Origin: Streptomyces musisoli
GTDB lineage: Bacteria > Actinomycetota > Actinomycetes > Streptomycetales > Streptomycetaceae
Assembly (NCBI RefSeq): GCF_016741855.1
Contig: NZ_JAERRH010000011.1
Span: forward strand, 124,001-188,000
DNA length: 64,000 bases
Direction of reading: 5' to 3'
In this document: positions 1 through 64,000 of the stretch, one piece after another
Position numbering within the stretch: position 1 is the first letter of the stretch
How the letters are laid out: each line of letters starts with the position of its first letter
Made by a program: the position numbers and the translations under genes
Notes under the pieces: generated by a model
What the model was told of the DNA's origin: nothing
Databases searched by the model: none
Seen by the model: the letters and a program-made list of their open reading frames with translations, nothing else

Positions 1-883
1 AGTGGTGGGGCGCGCAGTACGGGGGTTTGTCGACCAGGGGATGGCCGGGAGGGAGCATGCCGGCCACCGAGTGGACCGCTGTGACCTCCAGTGACTCGGC
101 CCGGCTCAGCTCGGGCAGGAGCCCCGGGAGCCGCTCGGCGAGCATCGTCTTGCCGGCGCCGGGCGGCCCTTTGAAGAAGACGTGGTGCCGGCCGGCCGCC
201 GCGACTTCCAGCGCCGCCCGTGCCGTGTGCTGGCCTGCGACATCGGCGAGGTCGGGGGCGTGCGCGCCGCCGACGGCGCCCGTGCCGAGCCCGGTCCCGG
301 GGAGGGCAAGACCGGCGAGGAAGGGGTCGGGGCGGATGTCTCCCGGCACCGGTTCCTCGTCGGGCACCGGTTCCTCGGTGAGGACGGCGATCAGCTGGCG
401 CAGACTCCGTACGCCCAGCACCGACACGCCCGGCACCAGTGCGGCCTCGGGCGCCGCCGACTCGGGGACGACCACCTGTTCGTATCCCGCGTCCGCCGCG
501 GCGAGGACCGCCGGCAGGATGCCGCGGACCGGCCGCACCCGGCCGTCCAGACCCAGCTCTCCGATCATGACGATGTCGGCGAGCACACGGGGGTCGATCC
601 GTTCGGCCGCGCCGAGGACGGCGGCGGCGACGGCCAGGTCGAAGCCGCTGCCGCTCTTCGGCACCGACGCGGGACTGAGGCCGACGGTGAGCTTCTTGGA
701 CGGCCAGGCAGCGCCCGAGTTCACCACCGCCGCCCGCACCCGGTCCCGGCTCTCCGTCAGGCTCTTGTCCGGGAGCCCGACCAGGGTGAAGGCCGCGACG
801 CCGGGTTCGAGGTCGGCCTGGACCTCGACGACCACGCCCTCGACACCGACGAGGGCCACCGAGCACGTACGGGCGAACGCCAT
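1..883 (-). CDS. YifB/ComM family Mg-chelatase-like AAA+ ATPase (3' end outside window)
   Basis: Only the first 294 or so residues lie in the window; the frame stays open through the left edge. The protein opens MAFARTCSVALVGVEG, typical of the YifB/ComM family, followed by the ChlI-like N-terminal domain (GLPDKSLTESRDRV near residue 40) and a Walker A loop GPPGAGKTM near residue 240. The Lon-like and C-terminal parts are missing. Family members are AAA+ proteins; ComM of Vibrio is a branch-migration helicase acting in DNA uptake, while the actinobacterial role is not established. The ATG follows directly on the TGA of the upstream yraN gene with no gap, so the two are translationally coupled. 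In many actinobacteria a dprA gene follows, but that would lie outside this window. Confidence 0.93.
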   Translation of the reverse strand, partial: MAFARTCSVALVGVEGVVVEVQADLEPGVAAFTLVGLPDKSLTESRDRVRAAVVNSGAAWPSKKLTVGLSPASVPKSGSGFDLAVAAAVLGAAERIDPRVLADIVMIGELGLDGRVRPVRGILPAVLAAADAGYEQVVVPESAAPEAALVPGVSVLGVRSLRQLIAVLTEEPVPDEEPVPGDIRPDPFLAGLALPGTGLGTGAVGGAHAPDLADVAGQHTARAALEVAAAGRHHVFFKGPPGAGKTMLAERLPGLLPELSRAESLEVTAVHSVAGMLPPGHPLVDKPPYCAPHH

Positions 884-1246
884 TCAGGCCACCCCCCGCA
901 CGTGCTCGACGGCCGGGGCGCCCCGGCGGGGCAGGACGACGCCGACGAGGTCGATGCGCACGCCGCCCGGCGGGGTTCCTCCGTGGGCCTGGATCCAGTG
1001 TTCGGCGAGCGCCCGGAGCCGGGCCGCCTTCTCCGGTGTGACCGCGGCCATCGGGTGTTCGTAGTCGCCGCCCCTGCGGGTCTTCACCTCGCAGACGACG
1101 AGCGCGTCGCCGTCCCGCGCCACGATGTCGATCTCACCGGACCGCCCGCTGCGCCAGTTGCGCTCCAGGATCGTCATGCCGGTCTCGGCGAGCCGCCGCG
1201 CGGCCAGGTCCTCGCCGTACTTGCCGATTGCCATTCGTGCGTTCAT
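884..1246 (-). CDS. YraN/UPF0102 family endonuclease-like protein
   Basis: A 120-residue protein with the UPF0102 signature: [10 protein letters not shown] near residues 37-46 and CEVKTRRGG near residues 52-60, which correspond to the E-D-ExK core of restriction-endonuclease-like folds. The function of the family is unproven; a nuclease role in DNA processing is inferred from the fold and from frequent linkage to comM/dprA. The ATG at 1246 is well placed behind GAGGAGGTG, one of the best Shine-Dalgarno matches in the window. Its stop touches the start of the comM-like gene. The 126 bases upstream, before the DUF2469 stop, hold no gene. Confidence 0.9.
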
Positions 1247-1372
1247 GTCGGCACCTCCTCAGGCGCCAACCGTCACGCATCCCGTCCCCAGATGTTGATC
1301 TTGGTGGACTACTCGGCGGTTGTGGAAAACTCCGTCACCCGAACGGGCAATACCGCACGAAGCCGCAGGTCA

Positions 1373-1681
1373 TCAGCCACCCGGCAGCTCCAGGTCGCTC
1401 TTGTTCAGCTCTTCGATGTTCACGTCCTTGAACGTCAGCACGCGAACCTGCTTGACGAAGCGAGCCGGCCGGTACATGTCCCAGACCCAGGCATCGGCCA
1501 TGGTCACCTCGAAGAACACCTCGCCCTGGACCGAGTGCACCTGCATCTCGTAGTCGTTGGTGAGATAGAAACGCCGCTCGGTCTCGATCACGTATTTGAA
1601 GAGACCGACGACGTCTCGGTACTCCCGGTAGAGCTTGAGCTCCATCTCGGTCTCGTACTTTTCGAGGTCCTCGGCGCTCAT
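1373..1681 (-). CDS. DUF2469 family protein
   Basis: A 102-residue acidic and aromatic-rich protein beginning MSAEDLEKYETEMEL, with YREYRDVVGLFKYVIETE and a WVWDMYRPARFVKQVRV segment. This matches the actinobacterial DUF2469 family as I know it; no function is assigned and no catalytic motif is visible. It has no signal peptide or membrane segment and is predicted to be cytosolic. It lies between the NUDIX gene and yraN in a co-directional set downstream of sipZ. In S. lividans sipZ is reported as the first gene of an operon with three unrelated genes, and the layout here (sipZ, NUDIX, DUF2469, yraN) agrees with that. Confidence 0.88.
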   Translation of the reverse strand: MSAEDLEKYETEMELKLYREYRDVVGLFKYVIETERRFYLTNDYEMQVHSVQGEVFFEVTMADAWVWDMYRPARFVKQVRVLTFKDVNIEELNKSDLELPGG

Positions 1682-1737
1682 GGCATGTTCCCCTTCAGCC
1701 GTGCGATCCCACCATTGTGCGCCAGTCCCCGGAGCCC

Positions 1738-2352
1738 TCAGACGATTTCCGTGTCGAGGGTCACGGGTCCGGCCGGGGGACCTTCGACGAGCAGCGTGCG
1801 CAGCAGCTCGGCGAGTCTGGTCGGATACACCGTCTCATGTGCCCGGGTCAGTTCCCGGCACGTCCACCAGCGCGCTCCGGCGACGCTGCGCCGCTCCAGC
1901 TCCGTCAGCCCCGTCGCCGCGGTGGCCGTCTGGTGCGTACGGGCCAGGTAGTACCACTCGTCCTGGTCCCAGCGGCGGCCCGCGAACGGGAAGGAGCACC
2001 GCCGCCGCCAGAGCACGGGCCCCAGCTCGACGTCGGTGATGCCGGTCTCCTCCGCGAGTTCCCGCAGCGCGGCCTCCTCCCGCGTCTCGCTGCCCTCCAG
2101 GCCGCCGCCGGGGGTGAACCACCAGTCGTCGGCCGGGTCGTCCGGTTCGTGGCCGTGCAGGAGCAGGATGCGGTCGTCGGGGTCGAGGAGAACCACCCGG
2201 GCCACCTTCCGCAGGCCGCCCTCACCCTCGTACGACTCCTCCGCCACCGCACGCAGGCCGCCCTCACCCTCGTACGGCCCCTCCCCGACCGTGCCCGGGC
2301 CGCCCTCGCCCTCGTAGTGCTCCTCGGCCGGCCGCGCGGTCTCAGCGGGCAC
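1738..2352 (-). CDS. NUDIX hydrolase with repeated N-terminal linker
   Basis: A 204-residue protein whose NUDIX box reads GGLEGSETREEAALRELAEE, with all glutamates of the GX5EX7REUXEEXGU pattern. NUDIX enzymes cleave nucleoside diphosphates linked to another moiety; the substrate cannot be read from sequence. Residues about 9-50 are three copies of a 14-residue unit with core YEGEGG, encoded by a 42-bp tandem repeat (2201-2326), and lie before the NUDIX fold. The GTG start at 2352 overlaps the end of sipZ by 11 bases and sits behind a G-rich stretch. A shorter protein starting inside or after the repeat cannot be excluded, because no other start has a clear ribosome binding site. Confidence 0.85.
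   Translation of the reverse strand: MPAETARPAEEHYEGEGGPGTVGEGPYEGEGGLRAVAEESYEGEGGLRKVARVVLLDPDDRILLLHGHEPDDPADDWWFTPGGGLEGSETREEAALRELAEETGITDVELGPVLWRRRCSFPFAGRRWDQDEWYYLARTHQTATAATGLTELERRSVAGARWWTCRELTRAHETVYPTRLAELLRTLLVEGPPAGPVTLDTEIV
2201..2326. repeat. 42-bp tandem repeat, three copies, in the NUDIX gene
   Basis: Units at 2201-2242, 2243-2284 and 2285-2326. The first two differ at only a few positions; the third is more diverged. The unit length is a multiple of three, so the reading frame is kept and a 14-residue linker is triplicated. Confidence 0.85.
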
Positions 2353-3127
2353 CGGCCGCCCCCGGGCCGGCCGTACGGGTGCGGGAGCGCCTCAGGCGCC
2401 CCGCGATCGGGCCGTAGGCGCCACCGCCGAGGACCAGGACCGCGCCGGCCACGATCAGCAGCTCGATCGTGCGCAGCGGACCCGGCCGGGAGAGGGTGCC
2501 GAGCGACTCGAAGCCGGTGGGCCGCTCCAGCCCGCCCTTCCAGGGCCAGACGACGGCTTCCACGCGGGCGGAGACCGCGTCGCGGGAGACGGTGCCCTTG
2601 GCCGCGTCCGTGAGGTGGGCGGTGGAGTCCAGGGAGCCCTGGCGTTCGTCGCCGAGGAGGAACAGCCGGCCCTCGGGCACGTTCACCGTGCCGAAGTTCT
2701 TGATCTCGGCCAGGCTGCCCTTGGGCAGGTACGGCTCGTCGATCTGCTTGCCGTTGACGGTCAGCTTGCCGTCGGTGCAGCAGGAGACGGTGTCGCCGCC
2801 GACCGCGACCACGCGCTTGACCACCTTGGCGCCCGTGACCCAGGTCTTGTCCTCGAAGACGACCACGTCACCGCGGCGCACGTCGTCGCCGTCGACGCGC
2901 TGAGCCAGCACCCGGTCGCCGGCGTCGATGGTGGGGGCCATGGAGCTGGTGGGCACGGTGTACGGCCGGTAGACCACCGCTCCCCACGCGAATCCGCCCA
3001 GGAACAGCACCAGCCCCAGTGCCACGGCCAGTCCGGACAGCCGCTGCCCGAGCCGGCCGCCGCCGGCCTGTGCCGTGCCGGTGCCGCCGCTCTGCGGGGC
3101 CGTACGCGTCATGCTCTCGCCACCCAT
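2342..3127 (-). CDS. sipZ: type I signal peptidase SipZ
   Basis: A 261-residue membrane serine protease that removes Sec/Tat signal peptides on the outer face of the cytoplasmic membrane. Visible features: one N-terminal membrane segment (LAVALGLVLFLGGFAWGAVV), box B with the catalytic serine in VPTSSMAPTI, box D with the general-base lysine in VVKRVVAVGGDTV, box E LGDERQGSLDS, and a C-terminal membrane anchor (IELLIVAGAVLVLGGGAYG). Box B has VPTSSM rather than PSGSM, so it is the most divergent of the four paralogues. The name follows the S. lividans order, where sipZ is farthest from rplS and heads a separate operon. A hairpin at 3193-3231 separates it from sipY, in line with independent transcription. 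Confidence 0.92.
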   Translation of the reverse strand: MGGESMTRTAPQSGGTGTAQAGGGRLGQRLSGLAVALGLVLFLGGFAWGAVVYRPYTVPTSSMAPTIDAGDRVLAQRVDGDDVRRGDVVVFEDKTWVTGAKVVKRVVAVGGDTVSCCTDGKLTVNGKQIDEPYLPKGSLAEIKNFGTVNVPEGRLFLLGDERQGSLDSTAHLTDAAKGTVSRDAVSARVEAVVWPWKGGLERPTGFESLGTLSRPGPLRTIELLIVAGAVLVLGGGAYGPIAGRLRRSRTRTAGPGAAGAR

Positions 3128-3192
3128 GGACCCGCACCCTACCCGTCGGTTCCGAGCGGGGGCAGCCCCTCTTTTCGACCGGTCCCACCAGG

Positions 3193-3231
3193 CCCGGCCG
3201 AGGTCACAGGCGGCGGAGGGCCTCGGCCGGG
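3193..3231. terminator. hairpin between sipY and sipZ
   Basis: Perfect 11-bp GC-rich stem, CCCGGCCGAGG at 3193-3203 and its complement at 3221-3231, with a 17-base loop and no T-tract. It lies 120 bases downstream of the sipY stop and 66 bases upstream of the sipZ start. It probably ends the sipW-sipX-sipY transcript. Confidence 0.5.
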
Positions 3232-3351
3232 TCCGCCTCGGGGGCGGGAGTCGCCGGAAGGGCCGGGCGAGTGCTCGCTCGTCCGCCGGTCGGGGGGACG
3301 TGGTCCCGGGCCGGGGTCAGCGGCGCCCGGCGGGGCCGGCCGGCCCGTGGT

Positions 3352-4365
3352 TCACGGCCGTCCGGCCGGCGTCTTCCGTGCCGCCCCGGACCGGGTGCGG
3401 TCCGTGCGCCCGCGCCGCCACACCACGAGCGGCAGCACGGCGGCGACGGCCACGCCCTGCGGGGCCACCGGCAGGGACGCGGCGGAGGAGGACTGCTGGT
3501 CGAGGCCGGGCTGGTCGAAGGTGGCCGGGATCGGCAGGGTGCCCCAGCGGTTGATCGGCCAGGCCTTGACGATCGCGCGGCCGACGACCTTGTCGACGGG
3601 GACCATGCCGTGGTTCTTGTCGGCCTGGTTGTAGCGGGAGTCACGGGAGTTCTGGCGGTGGTCGCCCATCACCCAGAGGTAGCCCTCGGGGACCTTCACC
3701 TTGAACTGGCCGCCCTGGTCGTCGACGCTGCACGGCGTGTTGCCCGGGTAGACGTAGGGCTCGTTCAGCGCCTTGCCGTTGACCCGCAGCGGGCCGGTGC
3801 CCTTGCACTCGACGGTGTCGCCGCCGACTCCGATCACCCGCTTGATGAGGTCCTTCTCCTCCGCCGACGGCATCAGGCCGATCCAGCTGAGGACCTTCTG
3901 CACCGGGTTCGGGTTCGGCGTCGGCTCGCCCGCCAGCCAGTCGTCCGGGTCGTGGAAGACGACGACCTCGCCGCGCTCGGGCTCGGAGCCGAACCACGGG
4001 GTGAGCTTGTCGACCAGGACGCGGTCACCCTGCTGGAGGGTGTTCTGCATCGAGTCGGACGGGATCGAGAACGCCTGGACCAGGAAGGTCTTGATCAGCA
4101 GCGCCAGGACCAGCGCGATGCCGATCAGGATCGGCAGCTCCTTCCAGAAGGAGCGCGGCTTCCTGGGCGGGTGCGTTCCCGCGTCCGCGTCCCCGGTCCC
4201 GGCGGGGGGCCGCTGCTCGCCCTCCGGCGTGCGGTCATCGCCCGCGGCCGCGTCATTCCCGGAGGTCATGGCGCTGTCCGGTACGGGAACGTCCGGCTCC
4301 ACGGGGTGCCCGCGGTGCTCCTCGCCGTCGTGTCCCGACCGTGCGCCAACCGCCACATCCCCCAC
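3352..4365 (-). CDS. sipY: type I signal peptidase SipY
   Basis: A 337-residue signal peptidase. After a hydrophilic N-terminus of about 70 residues come a membrane segment (LPILIGIALVLALLIKTF), the catalytic serine in IPSDSMQNTL, the lysine in LIKRVIGVGGDTV, the GDHRQNSRDSR box, and a hydrophobic C-terminal segment followed by RRGR, likely a second anchor. The GTG at 4365 is preceded by GAGGAG at 6-base spacing, the best ribosome binding site nearby, while the in-frame ATG at 4269 has none. Taking the GTG, sipY begins 113 bases inside sipX in another frame. It is the third gene of the sipW-sipX-sipY set. Confidence 0.9.
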   Translation of the reverse strand: MGDVAVGARSGHDGEEHRGHPVEPDVPVPDSAMTSGNDAAAGDDRTPEGEQRPPAGTGDADAGTHPPRKPRSFWKELPILIGIALVLALLIKTFLVQAFSIPSDSMQNTLQQGDRVLVDKLTPWFGSEPERGEVVVFHDPDDWLAGEPTPNPNPVQKVLSWIGLMPSAEEKDLIKRVIGVGGDTVECKGTGPLRVNGKALNEPYVYPGNTPCSVDDQGGQFKVKVPEGYLWVMGDHRQNSRDSRYNQADKNHGMVPVDKVVGRAIVKAWPINRWGTLPIPATFDQPGLDQQSSSAASLPVAPQGVAVAAVLPLVVWRRGRTDRTRSGAARKTPAGRP

Positions 4366-5344
4366 GCCAACTCCTCACTCCGTGCCGCCGCCTGCCCCAC
4401 ACACGACGCAGGCCCACCACTCCCATAACGAGCGGGAGTTCCGCAGGGGTCGGGAGCTGTGTCAATCCGTTCGGATTGTCCACATCAACCCTATGCGACG
4501 GCCGGGGAGCAGCGGTCGCCCCCGACACCGCGTCGGTGACGCTTGCGAAGGTTTTAGGTTCCTCCAGACGCGTCCAGTGGCCGAGCGGCCAGCCGATGAC
4601 CATGGCCCGGCCGACCACGGAGTCCACCGAGACCGTGCCGCCGTAGGGGGTGTTCTGGTGGGCACGGGAGTCGGCCGAGTTGTCCCGGTGGTCGCCCATC
4701 ACCCACAGCCGGCCCTGGGGCACGGTGATGTCGAAGGGGGTGGAGGAGGGCGAGTTCCCCGGGTAGAGGTAGTCGCCCTCGGTGAGCGGGACGCCGTTGA
4801 CGGTGACACGACCCTGCGCGTCACAGCACTTGACGTGGTCGCCACCGACCCCGATAACCCTTTTGATCAGGTCCTTCTCGTTGTCGGACGGCAGCAGGCC
4901 GATGAAGGAGAGCCCTTCCTTGAGCTGCTTGACGACGACGGGGTCGTTCTTCTTGGCCGTCTGCTCGTCCTGGAGCCAGCCACCGGGGTCGTGGAAGACG
5001 ACGACGTCCCCGCGCTGCGGCTCGGAGCCGAACCACGGGGTGAACTTGTCGACCAGGACCCGGTCGCCGATCCGGATCGTCTCCTCCATGGACCCGGACG
5101 GGATCACGAACGCCTGGACGAGGAACGTCTTCAGGACGAGCGCGATGAGGACGGCGACGCCGACCAGAAGGGGGATCTCCCGAACGGCCGAGCGCCTGCG
5201 CTTGCGTTTGACCTTGCGCTGGAGTTTGCGGCGCTCCGCGCGCGTACGGCCGCCTCCGGGCGCGGAGGTGCGGCGGACCCCGGTGGGCAGCAGGTTGTCG
5301 GCGGGGCTGCCGGGCACCCCGCGCGGTTTGCCGCGATTACCCAT
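4253..5344 (-). CDS. sipX: type I signal peptidase SipX
   Basis: A 363-residue signal peptidase with a basic N-terminal region (RKLQRKVKRKRRRSAV) before the membrane segment IPLLVGVAVLIALVLKTF. The catalytic serine is in IPSGSMEETI, the lysine in LIKRVIGVGGDHV, and the substrate-pocket box reads GDHRDNSADSR. The C-terminal 45 or so residues are Arg/Gly-rich and overlap the sipY start; they may not be under strong selection, and the S. lividans homologue is shorter as I recall. The ATG overlaps the stop of sipW by 8 bases. Confidence 0.9.
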   Translation of the reverse strand: MGNRGKPRGVPGSPADNLLPTGVRRTSAPGGGRTRAERRKLQRKVKRKRRRSAVREIPLLVGVAVLIALVLKTFLVQAFVIPSGSMEETIRIGDRVLVDKFTPWFGSEPQRGDVVVFHDPGGWLQDEQTAKKNDPVVVKQLKEGLSFIGLLPSDNEKDLIKRVIGVGGDHVKCCDAQGRVTVNGVPLTEGDYLYPGNSPSSTPFDITVPQGRLWVMGDHRDNSADSRAHQNTPYGGTVSVDSVVGRAMVIGWPLGHWTRLEEPKTFASVTDAVSGATAAPRPSHRVDVDNPNGLTQLPTPAELPLVMGVVGLRRVWGRRRHGVRSWRGGCGGWRTVGTRRRGAPRAPRGAGRSRTGQRHDLRE

Positions 5345-6035
5345 GGACGCCCTCCGCCGGTGCGGGCACGCGCGCGTAGGCGGACGGCCGGGTCAGATGG
5401 GTCCAGTGGCGGTAGGGCCACATGATCCAGTCGGCCCTGCCGATGACGTCGTCGACGGGGATCATGCCGCCGCCGGGCGAGCCGAGGTGGTCACGGGAGT
5501 CGCTGGAGTCGCTGCGGTGGTCACCGAGGACGAACAGGCGGCCCGGGGGCACGACGACGTCGAAGGGCACGCTGGAGGCGCTGTCCCCGGGGTAGAGGAA
5601 CGCCGTTTCGTCGACCGGCCGGCCGTTCACCTCGATCCTCCGCTTCCTGTCGCAGCAGACCACGTGGTCTCCCCCCACCCCGACCACCCGCTTGATGTAG
5701 TCGGCGTCCCCGAAATACCCCGTGCCGTCGAACACAACCACATCGCCGCGGAGCGGTCGGCCACCGAAACGGTACGCCAACTTATTTACGAGAACGCGGT
5801 CCCCGATCCTCAAACCCTGCTCCATGGATCCGCTCGGAATCTGGAACGGCTGCACCACGAGGGTGCTGAGGAGCAGCAGGAACGTCAGGCCGGTGAGGAT
5901 CGCGAGGGTGATACGGCCGCCCGGGACCCACTCGGCGATCCGGGCCACCAACGCGGAACGCGACCGGCCCTCCGCGCCCGGAGTACCGGGTCGGGAGGAG
6001 CGGTCGCGTTCCGTCGGCTGTGCTTCGGTGTCCAT
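5337..6035 (-). CDS. sipW: type I signal peptidase SipW
   Basis: A 232-residue signal peptidase, the one nearest rplS. It has a single N-terminal membrane segment (ITLAILTGLTFLLLLSTLVV), catalytic serine in IPSGSMEQGL, lysine in DYIKRVVGVGGDHV and the GDHRSDSSDSRDH box. It lacks a C-terminal hydrophobic anchor, unlike SipY and SipZ, which matches what is reported for S. lividans SipW. It is the first gene of the sipW-sipX-sipY set; a TAGCAT hexamer lies 9 bases before the ATG and could be the -10 of a nearly leaderless transcript, though no good -35 is visible. Confidence 0.9.
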   Translation of the reverse strand: MDTEAQPTERDRSSRPGTPGAEGRSRSALVARIAEWVPGGRITLAILTGLTFLLLLSTLVVQPFQIPSGSMEQGLRIGDRVLVNKLAYRFGGRPLRGDVVVFDGTGYFGDADYIKRVVGVGGDHVVCCDRKRRIEVNGRPVDETAFLYPGDSASSVPFDVVVPPGRLFVLGDHRSDSSDSRDHLGSPGGGMIPVDDVIGRADWIMWPYRHWTHLTRPSAYARVPAPAEGVHG

Positions 6036-6081
6036 CGGGGCGAGATGCTATCCCGACCCGCCATGGACTCCTTCAGAGCGC

Positions 6082-6432
6082 TCAGCTGTCGCGCTTCTCC
6101 TTGATCTTCGCGGCCTTGCCGCGCAGCTCACGGAGGTAGTACAGCTTGGCGCGGCGCACGTCACCGCGGGTGACGAGCTCGATCTTCTCGACGATCGGGG
6201 TGTGCACCGGGAAGGTGCGCTCGACGCCGACGGAGAACGAGACCTTGCGGACCGTGAAGGTCTCGCGGACACCGGCGCCCTGGCGGCGGATCACAACGCC
6301 CTTGAACTGCTGCACACGGGAGCGGTTGCCCTCGATGACGCGGACGTGGACGTTGACGGTGTCACCCGGACGGAAGGCCGGGACGTCGCTGCGCAGCGAC
6401 GAGGCGTCGACGGAGTCGAGCAGGTGAGACAT
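6082..6432 (-). CDS. rplS: 50S ribosomal protein L19
   Basis: Structural protein of the large subunit at the 30S-50S interface. The 116-residue product starts [16 protein letters not shown] and contains the L19 core [24 protein letters not shown] and ERTFPVHTP. The frame is open upstream to a GTG at 6459, but that GTG has no Shine-Dalgarno sequence and would add nine residues not usual for L19, so the ATG at 6432 is chosen. It lies 135 bases downstream of trmD; a 6-bp GC hairpin at 6524-6538 falls between the two. Confidence 0.97.
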
Positions 6433-6567
6433 TTCGTCTGCTTTCTTCGCTGATGCCACAGGTCATCAACGGGAACTAGGGGTTCAAGAGGACTGCCGTG
6501 CGGGTCGGGACGGGCGTCGTGTCCCCCTGTGGCAGGGGCGCACGCCGGACGGGCGCACAACAGCGGT

Positions 6568-7401
6568 CTATTCTTCCATGCCCTCGGCCCGGCGCCAAAA
6601 TCGGCCGTACCGCTCCCCTTCCGGGTCCGGTTCCCAGCCCAGGATGGAGAGCATCTCGCGGTCCTTCTTGTCGAAGGCCTTGGGATCGCAGTGCTCGATC
6701 AGGTCGGGCCGGTTGGCGGTCGTGCGCCGGAGGGCCTCGTCGCGGCGCCAGCGGGCGATCTTCCCGTGGTGGCCGCTGAGCAGCACGTCGGGGATGTCCC
6801 GGCCGCGCCAGACGGGCGGCTTGGTGTAGACGGGGCCTTCGAGGAGGCTGGCCATCGCGCCGGGGGCGAAGGAGTCGTCGCGGTGGGACTCGGCGTTGCC
6901 GAGGACGCCGGGCAGCAGCCGGGCGACGGCCTCCGTGACGACGAGGACGGCCGCCTCACCGCCGGCGAGGACGTAGTCGCCGATGGAGACCTCGTAGACG
7001 GGCACACGGGTCCCGTACTCGTCCATCACGCGCCGGTCGATGCCCTCGTAGCGGGCCGGCGTGAAGATCAGCCAGGGGCGTTCGGACAGCTCGACGGCCA
7101 GTTCCTGGGTGAAGGGACGGCCGCTGGGCGTGGGGACGATCAGCGCGGGGGCCTGGGCGCCGGTCTCGTAGCCGTCGGCGAGGACCGTGTCCAGGGCGTC
7201 GCCCCAGGGGTCGGTCTTCATGACCATCCCGGGGCCGCCGCCGTACGGGGTGTCGTCCACCGTGTTGTGGCGGTCGTACGTCCAGGAGCGCAGGTCGTGC
7301 ACATGGACGTCGAGCTGCCCACGCGCGCGCGCCTTGCCGACGAGGGAGACGTTCAGCGGGTCGAGGTACTCGGGGAAGATCGTGACGACGTCGAGGCGCA
7401 T
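6568..7401 (-). CDS. trmD: tRNA (guanine-37-N1)-methyltransferase
   Basis: TrmD methylates G37 of tRNAs next to the anticodon, using S-adenosylmethionine in a trefoil-knot SPOUT fold, and so prevents +1 frameshifting. The 277-residue protein opens [16 protein letters not shown] and has PYGGGPGMVMK, the knot segment ISIGDYVLAGGEAA and DVLLSGHHGKIARWRR. Its ATG overlaps the TAA of rimM by one base (TAATG), a coupling arrangement. It belongs to the rpsP-khpA-rimM-trmD-rplS set. Confidence 0.97.
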   Translation of the reverse strand: MRLDVVTIFPEYLDPLNVSLVGKARARGQLDVHVHDLRSWTYDRHNTVDDTPYGGGPGMVMKTDPWGDALDTVLADGYETGAQAPALIVPTPSGRPFTQELAVELSERPWLIFTPARYEGIDRRVMDEYGTRVPVYEVSIGDYVLAGGEAAVLVVTEAVARLLPGVLGNAESHRDDSFAPGAMASLLEGPVYTKPPVWRGRDIPDVLLSGHHGKIARWRRDEALRRTTANRPDLIEHCDPKAFDKKDREMLSILGWEPDPEGERYGRFWRRAEGMEE

Positions 7402-8063
7402 TACGACTCTTCCCCGGCGCCCTCGGCGCCCTCGGCCTCCGCCTGGCCCTCGGAGCCCTCGGCGCCCTCGGAGCCCGCCTGGCCCTCGGAGCCCGCCGGC
7501 GAGCCCTTGGTGTCCGCCGCACCCCCGGCGTCCCGCGCGGACGCGATCTCGGCGCGGTCGTCGATCAGGCCCGGCGGGGGCGCGATGACCGCCTTCTGCT
7601 CCTCGAGGTCGATCTCGGTGACGATCTCCTCCACGAAGGGGATCAGCACCTCGCTGCCGTCCGGACGCTCCACGATGAACAGGTCCTGGGAGGGCAGGTG
7701 CGAGATCTCGGTGATCCGGCCGACCTCCGTGCCGTCCTCGGTGACCACGTCGAGGTCGATCAGCTGGTGGTCGTAGTACTCGTCCTCGTCCTCGGGCAGT
7801 TCCTCGGGGTCCACGTCGGCGATCAGCAGGGTGTTGCGCAGCGCCTCGGCGGCGTTGCGGTCGGCGACGCCCGCGAACCGCAGGAGGAGGCGGCCGCTGT
7901 GGACGCGCCCCGTCTCGATGGTCAGCGGTCCCGTGGAGGCGGGGTCCGTGGCGAGCACGGCGCCGGGCGCGAGCCTGCGTTCCGGCTCGTCGGTACGTAC
8001 CTCGACGGTGACCTCGCCCTTGATGCCATGGGCACGGCCGATCCGTGCGACTACCAGCTGCAC
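7401..8063 (-). CDS. rimM: 16S rRNA processing protein RimM
   Basis: RimM is a 30S maturation factor that binds S19 and the 3' domain of 16S rRNA. The product is about 220 residues and starts [19 protein letters not shown]; the PRC-barrel part includes [12 protein letters not shown] and PFVEEIV. The GTG at 8063 is preceded by AGGAGA at about 9-base spacing, which decides this start over upstream in-frame codons. The last 40 or so residues are a Gly/Ser/Glu repeat ([16 protein letters not shown]) absent from most RimM proteins. trmD follows with a one-base overlap; an 82-base gap separates it from khpA. Confidence 0.95.
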
Positions 8064-8145
8064 CTGTCCAAATCTCCTGTCATACGACTGCGGGCCGGGG
8101 ACGGCCCAGTGGCCCTCCCCGGCCCGAGCCGGTTGCGATGAAGCG

Positions 8146-8385
8146 TCAGCGGACGTGGTCCACGTCGACCAGGTCGACGCGGACACCGCGACCGCCGATG
8201 GCGCCCACGACGGTACGCAGGGCACGCGCGGTGCGGCCGTTGCGACCGATCACCTTGCCGAGGTCGTCGGGGTGGACCCGGACCTCCAGCACGCGCCCGC
8301 GGCGCAGGTTGCGCGAGGCGACCTGCACATCGTCAGGGTTGTCGACGATGCCCTTCACGAGGTGCTCAAGCGCCTCTTCGAGCAT
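8146..8385 (-). CDS. khpA: KH-domain RNA-binding protein KhpA
   Basis: A 79-residue single type II KH domain protein with the RNA-contacting GxxG loop in [16 protein letters not shown]. Members (YlqC/KhpA) bind RNA, in firmicutes as a partner of KhpB in control of cell division; the Streptomyces role is inferred only. The ATG lies five bases after the rpsP stop, so the two are very probably co-transcribed and coupled. Confidence 0.93.
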
Positions 8386-8390
8386 GCTGC

Positions 8391-8810
8391 TCAGGCCTCG
8401 GTCGACTCGGACTCGGCAGCCGCCTCGTCCTTCTTCTCAGCCTTCTTCTTCTGGGTGATGGCCTCACCCTTGCCCTCGTCGTCACCGCCGAGCGCCTCGA
8501 ACGACGGACGCGCGGCCTTCGGAGCCGCGACGAGCAGCGGCGCCGGGGCGGGCTCGCCCTTGAACTTCTGCCAGTCGCCGGTCTTCTTCAGGATGGCGAG
8601 GACGGGCTCGGTCGGCTGCGCGCCGACACCCAGCCAGTACGCGACGCGGTCGGCGTCCACCTCGATGACCGACGGGTTGTAGGTCGGGTGGTACTTGCCG
8701 ATCTCCTCGATGGCCCGGCCGTCACGGCGGGTACGGGAGTCGGCGACGACGATGCGGTAGTGAGGCGAACGGATCTTGCCCAGACGCTTCAGCTTGATCT
8801 TGACTGCCAC
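8391..8810 (-). CDS. rpsP: 30S ribosomal protein S16
   Basis: S16 is a small-subunit assembly protein. The 139-residue product starts [20 protein letters not shown] and contains [13 protein letters not shown] and the [16 protein letters not shown] segment. The C-terminal 45 residues (Lys/Glu/Ala-rich) are an actinobacterial extension. The GTG at 8810 is preceded by CAGGAGAA and decides the start; the frame stays open further upstream without other evidence of coding. It is the first gene of the rpsP-khpA-rimM-trmD set. Confidence 0.96.
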
Positions 8811-9147
8811 GGGAGTGGATTCTCCTGGATTTGACGTGGTTGGGCACGGCGAGCTGCCGCGTGGGGTTGCGGTACCCGAATGCCCGATGGACGCGTCAGC
8901 CGGAGGAGAGAGGGGTCCTGTGCGACTGTCGAGTACAGCTAGCCATTGTGCCACACCCTGCGGGTCGCTCTCGGCCGAGGGGGTGTGAGCCGGGGCCGGG
9001 CATGCCTGGGAGGCACCCGGCGTGGAGGTGTCCGTACGCCGGGTGCGCCGGCCGTGCCGCCCGGCCGCCCGCGGTGGACGGCACGGTGCGCCCCTCGTCG
9101 TCCGCGGTCCCGGCACCCACGAGATGCCGGTACGTCCGCGGCCGCGC
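8811..9147. other. intergenic region between the SprT-like gene and rpsP
   Basis: No convincing gene. It holds the rpsP ribosome binding site, a stretch around 8930-8960 (minus strand GGCACAATGGCTAGCTGTACT) that could be an rpsP promoter but lacks a consensus -35, and the hairpin at 9013-9046. Confidence 0.5.
9013..9046. terminator. hairpin downstream of the SprT-like gene
   Basis: Perfect 10-bp stem GCACCCGGCG (9013-9022) with its complement at 9037-9046 and a 14-base loop, about 100 bases past the minus-strand stop at 9148. There is no T-tract. Confidence 0.5.
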
Positions 9148-9744
9148 TCACGCCGCTCCTACGACCTCCGGGATCCGGAACGGCTTGCCGCAGCCGCCGC
9201 AGACGATCGGGGCCTGGGCCAGGACCGAGGGGACCACCCGGACGTTGCGGCCGCAGTCGCACACCGCCTTGACCCGGACGCCGCCGCCGGAGGAGCCGTG
9301 CCGGGCGGCCGGGCCCCGGAAGGTGCGGGAGGTGTCGGCGGAGGTGGCCGCTGTGTGGGCCTTCAGGGCGCGCTGGAGCCGCTCGATGGTCGGGCGGTAG
9401 CGCCTCTTCGCCTCGGGGTTGAGCGTGACCAGCGAGAAACCGCTGCTCGGGTGCGGTTCGTCGGGGTGGTCCAGACCCAGCTCCTCGGCGATCGCGAGGA
9501 AGCGGCGGTTGTGGTAGCGGCCGGCCCGGGAGGTGTCACGGATGCCGCGGGCGGCGGCGATGCCGTGGACGGCCTCGTGGAGCAGTCGCTCGAAGGAGAG
9601 TTCGTGACCGCACGCGGACGACGACTCCCCGATCAGGGACTCTGGCGCGGCAAGGTCCGGCAACTCGGGGTGGTACCGCTGAATGTCGGCCCACGCCTGC
9701 GCCAGCTCTGCGGCGAGAACAGGTGGTGTCTGTGTCGTGCTCAC
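9148..9744 (-). CDS. SprT-like putative zinc metalloprotein
   Basis: A 198-residue protein usually left as hypothetical. Residues 56-60 read HEAVH, a match to the HExxH zinc-protease motif, followed after 17 residues by H78 in [16 protein letters not shown], the arrangement seen in SprT/Spartan-type domains. Near the C-terminus the pairs CDCG and CGGCG, about 25 residues apart, form a zinc-ribbon-like element. SprT-type proteases in eukaryotes degrade DNA-protein crosslinks; a similar role here is only a hypothesis. The GTG at 9744 has no Shine-Dalgarno sequence, so the start is uncertain. Confidence 0.75.
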
Positions 9745-10261
9745 GTAATGACAACGAGCGGGGGTGCCACTGTGTTCCTATTCCGGGGCATCCCAAATAA
9801 TTTGCACGTACCCGTCAGTTGCCGCTGATGCGTCCTGACGAGGGCGGGTGCGCTGATCTGCGGAGAAGCGTCACAGCTCCTACCAAGCTGGTGCGTAGTC
9901 CGCGCTACGCAGCACCCGTGAGTGCCGATGCGACGGTGGCCGGCCGCTGCGCAAGAGGTGTTTCGGCCGCTCTCGGCGCGCATGCCCCACTCCGGTCAGC
10001 GCCGCCGGTGCTCGTGACGTTACCGGGCACCGCTCCGTCCCTCGCCACCGGCCCGGCCCCGGGGCGCACACCGTACGGCCCTCCAGGTTGCCGGGACGTG
10101 AAATCTCGCCACACCCGCGTCCGGGGCCCAAGCCGGGGCCCACGACCCCTGGACGGCACCGCGAGCCGGGAGTTACCTGGCATACGTGGGAAGTGCGCGC
10201 GCACGACACGGGGGCCACACAACCGGGACAGCGGCGACTGCCGGCGGATTGGGGCGCTTCT
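9745..10261. other. intergenic region between divergent SprT-like and methyltransferase genes
   Basis: Roughly 500 bases with no gene that I can support. The end near the SprT-like gene has an unusually AT-rich patch (around 9790-9805) with CAAAT and ATTTG arms around one base, likely part of a promoter. Open frames on both strands lack family signatures and clear ribosome binding sites. Confidence 0.5.
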
Positions 10262-11146
10262 ATGACACCTACGCTCGTGCGACAGCACGTGTCTCACGCG
10301 GATTCGGCACCTCGCGTGGACCGGTGCGCACGCGCGCGTGACTGGTCCGAGATCCAGGAGCGGATGCTCGTACCGCTCCACCAGGCCGTGTACGACCGGC
10401 TCGAAGTGGGCCCCGCCACCCGGCTGCTGGGCCTGAACTGCGGCTCCGGGCTCGCCCTGCTGACGGCGGCCTCCCGGGGCGCCGCGGTCACCGGCGTCGA
10501 CTCCGCCTCGCCCGAACGGCTCGCCCTCGCCCGCGAGCGCTTCCTGCCGGACGGCCGGCCCGGCAGGGGCGCGGACGCCGGGCGCGGCGCACGCGCGCGT
10601 ACGGCGGTGACGCTCCTCGACGGTCCGCCCGCGGCCGGGGCCGGCGCGGAGACGGCCCCGTACACCCTGGTGACCGTCTTCGAGCCGATCGGCGGCCTCG
10701 CGGGCGACTCCGAGGGGCTCGGCGAACTGCTCGCCGGCGCGCTTCCGTCCGCCGCGCGCGGGGCCGCGGTGGTGCTGGCCGGCTGGGGGCCGCCGGAGCG
10801 CTGCGCCACCTCCTCCGTGCTGCGGGTGGCCGCCCGGCTGGCCGATCCGCTGCGCAGCGCGCGCGGCTGGCGGCCCGCCCGGCGTGACGACCTGGAGGAG
10901 GCCGCGGGACGGGCCGGGCTGAAGCCGGACGGCTCGGGCCGGGTCGCCTGTCCGTTCGGGTACGCCGACCTCGACAGCGCCGTACGGGGGCTGCTGTCGA
11001 CCGGCCTGTTCGACGCGGCGACCGCGGCGACCGACGCCAAACAGGTCGACAAGGAGCTGACGGAGGCCCTGCACCGGCACCGGCGCCCGGACGGCACCGT
11101 GTGGATGCCGAACGTCTTCCGCTATCTGATCGCGCGTGTGCCCTAG
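10262..11146 (+). CDS. SAM-dependent methyltransferase
   Basis: A 294-residue class I methyltransferase-like protein. Motif I is LGLNCGSGLALLTAASRG near residues 53-70 and is followed by the acidic residue of TGVDSA. The substrate is not predictable; a C-terminal YADLDSAVRGLLSTGLFD segment resembles those of small-molecule methyltransferases. The ATG at 10262 was chosen because it begins the recognisable protein; the frame extends upstream to 10088 without signature sequence, and no strong Shine-Dalgarno is seen at either site. It stands alone, convergent with ftsH. Confidence 0.82.
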   Translation: MTPTLVRQHVSHADSAPRVDRCARARDWSEIQERMLVPLHQAVYDRLEVGPATRLLGLNCGSGLALLTAASRGAAVTGVDSASPERLALARERFLPDGRPGRGADAGRGARARTAVTLLDGPPAAGAGAETAPYTLVTVFEPIGGLAGDSEGLGELLAGALPSAARGAAVVLAGWGPPERCATSSVLRVAARLADPLRSARGWRPARRDDLEEAAGRAGLKPDGSGRVACPFGYADLDSAVRGLLSTGLFDAATAATDAKQVDKELTEALHRHRRPDGTVWMPNVFRYLIARVP

Positions 11147-11163
11147 GCTAGGGTCTTTCGTTT

Positions 11164-11219
11164 GGATCAGGCCGGGCAGGCTGGTGACGCGGCCGCCGGC
11201 GTCCGGGGCGGCCTGGTCC
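11164..11219. terminator. long stem between convergent methyltransferase and ftsH
   Basis: GGATCAGGCCG at 11164-11174 pairs with 11209-11219 (one G-T wobble) around a 34-base GC-rich loop. It fills the 85-base gap between two convergent stops, so it may serve both genes. Confidence 0.35.
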
Positions 11220-11231
11220 GGTGGGGCTGCC

Positions 11232-13172
<1,941 letters not shown>

Positions 13173-13212
13173 ATCCGGAAGGTACGACACCGGCCGGGGA
13201 CCGGCATGCGCA

Positions 13213-13241
13213 GGGGCGCCCCTCCGGCGGAAGGGCGCCCC
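13213..13241. terminator. hairpin downstream of ffh
   Basis: GGGGCGCCC at 13213-13221 pairs exactly with 13233-13241 (9 bp, 11-base loop), beginning 19 bases past the ffh stop and ending 40 bases before the ftsH start. Confidence 0.55.
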
Positions 13242-13259
13242 GACGACGTACGGGCCCGG

Positions 13260-14810
13260 TCAGCCCATGAACTTCTTGAACTCGTCCGGCAGCTCGAAGT
13301 CCTGGCCACCCTGCTGCGGCAGACCGAAGGCGCCGCCGTTCTGCGCGGCGGCCTCGCGGCGCTGGGCCTCCTCCAGCTCCTGCTGCTTGCGCTTCATCGG
13401 GTTGCCGGAACGCTGCTTGCCCTTGGCCTTCTTCGGCTGCTTCTTGGTCCGGCCGGGGCCACCGCCCATGCCCGGGATCCCGGGCATGCCCGGCATACCG
13501 CCGCCCTGGGCCATGCGGGACATCATCTTGCGGGCCTCGAAGAACCGCTCGACCAGGTTCTTCACGGCGCTGACCTCGACGCCGGAACCCTTGGCGATAC
13601 GGGCGCGGCGGGAGCCGTTGATGATCGTCGGGTCCTGGCGCTCGCCCGGCGTCATCGACTTGATGATCGCGGCGGTGCGGTCGACGTCCCGCTCGTCCAG
13701 GTTGGCGATCTGGTCCTTGATCTGGCCCATGCCCGGGAGCATGCCGAGCAGCTTGCTGATGCTGCCCATCTTCCTGACCTGCTCCATCTGGGACAGGAAG
13801 TCGTCCAGGGTGAAGTCCTGGCCCTTCTTGGACGCCAGCTTCGAGGCCATCTTCTGGGCCTCTTCCTGGCTGAACGTCTTCTCCGCCTGCTCGATCAGGG
13901 TGAGCAGGTCACCCATGTCGAGGATGCGGGAGGCCATCCGGTCCGGGTGGAACGCGTCGAAGTCGTCCAGCTTCTCGCCGTTCGACGCGAACATGATCGG
14001 CTTGCCGGTGATCTGCCGGATCGACAGGGCCGCACCACCGCGGGCGTCACCGTCGAGCTTGGAGAGGACCACGCCGTCGAAGCCGACGCCGTCACGGAAC
14101 GCCTCGGCGGTGTTGACCGCGTCCTGACCGATCATGGCGTCGACGACGAACAGGATCTCGTCCGGGGAGACGGCGTCCCGGATGTCCGCGGCCTGCTGCA
14201 TCATCTCGGCGTCGATACCGAGGCGGCCGGCGGTGTCCACGATCACGATGTCGTGGACCTTGGACCGCGCGAAGTCGATGGAGTCCTTGGCGACCTTCAC
14301 CGGGTCACCGACGCCGTTGCCCGGCTCCGGGGCGTACACGGCGATGCCGGCACGCTCGGCGACGACGCTCAGCTGGTTCACGGCGTTCGGGCGCTGCAGG
14401 TCACAGGCCACCAGCAGCGGGGAGTGGCCCTGCTCCTTCAGCCACCGGCCGAGCTTGCCCGCGAGGGTGGTCTTACCGGCACCCTGGAGACCGGCCAGCA
14501 TGATCACGGTCGGCGGCTGCTTGGCGAAGCGCAGCCGCCGGGTCTCGCCGCCGAGGATGGTGACCAGTTCCTCGTTGACGATCTTGAGGACCTGCTGCGC
14601 CGGGTTCAGCGCCCGGGAGACGTCGGCGCCGAGTGCGCGCTCCTTGACGTTCTTGATGAACGTGCGGACGACAGGCAGGGCCACGTCCGCTTCGAGGAGC
14701 GCGATACGGATCTCGCGCGCCGTGGCGTCGATGTCCGCCTCGGAGAGCCGTCCCTTGCCGCGCAGGTTCTTGAAAGTCGCTGACAGGCGATCGGAGAGAG
14801 TGTCGAACAC
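13260..14810 (-). CDS. ffh: signal recognition particle GTPase Ffh
   Basis: The protein subunit of bacterial SRP: it binds signal sequences with its M domain and docks ribosomes to the receptor FtsY, which is encoded at 22441-23643. The 516-residue product has the N domain, G1 GLQGAGKTTLAGKL, DTAGRLGID and the Met/Gly-rich M domain (MPGMGQIKDQI, then MMSRMAQGGGMPGMPG). A Lys/Gln/Gly-rich tail of about 60 residues follows. The GTG start at 14810 begins the canonical MFDTLSDRLSATFKNLRG. It follows glnD on the same strand after an 84-base gap. Confidence 0.97.
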   Translation of the reverse strand: MFDTLSDRLSATFKNLRGKGRLSEADIDATAREIRIALLEADVALPVVRTFIKNVKERALGADVSRALNPAQQVLKIVNEELVTILGGETRRLRFAKQPPTVIMLAGLQGAGKTTLAGKLGRWLKEQGHSPLLVACDLQRPNAVNQLSVVAERAGIAVYAPEPGNGVGDPVKVAKDSIDFARSKVHDIVIVDTAGRLGIDAEMMQQAADIRDAVSPDEILFVVDAMIGQDAVNTAEAFRDGVGFDGVVLSKLDGDARGGAALSIRQITGKPIMFASNGEKLDDFDAFHPDRMASRILDMGDLLTLIEQAEKTFSQEEAQKMASKLASKKGQDFTLDDFLSQMEQVRKMGSISKLLGMLPGMGQIKDQIANLDERDVDRTAAIIKSMTPGERQDPTIINGSRRARIAKGSGVEVSAVKNLVERFFEARKMMSRMAQGGGMPGMPGIPGMGGGPGRTKKQPKKAKGKQRSGNPMKRKQQELEEAQRREAAAQNGGAFGLPQQGGQDFELPDEFKKFMG

Positions 14811-14894
14811 GGCGCTCGCGGTCCTCGGGGTCGGTGACGGTCTTGTAGGAATCGCCCTCCAGGGTATCCCGGCGCCGACGGCACCGGGGCAGGG

Positions 14895-17381
14895 TCATCC
14901 CCGCAACGTCTCCTCCAGGACCCGCGCCGTCGACGTCGCGTCCCCGTCGGGCAGCGGCGCGCCCGCCCCCGTCGTGACATAGAACGCATCCACCGCGTTG
15001 GAGCCCAGGGTGCTCACGTGCATGCTCCGCACCCGCACGCCCGCCTTCTCCAGGGCCATCCCGATGCGGTGCAGCAGGCCCGGTGCGTCCTGGGCGCGGA
15101 CCTCGATGACCGTGGCGTGCCGGGAGGCCGCCGGCGCCACCGTCACCCTGGGCGGCGGGGCGGTCCAGCCGCGGCGCCGGGGGTAGGCGGCGTCCCGCTC
15201 GGCCAGCCGGCCGGCGATGTCCAGGGAGCCGTCCAGGGCACGGACGAGGTCGGCGCGCAGGCGGGTCGCCTGGGGCAGGGAGCCGTACTCGGCGGCGACC
15301 CGCCAGTTGAGCAGGAGGACCGTGCTCTCGTCGTCCACGTCGTCCGGCAGGCGCAGGGCACGCAGTTCCGCCGTGCGGACGGTGAGGCGGTGCACGGCGA
15401 GCACGCCGGCGACCGCGGGCAGTACGCCCGGCTGGTCGGGGACGGCGATGAGGAGTTCCACACCCAGCGGTTCCGGATCACCGGACGGTTCCTCGTCGGG
15501 CACGGGTTCCGGCTGGGCGCGCAGGGCGAGGACCGGGCCGCCGGTGCGGAAGGCCTCGATGGCGACCCGCTCCTGCCCGGCGGTGGGCGCTGCCGGCTCG
15601 GGCTCGTCGGGTGCGTCTCCGGCGAGGACGGCCCCGACGCGGCGTACGAGGTCGGCGACGAGGGAGCCGCGCCAGGTGGACCAGGCGGCCGGGCCGGTCG
15701 CGAGGGCGTCCGCCTCCGTCAGGGCGTGCAGCAGCTCCAGGGTGCTCTGGGTGCCGACCGCCTCGGCGACCGAGCGGACGGTGGCGGGGTCGTCCAGGTC
15801 GCGGCGGGTGGCCGTCTCGACCAGCAGCAGGTGGTGGCGGACGAGTGCCGACAGGACGGCCACGTCGGCGCGGTCGAAGCCGATGCGCGTGGCGACGTCC
15901 GTGGCGATGATCTCGCCGGCCACCGAGTGGTCGCCGGGCCAGCCCTTGCCGATGTCGTGCAGCAGGGCGGCGACCAGCAGCAGGTCGGGGCGGCTGACGC
16001 GGCGGGTGAGTTCGGAGGCGCGGACGGCGGTCTCGATCAGGTGCCGGTCGACCGTCCACAGGTGGACGGCGTTGCGCTGGGGCCGGCAGCGGACCCGTTC
16101 CCAGTCGGGGAGCAGGCGGGTGATCAGGCCCTCGGCCTCCAGGGCCTCCCAGACGTCGACCGTCGGGCGGCCGGAGCCGAGCAGGGTGACCAGTTGTTCC
16201 CGGGCTTCGGCGGGCCACGGGGTGGGCAGGGGGCGCGTGGTGGCGGCCATGTGCCGTACGGCGTGCAGGGAGAGCGGGAGGCCGGCCTGTGCGGCGGCGG
16301 CCGCGGCCCGCAGCGGGAGCACGGGGTCGCGTTCAGGGCGCGCGGTTCGGGCGAGCACCACCTCGCCGTCCTGCTCGACCACGCCCTCGGCCAGGGGCGA
16401 CCGTTCCGCGGCCGGCTTGCCGCCCGGCGCCCTCCCGTCGCCCGCCACCGTCCTTCTGATCGCCAGTCGGCGCAGACGGGGCCGCACGGCGCGCGAGCGC
16501 AGGACGCGCCCCACTTCGCGCCAGGTGACGTCGCTGGCGTACGCGATCACCCGCGCCGCCTCGTACACCTGCCGCAGCAGGGTGTCGGCGTCCAGCAGAT
16601 CCAGTTCGGCGGCCACCTGGTCCTGCTCCTGAAGCGCGAGCCGGTCGGTGGCGCGGCCGGTGGCCAGGTGGAGGGCGTCGCGTACGTCGAGCAGGCGACG
16701 GCGGGCGTCGGCCAGGCCCTCACGGGGGGCGTCGGCGAGCCAGGAGGCGGCGACGGCGCGCAGGGCGGTGGCGTCGCGGAGGCCGCCCCGGGCCTCCTTG
16801 AGGTCGGGTTCCAGCAGGTACTGGAGTTCACCCTGGCGTGCGGCGCGGTCGGCGCACAGCTCCTGGAGTTGCGGGAGGCGTTCGGGGGCCTGGTTGCGCC
16901 AGTCGGCGAGGGCGGCGGCGCGCAGCCCGGCGGTGAGGGCGGGGTCGCCGGCGAGGTGGCGGGCGTCCAGGAGGCCGAGGTGGACCTTCAGGTCCTCGCC
17001 GGCCGTCTTCCGGGCCTCGGCGGGGGTGCGCACGGAGTGGTCGAGGGTGATGCCGAGGTCCCAGACGGGGTACCAGAGCCGGTCGGCGAGGGCGGCGATC
17101 GCGCCGGAGTCGGAGCCGTCGTGCAGCAGGACGAGGTCCAGGTCGCTGCGCGGGGACAGTTCCCGGCGGCCGTAGCCGCCGACGGCGACGAGCGCGGCAC
17201 CGGGCAGCTCCGCGGCCGCCGCGTCGAACAGTCCGGCGAGCCAGTCGTCGGTCAGTTCGGCGAGGGCGGTACGGCGCGGCGGCCCGGACCGCGCCTCCTC
17301 GGTGAGGAGGCGCAGCCGGGCCGCCGCGTAGCCGCCGGGACCTGAGTCTTCCGTCTCTTTGTGCACATCCGTACCCGTCAC
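14895..17381 (-). CDS. glnD: PII nucleotidyltransferase / deadenylylase GlnD
   Basis: Modifies the PII protein GlnK; in S. coelicolor the homologue acts as an adenylyltransferase on Tyr51 rather than a uridylyltransferase. The 828-residue product has the nucleotidyltransferase motif GGYGRRELSPRSDLDL near residue 70, an HD hydrolase motif (LLHDIGKGWPGDHS) near residue 477, and two C-terminal ACT domains that sense glutamine. The GTG at 17381 (VTGTDVHKETED) is chosen because GGGAG lies seven bases before it; a GTG five codons inside is the alternative. It is the last gene of amtB-glnK-glnD, 44 bases after glnK. Confidence 0.95.
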   Translation of the reverse strand: MTGTDVHKETEDSGPGGYAAARLRLLTEEARSGPPRRTALAELTDDWLAGLFDAAAAELPGAALVAVGGYGRRELSPRSDLDLVLLHDGSDSGAIAALADRLWYPVWDLGITLDHSVRTPAEARKTAGEDLKVHLGLLDARHLAGDPALTAGLRAAALADWRNQAPERLPQLQELCADRAARQGELQYLLEPDLKEARGGLRDATALRAVAASWLADAPREGLADARRRLLDVRDALHLATGRATDRLALQEQDQVAAELDLLDADTLLRQVYEAARVIAYASDVTWREVGRVLRSRAVRPRLRRLAIRRTVAGDGRAPGGKPAAERSPLAEGVVEQDGEVVLARTARPERDPVLPLRAAAAAAQAGLPLSLHAVRHMAATTRPLPTPWPAEAREQLVTLLGSGRPTVDVWEALEAEGLITRLLPDWERVRCRPQRNAVHLWTVDRHLIETAVRASELTRRVSRPDLLLVAALLHDIGKGWPGDHSVAGEIIATDVATRIGFDRADVAVLSALVRHHLLLVETATRRDLDDPATVRSVAEAVGTQSTLELLHALTEADALATGPAAWSTWRGSLVADLVRRVGAVLAGDAPDEPEPAAPTAGQERVAIEAFRTGGPVLALRAQPEPVPDEEPSGDPEPLGVELLIAVPDQPGVLPAVAGVLAVHRLTVRTAELRALRLPDDVDDESTVLLLNWRVAAEYGSLPQATRLRADLVRALDGSLDIAGRLAERDAAYPRRRGWTAPPPRVTVAPAASRHATVIEVRAQDAPGLLHRIGMALEKAGVRVRSMHVSTLGSNAVDAFYVTTGAGAPLPDGDATSTARVLEETLRG

Positions 17382-17425
17382 CCGGTGACTCCCGTCCTGT
17401 TTCCCCTGACCCAGATTCTCCTGTG

Positions 17426-19177
<1,752 letters not shown>

Positions 19178-19227
19178 TTATGCGCCATGAGATTGGCGCA
19201 GCGCGGTTTCGGTGGAGGCCCCTCGTT

Positions 19228-19263
19228 GTTTCGCCGGGGTGACGAAGGCACCTGGCGTGTTAC
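19228..19263 (-). promoter_or_regulatory. GlnR-type operator upstream of amtB
   Basis: Reading the minus strand, GTCAC (19239-19243), six bases, then GAAAC (19228-19232) matches the GlnR half-site pair gTnAC-n6-GAAAC exactly. Further upstream GTAAC (19259-19263) followed after six bases by GGTGC forms a weaker second pair; the gap between the pairs is four bases instead of the usual six. Location 127-162 bases before the amtB start fits a nitrogen-limitation promoter. GlnR control of amtB-glnK-glnD is known in S. coelicolor; here it is inferred from the motif. Confidence 0.7.
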
Positions 19264-19729
19264 GCGTCCATGAACTGCCGGAGGCCGGGCGCACCGATCG
19301 TTATCGTGGCGCAACCATCGTGACCACGACCGGGCCTTCACGCACGTGCGGCCGCGGCGATCGGGCGGGCAGGACCGCGATCACCACGCGTGTACGACCG
19401 GACCGCGGGCCGGGAAACCACTGCGGACCGTGGACCGGGGAACCACTGCGGACCGTGGACCGGGGAAGCACTGGGGGCCGTGGACCGGGGAAGCACTGCG
19501 GTCCGCCGGCCGGTGGGCGTCTGCGGCGGGCGGTCACGCCCGCGGGGGCGGCGCCGGTTCGGGCGCGAGAAGGAGCCGGCCGCGGCCGGCCTCTCGATGA
19601 CCTGGCATGGGGGAGCCGAGTCGGGCAGTTCGGGAGGACCGGCCGCGGCCGGGGCTTTGGGTGTACCGGGTGGTCGGACCGCCTTCGCGGTCATGGGTGG
19701 CTGGGACCGCCTTCGCGGTCACGGGTGGG
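19264..19729. other. repeat-rich intergenic region between the amtB promoter and nsdA
   Basis: Contains no supported gene. It holds four 25-bp tandem repeats (19401-19500), two copies of the palindrome GGCCGCGGCC (near 19580 and 19640), and the hairpin-forming 28-bp repeats that run into the nsdA 3' end. Confidence 0.6.
19401..19500. repeat. 25-bp tandem repeat, four copies
   Basis: Units start at 19401, 19426, 19451 and 19476 with consensus gaccgtggaccggggaa followed by (c/g)cactgcg; a partial fifth unit follows at 19501. Copies 2 and 3 are nearly identical. The period is not a multiple of three and no gene covers it. Confidence 0.9.
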
Positions 19730-19748
19730 TCAGACCGCCTCCGCGGTC
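19677..19748. terminator. three 28-bp tandem repeats each forming a hairpin at the nsdA 3' end
   Basis: GACCGC and its complement GCGGTC around a four-base loop occur at 19677-19692, 19705-19720 and 19733-19748, exactly 28 bases apart. The first two lie just past the nsdA stop and the third lies inside its last codons. As 6-bp GC hairpins in series they look like a multi-hairpin transcription terminator that arose by duplication of the gene's own 3' end. Confidence 0.6.
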
Positions 19749-21208
19749 TCCGGCAGGTCGACGGCGAGCTTGTCGGAGAGGCCGACCACGGCGGCGAGGT
19801 CGCCGTAGTCGCGTACGGCCGTGTCGACCGTCTTCCGGATACGGGTGTTCACCCGCTCGGAGCGGACCTTCTTGGCGATGTCCATGGCCCGCGCGGCGTA
19901 CTCGGTGCTGTGCTCGGGCTCGCGCTGGAGGAGGTGCACGGTGGACATGCCGATGAGGTTGAGCGCGTACGACCGCTGGTGCTCGGGGTCCTTGGCGAAC
20001 AGCTCGACCGCCCGCTGCATGAGCGGCTCGGCGAGGGAGGCGTAGGTCGGGCTGCGTCCGGCGATGTAGGCGAGGTCGCGGAAGGAGTGGGAGTTCTCGC
20101 CGTACAGCTCGGCCTCGGAGAAGAAACGGATCCAGTCGGGGTCCGGCTCGTCCCACTCGTCGGCCTCGGCGAAGGTGTCCTCGGCCATGCGGACCGCGCG
20201 CTTGGTCCTGCCCGGCTGGCCCATGTTGGCGTAGGCGCGGGCCTCCATCGCATACAGCATGGACTGGGTGCGCGGGCTCGCGCAGTCACGGCTGCCGTAC
20301 TGGGCGAGGTGGATCAGCTCCAGCGCGTCCTCGGGCCGGCCCAGGTGGATCATCTGGCGGCTCATGCTGGAGAGGATGTACGAGCCGAGGGGCTTGTCGC
20401 CGGCTTCCTTGGCCGCGTGCAGGGCGAGCACGAAGTACTTCTGCGCGGTGGGCTGGAGGCCGACGTCGTACGACATCCAGCCGGCCAGCTCGGCCAGCTC
20501 GGCGGCGACCTGGAACAGCTTGCGGGTGGTGGCCTCGGGCTGGGGCTCCTGGAGCAGGTCGGTGACCTCGTGCAGCTGGCCGACGACCGCCTTGCGGCGC
20601 AGCCCGCCGCCGCACTGGGCGTCCCACTGGCGGAACATGCGCGTGGTGGACTCCAGCAGGTCCAGCTCGGGCCGGGACAGCCGGCCCGGCCTGCGCATGT
20701 CGACCGCCGGCTGGGGCTCGGCCGGGACCGGGGAGCCCGGGGTGGGCACGAGCCAGCGCTGCATGGGCTCGATGAGGGAGGGGCCCGCGGACAGCGCGAG
20801 CGAGGTCCCGAGGAAGCCGCGCCGGGCGAGCATCAGGTCGCTGCGGGAGAACTCGCCGAGCAGGGCGACCGTCTGCGGGCCCGTCCACGGCAGGTCGACG
20901 CCCGAGGCCGCGGGCGACTGGCGGGCGGCGCGCAGGCCGAGGTCCTCGATGGACACCACGCAGCCGAAGCGCTCCGAGAACAGCTCCGAGAGGATCCGCG
21001 GGATCGGTTCGCGCGGGTTCTCCCCGTCGAGCCAGCGGCGCACCCGCGAGGTGTCGGTGGAGATGTGGTTGGCACCCAACTGGCGTGCCCTGCGGTTCAC
21101 CTGGCGGGCCAGCTCGCCCTTGGACCAGCCGCTGCGCACGAACCACGAGCCGAGCAGCTCGTTGGGGCGCTTGTCAGCGTTCGTCCCGCTACCGCCGTTG
21201 CCGCCCAC
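19730..21208 (-). CDS. nsdA: NsdA-type regulator of sporulation and antibiotic production
   Basis: A 492-residue protein matching NsdA of S. coelicolor, whose loss raises sporulation and actinorhodin production. The N-terminal 70 residues (ELLGSWFVRSGWSKGELAR) look like an HTH-type segment also found in other Streptomyces regulators; the rest is helical with TPR-like spacing (YFVLALHAAKEAGDKPLG, AYANMGQPGRTKRAVRMAED). No enzymatic motif is seen, and no signal peptide. The GTG at 21208 gives the familiar MGGNGGSGTNADKRPNELL start. It is transcribed alone; a TAGGGT hexamer about 50 bases upstream may be its -10. Confidence 0.92.
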   Translation of the reverse strand: MGGNGGSGTNADKRPNELLGSWFVRSGWSKGELARQVNRRARQLGANHISTDTSRVRRWLDGENPREPIPRILSELFSERFGCVVSIEDLGLRAARQSPAASGVDLPWTGPQTVALLGEFSRSDLMLARRGFLGTSLALSAGPSLIEPMQRWLVPTPGSPVPAEPQPAVDMRRPGRLSRPELDLLESTTRMFRQWDAQCGGGLRRKAVVGQLHEVTDLLQEPQPEATTRKLFQVAAELAELAGWMSYDVGLQPTAQKYFVLALHAAKEAGDKPLGSYILSSMSRQMIHLGRPEDALELIHLAQYGSRDCASPRTQSMLYAMEARAYANMGQPGRTKRAVRMAEDTFAEADEWDEPDPDWIRFFSEAELYGENSHSFRDLAYIAGRSPTYASLAEPLMQRAVELFAKDPEHQRSYALNLIGMSTVHLLQREPEHSTEYAARAMDIAKKVRSERVNTRIRKTVDTAVRDYGDLAAVVGLSDKLAVDLPETAEAV

Positions 21209-21666
21209 TGGAACGCCCCCATTCCCGAGACCACTTGTCGCCTTGATGCGCCAAACCCTATCAGAATGCCGGTAAGTACGGCTTGCCGTCCGCCGGTTCT
21301 CACCCTTCGAACGAGCCGACGACTTGCCTCCGGCATACCCACGAATGCATGTGCCCCCAGGACCCGCACACTCACAGTAATCCTACGATCACCCGTCCAG
21401 CCACGGGGATCCCGGAAACGCCACCATTCGCCACCCCTTCGAATGAACTCACGGTCGGCTCCGCACGATTCACTTGACACAGGACGACCGGAAGACGGCG
21501 GAGTGATGTACGCGGGGGCGCATGACCCCCCGTGTGCCACCCGGTGCGCTCCAAGGCGCCGCCTTGGCCACGCAACCGCACGGGAAGGCGGAGCCGTAGC
21601 GTCACTTTCCGCTTCCATCTCACTCCGTGTCGTAACCACCGGCGCGCTGGACCCGTTGGAGGGGGC
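21209..21666. other. divergent promoter region of nsdA and the Prim-Pol-like gene
   Basis: No gene supported. On the minus strand GATAGGGT near 21255 resembles a -10 element for nsdA. On the plus strand TTGACA occurs at 21474-21479, a perfect -35 hexamer, but no good -10 stands 16-18 bases downstream. The region is less GC-rich than the coding DNA on both sides. Confidence 0.45.
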
Positions 21667-22323
21667 ATGGGCTTCACGATCGGCGGCATCCGCGAGATCC
21701 GTTCCGGCACACGTCGGCGCGGCCGTTCCGCGGAGTGCACCGCCGTCGCCGAGTTCACCGGGCTGTGGGGCTGGGACGTGGCGCCGGGGGCGCGGGCTGC
21801 CGGGGACGTCTGCTCGTGCGGGCGGTCCGACTGCCCGGCGCCGGGAGCGCATCCGCTGCGTTTCGCCCCGCGCGTGCCGGCCGGGGCCACGCTGGACGAG
21901 GTGAGCAAGGCCTGGTCCGAGTTCCCGGGCGCCTCGGTGATGCTCCCGGTCGGCCGGGCGTTCGACGTCATCGAGGTCTCCGAACAGGCCGGCCGTCGCG
22001 CCCTGGTCCGCCTGGAGCGCATGGGCCTCCCCCTCGGCCCGGTCACCGTCGGCCCGGACGGCCGCGCCCACTTCTTCGTCGCTCCCGGTGCCGCCGCCGA
22101 CCTCCCCCGGCTGCTCTACCGCATGGGCTGGGACGACCCGGCCGCCCTCGACCTGCGCGGCCTCGGCCCCGGGGCGTACATCACCGCACCACCCTCCGAC
22201 CGGGGCGGCCTGGGCCCGGTGCGCTGGCTGCGCCCGCCCGCACTGGACTCCGCGACCCGGCCGCCGGCGGCCCGGCTGCTGCTGGGCACCCTGGCGTACG
22301 TCGCCCATCGGTCGCGCACCTGA
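21667..22323 (+). CDS. small Prim-Pol-like (bifunctional primase/polymerase N-terminal) protein
   Basis: A 218-residue protein resembling the N-terminal Prim-Pol domain of actinomycete plasmid and phage replication proteins: WDVAPGARAAGDVCSCGRSDCPAPGAHPLRF is the characteristic Cys-containing opening (residues about 35-65), with VGRAFDVIEV and GPDGRAHFFVAPG later. It lacks a helicase domain and is about the size of the domain alone. Whether it has catalytic activity cannot be judged. The ATG at 21667 follows GGAGGGGG directly. It converges on ftsY with a terminator between them. Confidence 0.75.
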   Translation: MGFTIGGIREIRSGTRRRGRSAECTAVAEFTGLWGWDVAPGARAAGDVCSCGRSDCPAPGAHPLRFAPRVPAGATLDEVSKAWSEFPGASVMLPVGRAFDVIEVSEQAGRRALVRLERMGLPLGPVTVGPDGRAHFFVAPGAAADLPRLLYRMGWDDPAALDLRGLGPGAYITAPPSDRGGLGPVRWLRPPALDSATRPPAARLLLGTLAYVAHRSRT

Positions 22324-22339
22324 TCCGCCGCCGAAAGGC

Positions 22340-22380
22340 GAAGCGCCCGTCCCCGACTGCACCTCGGGGGCGGGCGCTTC
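22340..22380. terminator. bidirectional terminator between the Prim-Pol-like gene and ftsY
   Basis: Outer 10-bp stem GAAGCGCCCG (22340-22349) with its complement at 22371-22380, and a nested CCCCGA/TCGGGG stem (22351-22356 with 22364-22369). It lies 17 bases past the plus-strand stop at 22323 and 61 bases past the ftsY stop. Confidence 0.75.
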
Positions 22381-22440
22381 TCGCGATCACCGGGAGCGTT
22401 CCCGGCCGGGCGAGGCACCTCCGGAGATCCGGAGGCGGGG

Positions 22441-23643
22441 TCAGTCACCGATCAGGGCATCCACGAACGCCTCCGGCTCGAACGGCGCGAGGTCGTCCGC
22501 GCCCTCGCCGAGCCCGACCAGCTTGACCGGCACGCCCAGCTCGCGCTGGACCGCGACCACGATGCCGCCCTTGGCCGTGCCGTCCAGCTTGGTCAGCACG
22601 ATGCCGGTGATGTCCACGACCTCGGCGAAGACGCGGGCCTGCACCAGACCGTTCTGGCCGGTGGTGGCGTCCAGGACGAGCAGCACCTCGTCCAGCGGCG
22701 CGTGCTTCTCCACGACCCGCTTGACCTTGCCCAGCTCGTCCATGAGGCCGGTCTTGGTGTGCAGGCGGCCGGCGGTGTCGATGAGGACGACGTCGACCCC
22801 CATCTCCTTGCCTTCCTTGACCGCGTCGAAGGCGACGGAGGCGGGGTCGCCCGCCTCCGGACCGCGCACGGTGTAGGCGCCGACGCGCTCGCCCCAGGTC
22901 TGGAGCTGGTCGGCGGCGGCCGCGCGGAAGGTGTCGGCGGCGCCCAGGACGACCGTGCGGCCGTCGGCCACGAGCACCCGGGCGAGCTTGCCGGTGGTGG
23001 TGGTCTTGCCGGTGCCGTTGACGCCGACGACCATCACGATGCCGGGCTTGCGGTCCTCGGGCTCGGTCCTGACCGTGCGGTCGGCGTCGGTGCCGATCAG
23101 CTCGAGGAGTTCCTCGCGGAGCAGACCGCGCAGCTCCTCGGGGGTGCGGGTGCCGAGCACCCTGACGCGTTCGCGCAGGCGCTCGACCAGTTCCTGGGTG
23201 GGCTGCACGCCGACGTCGGCGGTGAGCAGCGTGTCCTCGATCTCCTCCCAGGTGTCGTCGTCCAGGTGCTCGCGGGAGAGCAGCGTGAGCAGGCCCTTGC
23301 CGAGGGCGTTCTGCGAGCGGGACAGGCGGGTGCGCAGGCGGACCAGCCGGCCTGCGGTGGGCTCCGGGATCTCGATCGCGGGAGCCTCGACAACGGGGGG
23401 TTCCTCGACGACGACCGGTGCGGGGCCGCCCGGGAGATCCACCTCCTCGATCGTCCGGCGCGGTTCGTCGCGCGGCGTCTCGGCCTCGTCGCCGACGTGC
23501 GGCTCGGCCGGGGGCGCGGTGATGTCGGGCGTCTTCGGGGGCGGCGGAGGCAGCGACTTCCGGCGTCGGCTGCCCACGATCAGCCCGCCGAGCGCGCAGA
23601 GCACGACCACGGCGATGACTACAGCAAGGATGACGGTTTCCAT
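22441..23643 (-). CDS. ftsY: signal recognition particle receptor FtsY
   Basis: Receptor GTPase that binds the Ffh-ribosome complex at the membrane. The 400-residue product begins METVILAVVIAVVVLCALGG, a true membrane segment typical of actinobacterial FtsY, followed by a Pro/Glu-rich linker (PPPPPKTPDITAPPAEP) and the NG domain with GVNGTGKTTTTGKLA, DTAGRLHTK and TKLDGTAKGG. The ATG at 23643 is preceded by a weak GGTCGGG; an in-frame ATG seven codons upstream is possible. The Ffh partner is encoded at 13260-14810. Confidence 0.96.
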   Translation of the reverse strand: METVILAVVIAVVVLCALGGLIVGSRRRKSLPPPPPKTPDITAPPAEPHVGDEAETPRDEPRRTIEEVDLPGGPAPVVVEEPPVVEAPAIEIPEPTAGRLVRLRTRLSRSQNALGKGLLTLLSREHLDDDTWEEIEDTLLTADVGVQPTQELVERLRERVRVLGTRTPEELRGLLREELLELIGTDADRTVRTEPEDRKPGIVMVVGVNGTGKTTTTGKLARVLVADGRTVVLGAADTFRAAAADQLQTWGERVGAYTVRGPEAGDPASVAFDAVKEGKEMGVDVVLIDTAGRLHTKTGLMDELGKVKRVVEKHAPLDEVLLVLDATTGQNGLVQARVFAEVVDITGIVLTKLDGTAKGGIVVAVQRELGVPVKLVGLGEGADDLAPFEPEAFVDALIGD

Positions 23644-23747
23644 AACCCGACCAGTATCGGCCATGGGGTCCACCAGAACCCCGTTTGTGGCTTCCTCTGA
23701 GAGACAAAGGCCACTTAGCATGAGGACTCGGAGCAAAGTACGATGGT

Positions 23748-23777
23748 GGGGGCTCTATCCACGCGCGTAGAGTCCCC
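23748..23777. promoter_or_regulatory. inverted repeat upstream of the NCS1 permease gene
   Basis: Arms GGGGGCTCTA (23748-23757) and TAGAGTCCCC (23768-23777) pair with one G-T wobble around ten bases. It starts 66 bases before the permease ATG and 105 bases before ftsY. It could be an operator or a leader hairpin; nothing decides between these. Confidence 0.45.
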
Positions 23778-23813
23778 ACGTCACTCTGTCCCCCCACGTC
23801 TGGCACCTCTTTC

Positions 23814-25271
23814 ATGAGCAAATCCGTCGAGACCGAGGGCGCTCTCGAAACCCGCGGTATCGAGCAGGTCCCCGACCACGAGCGCACCGCACGGACCCGG
23901 GAGCTGTTCCCCACCTGGGTCGGCGCGAACATCAGCGTGCTGCTGCTGACGATGGGCGCGAGCCTCGTCGTGGCGTACCACCTGAACATCTGGCAGGCGC
24001 TGGTCGTCGCCGTGGCGGCGCCGATCGTGTCGTACGGCCTCGTCGGCCTGATCGGCATCGCGGGCAAGCGGGGCGGCGCGCCCGGCATGGCGCTGTCGCG
24101 CGCGGTCTTCGGACAGCGCGGCAACCTGCTGCCCGGTTCGCTGATCTGGGTCGCCCGCTGGGGCTGGGAGACGATCAACGCGGTGACCGGCGCCTACGCG
24201 ATGCTCACCATCCTGGACATCCTGTTCGGCGTCGAGGCGAACAGCGTGCTGGACATGGTGACGCTGCTGGTGTTCGTCGTCGCGACCTTCGCGATCTCCG
24301 GGCTCGGCATCAACGCCGTGCAGAAGTGCAACAAGTACGCGACCTATGTCTTCGGCGTCTTCTCGGTGCTGGTGCTTGGCTACCTGGCGGCGAATACCGA
24401 CTGGTCGAAGGTGATGGACCACAGCGCCGGCTCCACGGCCGCGGTGATCACCGGCATCGGCATGATCGCGGCCGGCGGTGTCAGCTGGATCCCGTCCGCG
24501 CCCGACTTCACCCGCTACCTGCCGCGCACGGCGTCCTCTAGGGCGATCGTGGGCACGGCGGTGGGCGGCGCCGGTGTCGTCGTGCTCCCGATGGTCCTGA
24601 TGGGCGCGGTCATGGCGGTCTCCACGCCGGACCTGGCCTCGGCGACCGACCCGGTGTCCTTCCTCGGCGAGATCCTCCCGACCTGGATCGCGGTGCCGTA
24701 CCTGTGCATCGCGCTGATCGGCATGCTGCTGATCAACTCGATGTCGATGTACTCGGCGGGCTTCACCGCGCAGACCCTGGGCTTCAAGGTGCCGCGGCAC
24801 TGGGCGGTCTCGGTCAACGCCGTGATCTCGCTGATCTTCGGCGGGGTGCTGATGCTGGTGGCGACGAGCTTCATGGGCTCGTTCATCGCCTTCCTGTCGC
24901 TGCTGGCGGTCGCCTTCTCCGCGTGGGTCGGCGTGTTCGGCGCGGACATGCTGCACCGCACCGAGTACGACGGCGCGGCCATGGCCGACACCACGCGCAC
25001 CAGCGCCTACTGGTACCGGGGCGGGTTCTCCCCCGCGGCCGTGGCCGCCTGGGCGGTGGGCCTGCTGTCGGGCCTGATGTTCACCACCTCGGACTGGTTC
25101 ACCGGCCCGCTCGCGAAGAACAACGTGATCGGCGAGTACGGCCTCGGCTGGGTCGCCACGATCGTGATCTCGGGCCTGCTGTACCTGGTCCTGCCCAAGC
25201 CGGCGGCGACCCCGGCCGCGGCCACCGAGGCTGCCGGGGCCACCGAGGAGCGGGTGACCGCCGACGCCTGA
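23814..25271 (+). CDS. NCS1-family purine/cytosine permease
   Basis: A 485-residue membrane transporter of the nucleobase:cation symporter-1 family, similar in layout to CodB cytosine permease. About 12 membrane segments are visible, with the family segments FPTWVGANISVLLLTMGAS near the N-terminus, GAPGMALSRAVFGQRGN and WVARWGWETINAVTGAY. The substrate is a nucleobase or related compound, not resolvable by eye. The ATG at 23814 has no Shine-Dalgarno sequence, so the start is tentative, but the N-terminal hydrophilic stretch is usual. No deaminase or salvage gene is adjacent. Confidence 0.88.
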   Translation: MSKSVETEGALETRGIEQVPDHERTARTRELFPTWVGANISVLLLTMGASLVVAYHLNIWQALVVAVAAPIVSYGLVGLIGIAGKRGGAPGMALSRAVFGQRGNLLPGSLIWVARWGWETINAVTGAYAMLTILDILFGVEANSVLDMVTLLVFVVATFAISGLGINAVQKCNKYATYVFGVFSVLVLGYLAANTDWSKVMDHSAGSTAAVITGIGMIAAGGVSWIPSAPDFTRYLPRTASSRAIVGTAVGGAGVVVLPMVLMGAVMAVSTPDLASATDPVSFLGEILPTWIAVPYLCIALIGMLLINSMSMYSAGFTAQTLGFKVPRHWAVSVNAVISLIFGGVLMLVATSFMGSFIAFLSLLAVAFSAWVGVFGADMLHRTEYDGAAMADTTRTSAYWYRGGFSPAAVAAWAVGLLSGLMFTTSDWFTGPLAKNNVIGEYGLGWVATIVISGLLYLVLPKPAATPAAATEAAGATEERVTADA

Positions 25272-25331
25272 CGGGGGCCCGCCCGGACGGACCACTCCCG
25301 CCCCTCGCCCTCCTGTCACCCTCCTAGATAT

Positions 25332-25346
25332 CTGACGCTACGTCAG
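25332..25346. promoter_or_regulatory. short palindrome in the LLM oxidoreductase promoter region
   Basis: CTGACG and CGTCAG around CTA, 45 bases before the ATG at 25391. Such TGACG-n3-CGTCA elements often mark regulator binding or overlap promoters in Streptomyces; the binding protein is unknown. Confidence 0.4.
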
Positions 25347-25390
25347 CTACCGTCCCCCTCCACCGCAACGCACCGGAGGGGGACTTTCCC

Positions 25391-26362
25391 ATGCCCGTCA
25401 CGGTCGTACGTTTCAACCTCGTCGCTCCCGGCGCGAGCCCCGCCGCCCTCTCCGCCCGCTACCGGGCCGCCCTGGAGATGGCGGCGTACGCGGACGAGCA
25501 CGGGATCAGCACCGTGCAGACCGAGGAGCACCACGGCGCCGAGAACAACTGGCTGCCGTCGCCGTTCGCCTTCGCCGGCGCGGTGTTCGGGGCGACCCGC
25601 CGGATCGCGGTCACGGTGTCGGCGGTGATCGGCCCGCTGCACGACCCGCTGCGGCTGGCCGAGGAGATCGCGGTGCTGGACCTGCTGAGCGGCGGCCGGC
25701 TGGTGACGGTGGCCGGGATCGGTTACCGGCCCGAGGAGTACGCCCTGTTCGACGTGGACTGGAAGCGGCGGGGCCGGCTCCAGGACGAGCTGCTTCAGAC
25801 CCTGCTGGCGGCGTGGACCGGCGAGGAGTTCGAGTACCGCGGCCGCAGGGTGCGGGTCACTCCCCGGCCGTTCACCGAACCGCACCCCCTGCTGCTGATC
25901 GGCGGCTCCTCGAAGGCCGCCGCCCGCCGGGCCGCCCGGCTCGGCCTGCCGTTCTTCCCGAGCGCGCACCTGCCGGAGCTGGAGGCGTACTACAAGGAGA
26001 AGCTCACCGAGTACGGCACCGAGGGCTGGACGATGATGCCGGCCGCCGAGACCCCGCTCCTGCACCTCGCCGAGGACCCGGACCGGGCGTGGGCCGAGTA
26101 CGGCGAGCACTTCCTGCACGAGGCCCGGACCTACGCCTCCTGGCAGTCGGACCAGATCCGCTCGGCGGTGAAGTCCGCGGCGACGACGGTGGAGCAGCTG
26201 CGCGCGGAGGGCGTGTACCGGGTCCTCACCCCGGAGCAGTGCGTGGCGCAGGGCCTGGACACCCTGGTGCTGCACCCGCTCGCGGGCGGCATGCCCCTGG
26301 AGGAGGCCTGGCGCAGCCTGCGCCTCTTCGCCGAACGCGTAACCCCGACGACCCCCGCCTAG
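25391..26362 (+). CDS. LLM-class flavin-dependent oxidoreductase
   Basis: A 323-residue luciferase-like monooxygenase-family protein, a TIM barrel using FMN or F420. Family landmarks: the N-terminal strand VTVVRFNLVAPG, the active-site region VQTEEHHGAENNWLPSP, VLDLLSGGRLVTVAGIGYRP and LLIGGSSKAAARRAARLGLPF. The substrate is unknown. The ATG at 25391 follows GGAGGGGGACTTTCCC, so the ribosome binding site is clear. It is a single gene between the NCS1 permease and the convergent glcP. Confidence 0.9.
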   Translation: MPVTVVRFNLVAPGASPAALSARYRAALEMAAYADEHGISTVQTEEHHGAENNWLPSPFAFAGAVFGATRRIAVTVSAVIGPLHDPLRLAEEIAVLDLLSGGRLVTVAGIGYRPEEYALFDVDWKRRGRLQDELLQTLLAAWTGEEFEYRGRRVRVTPRPFTEPHPLLLIGGSSKAAARRAARLGLPFFPSAHLPELEAYYKEKLTEYGTEGWTMMPAAETPLLHLAEDPDRAWAEYGEHFLHEARTYASWQSDQIRSAVKSAATTVEQLRAEGVYRVLTPEQCVAQGLDTLVLHPLAGGMPLEEAWRSLRLFAERVTPTTPA

Positions 26363-26484
26363 GGTCGGCGGCGATTGGTGGATCTGTTCCGGCGGCCGAT
26401 GAGGGGTGGCCGGGGTTTGCGCAGGTCAGAGCCGCGTTCCCCGTCGCGTGTTGTGCGGGCGGTGGAACAGATCTGCCCATCCGT

Positions 26485-26508
26485 CCCCCTCCGGCTTGCC
26501 GGAGGGGG
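26485..26508. terminator. terminator hairpin between the LLM gene and glcP
   Basis: Ten-bp stem CCCCCTCCGG with its exact complement around the loop CTTG, in the 270-base gap between convergent stops at 26362 and 26633. Confidence 0.65.
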
Positions 26509-26521
26509 GCGTGGTACGGGA

Positions 26522-26562
26522 CCGCCGCCCCGGGCCGGGCAGTGGCCGGGCCGGGGCGGCGG
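26522..26562. terminator. second terminator hairpin downstream of glcP
   Basis: Twelve-bp perfect stem CCGCCGCCCCGG (26522-26533) with 26551-26562 and a 17-base loop. Being nearer to glcP it probably serves that gene, while 26485-26508 serves the LLM gene. Confidence 0.6.
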
Positions 26563-26632
26563 AGGGTGCGAGGAGAGGGGCAGCGGGGACTTGGCCCTTC
26601 TCCCCGGGTTCCGGGGGCCTCGCTGGTGCGGG

Positions 26633-28051
26633 TCAGCCCATCTCTTCCAGGGCCTTGCCCTTCGTCTCCTTGACGAACTTCAGGACGAACGGGATGGAGA
26701 GCGCGGCGAAGACGGTGTAGATCACGTACGTGCCGGACAGGTTCCACTCGGCCAGCGACGGGAAGCTCGCGGTGATGGCCCAGTTGGCGATCCACTGTGC
26801 GGCGGCGGCGACACCGAGGGCGGCGGCGCGGATCCTGTTCGGGAACATCTCGCCGAGGAAGACCCAGACCACCACGCCCCAGGAGAGGGCGAAGAAGAGG
26901 ACGAACACGTGGGCGGCGATCAGGGCGACCCAGCCCTGGGTGCTCGGGAGCTTGCCGTCGACCAGGTGGTAGCTGAACGCCCAGGCCTCCAGCGCGAGAC
27001 CGACGGCCATGCCGACCGAGCCGATCAGGGCGAGCGGCTTGCGGCCGACGCGGTCCACGAAGATCATCGCGATCACGGTGCCGATGATGTTGATGATCGA
27101 GGTCGTGAAGGAGTAGAAGAACGAGTCCGTCGGGTCGACGCCGACCGACTGCCACAGCGTCGAGGAGTAGTAGAACGCGACGTTGATGCCGACGAACTGC
27201 TGGAAGACCGACAGGCCGATGCCGACCCAGACGATCGGCTTGAAGAAGAAGGAGCCGCCGAGCAGGTCCTTGAAGGTGGACTTGTGCTCGCTCTTCATCG
27301 CGTGCTCGATCTCGGCGACGCGGGCGTCCAGGTCGACGTCCTTGCCCTCGACCTCGGCGAGAATCTCACGGGCCCGGTCCTGCTTGCCGACGGAGAGCAG
27401 GAAGCGCGGGGACTCGGGGATCGCGAAGGACAGCAGGCCGTACAGGACGGCCGGGACGACCATCACGCCGAGCATGACCTGCCAGGCCTCCAGGCCCATC
27501 AGCTTGCCGCGCTGGTCGCCGCCGGCGGCGTTGAGCAGCCCCCAGTTGACCAGCTGGGAGATGGCGATGCCGACGACGATCGCGGCCTGCTGGAAGGAGC
27601 CGAGCCGGCCGCGGTAGGCGGGCGGGGCGACCTCGGCGATATAGGCGGGGCCGATGACGGAGGCCATGCCGATGGCGAAGCCGCCGACAATGCGCCAGAA
27701 GGCGAGGTCCCACAGCGCGAAGGGCAGCGCGGAGCCGACGGCGCTGATGGTGAAGAGGACGGCGGCGATCTGCATGCAGCGGATGCGGCCGATCCGGTCG
27801 GCTATGCGGCCGGCGGTGGCGGCGCCGATGGCACAGCCGATCAGGGCGATCGCGATGACCTGGGCGAGGGCCGCGGAGCCGATGTCGTACTTGCTGCGGA
27901 TGGCCTCGACCGCGCCGTTGATCACAGAGCTGTCGTAACCGAACAGGAAGCCGCCCATGGCGGCAGCCGCCGCGATGAAGATGACATGCCCGAGATGGTC
28001 GGGGTGAGCCGTCCCGGCTCCTGACTGAGGTGCCTGCGCTGTGCTGGTCAC
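26633..28051 (-). CDS. glcP: glucose permease GlcP (MFS sugar porter)
   Basis: Major facilitator sugar/H+ symporter, 472 residues with 12 membrane segments. Sugar-porter signatures: GRIADRIGRIRCM in the first intracellular loop, PESPRFLLSVGKQDRA, GLSVFQQFVGINVAFYYSS and VDRVGRKPL, with PETKGK-like KETKGKALEE at the end. Its position next to smc matches glcP1 of S. coelicolor, the main glucose uptake system of that species. The GTG at 28051 is preceded by GAGGAG at 6-base spacing and decides the start. A promoter and a palindrome are visible upstream. Confidence 0.92.
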   Translation of the reverse strand: MTSTAQAPQSGAGTAHPDHLGHVIFIAAAAAMGGFLFGYDSSVINGAVEAIRSKYDIGSAALAQVIAIALIGCAIGAATAGRIADRIGRIRCMQIAAVLFTISAVGSALPFALWDLAFWRIVGGFAIGMASVIGPAYIAEVAPPAYRGRLGSFQQAAIVVGIAISQLVNWGLLNAAGGDQRGKLMGLEAWQVMLGVMVVPAVLYGLLSFAIPESPRFLLSVGKQDRAREILAEVEGKDVDLDARVAEIEHAMKSEHKSTFKDLLGGSFFFKPIVWVGIGLSVFQQFVGINVAFYYSSTLWQSVGVDPTDSFFYSFTTSIINIIGTVIAMIFVDRVGRKPLALIGSVGMAVGLALEAWAFSYHLVDGKLPSTQGWVALIAAHVFVLFFALSWGVVVWVFLGEMFPNRIRAAALGVAAAAQWIANWAITASFPSLAEWNLSGTYVIYTVFAALSIPFVLKFVKETKGKALEEMG

Positions 28052-28153
28052 GTAAAACTCCTCGGGCCACGGCAACGCTGCCGCGGGTGGGGGTGATCCC
28101 ATCCAGGTATCCCGTGGTGCACAGGTTCACACCACTCACACCTGAAGGTAAAA

Positions 28154-28193
28154 GCAACGTTGCAGAGACTATGCCTTCAAGTTTCGAAGTCAA
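28154..28193 (-). promoter_or_regulatory. glcP promoter with palindromic operator at the start site
   Basis: On the minus strand TTGACT (28188-28193), a 16-base spacer and TAGTCT (28166-28171) form a good vegetative-type promoter. The predicted start falls within GCAACGTTGC (28154-28163), a perfect 10-bp palindrome resembling the core of LacI-family operators. The untranslated leader would be about 105 bases. Confidence 0.6.
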
Positions 28194-28235
28194 TAGTTCG
28201 GCTGCTGTGAGTTTCGAGTCACGCAAAGGCGCTCC

Positions 28236-28254
28236 GTGTTCAAGAAGTGAACAC
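28236..28254. terminator. inverted repeat downstream of smc
   Basis: GTGTTCA (28236-28242) and TGAACAC (28248-28254) around five bases, 36 bases past the smc stop and about 43 bases upstream of the glcP -35. It is not GC-rich, so it could be an operator for glcP rather than an smc terminator. Confidence 0.35.
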
Positions 28255-28289
28255 CGAGTCAGTTGATCTTCGTCGTGATCTTGAAAGCG

Positions 28290-31200
28290 TCAGCGAAGGC
28301 GCTGCGAGATGACCTTGGACACGCCGTCCCCCTGCATGGACACGCCGTAGAGCGCGTCGGCGACCTCCATCGTGCGCTTCTGGTGCGTGATCACGATCAG
28401 CTGCGAGGCCTCCTGGAGCTCCTGCATGATCCGGATCAGCCGCTGGAGGTTGGTGTCGTCCAGCGCGGCCTCGACCTCGTCCATGACGTAGAACGGGCTC
28501 GGCCGGGCCTTGAAGATCGACGCCAGCAGCGCGACGGCCGTCAGCGAGCGTTCGCCGCCCGAGAGCAGGGAGAGCCGCTTGACCTTCTTGCCCGGCGGAC
28601 GCGCCTCGACGTCCACGCCCGTGCTGAGCATGTCGTCGGGGTCGGTCAGCACCAGGCGGCCCTCGCCGCCCGGGAACAGCCGGCCGAAGACGCCCTCGAA
28701 CTCGCGGGCGGTGTCCCGGTAGGCCTCGGTGAACACCTGCTCGACGCGCTCATCGACCTCCTTCACCACTTGAAGCAGGTCGGCCCGGGTCTTCTTCAGG
28801 TCCTCCAGCTGCTCGCTGAGGAACTTGTGCCGCTCCTCCAGCGCGGCGAACTCCTCCAGCGCCAGCGGGTTGACCTTGCCCAGCTGCTGGTACGCCCGCT
28901 CGGCCGCCTTGAGCCGCTTCTCCTGCTCGGCGCGCACGAAGGGGCGGGGCTGGTTACGGGGGTGTCCGGGGTCGTCCGGCAGCTGCTCGCCGTCGGCGGG
29001 GGGCGAGGGCGGCACGAGCTGGCGCGGACCGTACTCCGACACCAGCCCCTCCGGTTCGACACCCAGCTCCTCCAGCGCCTTGGACTCCAGCTGCTCTATG
29101 CGCAGCCGCTTCTCGGCGCCGAGTACCTCGCCCCGGTGAACCGAATCCGTCAACTTGTCCAGTTCGGCCTTCAGTTCACGGCCGGCCGTGCGGGCCGCGG
29201 CCAGCTCCTGCTCGCCCCGGGCCTTGGCGGCCTCGGCGGCGGAGCGCTCCCGCTCGGCCCGGCCCAGGGACACCTCGACATGCGCGAGCAGCTGCCGGGC
29301 ACCGTGGGCGACGGCCTCGGCCACGGCCGCCTCGTGCCCCAGCCGGGCCCGGCGCTGCTCGGCACGCGCGCGTGCCTCGCGTTCGGCACGGGCCGCCCGG
29401 TCGAGCGAGTCGGCGCGGCCGGCGAGCCCCTTGACCCGCTCCTCGTGCGTACGGGCCTGGAGGCGGGCCTCCATCTCGGTCTGCCGGGCGTTGGCCCCGT
29501 CGGCGGCGAGCCGGTCCCGCACCGAGGTGTCCGGTTCCTCGTCCACCGGCATCTCCTCGGCCACGGCCAGCCGCTCGGCCAGCTCCTCGGCCTCCTGTAC
29601 GGCCTTCTCCAGCGCCTCCTGCGCACGTGCCGCGGCCGCGGCCGACCGTTCGGCCTCGCCTGCGGCCCCGCGGGCCTGTCCGGCCAGCCGCCCGAGTTGC
29701 TGGGCCACGGCCGACTTCTCCCGGTCGGCGGCCCGGCGCCGCTCCCCCAGCTCCTCGACGAGGGCCGCGGTGTGCCTGCGGCGCTCGGCCGCCGTGTGCT
29801 GGGCCTCGGCCAGTTCCTCGCAGCGGACCGCCAGGTCGGCCAGCTCGGCGGCGGCCTCGTCCACGGAGGCCTGCACCTCCAGCAGGCTGGGCGCGCCGGC
29901 CGAGCCGCCGTGCGCGAAGTGGGCGCCGAGGAGGTCGCCCTCGGCGGTGACGGCGGTCAGGTCCGGGCGGGAGTAGACCAGGGCCTCCGCGTCCTCCAGA
30001 CCGTCGACCACCGCGATTCCTTGCAGGAGGCGGCGGACCGCGGGGAGGAGTTCGGCGGGGCCGCGGACCAGGTCGGCGGCGAGGAGGGGAGTGCGGGGGT
30101 GTCTGTCGGCCGCGGGTTCGTTGTGGCTTGCCGGGGAGGTGTGGGGCGGGACGCCGGTGTCGGCCGCCGGTTCGTCGTGGGTTGCCGGGGAGGTGCTGGG
30201 GTGCCTGTCGGACGCCGGCTCGTCGTGGGTTGCCGGGGCGTCGTGGGGCGGGACGCCGGTGTCGTCTGCGGGTTCGTCGTGGTCTGTCGCGCAGTTCCCC
30301 GCGCCCCTGGCGGAAGGCTGGACGCCGTTCTCGGCCGCGGGATCGTCGTGGCCCGTCGCGCGGATCTCCGCGGTCGTTTGGGGCGGCACGTAGCCCTCGG
30401 TGGCTGCTGGGGTGTTGTGGTTCGTCGTGCGGGGGGCGGTTCGTGGGGGGAGGGGGTCTGGGGCACCTGCCAGGATCAGGGTCGCCCTGCCGCCGTCCTG
30501 TTTGCGCAGGAGGGTGATCGCCTCGGCCGCCGCTGCCGGAGTCGTCACGGCGATCGCGTCCGCCGCGGCGCCGAAGGCTGCGGCCAGCGGCACCTCGTAG
30601 CCGGGGGTGACCGTCAGCAGCTCGGCGGCGGGGCCCAGGATGCCGGTGAGCCGGTCGCGGGCGCCGAGCAGTATTCCGGTGCCGTCCTTGCGCCGGAGGC
30701 CCAGGGCCAGCGCCTCGTGGCGGGCCTGGGTCGCCGCCCGGCTCCGCTCGGCGGCGGTGAGGGCCTCGCGGGCCGCGCTCAGGGCCGCCTCCGCCTCCGC
30801 CAGCTGCCGTTTGGCGGTCTCGTGCCGCCCGGCCAGTTCGGCGTCGCCGGCGTCCAGGCCGTCGACCTCCGCCTTCAGGGCCTCGTACTCCTCCTGCGCA
30901 CCGACCGCGCGCTCCTGCGCCTCGTCGCGGGCCGTGGCCAGCCGGTCGATCTCGGCCTGGGCGGAGGCGGCACGCGAACGAGCCGCGTTGACCTGCCCGG
31001 ACAGCCGGGCGAGGCCCTCGCGGCGGTCGGCGATGGCGCGGGCGGCGTCCTTCAGCCGGCGCTCCTCCACCGCCAGCTCGCGCTCCAGTTCCGCGCGGTG
31101 GGCGACGGTGTCGTCGAGGGCGCGCTGGGCCGCTTCCAGGGCGGCCTCCAGCTCGCCCTCCTGCTCGCGGATGCGGGCGGCCTCGCGCTCCAGGTCCTCG

Positions 31201-32180
31201 GGGTCCCGGCCGCGCCGCTCCTCGGGGGGCGCGGAGGTGGCGCTCTTGACCCGGGCGTCGGCCAGCGAGACGGTGCCGCGCACGCGTTCGGCAAGCTGGG
31301 ACAGCTCGTACCAGGTCTGCTGGGCGCGCTGGAGGCGCGGTGTGAGCCGGCGTACCTCGTCCTCGAGCAGGGCCTCGCGGTGGAGGGCCCTCTTCAGCTC
31401 CCGCTCGGCGGCCTCCTTGCGTTCCTTCAGGGCCGCCTCGTCGGCGATCTCGGCCTGGAGGGCTTCGCGCAGGCGCACCAGGTCGTCGGCGAGGAGCCGC
31501 AGACGGGCGTCGCGGAGGTCGGCCTGGATGACGGCCGCCCTGCGCGCAACCGCCGCCTGCCGGCCCAGCGGCTTGAGCTGGCGGCGCAGTTCGTCGGTGA
31601 GGTCCTGCACGCGCGCGAGGTTGGCCTGCATCGCGTCCAGCTTGCGCAGCGCCTTCTCCTTGCGCTTGCGGTGCTTGAGGACTCCGGCCGCCTCCTCGAT
31701 GAAGGCGCGGCGGCCCATGGGGTCGGCGTGCAGGACGGAGTCGAGCTGGCCCTGGCCGACGATGACGTGCATCTCGCGGCCGATGCCGGAGTCGGAGAGG
31801 AGTTCCTGGATGTCCAGCAGACGGCAGGTGTCGCCGTTGATCTGGTATTCGCTGCCGCCGTTGCGGAACATGATCCGCGTGATGGTGACCTCGGCGTACT
31901 CGATGGGCAGGGCGCCGTCGGAGTTGTCGATGGTCAGGGACACCTCGGCGCGGCCCAGTGGCGGGCGGCCGGTGGTGCCGGCGAAGATGACGTCCTCCAT
32001 CTTGCCGCCTCGCAGCGACTTGGCACCCTGCTCGCCCATGACCCAGCTGAGCGCGTCCACGACATTGGACTTGCCCGAGCCGTTCGGGCCGACGACACAC
32101 GTGATGCCGGGTTCGAACCGGAGCGTGGTCGCCGAGGCGAACGACTTGAACCCGCGGAGGGTCAGGGCCTTGAGGTGCAC
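28290..32180 (-). CDS. smc: chromosome segregation protein Smc with expanded hinge
   Basis: SMC ATPase of the condensin complex. The 1296-residue product has Walker A GPNGSGKSNVVDAL near residue 35, long coiled coils, a hinge near residues 505-780, and the C-terminal signature LLSGGERSLTAVALL with Walker B MDEVEAALDD. It is longer than the roughly 1,190 residues usual for the family. The excess lies in the hinge, residues about 574-698, as degenerate 16-18-residue repeats (HDEPADD, HDEPASD, HDEPAAD, HNEPAAD). The GTG at 32180 has a TAGAGT hexamer ending 8 bases upstream, which suggests a nearly leaderless transcript. ScpA and ScpB are not in this window. Confidence 0.95.
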   Translation of the reverse strand: MHLKALTLRGFKSFASATTLRFEPGITCVVGPNGSGKSNVVDALSWVMGEQGAKSLRGGKMEDVIFAGTTGRPPLGRAEVSLTIDNSDGALPIEYAEVTITRIMFRNGGSEYQINGDTCRLLDIQELLSDSGIGREMHVIVGQGQLDSVLHADPMGRRAFIEEAAGVLKHRKRKEKALRKLDAMQANLARVQDLTDELRRQLKPLGRQAAVARRAAVIQADLRDARLRLLADDLVRLREALQAEIADEAALKERKEAAERELKRALHREALLEDEVRRLTPRLQRAQQTWYELSQLAERVRGTVSLADARVKSATSAPPEERRGRDPEDLEREAARIREQEGELEAALEAAQRALDDTVAHRAELERELAVEERRLKDAARAIADRREGLARLSGQVNAARSRAASAQAEIDRLATARDEAQERAVGAQEEYEALKAEVDGLDAGDAELAGRHETAKRQLAEAEAALSAAREALTAAERSRAATQARHEALALGLRRKDGTGILLGARDRLTGILGPAAELLTVTPGYEVPLAAAFGAAADAIAVTTPAAAAEAITLLRKQDGGRATLILAGAPDPLPPRTAPRTTNHNTPAATEGYVPPQTTAEIRATGHDDPAAENGVQPSARGAGNCATDHDEPADDTGVPPHDAPATHDEPASDRHPSTSPATHDEPAADTGVPPHTSPASHNEPAADRHPRTPLLAADLVRGPAELLPAVRRLLQGIAVVDGLEDAEALVYSRPDLTAVTAEGDLLGAHFAHGGSAGAPSLLEVQASVDEAAAELADLAVRCEELAEAQHTAAERRRHTAALVEELGERRRAADREKSAVAQQLGRLAGQARGAAGEAERSAAAAARAQEALEKAVQEAEELAERLAVAEEMPVDEEPDTSVRDRLAADGANARQTEMEARLQARTHEERVKGLAGRADSLDRAARAEREARARAEQRRARLGHEAAVAEAVAHGARQLLAHVEVSLGRAERERSAAEAAKARGEQELAAARTAGRELKAELDKLTDSVHRGEVLGAEKRLRIEQLESKALEELGVEPEGLVSEYGPRQLVPPSPPADGEQLPDDPGHPRNQPRPFVRAEQEKRLKAAERAYQQLGKVNPLALEEFAALEERHKFLSEQLEDLKKTRADLLQVVKEVDERVEQVFTEAYRDTAREFEGVFGRLFPGGEGRLVLTDPDDMLSTGVDVEARPPGKKVKRLSLLSGGERSLTAVALLASIFKARPSPFYVMDEVEAALDDTNLQRLIRIMQELQEASQLIVITHQKRTMEVADALYGVSMQGDGVSKVISQRLR
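30087..30461. repeat. repeat-built insertion in the smc hinge region
   Basis: About 375 bases encoding residues 574-698 of Smc. At least four tandem units of 48-54 bases begin with CACGACGAACC-like sequence on the minus strand, and two more diverged units precede them. The block lies between hinge segments LILAGAP and LLAADLVRGPAELL, which are adjacent or nearly so in other Streptomyces Smc proteins as I recall them. The frame is kept and there is no stop. Confidence 0.8.
30289..30308. repeat. dispersed Streptomyces short repeat element inside smc
   Basis: The 20 bases GCGCAGTTCCCCGCGCCCCT match a sequence I recall as recurring in many intergenic regions of Streptomyces genomes. Here it is translated, as RGAGNCA of Smc on the minus strand. 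I saw no second copy in the window. Confidence 0.55.
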
Positions 32181-32306
32181 GCCGCTGGACTCTACCCGGC
32201 GCTGCTATCTCACTCCACGAACACTCGCAACCCCACGGTTTCGCCACTGAACACGCAGGGCACACCAAACGTTAAAGAAGGTGAAAGGATGCGGGGGGAA
32301 AGAACG

Positions 32307-32328
32307 AAGGGACGCCGAAGCGTCCCTT
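32307..32328 (-). terminator. terminator downstream of the small coiled-coil gene
   Basis: Nine-bp stem AAGGGACGC with its complement; on the minus strand the loop is TTCG closed by C-G, the extra-stable tetraloop, followed by CGTTCTTTCC. It lies about 100 bases past the stop at 32427 and upstream of smc. Confidence 0.7.
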
Positions 32329-32426
32329 GCAACTCTGTCGACTGGGTTACAGCCGGATGGATCAACTGAGCGGTTGATACGGGCAGCCCGGTCGCTGCGA
32401 CTGCTGTCGTGGAGCCGAAGCAGCGA

Positions 32427-32630
32427 TCAGGTCAGCGCAGGCTCCGCCTGGTGTGCGTCGATGCTCTCCATGATCCTGTCCTGAGAGGCGGCAGCCGTCA
32501 GCGCTTCGTTCTCCGCCTGGATCCGTCCGAGTTCGGACTCCAGGTCCTGGACGCGCTGCTGCAGCCGTCGCATCTCGGCGAGGAGTCGCGGGTCGGAGCC
32601 GCCGACGTAACCGAGAAGCGCCTTTGCCAT
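32427..32630 (-). CDS. small coiled-coil protein, unknown function
   Basis: A 67-residue protein, MAKALLGYVGGSDPRLLAEM followed by the heptad-like stretch RRLQQRVQDLESELGRIQAE and an Ala/Glu-rich tail. I recognise it as conserved next to smc in Streptomyces but know no function. No signal peptide, membrane segment or catalytic motif is present; a short dimeric coiled coil is likely. On the minus strand TTGACC near 32785-32795, inside the palindrome TTGACGGTCAA, may supply a -35 for its promoter. A UUCG-loop terminator follows. Confidence 0.78.
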   Translation of the reverse strand: MAKALLGYVGGSDPRLLAEMRRLQQRVQDLESELGRIQAENEALTAAASQDRIMESIDAHQAEPALT

Positions 32631-33012
32631 GATGGATGGTCCTCCACACTGAGTGACCGACCGATGCGGTGTGGGTCGTGAGGGATTCGCACCCGCGGTG
32701 CTTGGCACATCCGGGTGTTGCTCTGCTGTTGCTCCATGCCAAACAGCTAAGGTGCGCGGGGCTTTCAGCGTCTCACCAAAAAGTTTGACGGTCAACACGA
32801 TCACGCCCTGTATTGGCGGGCAAACCGGGGCGCACAGCCGGGAAAAACGGCGGCGCTGCGACTCCTCCGGGCCCTCAGGGCGTGGCGACCAGCAGTATCA
32901 GCGGAGCCTGCCATGCCACGCCCCTGTTGGCAACCACCAGGGGGTTTCCGCTTTCCGCACGTGCCACTGGCAGCTCGCCGGCCCTCGGCCCACCGGGTTC
33001 GGCGGGGGTGGC

Positions 33013-33294
33013 TCAGCGAATGGCGAAGCCGTCGTAGCCGCCCCGGGGTGTGTCCCAGATCTCTGTGACACCGTCCACGTGTCCGGGCGTGTCGCTGCCC
33101 TGGAGCCAGTCCAGCAGCCCCTCGCAGCCCTGCCGGGGCCCCTCCGCGACCACTTGGACCCGCCCGTCGGCCAAATTGAGAGCAAAACCACTCAACCCGC
33201 CGATCTCCAGTGCCTTGGCACGCGTGAACCAGCGGAAACCCACACCCTGCACGCGTCCGCGCACCCAGGCGACCAGTCGTACTTCCTCAGTCAT
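33013..33294 (-). CDS. acylphosphatase
   Basis: A 93-residue enzyme that hydrolyses acyl phosphates such as acetyl phosphate and 1,3-bisphosphoglycerate. The signature GRVQGVGFR ends in the phosphate-binding Arg21, and the catalytic Asn is Asn40 in [11 protein letters not shown]. The length is usual for the family. The ATG at 33294 has only a weak AGGTT; a TTAGGT hexamer 9 bases upstream may be the -10 of a leaderless message. It stands alone between the coiled-coil gene and the divergent CAP-domain gene. Confidence 0.94.
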
Positions 33295-33384
33295 GGGTGC
33301 AACCTAACCGGCCGGTGTCGCCTGGGACACGTCGTCCTCCGGCGCCATGGGGTACGGTCCGGATTCAGTGCATCGCATATGAAA

Positions 33385-33404
33385 ACTCGCTCGATCGAGC
33401 GAGT
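33385..33404. promoter_or_regulatory. perfect 20-bp palindrome upstream of the CAP-domain gene
   Basis: ACTCGCTCGA followed by its exact reverse complement, centred about 98 bases before the ATG at 33493. A perfect 20-bp dyad in an upstream region is characteristic of a dimeric repressor site, TetR-like in size. The regulator is not encoded next to it. Confidence 0.6.
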
Positions 33405-33492
33405 CGGATCGGCCAGAGGGAGTGACCCGCCGGGGGGTCACCCGCCGTGCAGGCACCGGGTCGACCGCGCGTACCAGGAAGAGGGCAAGGAC

Positions 33493-35046
33493 ATGGGACG
33501 CCACCGTCGCTCCGCCGCCGGCCGCGCCGCCACGGGCCGCGCCACCGGCGCTACGCACACGCAAAGCTCCGGCACCGGGAGCGAAGGCCCCCAGCACTCG
33601 TCCGCGGGGCCGCGCCCGGTCCCCATGGGCACGGCGCCCTATCTGAACCCCGAGGCGTACGCCGAGGCCACGGCGAAGGCCCAGGCCTTCCTGTTCGAGA
33701 CGGGCGCCGACGCGACACGGGCCACGCCCGGCTCCGGCGGCGGCTTCGGTGGCGACGGCTCCGGCGACGGCTTCGGCGGCGATTTCGGTGGTGACGGCTC
33801 CGCGGGCGGCGGTTCCGGCCCGGACGGCGAGCCGTCCCACGGCCCCCGGCGGCGGACGGCCGCCGCCCGGCCGGTGCGCACGGGCCTGCTCGGCGTGTCC
33901 GTCGCCGTGGCCCTCGGCACGATCGCGGTGGCCACGGGCGTGGTGCCGGGCCTGGAGAGCTACCGGCTCGGCGGCGGTTCGCACACCGCCGGCCGGGACC
34001 ATGTGCAGACCGCGGCGGCGCCCGGCAACACGGCGAGCGCGCAGGGCGGCAGCTCGGGCAGCGCCGACGCCGGCGACAGCGGCCGCGTGGACGGCCGCAC
34101 CGGCAACTCCACCGGTGGCGGCACCGAGCGGTCCGGCTCCCCCAGGCCGTCGGCCTCCGCGTCCGCCTCCCCGTCCAAGCCGGCCTCCCCGAAGCCGGCC
34201 CCGTCGCGGAAGGCCGCCGAGAAGCCGACGCCGTCGCGGAAGGCCGCCGAGAAGCCGGCGCCGTCGCGGAAGGCCGCCGAGAAGCCGGCGCCGAGGACCA
34301 CGCCGTCCAAGCGGTGGTCCGCGCCCACAAGGCCGACACCGACCGCCAGGCCGGCCGAGCCCGCAGCGACCGCCAAGCCGAACCGGCCCGCCAAGCCGTC
34401 GGCACCCGCCGCGTCGGCCAAGCCGCCCGTGCCCCCCGCGTCGGCCAAGCCGTCCCGGTCGCCCGCGCCCTCCGCGACCTCGGCCAAGCCGTCCGCTCCT
34501 TCCACGCCGGCCAAGCCGTCGACGCCCTCCACCCCGGCCAGGCCCTCCGCCTCCTCGGCCCCGGCCAAGCCGGCCGCGCCCGCCACGTCGGCCAAGCCGA
34601 AGCCGTCCCCGTCCCGTACGGCCACGAAGGCGCCGTCTGTGTCGTCCCCGCCGGTCACGGTGTCGCAGGAGGCCGCCATCGGGGCCGAGGTGCTGACGCT
34701 GGTCAACAACGAGCGGGCGAAGGCCGGCTGCAGCCCGCTGGCGGCGAACTCCTCGCTGACCGGGCTGGCCGGGGCGCTCAGCGACGACATGGCCGCACGG
34801 AGCTTCTTCGACCACACCGACCCGGACGGCAGGACGCCGTGGGACCGGGCGGCGAAGGCCGGCATCACCGGTCTCGGCGGCGAGAACATCGCCCGGGGCC
34901 AGGGCGACGCGGCGGCCGTGATGACCGCTTGGATGAACGACCCCGAGCATCGCGCCAACATCCTGAACTGCGGCTTCAAGACCCTCGGCGTCGGCGTTCA
35001 CTTCGGCTCGGGCGGGCCTTTGTGGACGCAGGACTTCGGGTACTGA
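33493..35046 (+). CDS. membrane-anchored CAP (SCP-like) domain protein
   Basis: A 517-residue predicted surface protein. Order: hydrophilic N-terminus with a Gly/Asp-rich patch, one membrane segment near residues 132-152 (TGLLGVSVAVALGTIAVATG), a long Pro/Ser/Lys/Ala linker containing three and a half copies of PSRKAAEKPA and many AKPS units, and a C-terminal CAP domain from about residue 392 (LTLVNNERAKAGCSPL, FFDHTDPDGRTPWDRA, GENIARGQ, WMNDPEHRANIL). CAP domains occur in secreted actinobacterial proteins with ligand-binding or protease-like roles that are not settled. The ATG at 33493 follows GAGGGCAAGGAC. A palindrome and the divergent acylphosphatase gene lie upstream. Confidence 0.88.
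   Translation: MGRHRRSAAGRAATGRATGATHTQSSGTGSEGPQHSSAGPRPVPMGTAPYLNPEAYAEATAKAQAFLFETGADATRATPGSGGGFGGDGSGDGFGGDFGGDGSAGGGSGPDGEPSHGPRRRTAAARPVRTGLLGVSVAVALGTIAVATGVVPGLESYRLGGGSHTAGRDHVQTAAAPGNTASAQGGSSGSADAGDSGRVDGRTGNSTGGGTERSGSPRPSASASASPSKPASPKPAPSRKAAEKPTPSRKAAEKPAPSRKAAEKPAPRTTPSKRWSAPTRPTPTARPAEPAATAKPNRPAKPSAPAASAKPPVPPASAKPSRSPAPSATSAKPSAPSTPAKPSTPSTPARPSASSAPAKPAAPATSAKPKPSPSRTATKAPSVSSPPVTVSQEAAIGAEVLTLVNNERAKAGCSPLAANSSLTGLAGALSDDMAARSFFDHTDPDGRTPWDRAAKAGITGLGGENIARGQGDAAAVMTAWMNDPEHRANILNCGFKTLGVGVHFGSGGPLWTQDFGY
34201..34290. repeat. 30-bp tandem repeat in the CAP protein linker
   Basis: Three nearly identical units at 34201, 34231 and 34261 encode PSRKAAEKP(T/A); a partial unit precedes them. 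The repeats lengthen the wall-spanning linker in steps of ten residues. Confidence 0.85.
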
Positions 35047-35176
35047 GAATCCCCCAGGTCTACAGAGAGTCCCGCAGGTCAGCAAGGGGTGACAGCGTCC
35101 TTCGAGGGGGTCTCGGCCGTCTCGGGGCCGTCATCGGCAGCCGTGCCGTCCTCGCGGCCCGTGGGCACGTTTCGGG

Positions 35177-35605
35177 TCAGGCCGTCCGGTCGTCGTGGGC
35201 TTCCCTGTGCATGCCCATGCACAGGGCCCAGACGATGAAGACGTTGACGGCGACCAGCGTCAGGGCCCACAGGGGGTAGTACGGCACCCACAGGAAGTTC
35301 GCGAGCGCGCCCAGGCCCGCCACGAACACACCGAGGAAGCGTGCCCACAACTGGCCGCCGAGTACGGCGCAGCCTGCGATGACGATGACGATTCCCAGAA
35401 TGAGGTGGACCCATCCCCAACCCGTCAGGCTGAAGTCGAACACATAGTGACGGGTCACGAGGAACAGGTCGTCCTTGGCGATGGCGGCGATTCCCTCGAA
35501 GATCGCCATGGCTCCGCCGAAGATCATCAGTGCTGCGGCGAAGGCGGTGGTACCGGACGTGGGCGCATGCCAGGGGCGCGGGTCGGCGTTGGCGTCACGG
35601 GCCAT
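35177..35605 (-). CDS. four-helix integral membrane protein (DUF7144-like)
   Basis: A 142-residue protein with four predicted membrane segments: AALMIFGGAMAIFEGIAAI, LTGWGWVHLILGIVIVIAG, LWARFLGVFVAGLGALANFL and PLWALTLVAVNVFIVWAL. This matches a small actinobacterial membrane family often annotated as DUF7144; the function is unknown. The start at 35605 is fixed by AAGGAGG with 5-base spacing. It converges on the CAP-domain gene across a 130-base gap without a strong hairpin. Confidence 0.82.
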   Translation of the reverse strand: MARDANADPRPWHAPTSGTTAFAAALMIFGGAMAIFEGIAAIAKDDLFLVTRHYVFDFSLTGWGWVHLILGIVIVIAGCAVLGGQLWARFLGVFVAGLGALANFLWVPYYPLWALTLVAVNVFIVWALCMGMHREAHDDRTA

Positions 35606-35747
35606 GTCGGCCTCCTTGGGTCGCAAAGCCATCCGCTGGGCCGAGCCTTCTGGACCGACTCGATCCTGATCTCAGCGTGGCATGACGGCACTCCGTCGGC
35701 ATTCCGGCGCCGTGGCGCGACCGCGGGCCGTCTCCGGGGCGACGGAG

Positions 35748-35870
35748 TCAGTGGCAGTCGAGGCGCCGGTCCCCTGGGAGGCCGGGGCACCGGTGGCAGT
35801 GGAAGAAGCAGCCGCCGCAGTGTCGCCCGGCGCGGGAGTTCTCGGGGCGGCCGGACGAAGAAACGGACAT
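35748..35870 (-). CDS. candidate small Cys/His-rich protein (40 residues)
   Basis: An ATG frame of 40 codons whose product ends RHCGGCFFHCHRCPGLPG followed by DRRLDCH. It has five cysteines, four in a C-x2-C-x3-C-x2-C array that could bind metal or carry modifications. By hand count 36 of 40 third positions are G or C, in line with translated Streptomyces DNA, although other frames here are also GC-rich. There is no clean Shine-Dalgarno; a G-rich strand of the hairpin at 35876-35908 lies directly upstream. No family is recognised and no modifying enzyme is adjacent, so a chance frame is possible. Confidence 0.3.
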   Translation of the reverse strand: MSVSSSGRPENSRAGRHCGGCFFHCHRCPGLPGDRRLDCH

Positions 35871-35875
35871 GCGAG

Positions 35876-35908
35876 CGGCCCCCGACCGGTTGCCCGGGTC
35901 GGGGGCCG
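35876..35908. terminator. strong hairpin in the 35.6-36.4 kb region
   Basis: Twelve-bp perfect stem, CGGCCCCCGACC (35876-35887) with 35897-35908, nine-base loop, followed on the plus strand by TTCTCACT. No annotated gene ends nearby, so it either ends an unannotated transcript or acts as a leader hairpin for the small frame at 35748-35870. Confidence 0.55.
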
Positions 35909-36016
35909 TTCTCACTGCTCGGCGAGCGGTGGCCACGGAGCCGGAGACGCCGGCCGTCACGGCACCGCGCGCCGGGCCCGTCGGGACTGTCGGGCCTGTC
36001 GGGGGCGGAGGGTGTC

Positions 36017-36135
36017 GGCTCCTGCCCGCGGGAGGCTCCTGACCGACGGAGGCTTCTGACCGAGGGAGGCTCCTGCCCGACGGAGGCTCCTGCCCGAGGG
36101 AGGCTCCTGACCGACGGAGGCTCCTGCCCGACGGA
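36017..36135. repeat. 17-bp tandem repeat, seven copies
   Basis: Consensus ggctcctgaccgacgga with units at 36017, 36034, 36051, 36068, 36085, 36102 and 36119; an eighth degenerate unit follows. Variation is mainly a/c at position 9 and the trinucleotide near the end. Each junction creates GGAGGCTCC, a short dyad. The period is not a multiple of three. Confidence 0.92.
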
Positions 36136-36421
36136 GGGGCCTGGGGTCAGCCCGAGCAGTTCGGGACGGCGAGGTCGCTGCCCGCGCAGTTGGTGGGCGC
36201 GTTGCCCCTGACCCGGTCGCGCCGGCATGGGCGGCGACCGTCTCGAACGGGTGATCCCCTCGGACGGTGTAGCCGTTTCCATCCGACAGCCGACCCGGTG
36301 CGAGTCGAGCCGCCCTCCCACGGCGGCCGTACCGGGGGTCCGGCCATCACCGGTCACGGCGACGGCCCCGGGTCCCCCCGAAGGGGAGATCCCGGGGCCG
36401 TGTGCGGCGCGCCGGCCTGTC

Positions 36422-37006
36422 CTACGCGGCGACCCGTCCGCGCGCGAACACCTTCGCCGTCTGCGTCACCCGGCGGCCCAGGTGCTCGGCGGTGGCGATG
36501 TCGGCCTTGTGGACGCCCTCGGGGCCCTGGTCGCTGTTGCTCTGGGCGGCGGCGCCGGCGAAGAAGCCGAGGCGGTTCAGGTCGTTCTCGGAACCGGTGG
36601 TGCTGTTCCAGCCCGGGAGCAGGCCGAGGTTGACCCAGTGCATGCCGTGCTGGGCGGCGAGCGTCTGGAAGAACTGGAGGGTGTGCAGCTTGTCGCCGCT
36701 CTTGGACCCCGAGTTGGTGAAGCCGGCGGCCAGCTTGTCCTTCCAGTCCTGGCCGAACCAGCGCTTGGAGGTGGCCTCGGCGAAGACGTGGAAGGCGCCG
36801 GACGCGGTGCCCATGTAGGTGGGCGAGCCGAACACGATCGCGTCGGAGCGGTCCAGCGTCTCCCACTGCTCCTCGGTGATCTCGTCCACCTTGATCAGGT
36901 GAACCTCGGCACCCGCGTCGGCGGCACCGGCGCGGACGGCCTCGGCGATGACGGCGGTGTGGCCGTAGCCCGAGTGGTAGGCGATGGAAACGACGGGTGT
37001 GGTCAT
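36422..37006 (-). CDS. flavodoxin/WrbA-like NAD(P)H-quinone oxidoreductase
   Basis: A 194-residue FMN-binding flavodoxin-fold protein. The N-terminal phosphate loop is YHSGYGHTAVIAEAV, followed by FGSPTYMGTASGAFHVF and FTNSGSKSGDKLHTL, the WrbA/quinone reductase layout. It probably reduces quinones in two-electron steps and protects against redox-cycling compounds. The ATG at 37006 has GAGGAG at 5-base spacing. It is divergent from an HxlR regulator, with a 21-bp palindrome between them, so it is likely that regulator's target. Confidence 0.88.
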   Translation of the reverse strand: MTTPVVSIAYHSGYGHTAVIAEAVRAGAADAGAEVHLIKVDEITEEQWETLDRSDAIVFGSPTYMGTASGAFHVFAEATSKRWFGQDWKDKLAAGFTNSGSKSGDKLHTLQFFQTLAAQHGMHWVNLGLLPGWNSTTGSENDLNRLGFFAGAAAQSNSDQGPEGVHKADIATAEHLGRRVTQTAKVFARGRVAA

Positions 37007-37080
37007 GCGGACTCCTCGAAAGGGCAGCGAAAGCGGCAGCTCGGCCGTGTGGGCAGCTCAAAAGCGATAACCACAGGAAA

Positions 37081-37101
37081 GCACTAACTGACAGTTAGTG
37101 C
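37081..37101. promoter_or_regulatory. perfect 21-bp palindromic operator between flavodoxin and HxlR genes
   Basis: Arms GCACTAACTG and the exact complement around a single central A. It lies 75 bases before the flavodoxin ATG and 41 before the HxlR ATG. A further GTTAG half-site follows at about 37111. HxlR proteins bind such GTTAG-type dyads as dimers, so autoregulation and control of the flavodoxin gene are likely. Confidence 0.75.
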
Positions 37102-37141
37102 AACCTTCTGGTTAGCGCTGTACGGGCGTACCCTTGTTGCC

Positions 37142-37537
37142 ATGACCGTCAGCACCGATGACCACGACGACCTCGCGTACGACGTCTTCGCCAAGGCGTG
37201 CCCGTCCCGCGGCACGCTGGAGCACGTCACGGGCCGCTGGGGCGGGCTGACGCTCGGCGCGCTGTACGAGGGATCACTGCGCTTCAACGAGCTGCGCCGG
37301 CGCGTGGACGGGGTGAGCGAGAAGATGCTGTCCCAGACGCTGCACGCGCTGGAGCGCGACGGTCTGGTGCACCGCGAGGCCCAGCCGACGAACCCGCCCC
37401 GCGTGGACTACCGGTTGACGCCGCTGGGCCGGCAGGTCGCCGAGCGGCTGCTGGCGCTCATTCACTGCGTGGAGGGCGCGATGGACGACGTCCTCGCGGC
37501 CCGCACGCGTTACGACGAGACGCGCGGCGCCCTCTGA
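37142..37537 (+). CDS. HxlR-family transcriptional regulator
   Basis: A 131-residue winged-helix regulator. Cys20 in [13 protein letters not shown] is the conserved redox- or electrophile-sensing cysteine; the recognition region is [20 protein letters not shown], and the wing [19 protein letters not shown] is typical. HxlR/QorR/HypR-type proteins control reductase genes in response to quinones or thiol stress. The ATG at 37142 has no Shine-Dalgarno; TACCCT 7 bases upstream suggests a leaderless transcript. Its 3' end overlaps the convergent mutM gene by 28 bases. Confidence 0.9.
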
Positions 37538-38370
37538 CACTTCGGGCAGAAGTAGCTGGACCGGTTCATCCAGGGCCGGCGGCGCATGGGGGTGCCGCAG
37601 CGCTTGCACGGCAGGCCCTCGCGGCCGTACGCGTCCAGGGACCGGTCGAAGTAGCCGGACTCGCCGTTGACGTTGACGTACAGGCTGTCGAAGCTGGTGC
37701 CGCCCACGGCGAGGGCCGCGTTCATCACGTCCCGGACGTGGCCGAGCAGCTCCGCCGTCACCGGGCGGGTGAAGTTCGCGGTCGGGCGCTCGTAGTGGAC
37801 GCGGGCGCGCCACAGGGCCTCGTCCGCGTAGATGTTGCCGACCCCGCTGATCAGCGACTGGTCCAGCAGGGCCCGTTTGATGGTGGTCCGCTTGCGGCGC
37901 AGCGCCCGGTGGAAGTCGTCGTCGTCGAAGAGCGGGTCCAGCGGGTCCCGGGCGATGTGCGCGATGACGTCGGGCAGGCCGTCGGGGGTGTTGTCGTGCA
38001 ACGACAGTCCGCCGAAGGTGCGCTGGTCGACGAAGCGCAGCTCGGTGCCGAGCGAGTCGGCGAACCGGACGCGGATGCGCAGGTGCTTCTCGTCCGGGGC
38101 GTCCTGCGGCTGGACCAGCAGCTGGCCGCTCATGCCGAGGTGGGCCAGGACGGACTGGTTGGTCTCCTCCAGCGGCAGCCACAGATACTTGCCGCGCCGG
38201 CAGGGGGTGCCGATGTGGTGGCCCTTGAGACGGTGCGCGAAGTCGTCGGGCCCGGCGAGGTGCCGGCGCACGGCACGCGGGTGCAGCACCTCGGTCCCGG
38301 CGACGGTCCGGTGGGCGACCCAGCGCTCCAGGCCCCGCCGGACGACCTCGACCTCGGGCAACTCGGGCAT
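37510..38370 (-). CDS. mutM: formamidopyrimidine-DNA glycosylase
   Basis: Base-excision repair enzyme that removes 8-oxoguanine and formamidopyrimidines and then cleaves by beta/delta elimination. The N-terminus [17 protein letters not shown] supplies the catalytic Pro2 and Glu3. The conserved [16 protein letters not shown] and the C-terminal zinc finger CKRCGTPM...YFCPKCQR are present. Length 286 residues, usual for the family. It lies downstream of rnc in the same direction, beyond a strong hairpin. Its 3' end overlaps the HxlR gene. Confidence 0.96.
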
Positions 38371-38410
38371 CGGGACCCCCGTCAGAACCGTACGGACCGG
38401 TGGATGAGCC

Positions 38411-38449
38411 GAGCGCCCGCGCCGGCCGGGACGGCCGGGGCGGGCGCTC
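38411..38449 (-). terminator. terminator downstream of rnc
   Basis: Seventeen-bp stem with one G-G mismatch, 38411-38427 with 38433-38449, loop GGGAC. It begins 12 bases past the rnc stop and separates rnc from mutM. Confidence 0.8.
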
Positions 38450-38461
38450 GTGTGCTGCTTC

Positions 38462-39289
38462 TCAGGCGGTGGCGGACGACGCGTCGTCGTCCTTGGCCGC
38501 GGCCGCTGCGGCCTGAGCGACCGCTTTGGCCTCCTCGGCCGCCTTGGCGCGCTCGTCCGCCGCGGCCCGGATGGACCGCCATGCGGACTCGGCGGCCTGC
38601 TGCTCCGCCTCCTTCTTGCTGCGGCCGGTGCCGGTGCCGTACGAGACGCCTCCGACGCGGGCGGCAGCAGTGAAAGTCTTCTCGTGGTCGGGGCCGGTCT
38701 CCGTGACCAGGTACTCGGGCACGCCGAGTCCCTCGATCGCGGTCAGCTCCTGCAAGGACGTCTTCCAGTCCAGGCCGGCGCCGAGATTGGAGGACTTCTC
38801 GATCAGCGGGTCGAACAGGCGGTGCACCAGTTCGGAGGCCGCGTCGAGACCCTGGTCGAGATAGACCGCGCCGATCACCGCTTCGAGGGTGTCGGCGAGG
38901 ATGGATGCCTTGTCCCGGCCGCCCGTGCCCTCTTCACCCCGGCCGAGCCGGATGAAGGCGCCCAGGTCGAGCCCACGGCCGACCTCCGCCAGCGCACGCG
39001 AGTTGACCACCGCGGCCCGCAGCTTGGCCAGCTGGCCCTCGGGCAGGTCGGGGTGGGTGCGGTACAGCGTGTCCGTGACGACGAGACCCAGCACGGAGTC
39101 CCCGAGGAACTCCAGCCGCTCGTTCGTCGGCAGACCGCCGTTCTCGTACGCGTAGGAACGGTGGGTCAGCGCTCGCACCAGAAGGGCGGACTCGACCTGG
39201 TAGCCGAGCCGCCCTTCCAGAAGCGTGTGGGACGAGGCCTGGTTGTCCGCCTGGCCGTGCTTCTTCGCCGTGGACACAGTGCCTCTCAC
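38462..39289 (-). CDS. rnc: ribonuclease III
   Basis: Double-strand-specific endoribonuclease that processes rRNA precursors; in S. coelicolor the gene is absB and is needed for antibiotic production. The 275-residue product has the signature [16 protein letters not shown] with the catalytic Glu/Asp pair, the second metal-binding region [15 protein letters not shown], and a C-terminal double-stranded RNA-binding domain ([14 protein letters not shown] to [13 protein letters not shown]). An Ala/Lys-rich tail ends it. The GTG at 39289 ([12 protein letters not shown]) is used; a GTG four codons inside, with GAGAGG before it, is equally possible. It is the last gene of yceD-rpmF-rnc, 8 bases after rpmF. 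Confidence 0.96.
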
Positions 39290-39297
39290 CAGCCCGC

Positions 39298-39471
39298 TCA
39301 GACTTCGAGGACCTGGCGCTTGTTGTAGGTGCCGCAAGACGGGCACGCGATGTGCTGCTGCTTGGGCTCGTGGCAGCGCTCGCACGCAACCAGGGTGGGG
39401 ACCGCAGCCTTCCACTGCGACCGGCGGTGGCGCGTGTTGCTGCGCGACATCTTCCGCTTCGGAACAGCCAC
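39298..39471 (-). CDS. rpmF: 50S ribosomal protein L32, zinc-binding form
   Basis: A 57-residue protein beginning [20 protein letters not shown] with the zinc-binding pairs CERC and CPSC (C+ form). Streptomyces have Zur-controlled cysteine-free L32 paralogues elsewhere; this is the housekeeping copy. The GTG at 39471 follows CAGGAGAA with 6-base spacing. The yceD stop lies two bases upstream and rnc begins eight bases downstream. Confidence 0.97.
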
Positions 39472-39473
39472 GG

Positions 39474-40127
39474 CTACTTCTCCTGCTTCTCGTCGGCGCG
39501 TGCTGACTGAGGCGCGCCGCCGCTCATCTCGTCCTTCTCGCCGTCTTCGAGTGAACCGGCGAGTCCCTGCAAAGCCGCCCAACGGATGTCGACGGCGTCG
39601 TGGTGGTGGTCCGGGTCGTCCGCGAGCCGCACTCCGCACTCGGAGCACAGGCCCGGGCAGTCTTCCTGGCACACCGGCTGCATCGGCAGTGCGAGCACCA
39701 CCGCATCGCGCAGCAGAGGTTCGAGGTCGAACAGGCCGTCCTCGAGGAAGAACCTGTCCTCGTCGTCCTCGGCGTCGTCGCCCGGTTCCGCGATCACGCG
39801 GCCCCGGTCGTCGGCGTCAGGGTACGAGAACAGTTCCTGGAAGTCCGCTTCGAGCTCCAGCCCGACCGGCTCCAGACACCTTACGCACTCCCCCTCGGCC
39901 TGTGCACGGGCGGTGCCTGTGACGAGCACCCCTTCCATGACCGACTCGAGCCGGAGTTCGAGTTCCAGCGGGGCGCCTGTCGGCACTCCGATGACCCCCT
40001 GGATGCCGAGATCGGCGGGAGCGTCGATCGTGCGGGTCAGGCGCTGGAGCGCGCCAGGACGCCGGCCCAGCTCGTGCGTGTCGAACACGAGGGGGTTGCG
40101 GTGGTCGAGGCGGGCGTTGGAGGCCAT
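39474..40127 (-). CDS. YceD/DUF177 family protein
   Basis: A 217-residue protein of the YceD family encoded upstream of rpmF in most bacteria; in E. coli it is linked to 23S rRNA biogenesis. It begins [20 protein letters not shown] and carries Cys pairs in [20 protein letters not shown] and in [13 protein letters not shown], probably zinc ligands. An acidic insert ([10 protein letters not shown]) separates the halves. The ATG at 40127 was chosen by homology to the usual N-terminus; the Shine-Dalgarno is unclear. It is the first gene of the yceD-rpmF-rnc operon. Confidence 0.9.
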
Positions 40128-40217
40128 TCCTGCTTTCGATCTGCGAACTCGAAGGGACACCGCCCGTAGGTGTTCCCGGGCAGCGGTGATCGCGGACATA
40201 CGCGCGACCGAAGAGCC

Positions 40218-40247
40218 AGGATACTGGACCTTTCGCTCAGCGCCCAA
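40218..40247 (-). promoter_or_regulatory. candidate promoter of yceD-rpmF-rnc
   Basis: On the minus strand TTGGGC (40242-40247), 18 bases, TATCCT (40218-40223). The start site would be about 85 bases upstream of the yceD ATG, past the stop of the DivIVA-like gene. Confidence 0.4.
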
Positions 40248-40259
40248 TCCGGTGCCCGG

Positions 40260-41408
40260 CTACAGGCCCCGCTCCTGCTCGTACGCCCTCAGCTGCTCCG
40301 CGCTGATCATGCTCGTGTCGAAGAGGCTGGTCTCGTCCAGGGCGTAGCCCTGCTGGGCCGGGAGCTGGTGCTGGGGCTGCTGCGGCTGGTGGGTCTGCTG
40401 GGGGTCGTAGGCGGCCTGCTGGACCTCGTAGCCCTGGAAGGGGGCACCTCCCGCCGGGGCGTAGCCGGAGGCGGGGGCGTAGGGGTCGGCCTGCTGGTAG
40501 CCGTACGGGTCCTGCTGCGGCGCGTACTCCGGCTGCTGCGGGAAGCCCGCGTACGGGTCCGGCTGCTGCTGGACGGGGGTGTCTGCCGCCGGGGCGTAGC
40601 CGTGGGTGGAGGAGTAGGCGGGCTGCGGCTCGTAGGAGGGTTCCGGCTGCTCCTGCTGCTCCGGCCGGCGCCCGGTCGCGCGGTCGCCGTCCGCGAGGGC
40701 GGCGAGGTCGGCGAGGTAGTCGGCGTCGCTGGAGTGCTGGTAGGTCGTGGTGTCGTCGGCGAGGGCGCCGAGGTCGTCGGTGGCGATCCGGCCGTGCAGC
40801 TTCTGCCGGCCGCGGCCGACGGCCTCCAGGGTCTTGGCGAGGACGGCCTCGAACGCGCCCAGCTTGACGTCGACGTACTGGTCGGCGTTGTGGCGCAGGG
40901 TCTCCGGGTCGTGGCTGCGCTCGGGGGCGTCCTCGTCCTCGTACCCGTTCTCGTCCAGGCCGGGGCCGGTGCCGAGGAGCTTCTCGCGGCCGCGGCCGAC
41001 CGAGCCGAGGGTCTTGGTGAGGACGACCTCGAAGTTGGCGAGCTTGGAGTCGACGTAGTCGTCGGCCTCGGCGCGGATCTCCTCGGCTTCCTGACGGGCC
41101 TCGGCGAGGATCCGGTCCGCCTCCGTCTGGGAGCGGCGGGCGATCTCGGTGTCGGAGATCAGCGAGCCGCGCTGGGCGTGCGCGCTCTCGATGATCCGCT
41201 CGGCCTCCTGCCGGGCCTGCTCGACCATCTGCTCACGGCCGCCGATCAGCTCCTGCGCCTGCGCGAGGGAGCCGGGCAGCGCCTGGCGGACCTCTTCGAG
41301 CATCGCGAGCAGCTCGGCGCGGTTGACCACGCACGATGCCGACATGGGCATGGACCGGGCCCCGGAGACCGTGGAGACGATCTCGTCGAGCTTCTTCTGC
41401 ACGTCCAC
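40260..41408 (-). CDS. DivIVA-like coiled-coil protein
   Basis: A 382-residue protein with an N-terminal helical region and two heptad-rich stretches (QMVEQARQEAERIIESAHAQ, ILAEARQEAEEIRAEADDYV), each followed by a similar block: VDSKLANFEVVLTKTLGSVG and VDVKLGAFEAVLAKTLEAVG, an internal duplication. The C-terminal third is Gln/Pro/Tyr-rich and disordered. Streptomyces homologues are annotated as DivIVA-like or as F0 subunit b-like cell-division-initiation proteins; the role is not established. The GTG at 41408 has only a weak ribosome binding site. It follows coaD on the same strand with a gap of 57 bases. Confidence 0.82.
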   Translation of the reverse strand: MDVQKKLDEIVSTVSGARSMPMSASCVVNRAELLAMLEEVRQALPGSLAQAQELIGGREQMVEQARQEAERIIESAHAQRGSLISDTEIARRSQTEADRILAEARQEAEEIRAEADDYVDSKLANFEVVLTKTLGSVGRGREKLLGTGPGLDENGYEDEDAPERSHDPETLRHNADQYVDVKLGAFEAVLAKTLEAVGRGRQKLHGRIATDDLGALADDTTTYQHSSDADYLADLAALADGDRATGRRPEQQEQPEPSYEPQPAYSSTHGYAPAADTPVQQQPDPYAGFPQQPEYAPQQDPYGYQQADPYAPASGYAPAGGAPFQGYEVQQAAYDPQQTHQPQQPQHQLPAQQGYALDETSLFDTSMISAEQLRAYEQERGL

Positions 41409-41465
41409 CTGTGCTCGCCACTCTCTACAGCCGGGTTGGAGACGGACGGGACGACTGTAGCCCCA

Positions 41466-41945
41466 TCAGTCCTTGCGCAGGCGCTCGTTCAGGGCCTCCA
41501 GGACCTGGGCGGGCACCAGGTGGGAGACGTCGCCGCCCCAGGCCGCGACCTCCTTGACGAGGGAGGAGGACAGGAAGCTGTAGGTGGGGTTCGTGGGCAC
41601 GAACAGCGTTTCGACGCCGGTGAGGCCGATGTTCATCTGGGCCATCTGGAGTTCGTAGTCGAAGTCGCTGACGGCGCGCAGGCCCTTGACGATGGCGGGG
41701 ATGTCGCGCTGCTTGCAGAAGTCGACGAGGAGGCCGTGGAACGCCTCCACGCGGACGTTGGCGTACTCGGAGGTGACCTCGCGGATCAGCTCGATCCGCT
41801 CCTCGATCTCGAACAGGCCCTTCTTGGACTTGTTGATCATCACCGCGACGTAGACCTCGTCGTAGAGACGGGAGGCCCGGGCGATGATGTCGAGGTGTCC
41901 GTTGGTGATCGGGTCGAACGACCCGGGACAGACGGCGCGGCGCAC
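41466..41945 (-). CDS. coaD: phosphopantetheine adenylyltransferase
   Basis: Catalyses the fourth step of coenzyme A synthesis, transfer of AMP to 4'-phosphopantetheine. The 159-residue product begins [20 protein letters not shown], with the nucleotidyltransferase TNGH motif, and ends with the [20 protein letters not shown] substrate loop. The GTG at 41945 is preceded by GAGGGA at 6-base spacing and gives the usual length. An in-frame ATG at 41975 overlaps the rsmD stop (ATGA) and would add ten residues; it is the alternative start. Confidence 0.96.
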
Positions 41946-41971
41946 TTGTGATCCCTCGCTCTCCGGTCCGG

Positions 41972-42559
41972 TCATCGTGCGTCTTCGCACGTAGAGGCGG
42001 CGCGACCGTACCAAAACGTTCCCTCGCCGTAACGACGGGAGCGGATCGGCTCGAAGCCCTCGGGCCACCGGAATTCGCCACCTCTGGTGCTGCGCTCCAC
42101 GGTGACGAGGGCTTCGTCGGCGAGCCAGCGTTCCGAGCGGAGTGTGAGCAGGATCTCGCGAAGATCGTCGTCGGTGACGGCGTACGGGGGGTCGAGGAAG
42201 ACCAGGTCGTACGGCTCGGCGGGGGGTGCGGTTCTGATGACTTGTTCCGCTTTGCCCGCCCGCACCTCGGCGCCGGGCAGGCCCAGGTTCTTCACGTTCT
42301 CCCGGACGGTTTTCGCCGCGCGGGCGTCGGCCTCCACCAGGAGGGTGTGGCCCGCGCCCCGGGACAGGGCCTCCAGGCCCACGGCTCCGGATCCCGCGTA
42401 GAGGTCGAGGACCCGTTCGCCCTCCAGGGGGCCGCCGAGCAGGGACTGCCAGGTGGAGAAGAGACCTTCGCGCGCGCGGTCCGATGTCGGCCGGGTTCCG
42501 GTGCCGGGCGGTACTGAGAGGCGCCGTCCGCCTGCCCGGCCGGCGATCACGCGGGTCAT
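41972..42559 (-). CDS. rsmD: 16S rRNA (guanine-966-N2)-methyltransferase RsmD
   Basis: A 195-residue class I methyltransferase acting on G966 of 16S rRNA in the 30S subunit. It starts [19 protein letters not shown], with [13 protein letters not shown], motif [17 protein letters not shown] and motif IV FLDPPYA. The ATG at 42559 has GGAGAAGGA seven bases upstream. It is coupled or nearly so to coaD, the usual neighbour, and is separated from recG by a 14-bp hairpin. Confidence 0.95.
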
Positions 42560-42624
42560 CTCTGGGTCCTTCTCCGTGGGCGGCTTTACCCAGTCAGTCT
42601 GGCAGGCCCGCGGGGGTGGGCGCC

Positions 42625-42660
42625 CGGGCGCCGCGGGCGGGTCCCGGCCCGCGGCGCCCG
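42625..42660 (-). terminator. strong hairpin between recG and rsmD
   Basis: Fourteen-bp perfect stem CGGGCGCCGCGGGC (42625-42638) with 42647-42660, eight-base loop, 58 bases past the recG stop. A 22-bp direct repeat (42666-42687 and 42688-42709) lies between it and recG. Confidence 0.65.
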
Positions 42661-42717
42661 GTCGCGCCGTCCGCCGTGCCCGGGCGAGCCGTCCGCCGTG
42701 CCCGGGCGAGGTCCGCC

Positions 42718-45700
42718 TCAGCCCTTTTCCAGGTACTGCTCCCGTTCCTCGTCCACCAGGGCGTCCAGGGCCGTGCGCAGGCCGGGGAGCCGCTCCAGTT
42801 CCGGGTCGGCCGCGACGAGCGCCGCCGCCTCCTGGCGCGCCTCCGCGATGACCTCCTCGTCCTCGATGACCGCGAGGACCCGCAGGCTGGAGCGGGCGCC
42901 GGACTGGGCCTGGCCGAGGACGTCGCCCTCGCGGCGCTGTTCGAGGTCGATGCGGGAGAGTTCGAAGCCGTCGAGGGTGGAGGCGACGGCGTTCAGGCGC
43001 TGGCGGGCCGCGCTCGCCTCGGGCATCTCCGAGACCAGGAGGCACAGGCCGGGGGCGGAGCCGCGGCCGACCCGGCCCCGCAGCTGGTGCAGCTGGGAGA
43101 CGCCGAAGCGGTCGGCGTCCATGATGACCATGGCCGTGGCGTTGGGGACGTTGACGCCGACCTCGATGACGGTGGTGGCGACCAGGACGTCCGTCTCGCC
43201 GGCCGCGAAGCGGCGCATCACGGCGTCCTTGTCGTCGGGGTGCATTCGGCCGTGCAGGACTTCGACCTCGAGACCCTGGAGGGGGCCGCGGCCCAGCTGG
43301 CCGGCCACGTCGAGGACGGCCAGCGGCGGGCGCTTCTCCGCCTCGTCCTCGGGGGACTTCTTCCTGCCGGCCTTCTTGGGGTCGTCGTCCTCGTCGCCGA
43401 TGCGGGGGCAGACGACGTACGCCTGGTGGCCGGACTCCACCTCCTCGCGCACCCGTTCCCAGGCTCTGGCCAGGAAGTGGGGTTTGTCGGCGGCCGGGAC
43501 GACGTGGCTGGCGATCGGGGAGCGGCCCGCCGGGAGCTGGTCCAGGACGGAGGTCTCCAGGTCGCCGAAGACCGTCATGGCGACCGTGCGCGGGATGGGT
43601 GTCGCGGTCATGACGAGGAGGTGCGGGGGCTGCTTGCCCTTGCCGCGCAGGGCGTCGCGCTGTTCCACGCCGAAGCGGTGCTGTTCGTCGACCACGACCA
43701 GGCCGAGGTCGTGGAACTGGACCTTGTCCTCGATCAGGGCGTGGGTGCCGATGACGATGCCGGCCTCGCCGGTGGCCAGGTCCAGCAGGGCCTGGCGGCG
43801 GGCGGCCATGCCCATGGAGCCGGTGAGCAGGACGACCTTGGTGGAGTGCTCGGCCCCGCCGAGCATGCCTCCCTCAGCCAACTCGCCCATCATCTCGGTG
43901 ACGGAGCGGTGGTGCTGCTGGGCGAGGACCTCGGTGGGCGCGAGCATGGCCGCCTGACCGCCCGCGTCGACGACGGCGAGCATGGCGCGCAGGGCCACCA
44001 TCGTGTTGTGCGTCACCGCGAAGTGGTCGGTGACATAGGCACGGCTGGGGTGCGCGACGCTGATGCACTGGACCGGCTTGCGCCCCACGTACTCGACCGC
44101 CCGGATGCCACGCCGGAAAGTGTTGTACTTCGGCCGCGGGCCGACGCGCTCTGCCTTGCGGGTGAGCCTGAAGGGGGCGTACTCGTCCGGCAGCGCCACA
44201 GAGACGGTGAAGGCGGACTTCTTCCGCAGGATGCGCGCCCGGCCGCCCAGCGACCGCACAAGCCAGGCGACGTCCTCCGCCAGCCTCACCGAGGCCGAGC
44301 ACAGGGAAATGCTCATGCCGTTTGCGTCGACAGTGCCGTCGGTGTCCAAGAGGCCCTGCAGGAGAGCGAGACGGTTCTTGATCGATGTGTTCTTGAATTC
44401 TTCGGGGATGAACTTGCCGTGCGACGTCCGGCCCCACAGGCCCAGATCACGCAAGATCTGAATGACGGGATTGCGGGCTCCGCCCGACCGCTGTGTCAGC
44501 TGAATCGTGTAGTCACATCGGGAACCAGTTACCGGAACGAGCCGGCACTCAGGCCCCACAGAAGCTGCCACCGCGTCACGGATCTCTGTGTCGATGGTGG
44601 AAATCCGCAGGTTGTGCCTGAACGAACCGTCACCGAGCAGGAGCCCGAACAGATAGGGGTCGAGGGGAATTACGGAGTCGTCACCCAGGTCCACAGGAGT
44701 CGCCGCCGGGAGGTACCACTTCGACGATCCGTTGGCCTTGAACAGGTCGTGACGGATTTCCCGTGTGGTCATCACCTTGGGCGGCTGCCCGCGATGCCAG
44801 GCGCAACTCGTGCCGACGATCCAGAGGTGTTCGTCGTCGCATTCCACGGAACTGTCATCGGAAAGCACGATGCGCCACACATCTCGCTCGCCTTGCGGAA
44901 AGACTCCATCGATGAGGGCAATCTCTCCGGCGGGCACAACGACCTCGTCCCCCACCTGCATGTCACCCATCCGCCGAAAACCCGACGGTGTCAGCACGAG
45001 CGAGTCCAGCGGCTGCGCCTTGCCCGAACCGACCTCTCCCTGGAGCAGGCGGTGCATCGGGTGTGCGGTCGCCAGGTCGTCGAAGATCTCCCTGGACACC
45101 TTCTGCTGGCCCTCGGTGAGGGTGAAGGGCAGCCGGTCGTCGAAGGCCGTGAGGATGCCGTCGGGCTTCGGCCGGCGCGGGACGGCCGGGAGCAAGGTGT
45201 CGGCGTGCCGGCGCCGGGCCAGGGCGACCTGGAGGACGAAGGCCTCGTCCCACTTCAGCCGGGCGCGGGCGTCGGCGATGTCGGCCTTGGTGTGCGGCCG
45301 GTGGATCTTGTGCAGGGCCTCGGGCAGGGGGACCAGCCCGCGGCCCGAGCGGAGGGAGTCGGGGAGGGGGTCGAGGGCCTCCTGGGCGCTGGGGAGCACC
45401 GTCTGGACCGCCTTGCCGATCTTCCAGGACTCCAGCTTGGCCGTGGCGGGGTAGATGGGGATCAGGGCACCGGCCCAGGTCTCGACCGCTTCGGCACTGT
45501 CACCTTGCAGCAACTCGTAAGCGGGGTGGGCGAGTTGGAGGCGCCGGTTGAAGACGGAGACCTTGCCGGCGAACATCGCGCGGGTGCCCGGCAGCAGCTC
45601 CTTGTGGGGTTTGTGGACGCCGTTGCCGAAGAAGACGAGCTGGAGCCGGCCGCTGCCGTCGGTGATGGTGACTTCCAGGCGCTGGCCCTTGCCGCGCGGT

Positions 45701-45951
45701 GCCTTGGCCGAGGCGAAGGTGTGCAGGCGGGCGTCGGCGACCTGGGCGACCACCGTGACGTGCTCGTCCATGGGCAGGTCGGCGAGGTGGGTGAGCTGGC
45801 CACGCTCCTCGTATCTGCGCGGGTAGTGGTGCAGGAGGTCACCGACGGTGTGCAGGCCGAGGTGCTCGGCCATCACCTTCGCGGTGGCGGGGCCGAGCAC
45901 TGACTTCAGGGGCTGCTTCAGGGGTTCTTGCAGTGCGGGCACGAGATCCAT
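42718..45951 (-). CDS. recG: ATP-dependent DNA helicase RecG, intein-containing
   Basis: RecG remodels stalled replication forks and branched DNA. The uninterrupted host protein would be 739 residues: wedge/OB domain (EERGQLTHLADLP, TVVAQVADAR), helicase motif I split as GEVGSGK and T, motif II DEQHRFG, motif III TATPIPRT, and the C-terminal QLRGRVGRG and LDGFELSRIDLEQR elements. The full frame is 1077 codons because a 338-codon intein (44005-45018) sits between Lys311 and Thr650. Unspliced protein would have a broken ATP-binding loop, so activity should depend on splicing. The ATG at 45951 begins the usual MDLVPALQEPL; no Shine-Dalgarno is seen. It is divergent from the HSP90-like gene. Confidence 0.95.
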   Translation of the reverse strand: MDLVPALQEPLKQPLKSVLGPATAKVMAEHLGLHTVGDLLHHYPRRYEERGQLTHLADLPMDEHVTVVAQVADARLHTFASAKAPRGKGQRLEVTITDGSGRLQLVFFGNGVHKPHKELLPGTRAMFAGKVSVFNRRLQLAHPAYELLQGDSAEAVETWAGALIPIYPATAKLESWKIGKAVQTVLPSAQEALDPLPDSLRSGRGLVPLPEALHKIHRPHTKADIADARARLKWDEAFVLQVALARRRHADTLLPAVPRRPKPDGILTAFDDRLPFTLTEGQQKVSREIFDDLATAHPMHRLLQGEVGSGKAQPLDSLVLTPSGFRRMGDMQVGDEVVVPAGEIALIDGVFPQGERDVWRIVLSDDSSVECDDEHLWIVGTSCAWHRGQPPKVMTTREIRHDLFKANGSSKWYLPAATPVDLGDDSVIPLDPYLFGLLLGDGSFRHNLRISTIDTEIRDAVAASVGPECRLVPVTGSRCDYTIQLTQRSGGARNPVIQILRDLGLWGRTSHGKFIPEEFKNTSIKNRLALLQGLLDTDGTVDANGMSISLCSASVRLAEDVAWLVRSLGGRARILRKKSAFTVSVALPDEYAPFRLTRKAERVGPRPKYNTFRRGIRAVEYVGRKPVQCISVAHPSRAYVTDHFAVTHNTMVALRAMLAVVDAGGQAAMLAPTEVLAQQHHRSVTEMMGELAEGGMLGGAEHSTKVVLLTGSMGMAARRQALLDLATGEAGIVIGTHALIEDKVQFHDLGLVVVDEQHRFGVEQRDALRGKGKQPPHLLVMTATPIPRTVAMTVFGDLETSVLDQLPAGRSPIASHVVPAADKPHFLARAWERVREEVESGHQAYVVCPRIGDEDDDPKKAGRKKSPEDEAEKRPPLAVLDVAGQLGRGPLQGLEVEVLHGRMHPDDKDAVMRRFAAGETDVLVATTVIEVGVNVPNATAMVIMDADRFGVSQLHQLRGRVGRGSAPGLCLLVSEMPEASAARQRLNAVASTLDGFELSRIDLEQRREGDVLGQAQSGARSSLRVLAVIEDEEVIAEARQEAAALVAADPELERLPGLRTALDALVDEEREQYLEKG
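44005..45018 (-). other. class 3 intein with LAGLIDADG endonuclease in the RecG P-loop
   Basis: A 338-residue protein intron between GSGK and T of RecG motif I. It begins AQPLDSLVLT, so residue 1 is Ala, not Cys or Ser. Block B reads DDEHLWIVG, with His two residues before Trp. Block F has Cys in KPVQCISVAHP. Block G is FAVTHN followed by Thr. Trp at B:12, Cys at F:4 and Thr at G:5 are the class 3 (WCT) marks, whose branched intermediate forms on the block F Cys. Two LAGLIDADG-like motifs, YLFGLLLGDGS and LALLQGLLDTDG, indicate a homing endonuclease. Three 60-base lines counted by hand are 53-63% GC against 77% in a flanking recG line, a sign of transfer. Confidence 0.93.
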
Positions 45952-46150
45952 TGCACACCACGGCACTGACAATGCCGTAGACGCCGCCCTGCTCCTTCTC
46001 GGCGAGGTGCCGTAAACATCAGGGAAACTCCTGGTCAGGGTGGCTGATCCGGATCTAGGATGGCGCGCTCCGGCCATCCTTCGCGGTCACCGCCCCGCCG
46101 GGACCGCCCGACCCCGCGCCGCTCGCACCTCCCCCTCCGGCGCAGTGACG

Positions 46151-47989
46151 ATGGACTCCCAGACCTCACAGGCATCCCAGCCATCCCAGTCACCTCAACC
46201 ACCTCATACGTTCCAGGTCGACCTGCGTGGTCTGGTGGACCTGCTCTCCCATCACCTCTACTCCAGCCCCAGGGTCTACCTGCGCGAGCTGCTGCAGAAC
46301 GCCGTGGACGCCATCACCGCCCGGCGGGCCGCCGACCCCGCCGCCCCGGCCCGGGTGCGGCTGTACGCGGTGGACGGCGGGCTGCGGGTGGAGGACACCG
46401 GTGTCGGGCTCACCGAGCCGGACGTGCACAGCCTGCTGGCGACCATCGGCCGCAGCTCCAAGCGGGCCGAGGGCCTTCAGGCGGCCCGGTCGGACTTCCT
46501 CGGCCAGTTCGGCATCGGGCTGCTCGCCTGCTTCGTGGTCGCCGAGCGGATCCGGGTCGTCAGCCGCAGCGCCCGGGCGCCCGAGGCCCCGCCGGTGGAG
46601 TGGACGGCCCGGGACGACGGCTCGTACACCGTGCGGACGCTGCCCGGCGCGGAGCGGCCCGAGCCGGGTACGACCGTGTACCTGACGGCGCGGGCCGGGG
46701 CGGCCGAGTGGCTCGCGCCCGAGCGGGTCCGCGCGTTGGCCCGGGACTTCGGCTCCCTGCTGCCTTACGACGTCCGGGTCGGTGACGAGCCGGTCACCGA
46801 GCTGCCCGCACCCTGGGACCGCGCCCATCCGAGTCCGGCCGGCCGGAGGGTGGCGCTGGCCCGGCACTGCCAGGAGCTGTTCGGGTTCACCCCGCTGGAC
46901 TCGATCGACCTGGGGGTGCCGCTGGCCGGGGTCCGCGGGGTGGCGTACGTGCTGCCGTCGGCGGTCAGTCCCGCCCAGCGGGCGACGCACCGCGTGCACC
47001 TGAAGGGCATGCTGCTCACCGAGCGGGCCGAACAGCTGCTGCCGGACTGGGCGTTCTTCGTGCGCTGCGTCCTGGACACCGACAGCCTGCGGCCGACCGC
47101 CTCGCGCGAGTCGCTGTACGAGGACGAGACGCTGGCCGCCGTGCGGGAGGCGCTGGGCGAAAGGATTCGGTCCTGGCTCACCGGGCTCGCCGCCGGTGAT
47201 CCGGAGCGGCTGTCGGCCTTCCTCGCCGTGCACCACCTGGGCGTGAAGTCCCTGGCCCGGCACGACACGGAGATGCTGCGCACGATGCTGCCGTGGCTGC
47301 CGTTCGAGACGACCGACGGGCAGATCTGTCTGGAGGAGTTCGCGCAGCGGCACCCGGTGGTGCACTTCACGCGGACGGTCGAGGAGTACCGGCAGGTCGC
47401 GCCGATCGCCTCGGCGCAGGGCATCGGGGTGGTCAACGGCGGCTACACGTACGACAGCGAGCTGGTCGAGGCGCTGCCGCGGGTGCGGCCGGGCACGGTG
47501 GTCGCCGAACTCGACGCGGACACCGTGACCGCGCACCTGGACGCGGTCGACCCGGGCGAGGAGCTGGCGCTGTCCGGGTTCCTGGCCGCGGCCCGGGACC
47601 GGCTCGACCCGCTGGGCTGCGACGTCGTCCTGCGGGCCTTCCACCCGCTGTCCGTGCCCGCACTGCACCTGGACGACCGGGCCGCCCGGCACGAACAGGC
47701 CCGCGCGGCGGCCGAGGAACAGGCCGACGACCTGTGGGCGGGCATCCTGGGCTCCCTGCGCGGCAGCGCCCCCCGCGCGCGTCTGGTGCTGAACCATCTC
47801 AACCCGCTGGTCCGGCGCATCGGTTCGCTCGGCGAACCGGAACTGATCGGCACCGCGACCGAGTCGCTCTACGGGCAGGCGCTGCTGATGGCGCAGCGCC
47901 CGCTGCGGCCTGCCGACTCGGCACTGCTCAACCGGGCGTTCATCGGGCTGCTCGAATGGGCGACCCACGGGGAGGGGTACGGACGATGA
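46151..47989 (+). CDS. HSP90-like GHKL ATPase
   Basis: A 612-residue HSP90-family protein, not the canonical HtpG. The N-terminal GHKL fold is complete: YLRELLQNAVDAITARR with the catalytic Glu and the Mg-binding Asn, DTGVGLT, SDFLGQFGIGLLACF, and GTTVYLTAR. The middle domain has LKGMLLTERAEQLLPDW and TASRESLYED. The C-terminal dimerisation part is diverged. It is an ATP-driven chaperone by family; the client is unknown. The ATG at 46151 (MDSQTSQASQ) has no clear Shine-Dalgarno and a GTG two codons upstream is possible. Its TGA overlaps the ATG of the TPR gene (ATGA), so the two are co-translated. Confidence 0.88.
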   Translation: MDSQTSQASQPSQSPQPPHTFQVDLRGLVDLLSHHLYSSPRVYLRELLQNAVDAITARRAADPAAPARVRLYAVDGGLRVEDTGVGLTEPDVHSLLATIGRSSKRAEGLQAARSDFLGQFGIGLLACFVVAERIRVVSRSARAPEAPPVEWTARDDGSYTVRTLPGAERPEPGTTVYLTARAGAAEWLAPERVRALARDFGSLLPYDVRVGDEPVTELPAPWDRAHPSPAGRRVALARHCQELFGFTPLDSIDLGVPLAGVRGVAYVLPSAVSPAQRATHRVHLKGMLLTERAEQLLPDWAFFVRCVLDTDSLRPTASRESLYEDETLAAVREALGERIRSWLTGLAAGDPERLSAFLAVHHLGVKSLARHDTEMLRTMLPWLPFETTDGQICLEEFAQRHPVVHFTRTVEEYRQVAPIASAQGIGVVNGGYTYDSELVEALPRVRPGTVVAELDADTVTAHLDAVDPGEELALSGFLAAARDRLDPLGCDVVLRAFHPLSVPALHLDDRAARHEQARAAAEEQADDLWAGILGSLRGSAPRARLVLNHLNPLVRRIGSLGEPELIGTATESLYGQALLMAQRPLRPADSALLNRAFIGLLEWATHGEGYGR

Positions 47990-50900
47990 GCGGGATCGCG
48001 GACTTCGAGGAGCTGCGCCGGGCGCTGGCGGAGAACTCCGAGCAGCCGGAGGGCCCGGCCCGCAACGCGCGCGCGGAGCAGCTGCTCGCCGAGGCCGAGC
48101 GGCTCGACACCCCGCTCGCCGTGATCGAGGCCCTCGGGCACCAGCTGAAGGTCTACAACTACAGCTCCGAGAAGGACAAGATGTTCGTCCCGTTCGCGCG
48201 GCTGCTGCGCATGTGGGACGAACGGCCGGAGGAGTTCGACGAGTACGAGACGCACTCGCTGCACTGGGTCTTCAAGTGGATGTCGGCGGGCATGCTGAAC
48301 CAGCCGCACATCCCGCTCGCCTCGGTCGAGAAGTGGCTCGGCGAGATGGAGCACCGCTACCGGCTCGCCGGGTACTCCGAACGGGCGGTGCGCAGCGCGG
48401 AGTTCAGCGTCGCCGCGCATGTCGGGGACCTCGCGCGGGCGGGGCGGGCGTACGCCGCGTGGCTGGCCGCGCACCGGGACCAGATGGCTGACTGCCACGC
48501 CTGCGAGCTGCGCGTTCAGGGCAGCTGGCAGGTCCGGTGCGGCCGGGACGCGGAGGCGCTCGAGCTGTGGCGGCCGGTGCTGGAGGGCGAGTTCGCCTGC
48601 GCTCACGAGCCGCACACCGTGCTGGCCTCCTCGCTGGCCCCGCTGCTGCGTCTCGGCCGCGTGGACGAGGCGCGGGCCCATCATCTGCGCGGCTTCCGGC
48701 TGGTGCGGCCCATGGAGAGCATGCGGGGGGCGTACGCCGACCACGTGGAGTTCTGCGCGCTGACCGGCAACGAGGCGCGCGGTCTGGAGCTGCTGGCCGA
48801 GCGGCCCGCCTACTTCACGGACACCGGGCAGCCGCGCAGCCGGCTCGACTTCATGGCCGTGGTGACCCTGCTGACCGACCGGCTGACCGGGCTGGGCCTC
48901 GGCGAGCGGCGGGTGCCGGGGCCGGCCGGGCGGACCTGGACCGCGCGGGAACTCGCGGCGCACGCGCGCGCGGAGGCGACGGAACTCGCCGGGCGGTTCG
49001 ACCGCCGCAACGGCACCTCCTGCGTCGGCGACCGGATCCGCGCGCGGATGGCCCAGCGCCCGCTGGTGGAGCGGCTGCCGCTGGGGGTGCGGAACGTACG
49101 GACCGCGGCGGCACCGGCGGCCGCCCCTCCCCCGGCCGCCGCGGAGACCGCCCGAGCGGCCGCCGAACCCGCGCTGTCCGCCCTGCTCGCCGAGGCGCGG
49201 CGGCTGTCGGACACCCTCCGGCCGCACGCGCTGGAGGCGTGGGCCGCGGTCGCACGGGCCGCGCAGGACGGCACCGGGCTGGCGCCGCGGGACCGTGCGG
49301 AACTCGCCGACCACGAGGCGATGGCGCAGGGCCCCGAGGGGCTCGCCCTGTTCGACCGGGCGGCGGAGCTGTACGCGGAGGCGGGCGACCCCGGGGAGGC
49401 GTTGGCGGCACGCGCGCGTGCGGCGTACGTCCGCGCGCTGACGGGCGAGGTGGACGCGGCCCTGGCCGTGGTCACCGGCCTGTACGACGAGGTGCTCGCG
49501 CTGTACGCGGACGAGGGCACCGGGGTGCGCCAGACCGCGTCGGTGGTGATGAGCCGGGCGCGGATCCTGATGCGGCGGGTGCACGAGGCCGCCGAGCACG
49601 GCGCGGGAGAGACCGCCCACGGGGCGCTGGGCGACGCCGAGGCCGCCGTGCGTGAGGTGCTCGCGCTCGTCGAGGGGTGCGGCGCGGACGACGTGCGGCT
49701 GGTGGCACGGGCCGCCGAGGCGCGGGCGATGCTCGCCGAGCTGGCCGGGCTCACCGGGGACGCGGAGCGGGCGGCGGAGCTGTTCCGGCGGGCCGCCGGC
49801 GCGTACGTGTCCGCCGGGCTGCCCTGGTTCGCGGTGGAGTACGAGGTGCAGGTCGCCGCCCTGGCGCACCAGGCCGGCGATGCGGCCGGGGCCGAGCGGG
49901 CGCTGCGCGGCGCCCTGGAGCACGGCGGCCCGTATGTGGAGCCGGTCGGGCGGGCCCAGCTGCACCTCCAGCTCGCCGAGGTGCTCGGCGGCCGGGACGC
50001 GGCCGAGGAGGCGGCCGAGCACGCGCTGGAGGCCGCGCACTGGGCCGACGAGGCCGGCGAGAGCGGCACCCTGGGCGCCTGGGCGCGGCAGCAGCTGGGC
50101 GGGTTCCTGCTGCGCCGGGGCCGGTACGCGGAGGCCGCCGAGGTGCTGGAGTCCGCGCTGGCCGACCTGAGCGCCGGCACGCACGGCGACGGGGTGGTGG
50201 TCCAGGCCCGCTGGTGGCTCGGGGACTGCCTGGGCGAGCTGGGCGAGCACCGGGCCGCCGCCGAACAGCGGCTCAAGGCCGCCGAGCTGGCCCGGGACTG
50301 GCCCGAGCAGCAGGACCACGCCACGCTCGCCCACCTCGCCGCCGAGTCCCTGGGCCACGCGGGGCTGGCCGAGGAGGCGGACCGGGCCTACGCGCGCGCG
50401 GGCGACCTGTGGCGCTCGCTCGGCAACGCGCAGTTCCTCGTCCGCTCGCTGCGGGCCCGGGCCTGGCTGGCGCTGGGCCAAGACTCCGGTGCGTCGGACG
50501 CGCGTGAGCTGATGGCGTGTGCGGTGCGGGAGTGCGAGACCGCGCTGGCGGCGGCGGACCCGGCGGACCGGGAGCAGCTGTCCGCCGAACTCGGCGGGAC
50601 GCACCGCCAGTTCGCGGAGCTGCTGGCGCGTTCGGCGTCAGAGCAGGCCGAGGACGGGGCGGAGGCCGAGGACGCGGCGATCCGGGCCGCGTTCGAGGCG
50701 GCCCTGGAGCAGATGACCCGGGCCGTGGCGGTGTTCGCCGCGCTGGGCGGGGCCGGGTTGCACGACCGCACCGGTGCCGAACTGGCCGCGGGCTGGCTGG
50801 AGGCCGACCTGGGCCGCCCGGCGCGGGCGGCGGCACGCGCGCGTGACGTGCTCGCGGCCTACGAGGACGCCGACGACGCGGACGACACCGCCCGCGCCCG

Positions 50901-51102
50901 CCAGGCGGAGGCGGCCCAGCTGCTGGATGCGGCACGGGAGGCGGATGGAGCGGATGGAGCTGGTGGGTCGGATGGAGCCGGTGGGTCTGACGGGGCCGAC
51001 AGGTCGGATGGAGCCGGTGGGTCGGATCGGGCCGGTGGGTCGGATGGGGCCGACGGGTTCGACGGGGGCGACCGACGGGGCCGATGGGGCCGGTCGGGCT
51101 GA
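47986..51102 (+). CDS. large TPR-type helical repeat protein coupled to HSP90
   Basis: A 1038-residue soluble protein of alpha-helical repeats, for example AGDAAGAERALRGALEHGG, RYAEAAEVLESALADL and EHRAAAEQRLKAAELARDW, with TPR spacing. The first 300 residues (VFKWMSAGMLNQPHIPL, ADCHACELRVQGSWQ) are unlike plain TPR and match the Streptomyces proteins encoded beside HSP90-like genes as I recall. No enzymatic motif, signal peptide or membrane segment was seen. The last 40 residues are a Gly/Asp/Ser repeat. The ATG at 47986 is preceded by GGAGGGG and overlaps the HSP90 stop. TPR proteins are classic HSP90 co-chaperones, so a complex is inferred. Confidence 0.85.
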   Translation: MSGIADFEELRRALAENSEQPEGPARNARAEQLLAEAERLDTPLAVIEALGHQLKVYNYSSEKDKMFVPFARLLRMWDERPEEFDEYETHSLHWVFKWMSAGMLNQPHIPLASVEKWLGEMEHRYRLAGYSERAVRSAEFSVAAHVGDLARAGRAYAAWLAAHRDQMADCHACELRVQGSWQVRCGRDAEALELWRPVLEGEFACAHEPHTVLASSLAPLLRLGRVDEARAHHLRGFRLVRPMESMRGAYADHVEFCALTGNEARGLELLAERPAYFTDTGQPRSRLDFMAVVTLLTDRLTGLGLGERRVPGPAGRTWTARELAAHARAEATELAGRFDRRNGTSCVGDRIRARMAQRPLVERLPLGVRNVRTAAAPAAAPPPAAAETARAAAEPALSALLAEARRLSDTLRPHALEAWAAVARAAQDGTGLAPRDRAELADHEAMAQGPEGLALFDRAAELYAEAGDPGEALAARARAAYVRALTGEVDAALAVVTGLYDEVLALYADEGTGVRQTASVVMSRARILMRRVHEAAEHGAGETAHGALGDAEAAVREVLALVEGCGADDVRLVARAAEARAMLAELAGLTGDAERAAELFRRAAGAYVSAGLPWFAVEYEVQVAALAHQAGDAAGAERALRGALEHGGPYVEPVGRAQLHLQLAEVLGGRDAAEEAAEHALEAAHWADEAGESGTLGAWARQQLGGFLLRRGRYAEAAEVLESALADLSAGTHGDGVVVQARWWLGDCLGELGEHRAAAEQRLKAAELARDWPEQQDHATLAHLAAESLGHAGLAEEADRAYARAGDLWRSLGNAQFLVRSLRARAWLALGQDSGASDARELMACAVRECETALAAADPADREQLSAELGGTHRQFAELLARSASEQAEDGAEAEDAAIRAAFEAALEQMTRAVAVFAALGGAGLHDRTGAELAAGWLEADLGRPARAAARARDVLAAYEDADDADDTARARQAEAAQLLDAAREADGADGAGGSDGAGGSDGADRSDGAGGSDRAGGSDGADGFDGGDRRGRWGRSG
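50941..51062. repeat. Gly/Asp/Ser-encoding degenerate repeat at the TPR gene 3' end
   Basis: Units such as tcggatggagccggtggg recur about seven times with variation, encoding (S/R)DGA(G/D)G. The reading frame is kept to the stop at 51102, after which similar purine-rich repeats continue in non-coding DNA. Confidence 0.65.
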
Positions 51103-51328
51103 AGAGGCCGAAGAGGCCGACAGTGCCGAGGGGCCGACGGGGCCGAAGATGCAGAAGGGGCGATGTAGCGGTAGGGCGATGTAGCGGGCGGAGAAAAGAA
51201 GACGGGGGAAGCGGCAGAAGCGGAGGAGGCGGCTCGCGCGGAACAGCCGGACGCGCAGACCGGCCCGCGGGGCCGATCCGCTCACGGCCAAGCCCACCGA
51301 TCACCGCACGCCGGGCCGGTTCCGTCGG

Positions 51329-53263
51329 TCACTCCACTCCGATGAGCAGCAGTGCTCCCTGGCGGCCGCCGCGGTACACCGCCGTGTCCACGGCCAGGTA
51401 AGACTCCCGTACGCGTGCCTCCAGATGCGCGGCGACGGTCTCGGGGGCCTCGTCGCCGACGACGAGCGTGACCAGTTCGCCGCCCGCCTGGAGCATGCGG
51501 TCCAGCACGATGCGCGCGGTGGCCGTGACGTCCGCGCCGATCACCGCCACGTCGCCGTCGATCAGGCCGAGCACGTCCCCGGCCTGGCAGATGCCGGCCG
51601 TCGTCCAGGACTGGTGCTCGGCCACGACGACCTCGGCGTAACGGGTGGCGCCCGCCGCCGAGGTCATCTGGACGACGTCCTCGTCGAACCGGCGTCCCGG
51701 CTCGTGCACGGCGAGCGCGGCGATGCCCTGGACCGCCGAGCGGGTCGGGATCAGGGCCACGCGGATGCCCTCGGTGCGGGCCTGTTCGGCCGCCGCGGCG
51801 GCCGTGTGGCGCAGCTCGGCGTCGTTGGGCAGCAGCACGACCTCGCGCGCGTGGGCGCGCCGTACCGCCTGCACCAGCTCCCCGCTGGCCGGCGGCTCCC
51901 CGGGGCGGGCGAGCACGGTGGTCGCGCCGGCCTCGGTGTACAGCCCGGCCAGCCCCTCGCCCGGTACGACGGCGACGACGGCCCGCTGGGCGCGTTCACG
52001 CGGCGGGCGCTCGCGGCCGGTGTGCGCGTCGCCGAGCCCGAAGTGCGTGATCCGGATGCGGTACGGCCGCCCCGCCTCGACCCCGGCCTCCACGGCGGCG
52101 CCCGCGTCGTCGACGTGCACATGGACGTTCCACAGGCCGTCGCCGCCGACCACGACCAGGGAGTCCCCGAGGGCGTCGAGCCGTGTGCGCAGCCGGGCCA
52201 CGGCCGCGTCGTCGGCCTCCAGCAGGTAGATCACCTCGAACGCGGGCCCACCGGTCCCGGCCGCGTCGGCGCCGAGGCCCGGTTCACACCGCCCGCTGTC
52301 GGATTCACACAGCCCGGCATCGGATGCGTCCAGCCCGGCATCCGATTCGCGCCCCGCACCGGATGCGCCCAACCCGCCGTCGGATGCGCGCAGCCCCGTA
52401 CCGGATGCGTACGGTCCGGCACCGGAACGACTCTCCACGCGCGCGTGGACGTCCCCGGAATCCGCCTCCGCGGCCTGGCAGGCGTCCCGGAGCGCGGCCT
52501 CCCGGTACGGCGCCTCCCGGAACAGGTCCTCCCCGTACGGCGCCCGTACCGCGTCCTCCCCGTACGGCGCCTCCCGTACCGCGTCCCCCCTGTACGGCGC
52601 CTCCTGGACCGCCTCGCCCGTGAACGCCTCCACCAGCGCCCCCAGCACCGTCACCAGTCCCCGTCCGCCCGCGTCGACCACGCCGGCCCGCTCCAGCACG
52701 GCCAGCTGGCCCGGGGTCGCCGCCAAGGCCGCCCGCGCGCCCTCGTAGGCGGCCCGCGCGACCGTCCCGCAGTCGCCCTCGGCTCCCTCGGCGGCCTCGG
52801 CGGCGGCCGAGGCGACCGTGAGCACCGTGCCCTCGACGGGGTGGGCGACGGCCTGCCGCGCGGAGTCGGCGGCCCGGCGCAGGGCCAGCCGCAGCCCCGG
52901 GCCGTCGATGCGGGCGGCGTCGTCCGGCCCCGCGAGCACCTGCGCCATCCCCCGCAGCAGCTGCGCCAGGATCGTCCCGGAGTTGCCGCGGGCCCCGATG
53001 AGCGCACCGTGGGCCATGGCCCGTACCGCGTCCGCCAGTGACGGCTCCGCGCGGCCGGTCTCGTAACCGGCGAACACCGCCTCCACGGCCGTCGCCGCCG
53101 ACTCCAGGGTCAGGTACAGATTGGTCCCGGTGTCGCCGTCGGCCACCGGGTAGACGTTGATCGCGTCGATGTCCTCACGGGCCCGCCCCAGTGACCGGAG
53201 CGCCAGACCGCACCAGGTGCGCACCGCGAGAGCATCGAAGAATGTCTGCGGCACCTGCGCCAC
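51329..53263 (-). CDS. DAK2-domain / FakA-like kinase protein
   Basis: A 644-residue protein. The N-terminal DAK2 domain shows INVYPVADGDTGTNLYLTL, where the Asp residues bind Mg-ATP, and GARGNSGTILAQLLRG. The C-terminal half resembles the FakA C-terminal region (VAVVPGEGLAGLYTEAGAT, LPNDAELRHTA). FakA phosphorylates fatty acids held by a DegV-type protein in firmicutes; a similar role here is inferred and no degV gene is adjacent. Residues about 211-342 form a repetitive linker (EAPYGEDAVRAPYGED, then ASDGGLGASGAG). The GTG at 53263 has GGGAGG at 5-base spacing. It is divergent from rpmB, as usual in Streptomyces. Confidence 0.88.
   Translation of the reverse strand: MAQVPQTFFDALAVRTWCGLALRSLGRAREDIDAINVYPVADGDTGTNLYLTLESAATAVEAVFAGYETGRAEPSLADAVRAMAHGALIGARGNSGTILAQLLRGMAQVLAGPDDAARIDGPGLRLALRRAADSARQAVAHPVEGTVLTVASAAAEAAEGAEGDCGTVARAAYEGARAALAATPGQLAVLERAGVVDAGGRGLVTVLGALVEAFTGEAVQEAPYRGDAVREAPYGEDAVRAPYGEDLFREAPYREAALRDACQAAEADSGDVHARVESRSGAGPYASGTGLRASDGGLGASGAGRESDAGLDASDAGLCESDSGRCEPGLGADAAGTGGPAFEVIYLLEADDAAVARLRTRLDALGDSLVVVGGDGLWNVHVHVDDAGAAVEAGVEAGRPYRIRITHFGLGDAHTGRERPPRERAQRAVVAVVPGEGLAGLYTEAGATTVLARPGEPPASGELVQAVRRAHAREVVLLPNDAELRHTAAAAAEQARTEGIRVALIPTRSAVQGIAALAVHEPGRRFDEDVVQMTSAAGATRYAEVVVAEHQSWTTAGICQAGDVLGLIDGDVAVIGADVTATARIVLDRMLQAGGELVTLVVGDEAPETVAAHLEARVRESYLAVDTAVYRGGRQGALLLIGVE
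52240..52630. repeat. low-complexity linker of the DAK2 protein
   Basis: Two adjacent degenerate repeat blocks: one of about 24-30 bases encoding (D)A(V/L)REAPYGE units near 52480-52610, and one of about 24 bases encoding ASD(A/G)GL-type units near 52260-52430. Both keep the frame. Together they add about 130 residues between the two conserved domains. Confidence 0.65.
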
Positions 53264-53466
53264 CTGCGCCTCCCTGAGCTGGCTGGACGTGGACGCAGCG
53301 TAGACCCCGGACCGGTGTCCTCCGGAAGAGGGCCGGGAGCGGGGCCCTGACCTGCCATGGTAGTTTCGCCCTACGGACGCAGTCGTTGTATGCTGCTCCG
53401 GTTGCCCGATCCGATCGGGCTATTCCCCCTGGCAACGCCACTCAAGATCTCAGGTTTTCAGATCTC

Positions 53467-53486
53467 GATCCCGGCATGCCGGGATC
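53467..53486. promoter_or_regulatory. perfect 20-bp palindrome in the rpmB leader
   Basis: GATCCCGGCA followed by its exact reverse complement, ending 35 bases before the rpmB GTG. It follows two AGATCTC direct repeats (near 53443 and 53460). It may be a leader hairpin for feedback control of L28 or an operator; neither is proven. Confidence 0.5.
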
Positions 53487-53521
53487 AACCGTAAGTGCAT
53501 CTGAAGTCTTTGGAGTGACCC

Positions 53522-53707
53522 GTGGCTGCCAACTGCGACGTCTGCGGCAAGGGGCCGGGCTTCGGCAACAACATCTCGCACTCGCACCGCCGTACGTCCC
53601 GCCGCTGGAACCCGAACATCCAGCGTGTGCGTACCGTGGTCGGCGGGACGCCGAAGCGCGTGAACGCCTGCACCTCGTGCATCAAGGCCGGCAAGGTCTC
53701 GCGCTGA
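53522..53707 (+). CDS. rpmB: 50S ribosomal protein L28, zinc-binding form
   Basis: A 61-residue protein starting [20 protein letters not shown], with zinc-ligand pairs CDVC and CTSC (C+ form). The GTG at 53522 follows TTTGGAGTGACC. It is a single-gene transcript: a classical U-tract terminator follows at 53788-53819. A cysteine-free, Zur-regulated paralogue is expected elsewhere in such genomes. Confidence 0.97.
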
Positions 53708-53787
53708 CGCTACATCCCCCACTCTCGGGCTGGCTCGAGCGGGGGGACCCCCATCCGCGCGCGGCCACTGCCTGGCTCGCTGCACTT

Positions 53788-53819
53788 AGCCGGTCCACCT
53801 CACGGTGGGCCGGCTTTTT
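53788..53819 (+). terminator. intrinsic terminator of rpmB
   Basis: Twelve-bp stem AGCCGGTCCACC (53788-53799) with 53804-53815 (one G-T pair), loop TCAC, followed by TTTTT. It is the most canonical U-tract terminator noticed in the window. Confidence 0.9.
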
Positions 53820-53859
53820 GCCGTACCCAAGATCGTGACCAGCTGCCAGAATCCACGGA

Positions 53860-56800
53860 ATGCGCTTCGGCATCCTGGGCCCGGTCGAGATCCACATCGA
53901 TGACGGCGCTCCCCTCGACCCCGGCGGACCGCGGCCCCGCGCCCTGCTCACGCTGCTGCTGCTCGACGCCGGCCGTGCGGTCTCGGTCGAACGCCTGCTG
54001 GACGGTCTGTACGGCGCCGAGCCGCCCGCCGGGGCCACGGGCGCCCTCCAGTCGCAGATCTCGCGCCTGCGCCGGCGGCTCGCACCGCACGCCGGCATCG
54101 ACGCCGTCCCCGCCGGCTACGCCCTCGCCGTCGACCCGGACACCGTCGACGTGCACCGCTTCGCCCGCCTGGCCGCCGAGGGCCGTACGGCGCTCGGCGC
54201 CGGCGACCACCTCCGGGCCGTGGCCCTCCTGCGGGACGCCCTCGCGCTGTGGCGCGGGCCCGCGCTGCCCGACCTGCCGGACGCGCACGCCGAACGGTCC
54301 CGGCTCGACGAGCTGCGGCTGACCGCCGTACGGGACCGAATAGAGGCGGAGCTGGGGGCCGGGGGCGGGCCGGAGCTGGTGCCCGAGCTGCGGGCGCTGC
54401 TCGACGGGCATCCGCTGGACGAACGGCTGTACGGGCAGCTGATGCGGGCCCTGCACGCGGCCGGGCGGCCCGCCGAGGCGCTCGCGGTGTTCGCCGAGGC
54501 GCGGCGCACGCTCGCCGACGAGCTGGGCGCCGATCCGTCGCCCGAGCTGTCCGCGCTCCATCTCCAGTTGCTCCGGGACGGCTCCGAGGCACCGGCCCGG
54601 CCCCGGCTCCCGGCGCAGCTCACCCGGTTCGTGGGCCGTGAGGCGGAGCTGGCCCGGATCGACGAGGCGCTGGCCGGCTCACGGCTGGTGACGCTGACCG
54701 GTCCCGGCGGTGTCGGCAAGACCCGGCTCGCGCTGGAGGCGGCCCGGGCCCGCACCGGCACGGACGCGGCCCCGTCCGGCACCGGCACGCCCCCGCACAC
54801 GGCAGCCGCCGCAACCGCCACCGGCACCGGCACACCCCCATCCGGCACCACCACCCCCACAACAGCCGCCACAACCCCCACCAGCACACCCCCGCCCGGC
54901 ACCACCGATCCGGCAGCGGCCGCCGCGGCCCCCGCCGGTGCCGCCGGACCCGCAGCGGCTCGCCGCGCCCGTGCGGAACCGTCGCGTGCCGTGCCGGAGG
55001 TGTGCCTGGTCGAGCTGGCGCCGCTCGCCGACGGTGCGCGGATCCCGTACGCGGTGCTGGCGGCGCTCGGGGTGCGGGACGGTTTCCGCAGCCCCGCCAC
55101 GGACGCCCTGGAGCGGCTGCTGGCCGCGCTGGCGGACCGTGAGGTGCTGCTGGTGCTCGACAACTGCGAGCACCTCGTCGAGGACGCCGCCCGCACGGCT
55201 GCGCTGCTGCTGGGCGCCTGCCCCGGGGTCCGTGTCCTGGCGACCAGCCGGGAGTCGCTGGGCATCACCGGCGAGGTGCTGGTGCCGGTGCCGCCGCTGT
55301 CCGAGGAGCCCGCCGTGCGGCTGCTGCTGGACCGGGCACGGGCGGTGCGGCCCGGTTTCGACGGCCACGCGCGCGTGCCCGAGATCTGCCGGGCGCTGGA
55401 CGGGCTGCCGCTGGCGATCGAGCTGGCGGCGGCCCGGCTGCGCACACTCTCGGTGGCGGAGCTGGCGGACCGGCTGCACGACCGGTTCCGGGTGCTCACG
55501 CGCGGCGACCGCGCCAAGGCGCCGAGGCACCGCACGCTGCGGGCGGTGGTGGAGTGGAGCTGGGAGCTGCTCGACGAGACGGAGCGGGACCTGGCGAGCA
55601 GGCTGACCGTCTTCGCGGGCGGTGCCACCCTGGACGCCGTGGCGGCCGTGTGCGGGGTGCCGTATCCGGAGGATCCGCTGGCCTCCCTGGTGGAGAAGTC
55701 GTTCCTCGAGGTGTCCGACGGGCGCTACCGGATGCTGGAGACGATCCGCGCCTTCGCCGCCGAGTCGCTCGACGGGCCGCGGGAGCTGCGGGCGGCGCAC
55801 GCGGCCTACTTCCGGGGGCTGGCCGAGCAGGCGGAGCCGCGGCTGCGCGGCGCCGATCAGCTGCCCTGGCTGGACCGGCTGGCCGCCGAACAGGACAACC
55901 TCGACGCCGCCCTGCGGTATCTGACGGAGACGGCCCCGCGGGACGCGCTGCGGCTGACGGCCGCCCTGACCTGGTTCCGGCGGCTGCGGGGCCTGCACGG
56001 CGACCGTGTGCCACGGGCCCGCGCGCTGCTCGCCGCGGTCGGTGCCGAGCCGCCGCCCGGCCTGGCCGAGGAGTACGCCCTGTGCACGATGGACGCCGTC
56101 TCCGGACGGGGCGACGACCCGGAGGACGCCGGCCTCGTCGCGCGCGCGGCCGCCGTCATGGACACCTTGAAGCACCCGCTGCGGCTGCCGTTCACGGTGA
56201 TCCTGTGGTCCCTCACCGGCGGCCCCCAGCTGACGGTGAACGAGCATGTGCGCGCGCAGCTGGAGGGGGACCCCTGGGGTTTGCCCCTGCTGGATCTCGG
56301 CCTCGCCTACCAGGAGATGTTCGCGGGACGCGCCGCGTCCGCGGAGGCCGGCTTCACGCGCGCGTGGGAGGGCTTCCGGGCGACGGGCGACCGCTGGGGC
56401 ATGGCCAACTGCCTGGATCCGCTGGGCATGTTCGCGTACGCACGCGGCGCCTACCCACAGGCGCTGGCCCTGCTGGACGAGGGCCTGGTCCACGTCCGGG
56501 AACTGGACGCACCCGAGGAGACCGCCGACCTGCTGCGCACGCGGGCGGTGGTGCTGCTGGCCCAGGGGGCGCGGACGGAGGCCGCGGCGCACTTCGCCCG
56601 CTCCGGCGATCTCGCCCGGGCCGCCGGGGCGACCGACAAGGTGGCCGGTGCGCTGCGGGGCCTCGGGGACGTCGCCCGGCTGGCCGGGGACCCGACACGC
56701 GCACGCGTGCACTACGAGAACGCCCTGGAGGCCTGCGCGGCCACCTGGTTCAGCGTCGGCGAGACGGTGCGGATCCTCATCGGGCTGGGCCGCGCGTGCC

Positions 56801-57105
56801 TGGCCGAGGGCGACGCCGACACCGCCCGCGACTGGCTCGCCCAGGCCCGCGCGCAGGCCCTGGAGACGCCCGACGCGCTCCTGCTGGCCGATGTCGCCGA
56901 CGCGCTCGCGGCCGTCGCCCCGCGGCCGGCGGGGGCGGCCGAACTGCTCGGCGCCGCCGAGGGCCTGCGCGGAGCGCCCCTGCACGGCGACCCCGACGTC
57001 GCGCGGACGACGGACCGCACGCGCGCGTGCCTGTCCACGCAGGAGTACGCCAGGGCCTACGAGCAGGGCCGGCGCCTGCGGTCGGCGGCGGTCAGCGAAC
57101 GGTAG
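53860..57105 (+). CDS. AfsR/SARP-type transcriptional regulator (BTAD and NB-ARC)
   Basis: A 1081-residue regulator. Order: OmpR-type winged helix (residues about 10-90, RALLTLLLLDAGRAVSVERL), BTAD domain (to about 235, ALALWRGPALPDLPD), NB-ARC ATPase with Walker A TGPGGVGKTRLALEA near residue 287 and LLVLDNCEHLVEDAA, then a helical TPR-like C-terminus. Such proteins activate secondary-metabolite genes. Residues about 298-375, just after Walker A, are a Thr/Pro/Ala insertion not expected in the fold. The ATG at 53860 has no clear Shine-Dalgarno. It lies 27 bases before an FAD monooxygenase gene, a likely target or co-transcribed partner, and the pair interrupts the usual rpmB-thiD neighbourhood. 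Confidence 0.9.
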   Translation: MRFGILGPVEIHIDDGAPLDPGGPRPRALLTLLLLDAGRAVSVERLLDGLYGAEPPAGATGALQSQISRLRRRLAPHAGIDAVPAGYALAVDPDTVDVHRFARLAAEGRTALGAGDHLRAVALLRDALALWRGPALPDLPDAHAERSRLDELRLTAVRDRIEAELGAGGGPELVPELRALLDGHPLDERLYGQLMRALHAAGRPAEALAVFAEARRTLADELGADPSPELSALHLQLLRDGSEAPARPRLPAQLTRFVGREAELARIDEALAGSRLVTLTGPGGVGKTRLALEAARARTGTDAAPSGTGTPPHTAAAATATGTGTPPSGTTTPTTAATTPTSTPPPGTTDPAAAAAAPAGAAGPAAARRARAEPSRAVPEVCLVELAPLADGARIPYAVLAALGVRDGFRSPATDALERLLAALADREVLLVLDNCEHLVEDAARTAALLLGACPGVRVLATSRESLGITGEVLVPVPPLSEEPAVRLLLDRARAVRPGFDGHARVPEICRALDGLPLAIELAAARLRTLSVAELADRLHDRFRVLTRGDRAKAPRHRTLRAVVEWSWELLDETERDLASRLTVFAGGATLDAVAAVCGVPYPEDPLASLVEKSFLEVSDGRYRMLETIRAFAAESLDGPRELRAAHAAYFRGLAEQAEPRLRGADQLPWLDRLAAEQDNLDAALRYLTETAPRDALRLTAALTWFRRLRGLHGDRVPRARALLAAVGAEPPPGLAEEYALCTMDAVSGRGDDPEDAGLVARAAAVMDTLKHPLRLPFTVILWSLTGGPQLTVNEHVRAQLEGDPWGLPLLDLGLAYQEMFAGRAASAEAGFTRAWEGFRATGDRWGMANCLDPLGMFAYARGAYPQALALLDEGLVHVRELDAPEETADLLRTRAVVLLAQGARTEAAAHFARSGDLARAAGATDKVAGALRGLGDVARLAGDPTRARVHYENALEACAATWFSVGETVRILIGLGRACLAEGDADTARDWLAQARAQALETPDALLLADVADALAAVAPRPAGAAELLGAAEGLRGAPLHGDPDVARTTDRTRACLSTQEYARAYEQGRRLRSAAVSER

Positions 57106-57140
57106 GAACACGGTAAGCGGGGTCCAGGACAGTGGCCGGC

Positions 57141-58323
57141 ATGACGAAGACACACGACCTCGGCCACCTGTCCGTCCTGATCTCCGGCGCCAGCGTCGCC
57201 GGCCCGGCCCTCGCCCTGAACCTGGCCCGCTACGGCGCCCGGGTCACGGTCGTGGAGAAGGCGCCCGCACTGCGCGCGGGCGGCTTCGCCGTCGACTTCC
57301 GGGGACACGTCCACCGCAGGGTGCTCACCGCGATGGGCATCTGGGACGACATCCACGCCCACCAGACCCGCATGGGCCGCCAGAGCGTCGTCGCCGCCGA
57401 CGGCACCCCGCGCGTGGACCTGCCCGCGGAGATGATGAGCGGCGACGTGGAGATCTTCCGCGGCGACCTGGCCCGGATCATGTACGAGCGCACGAAGGAC
57501 GCGGTGGAGTACGTCTTCGGTGACTCCGTCACCACGCTGACCGACACCCCCCAGGGTGTCGAGGTCACCTTCGAACGGGGCGCGCCCCGCCGCTTCGACC
57601 TCGTCGTCGGCGCCGACGGCCTGCACTCCGCCACCCGCCGCCTGGCGTTCGGCGACGAGTCCCGCCACCTGCGCTTCCTCGACCACTACGTGGCCGGCTT
57701 CACCATCCCCAACCACTTGGGCCTGAACCGCACCGGCCGCCTGTACACCGAGCCCGGCCGGTGCGTCGGCATCAGCAACTACGACGGCGACCCGGAACGC
57801 GCGGGCGCCCTGCTGGTCTTCCGGTCCGAGCAGCTGGCGTACGACCGGAAGGACATCACGGCGCAGAAGCGGATCCTCGCCGAGCGGTTCGCCGGGATGG
57901 GCTGGGAGACGCCGGCCGTGCTGAAGGGCCTCGCGGACGCCGACGAGCTGTACTTCGACGCCATCGCGCAGATCCACATCGACCGTCTCGCCAAGGGCCG
58001 GGTGGCGCTGCTCGGGGACGCCGGGTACGGGGCGACGATGGGCGGCATGGGCACGGGTGTGGCGATCGTCGCGGCCTACGTCCTCGCCGGTGAGCTGGCG
58101 CTGGCGGGCGGCGACCACCGGACCGCGCTGCCCGCCTACGAGAGCCGGATCCGGGACTTCGCCAAGGGGTGCCAGAAGATCGCCGGCAACGCGGGGCCGT
58201 TCTTCGCGCCGGCCACCGAGCGGCGCATCCGCAGCCGGGACCGGATGTACCGGCTGCTCAGCTCCCGGATGCTGGCCGGGTTCTTCAAGCGGCTGACGGA
58301 GAAGGCGGCGACCGCCATCGACC

Positions 58324-58343
<20 letters not shown>
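57141..58343 (+). CDS. FAD-dependent aromatic monooxygenase-like protein
   Basis: A 400-residue group A flavoprotein monooxygenase. The N-terminal FAD fold is [20 protein letters not shown] with [11 protein letters not shown], the DG motif is [16 protein letters not shown], and the GD motif is [19 protein letters not shown]. Family members hydroxylate aromatic or polyketide substrates and some inactivate antibiotics; the substrate is not predictable here. The ATG at 57141 is used, with AGGAC 11 bases upstream; a GTG at 57132 is the alternative. It follows the AfsR-like gene closely and overlaps the convergent thiD end by 20 bases. Confidence 0.88.
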
Positions 58344-59129
<786 letters not shown>

Positions 59130-59133
<4 letters not shown>

Positions 59134-60095
59134 GACTCGATGTCCCCGAAGTGGTCCCAGCCGCCCTTGCTGGTCCAGGGCGCCCCGTCGACGGTCACCT
59201 GGGGCAGCGCGGAGGGGTTGAGGACCTCGCCGATGACCTTCCAGCGGGCCGGGAGCTTGGCGTCCTGCGGGAAGGTGGCCACGATCGCGTGGTCCTCTCC
59301 CCCGCTCAGCACCCATTGCAGCGGGTCCACGCCGACGGCCTGCCCGATGTCGTTCATCTGCGTCGGGATGTCGATCGCGCCGGAGCGGATGTCGATGCGG
59401 ACCTTGCTGGCCTCGGCGATGTGCCCGAGGTCGGCGATCAGGCCGTCGCTCACGTCGCACATCGCGGTGGCGCCGAGCGCCGCGGCGGCCGGGCCCGCGT
59501 GGTACGGCGGCTCGGGGCGCCGGTGGGCCTCCACGAAGGCACGCGGCGAGCGGAAGCCGCGGGAGAGCACCGCGTAGCCGGCGGCGGACCAGCCCAGCCA
59601 GCCGGTGACGGCGACCAGGTCCCCGGGCTGGGCACCCGCGCGCGTGACGGGCTCCTGGTTGCGCAGGTCGCCGAGCGCGGTGATCGACACCATGATCGTG
59701 TCGCCGCGTACGACGTCCCCGCCGACCACGGAGGCGCCGGCGACCTGGCACTCGTCGCGCAGGCCGTCCATCAGCTCGGTGGGCCAGGTGACCGGCAGTT
59801 CGGCCGGGACGACCAGACCGAGCAGCAGCGCGGTCGGGACGGCGCCCATCGCCGCGATGTCCGCGAGGTTCTGCGCGGCGGCCTTGCGGCCGACGTCGTA
59901 GGCCGTGGACCAGTCACGGCGGAAGTGCCGGCCCTCCAGCAGGATGTCGGTGCTCGCCACCACCCGGCGGTCGGGGGCGGCGACCACCGCGGCGTCGTCG
60001 CCGGGGCCGACCCGGACCGCCGGAGTGGTGGTGAGACGGGAGGTGAGCTCCCTGATGAGCCCGAACTCCCCGAGCTCACCAACAGTGCCCTTCAT
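59130..60095 (-). CDS. thiL: thiamine-monophosphate kinase
   Basis: ThiL makes thiamine pyrophosphate from the monophosphate, the last step of the pathway. The 321-residue protein starts [20 protein letters not shown], with [57 protein letters not shown] and [15 protein letters not shown]. The ATG at 60095 has AAGGGAC and GGGGAG upstream. It heads a thiL-thiD operon. No TPP riboswitch was recognised in the upstream 270 bases, though one could be missed by eye. Confidence 0.96.
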
Positions 60096-60364
60096 GTCCC
60101 TTGCTCCCCTTCTCTCCCTTGCCGTGCCCGGTCGCGCGTCATCAGTGTCCCCGATACGGTCGAGGTGTCCGTCCTCGCGGTCGTGTACGACTGTCCACGC
60201 GGCCGTGCCGACCGTCTGCACGGTCCAGGTGACCGTCAACGTCCGTGGTGCCTGCACCCTGGCGCGCAAGCCCGGTTCCCGCAGGTCTCCCCGCGGGGAG
60301 CGGCGACGCGATACCGTGGCGTTCCTTTTCCCCACATGATCCTCGTGGCCGCTCTGGAGGTTCC

Positions 60365-60598
60365 GTGGTACAGGCGTACATCCTGATCCAGACGGAGGTC
60401 GGCAAGGCGTCGACCGTCGCCGAGACGATCAGCAAGATCCCTGGAGTGCTCCAGGCTGAGGACGTGACGGGCCCGTACGACGTCATCGTGCGCGCTCAGG
60501 CCGAGACGGTCGACGAACTCGGCCGCATGGTGGTCGCGAAGGTGCAGCAGGTGGACGGCATCACGCGCACCCTGACCTGTCCGGTCGTGCATCTGTAG
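60365..60598 (+). CDS. Lrp/AsnC ligand-binding domain protein (stand-alone RAM domain)
   Basis: A 77-residue protein that consists only of the effector-binding RAM domain of Lrp/AsnC regulators: VQAYILIQTEVGKASTVAET, VTGPYDVIVRAQAETVDELG and ITRTLTCPVVHL. There is no DNA-binding part. Stand-alone RAM proteins bind amino acids and may modulate full-length regulators. The GTG at 60365 follows GGAGG at short spacing. It is divergent from thiL. Confidence 0.9.
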   Translation: MVQAYILIQTEVGKASTVAETISKIPGVLQAEDVTGPYDVIVRAQAETVDELGRMVVAKVQQVDGITRTLTCPVVHL

Positions 60599-60618
60599 CC
60601 CCCGTCTACGCTTGGCCG

Positions 60619-61140
60619 GTGAACTTTTTCCGTCACCGGCCTTCCGCCCTGCTCGCGCCGGTCCTGCTCATCGCCGTCGCGGGCTGCTCCACGGCAGACG
60701 ACAGCCATGCCGTGGCGGTTCCCACCCCCGACGCGAAGACCGCTCCGCTCTGCCGGGACCTGGACAAGGCGCTGCCGGGCAAGGTGGACGGGCGCGACCG
60801 CCGGGACCCCGAACCCCGGTCCGCCTACACGGCGGGCTGGGGAAGCCCGGCGATCATACTGCGCTGCGGCATCGTCCGGCCGCCGAAGATGGTCGATCCG
60901 GATGTGGCGCTGGGCAAGGACCCGGACGCGATCGGCGGGGGCGTCGACGGCGTGGACTGGCTGATGGAGAAGCAGGGCGACGGGACGTGGCGGTTCACCA
61001 CGTCCGGTCGTCTCGCGTATGTGCAGGTGACGCTGCCGAAGGAGCTCTCGGGGCCGGACGACAGCGCCCAGGTGATGTCGGATCTGGCGGCGGCCGTGAA
61101 GAAGACGGTCCCCGAGGGCCAGGGCTCCATGCGGTACTGA
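60619..61140 (+). CDS. DUF3515 family lipoprotein
   Basis: A 173-residue predicted lipoprotein. The signal sequence RPSALLAPVLLIAVAGC ends in a lipobox with Cys23. The mature part matches DUF3515 as I know it, with RSAYTAGWGSPAIILRCG and GVDWLMEKQGDGTWRFTTSGR and two further cysteines that could pair. Function unknown; it would sit on the outer face of the membrane. The GTG at 60619 has no Shine-Dalgarno; TACGCT lies about 10 bases upstream, hinting at a leaderless message. It converges on ddl with a 13-base gap. Confidence 0.88.
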   Translation: MNFFRHRPSALLAPVLLIAVAGCSTADDSHAVAVPTPDAKTAPLCRDLDKALPGKVDGRDRRDPEPRSAYTAGWGSPAIILRCGIVRPPKMVDPDVALGKDPDAIGGGVDGVDWLMEKQGDGTWRFTTSGRLAYVQVTLPKELSGPDDSAQVMSDLAAAVKKTVPEGQGSMRY

Positions 61141-61153
61141 GACCGCCGCCGGG

Positions 61154-62311
61154 TCAGCGCAGGCCGGTGGAGCGGCGCAGTGCCGCCTGCACCAGGCGGT
61201 CGACCAGCTCGGGGTAGCTGATCCCGGTCGCCTGCCACATCTGCGGGTACATCGAGATCGGCGTGAAGCCGGGCATGGTGTTGATCTCGTTGATCACGAA
61301 CTCGCCGTCCTCGGTGAGGAAGAAGTCCGCGCGAACCAGGCCCTCGCAGGAGGCCGCGTCGAACGCCTCCACCGCGAGCCGCCGCACCTCGGCGGTCTCC
61401 TCGTCGGTGAGCGGGGCCGGCACGATGCCGGGCGTGGAGTCGATGTACTTGGCCTCGAAGTCGTAGTAGGCGTGCGCGTCCGGCGGGGGGATCTCGGCCG
61501 GGACGGAGGCGCGCGGACCGTCCTCGAACTCCAGGACCCCGCACTCGATCTCGCGGCCGCGCAGCGCCGCCTCGACGAGGATCTTCGGGTCGTGCCGCTG
61601 CGCCTCGGCGATCGCCTCGTCCAGTCCGGACAGGTCGTCGACCTTGGTGATGCCGATCGACGAACCGGCGCGCGCGGGCTTCACGAACAGCGGCCAGCCG
61701 TGCTCGCCCGCGAAGTCGACGATCCTCTTGCGGGCGGCGGACTCGTCCTGCGCCCACTCGCGGGGCCGGATCACCACGTACGGGCCGACCTTGAGCCCGA
61801 AGGAGGTGAAGACCCGCTTCATGTACTCCTTGTCCTGGCCGACGGCCGAGGCGAGCACGCCCGAGCCCACGTACGGCACCCCGGACAGCTCCAGGAGGCC
61901 CTGGAGGGTGCCGTCCTCGCCGTAGGGGCCGTGGAGCACCGGGAAGACCACGTCGACCTCGCCGAGCGCCTTGGGCACGGAGCCGGGCTCGCTGTAGACG
62001 ACCTCGCGGTTCGCCGGATCGACGGGGAGCACCACGCCGCCCTCGGCCGACTCCGCCAGCTCCTCGACGCGGGGGGTGCGGCGGTCGGTGATGGCCATCC
62101 GCTCCGGCTCGTCGGCCGTCAGCGCCCAGCGGCCGTCCGCGGTGATGCCGATCGGCAGGACGTCGTACTTCGTGCGGTCGATGGCCTTGAGGACGGCGCC
62201 TGCAGTGACCACGGAGATCCCGTGTTCGGAGCTGCGGCCACCGAACACGACGGCCACGCGCGGCTTGCGCGACGGCTGCTCAGGGCTCTGGGGAAGGTTC
62301 TCGGTGCTCAT
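61154..62311 (-). CDS. ddl: D-alanine--D-alanine ligase
   Basis: ATP-grasp enzyme that makes D-Ala-D-Ala for peptidoglycan. The 385-residue product has VAVVFGGRSSEHGISVVTAG, FPVLHGPYGEDGTLQGLLEL, the ATP-binding loop KPARAGSSIGITKV, and the metal-binding end FVINEINTMPGFTPISMYPQ. The residue after GEDGT and the Glu of SEHG are those of the D-Ala-forming class rather than a D-Lac ligase, judged by eye. The ATG at 62311 lacks a Shine-Dalgarno; TACTCT about 12 bases upstream suggests a leaderless start. Confidence 0.95.
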   Translation of the reverse strand: MSTENLPQSPEQPSRKPRVAVVFGGRSSEHGISVVTAGAVLKAIDRTKYDVLPIGITADGRWALTADEPERMAITDRRTPRVEELAESAEGGVVLPVDPANREVVYSEPGSVPKALGEVDVVFPVLHGPYGEDGTLQGLLELSGVPYVGSGVLASAVGQDKEYMKRVFTSFGLKVGPYVVIRPREWAQDESAARKRIVDFAGEHGWPLFVKPARAGSSIGITKVDDLSGLDEAIAEAQRHDPKILVEAALRGREIECGVLEFEDGPRASVPAEIPPPDAHAYYDFEAKYIDSTPGIVPAPLTDEETAEVRRLAVEAFDAASCEGLVRADFFLTEDGEFVINEINTMPGFTPISMYPQMWQATGISYPELVDRLVQAALRRSTGLR

Positions 62312-62438
62312 ATCGCGTTGAGAGTACCCGGAGGTAGCGTCCAAGTCAGCGCGCGCTCCCGGGCCGTCGCTCAGCGTCGCGCGGACGGTCGCACAGCGTC
62401 GCGCGGGAGGCCCGGGGCGGGGCGGTGCGGGCGGGGGC

Positions 62439-63449
62439 TCAGCGCCGCTCGGGCTTGGCGCTGCGCGCCATCAGCTCCTTGAGCGCGACGACCGGCGACT
62501 TGCCCTCGTGCACGATGCCGACGACGGTCTCGGTGATGGGCATGTCGACGTCGTGGCGGCGGGCCAGATCCAGCACGGACTCGCAGGACTTGACGCCCTC
62601 GGCGGTCTGCTTGGTGACCGCGATGGTCTCCTCCAGCGTCATGCCCTTGCCGAGGTTGGTGCCGAAGGTGTGGTTGCGGGACAGCGGCGAGGAGCAGGTG
62701 GCCACCAGGTCGCCCAGGCCCGCGAGTCCGGAGAAGGTCAGCGGGTCGGCGCCCATCGCGAGGCCGAGCCGGGTGGTCTCGGCGAGGCCGCGCGTGATGA
62801 GCGAGCCCTTGGCGTTGTCGCCGAGTCCCATGCCGTCGGCGATGCCGACCGCGAGCCCGATGACGTTCTTGACCGCGCCGGCGAGTTCGCAGCCGACGAC
62901 GTCGGTGTTGGTGTACGGCCGGAAGTACGGCGTGTGGCAGGCGGCCTGGAGCCGCTGGGCGACCTGTTCGTCGGTGCAGGCCACGACGGCGAGGGCGGGC
63001 ATGCGGGCGGCGATCTCGCGGGCCAGGTTGGGTCCGGTGACCACCGCGACCCGGTCGGCGCCGACCTTGGCGACGTCCTCGATGACCTCGCTCATCCGCA
63101 TGGTGGAGCCGAGTTCGACACCCTTCATCAGGGAGACGAGGACGGTGTCCGGCGCGAGCAGCGGGGTCCACTCGGCGAGGTTGGCGCGCAGCGTCTGGGA
63201 GGGGATCGCGAGGACCGTGAAGTCCGCGTCGCGCAGCGCCTCGGCGGCGTCGGCGGTGGCGCGCAGGTTCCTGGGGAGTTCCACGCCGGGCAGGTAGTCG
63301 GGGTTGGTCCGGGTGGAGTTGACCGCCTCGGCCAGCTCCGGCCGGCGGGCCCACAGGGTCACGTCACAGCCGGCGTCGGCGAGCACCATGCCGAAGGCGG
63401 TGCCCCACGAACCGGTGCCCATGACGGCCGCCCGCACAGGCTTGCTCAC
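62439..63449 (-). CDS. gpsA: glycerol-3-phosphate dehydrogenase [NAD(P)+]
   Basis: Makes sn-glycerol 3-phosphate for phospholipid synthesis from dihydroxyacetone phosphate. The 336-residue product has the nucleotide-binding loop AAVMGTGSWGTAFGMVLAD, SLMKGVELGS, VVTGPNLAREIA, the catalytic Lys in AGAVKNVIGLAVGIADGM, and GLAGLGDLVATC. The GTG at 63449 overlaps the TGA of the upstream plsC-type gene and follows GGAAGGG, so glycerol-3-phosphate supply and acylation are coupled. ddl follows 127 bases downstream. Confidence 0.96.
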   Translation of the reverse strand: MSKPVRAAVMGTGSWGTAFGMVLADAGCDVTLWARRPELAEAVNSTRTNPDYLPGVELPRNLRATADAAEALRDADFTVLAIPSQTLRANLAEWTPLLAPDTVLVSLMKGVELGSTMRMSEVIEDVAKVGADRVAVVTGPNLAREIAARMPALAVVACTDEQVAQRLQAACHTPYFRPYTNTDVVGCELAGAVKNVIGLAVGIADGMGLGDNAKGSLITRGLAETTRLGLAMGADPLTFSGLAGLGDLVATCSSPLSRNHTFGTNLGKGMTLEETIAVTKQTAEGVKSCESVLDLARRHDVDMPITETVVGIVHEGKSPVVALKELMARSAKPERR

Positions 63450-64000
63450 TTGCTCTGCCCTTCCGTTTGCTTGCCGTGCGTCTGTGCCTGGGTGCGGCGC
63501 CGCTGCTCGATGCGCTCGCGGCGCGGGTCGTACGGCGTCTTCGGGGCCTTCTCGCCGCGGATCTCCTCCAGCCGGCGGGTGATGGCCGCCATGATGACCT
63601 CGGTGGCTTCCTTCAGCACCTCGGGGGTCATCTCCCGGTCGTAGAAGCGGGAGAGGTCCACGGGCGGGCCCGCCAGCACCCGGTGGGTCTTGCGCGGGAA
63701 GAGGTTCGGCTTCTTGGCGTACGGCGGCAGCAGTTCGTTGGCGCCCCACTGGGCGACCGGGATGACCGGGCACTTGGTCTGGAGGGCGACCCGGGCGGCG
63801 CCGGTCTTGCCGGTCATGGGCCAGCCGTTCGGGTCGCGGGTCAGGGTGCCCTCGGGGTAGAAGGCGACGCACTCGCCGCGTTCCACGGCGTCGATCGCGG
63901 CGCGGAAGGCGCTGAGCGCGTCCGTGGACTCGCGGTAGACGGGGATCTGCCCGGTGCCGCGCATGGCGGCGCCGACGAATCCCTTCTTGAAAAGGCCGCT
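63446..64000 (-). CDS. plsC: 1-acyl-glycerol-3-phosphate acyltransferase (5' end outside window)
   Basis: The last 184 or so residues of a PlsC-family acyltransferase that makes phosphatidic acid. The N-terminal HxxxxD motif lies beyond the right edge. Visible are SGLFKKGFVGAAMRGTGQIP, the motif III glycerol-phosphate site FYPEGTLTRDP, motif IV CPVIPVAQWG, and a basic C-terminal tail. Its TGA overlaps the gpsA start (GTGA), so the two lipid genes are coupled. Confidence 0.93.
   Translation of the reverse strand, partial: SGLFKKGFVGAAMRGTGQIPVYRESTDALSAFRAAIDAVERGECVAFYPEGTLTRDPNGWPMTGKTGAARVALQTKCPVIPVAQWGANELLPPYAKKPNLFPRKTHRVLAGPPVDLSRFYDREMTPEVLKEATEVIMAAITRRLEEIRGEKAPKTPYDPRRERIEQRRRTQAQTHGKQTEGQSK

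Follow-up and report, generated by a model that had tools for sequence, protein, structure and literature searches.

The window analysed here is a 64,000-nucleotide stretch of a Streptomyces musisoli contig (NZ_JAERRH010000011.1, positions 124,001 to 188,000), and it carries a recG open reading frame of 1119 codons on the minus strand. Within this frame lies an in-frame insert of 338 codons with no stop, which takes up recG codons 354-691 and falls exactly between the Lys and the Thr of the Walker A motif GSGKT. The junctions read LLQGEVGSGK / AQPLDS...FAVTHN / TMVALRAML, and joining the extein flanks gives an uninterrupted RecG. Translation of recG may in fact begin at the Met of codon 43 (base 45951). 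The features are as follows.

42718..46077, minus strand: recG open reading frame with the intein, 1119 codons plus stop; RecG models match it in two stretches
45019..45951, minus strand: N-extein of RecG, from the later, putative start Met to ...GEVGSGK
45019..45030, minus strand: Walker A codons GSGK, abutting the insert
44005..45018, minus strand: class 3 intein, 338 codons, Ala1 to Asn338
44821..44838, minus strand: block B core DDEHLW (Asp61, His64, Trp66), all three residues present in 71/71 genus genomes
44626..44652, minus strand: first LAGLIDADG helix, LFGLLLGDG, acid Asp130; dN/dS 0.10 over residues 118-135 in acid-intact pairs
44335..44364, minus strand: second LAGLIDADG helix, LLQGLLDTDG, acid Asp227; dN/dS 0.15 over residues 206-228 in acid-intact pairs
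44065..44067, minus strand: Cys318 at position 4 of block F, the predicted first nucleophile, kept in 71/71
44005..44013, minus strand: Thr336-His337-Asn338, the block G residues that close the intein, kept in 71/71
44002..44004, minus strand: +1 codon (Thr+1), directly after the intein
42718..44004, minus strand: C-extein of RecG with stop codon

RecG profiles matched the whole frame (TIGR00643, 638 bits; NF008167, 1120 bits against a cut-off of 995), each in one stretch on either side of the insert, and the wedge, helicase domains and domain 3 of the host protein (PF17191, PF00270, PF00271 and PF19833) scored above cut-off. A profile search of the same genome found no second recG. The sole other strong RecG-profile match there (C126, 369 bits, profile positions 227-608, in a 1200-residue frame) is read as a putative Mfd, and the RecG-site intein is present once. 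The original prediction, that RecG is the host and that its gene is split at GSGK/T by a 338-codon in-frame insert, was borne out by the profiles, the joining of the flanks and about 318 Streptomyces genomes in which the gene is uninterrupted. Of the two frames neighbouring recG (46040-47986, plus strand, and 41972-43042, minus strand), one matches PF13589, an HSP90-like ATPase domain, and one matches PF03602, which we take to be an RsmD-type methyltransferase.

Class 3 inteins are defined in a passage of PMC5222942 by Trp at B:12, Cys at F:4 and Thr at G:5, together with His at B:10, a His-Asn pair in block G and a +1 residue that is Ser or Thr; a passage of PMC6195587 adds DxxH as a class 3 motif. 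The RecG intein has a non-nucleophilic Ala1, the block B sequence D61-D62-E63-H64-L65-W66 with Trp66 two residues past His64, C318, T336-H337-N338 and Thr+1. Ala1, His64, Trp66, Cys318, Thr336, His337 and Asn338 were unchanged in all 119 distinct sequences (window included). The same seven residues and Asp61 were kept in 71/71 genus genomes, where every insert is in frame, and the +1 residue was Thr in 112/112 loci of one set and 41/41 of another. LAGLIDADG helices carry an acid at position 8, and both helices of the window copy, at residues 123-131 and 219-228, retain it (D130 and D227).

The insert matched the Pfam families LAGLIDADG_3 (PF14528, E 4.5e-9) and Hom_end (PF05204, E 4e-6), both above cut-off. 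For the splicing domain, a search of PDB sequences gave gp41-1 (E 3e-7) and the class 3 intein of Msm DnaB (E 1.3e-4). An AlphaFold model of the intein, built from 53 rows, had a mean pLDDT of 91.7 and a pTM of 0.90; it superposed on PI-SceI (1jva) with Z 26.9 over 324 residues (rmsd 3.5) and on the Msm DnaB class 3 intein (6bs8) with Z 20.1 over 123 residues (rmsd 1.6 A), and the I-DmoI fold was matched as well. By its residues the insert is a class 3 intein, with the Hint fold found in the predicted model. Homology and profile checks thus recovered both the Hint fold and the DOD endonuclease, as had been predicted of this P-loop insert from the W-C-T positions and the LAGLIDADG-like motifs. 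PI-SceI shares the two-domain layout of Hint and LAGLIDADG parts with the RecG intein but is larger and sits in yeast VMA1; it is a class 1 intein with Cys1.

Among known class 3 inteins, Msm DnaBi1 and Mle DnaB have the same class residues as the RecG intein, according to passages of PMC5222942 and PMC6195587. Msm DnaBi1 also shares DxxH, a P-loop insertion site and the Hint fold (6bs8). Both are mini-inteins without endonuclease in DnaB, whereas the RecG intein has one. The +1 residue is Ser in Msm DnaBi1 and Thr in the RecG intein, and the redox residue Cys48 of Msm is Val in the RecG intein.

A search of 392 Streptomyces genomes with the intein and with the joined 140-residue RecG flanks found the recG site occupied in 71 and empty in about 318. 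No recG was located in the remaining three (G001, G050 and G099), which were excluded, so that occupancy is about 18% (71/389). About 150 of the empty rows, as a lower bound, were contiguous flank matches among the matches listed; the remaining rows were called empty by their best flank E-value, which is about 1e-51 or lower for empty sites and 1e-30 to 1e-42 for occupied ones. Three genomes that appeared to have odd recG sites (G119, G121 and G375), with flanks close together in differing frames, were counted as empty because the flanks leave no room for an intein. The occupied copies comprise 45 of full length (336-339 residues) and 26 deleted forms (247-327 residues).

Streptomyces supplied 79 of the best 80 of 136 relatives of the intein from named genomes, and Actinacidiphila the other. 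The search was also extended to 150 genomes from the family and 396 from the phylum. RecG-site copies were found in two further genera of the family: one (L239, 75% identity) was confirmed by sequence, and the other (G408) is known from split matches in a 1082-residue frame only. Two more distant copies, at the same Lys/Thr site and in the same clade as the Streptomyces RecG inteins, belong to a genome from a different class (L254, 58% identity) and to a RecG-like helicase of a Rhodococcus plasmid (L275, 48% identity). The 13 RecG-site rows placed in the tree formed one clade (support 100/99). The intein-bearing plasmid helicase (L275:1597-5277) adjoins a tyrosine recombinase on a 300-kb replicon, and this plasmid is a possible vehicle of intein transfer.

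In a RecG tree that combined the 71 occupied rows with 70 chosen empty ones, occupancy changed at least 25 times, and 17 of these changes were forced by strong branches; the empty rows were the 30 best and 40 picked from the listed rows, and are not a random sample. In this tree the window genome pairs with S. echinatus, its nearest relative, which has the intein at the same locus, and the three rows that follow are empty. For the 45 full-length copies the RecG tree was rejected by the intein data by 982 log units, and the intein tree by the RecG data by 682. Controls with the two parts of RecG gave smaller losses between the parts than against the intein: on the N part the intein tree lost 441 log units and the C-part tree 198, and on the C part the intein tree lost 311 and the N-part tree 119. 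The two RecG parts nevertheless rejected each other's trees (AU p 3e-12 and 2e-5), so that ordinary recombination explains part of the conflict between intein and RecG. Robinson-Foulds distances were 54/84 between the RecG parts, and 60 and 66 between these parts and the intein. There is thus background recombination, with extra conflict of the intein on top.

Fourfold sites gave instances of alleles out of step with their host gene. Loci L010 and L014 differ at 33/323 fourfold sites in RecG and at 101/170 in the intein, which indicates an allele swap, and L013 and L014 show the reverse pattern (RecG 77/301, intein 20/193). Between the window genome and S. echinatus the intein differs at 7/198 fourfold sites and RecG at 45/317. 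This hint of a late transfer between the two is weakened by neighbouring DNA stretches, some of which are as similar as the intein.

Base composition had been put forward originally as evidence of recent transfer. In 500-base windows the GC content was 0.61-0.66 inside the insert and 0.67-0.77 around it. With rows counted irrespective of kinship, however, mean GC3 was 0.813 for the 45 full-length inteins against 0.949 for their own RecG, with 0/45 reaching the RecG value; for the deleted inteins it was 0.904, with 10/26 reaching it. Because every full-length copy in the genus sample (45/45) has a low GC3, low GC marks the endonuclease-bearing lineage and not the S. musisoli genome, and the argument from GC to recency was rejected as it had been made. 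The class, the endonuclease, the P-loop site and the RecG host in the original prediction stand. Low GC is shared across the intein family, fades once the endonuclease is lost and leaves the arrival in the window genome undated; it fits continued movement, and patchiness together with tree conflict is a better sign of mobility.

Decay of the endonuclease was visible among the occupied copies. Both acids were kept in 38/45 full-length and 7/26 deleted copies; since 7/45 full-length copies lack an acid, length alone is no proof of activity. All deletions of at least 20 residues fell within 131-203, between the two LAGLIDADG helices, and smaller gaps occurred elsewhere (for example at 72-76 and 280-296). 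The ends of the deletions vary by lineage (for example 150-174, 154-198, 145-179 and 135-200), which points to several separate losses of the endonuclease. In one RecG clade of 12 rows (support 100), every row has an endonuclease-deleted intein.

Selection was estimated from nine disjoint pairs each of acid-intact and deleted forms. The dN/dS of the endonuclease was 0.26 in acid-intact and 0.62 in deleted pairs, that of the splicing part 0.155 and 0.34, and that of RecG 0.12 and 0.21, respectively. The first LAGLIDADG helix rose from 0.10 to 0.75, and the second from 0.15 to 0.32; by segment, the second helix of the deleted forms (0.32) compares with 0.22-0.30 for the splicing domain. In the deleted inteins (L148-L173) the second helix was constrained even where its Asp is lost, and it seems to keep a structural role in these copies.

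Taken from the sequences, the insert would be a bifunctional class 3 intein that homes, with its cycle at several stages across the genus, a reading to which we give a probability of about 0.92. By the chemistry conserved in this class, Cys318 would attack the Lys-Ala1 bond and take the N-extein, Thr+1 would take it over, and cyclisation of Asn338 with the help of His337 would free the intein, so that the RecG halves would join and GSGKT would be restored. Before splicing, RecG would be without its Walker A motif and should lack ATPase activity, as a passage of PMC6195587 states of RadA that a P-loop intein stops its ATPase. The evolutionary pattern suggests that the LAGLIDADG domain would cut empty recG alleles and that repair would copy the intein in. 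Across the genus, empty sites would be invaded, the endonuclease would decay by point changes and deletions, and loss would follow, with the splicing part expected to stay intact because RecG needs it. The empty sites, the patchiness, the tree conflict and the pattern of selection are all consistent with such cutting and homing.

Other readings were weighed against this one. The window copy could be spliced yet immobile, a passenger with a dead endonuclease that is inherited with the chromosome; its presence at the same locus in S. echinatus and the loss of an acid in 7/45 full-length copies would agree with this. We regard this as rather unlikely, given that the window copy has both acids, that similar endonucleases are under purifying selection (dN/dS 0.26; helices 0.10-0.15) and that the next three closest relatives sampled have empty sites. 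Far less credible is a degenerate insert that has lost splicing and left RecG dead, since every splicing residue and the frame are kept, purifying selection acts on RecG itself (acid-intact pairs, dN/dS 0.12) and the profile search of the genome found no second recG.

A further reading makes splicing conditional and of service to the host: RecG would be held off until a signal, such as a redox change at Cys318, and fork repair would thereby be gated. According to a passage of PMC6195587, the class 3 P-loop intein of Msm DnaB is halted by oxidation of its block F Cys, with Cys48 forming the redox switch in DnaBi1. In the RecG intein, Cys60 lies beside the block B Asp and is kept in 69/71; apart from Cys318, no other Cys of the window copy is near-invariant, and the clade of 12 endonuclease-deleted inteins indicates that dead forms persist. 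However, the position of the Msm partner Cys48 aligns with Val47 and is Val in 70/71 copies and Ile in the other; about 318/389 relatives manage without any intein; and inteins that have lost the endonuclease should persist in any case if they are seldom removed exactly. A switch already at work is improbable to us. Gating of RecG by splicing, which the original prediction had raised, is possible and finds no support here. The constraint on the second helix in deleted forms and the near-invariant Cys60 beside the active site would also suit a RecG intein that is turning into a host switch, in which Cys60 and Cys318 would form the pair and splicing would answer to redox or DNA stress; we hold this to be an outside chance, if anything smaller than that of a finished switch. 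One site in one genus offers a natural series in which close relatives carry intact, acid-dead, deleted or empty alleles, so that the rate of homing, the decay of the endonuclease and whatever splicing costs or brings to a repair helicase are open to test by simple allele exchange in harmless soil bacteria.

RecG is listed as an intein host in Table 1 of a 2018 review, where the entry gives no organism, site or class in the portion consulted (PMC5874633). Insertion between Lys and Thr is described as a classic P-loop insertion in a passage of PMC5050341, a paper on mycobacteriophage inteins from which the word RecG is absent. The literature search found no paper that joins a class 3 intein with RecG, and titles and abstract openings in the literature searched, whose scope left out most subscription papers, indicated no Streptomyces RecG intein. 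Class 3 P-loop inteins and RecG as a host are therefore already known, and the Streptomyces RecG intein is a further case.

Related inteins occur at other sites. Mycobacterial PhoH inteins are termed class 3 in a passage of PMC6195587, and PhoH inteins of Streptomyces and other actinobacteria are 33-41% identical to the RecG intein over the best stretch. Like the RecG intein they have Ala1 in all rows except L267 and L273 (Ser) and the THN end in all rows except L267, which is incomplete. Unlike it they lie at the site IEVAPLAYMRGR/TLNDAF or near variants, and the nine rows placed in the tree form a clade of their own (100/100). Inteins at this site are common in Streptomyces and present across the phylum (L185, L186, L193, L196, L243-L244, L246-L250, L252-L253, L255-L265, L267-L268 and L273-L274); the PhoH identity was assigned by Pfam for L185 and by shared flanks for the others.

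Phages carry similar inteins in the P-loops of other hosts (SF2/SNF2, DarB-like and others). Five copies, 36-40% identical to the RecG intein, start with AQPL in 4/5, end with THN in 5/5 and lie at GK/T in 4/5; in the tree, three of them branch close to the RecG clade, with a support of just 93/91. At least 80% of the RecG-intein query was covered in 528 of the 767 phage records with a match, and every matching record, phage (767/767) or plasmid (41/41), was less than 60% identical, so that these collections point to no direct donor. Among viral contigs, 24 stretches matched a pattern for close relatives of the intein, and none codes for one.

In Streptomyces, related inteins were also seen in a large VirD4-like conjugal transfer protein (L187:7186-12318, L194 and L197), the family being assigned by test for L187 and by shared flanks for the other two; the L197 intein seems to start with Cys. 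Others lie in a dCTP deaminase (L266), a CHAP/peptidoglycan-binding protein (L241) and a UvrD-like helicase (L192). In Salmonella phage SA002 (L284), the annotation divides an intein-bearing SF2 helicase between two genes, although the intein reads through with no stop.
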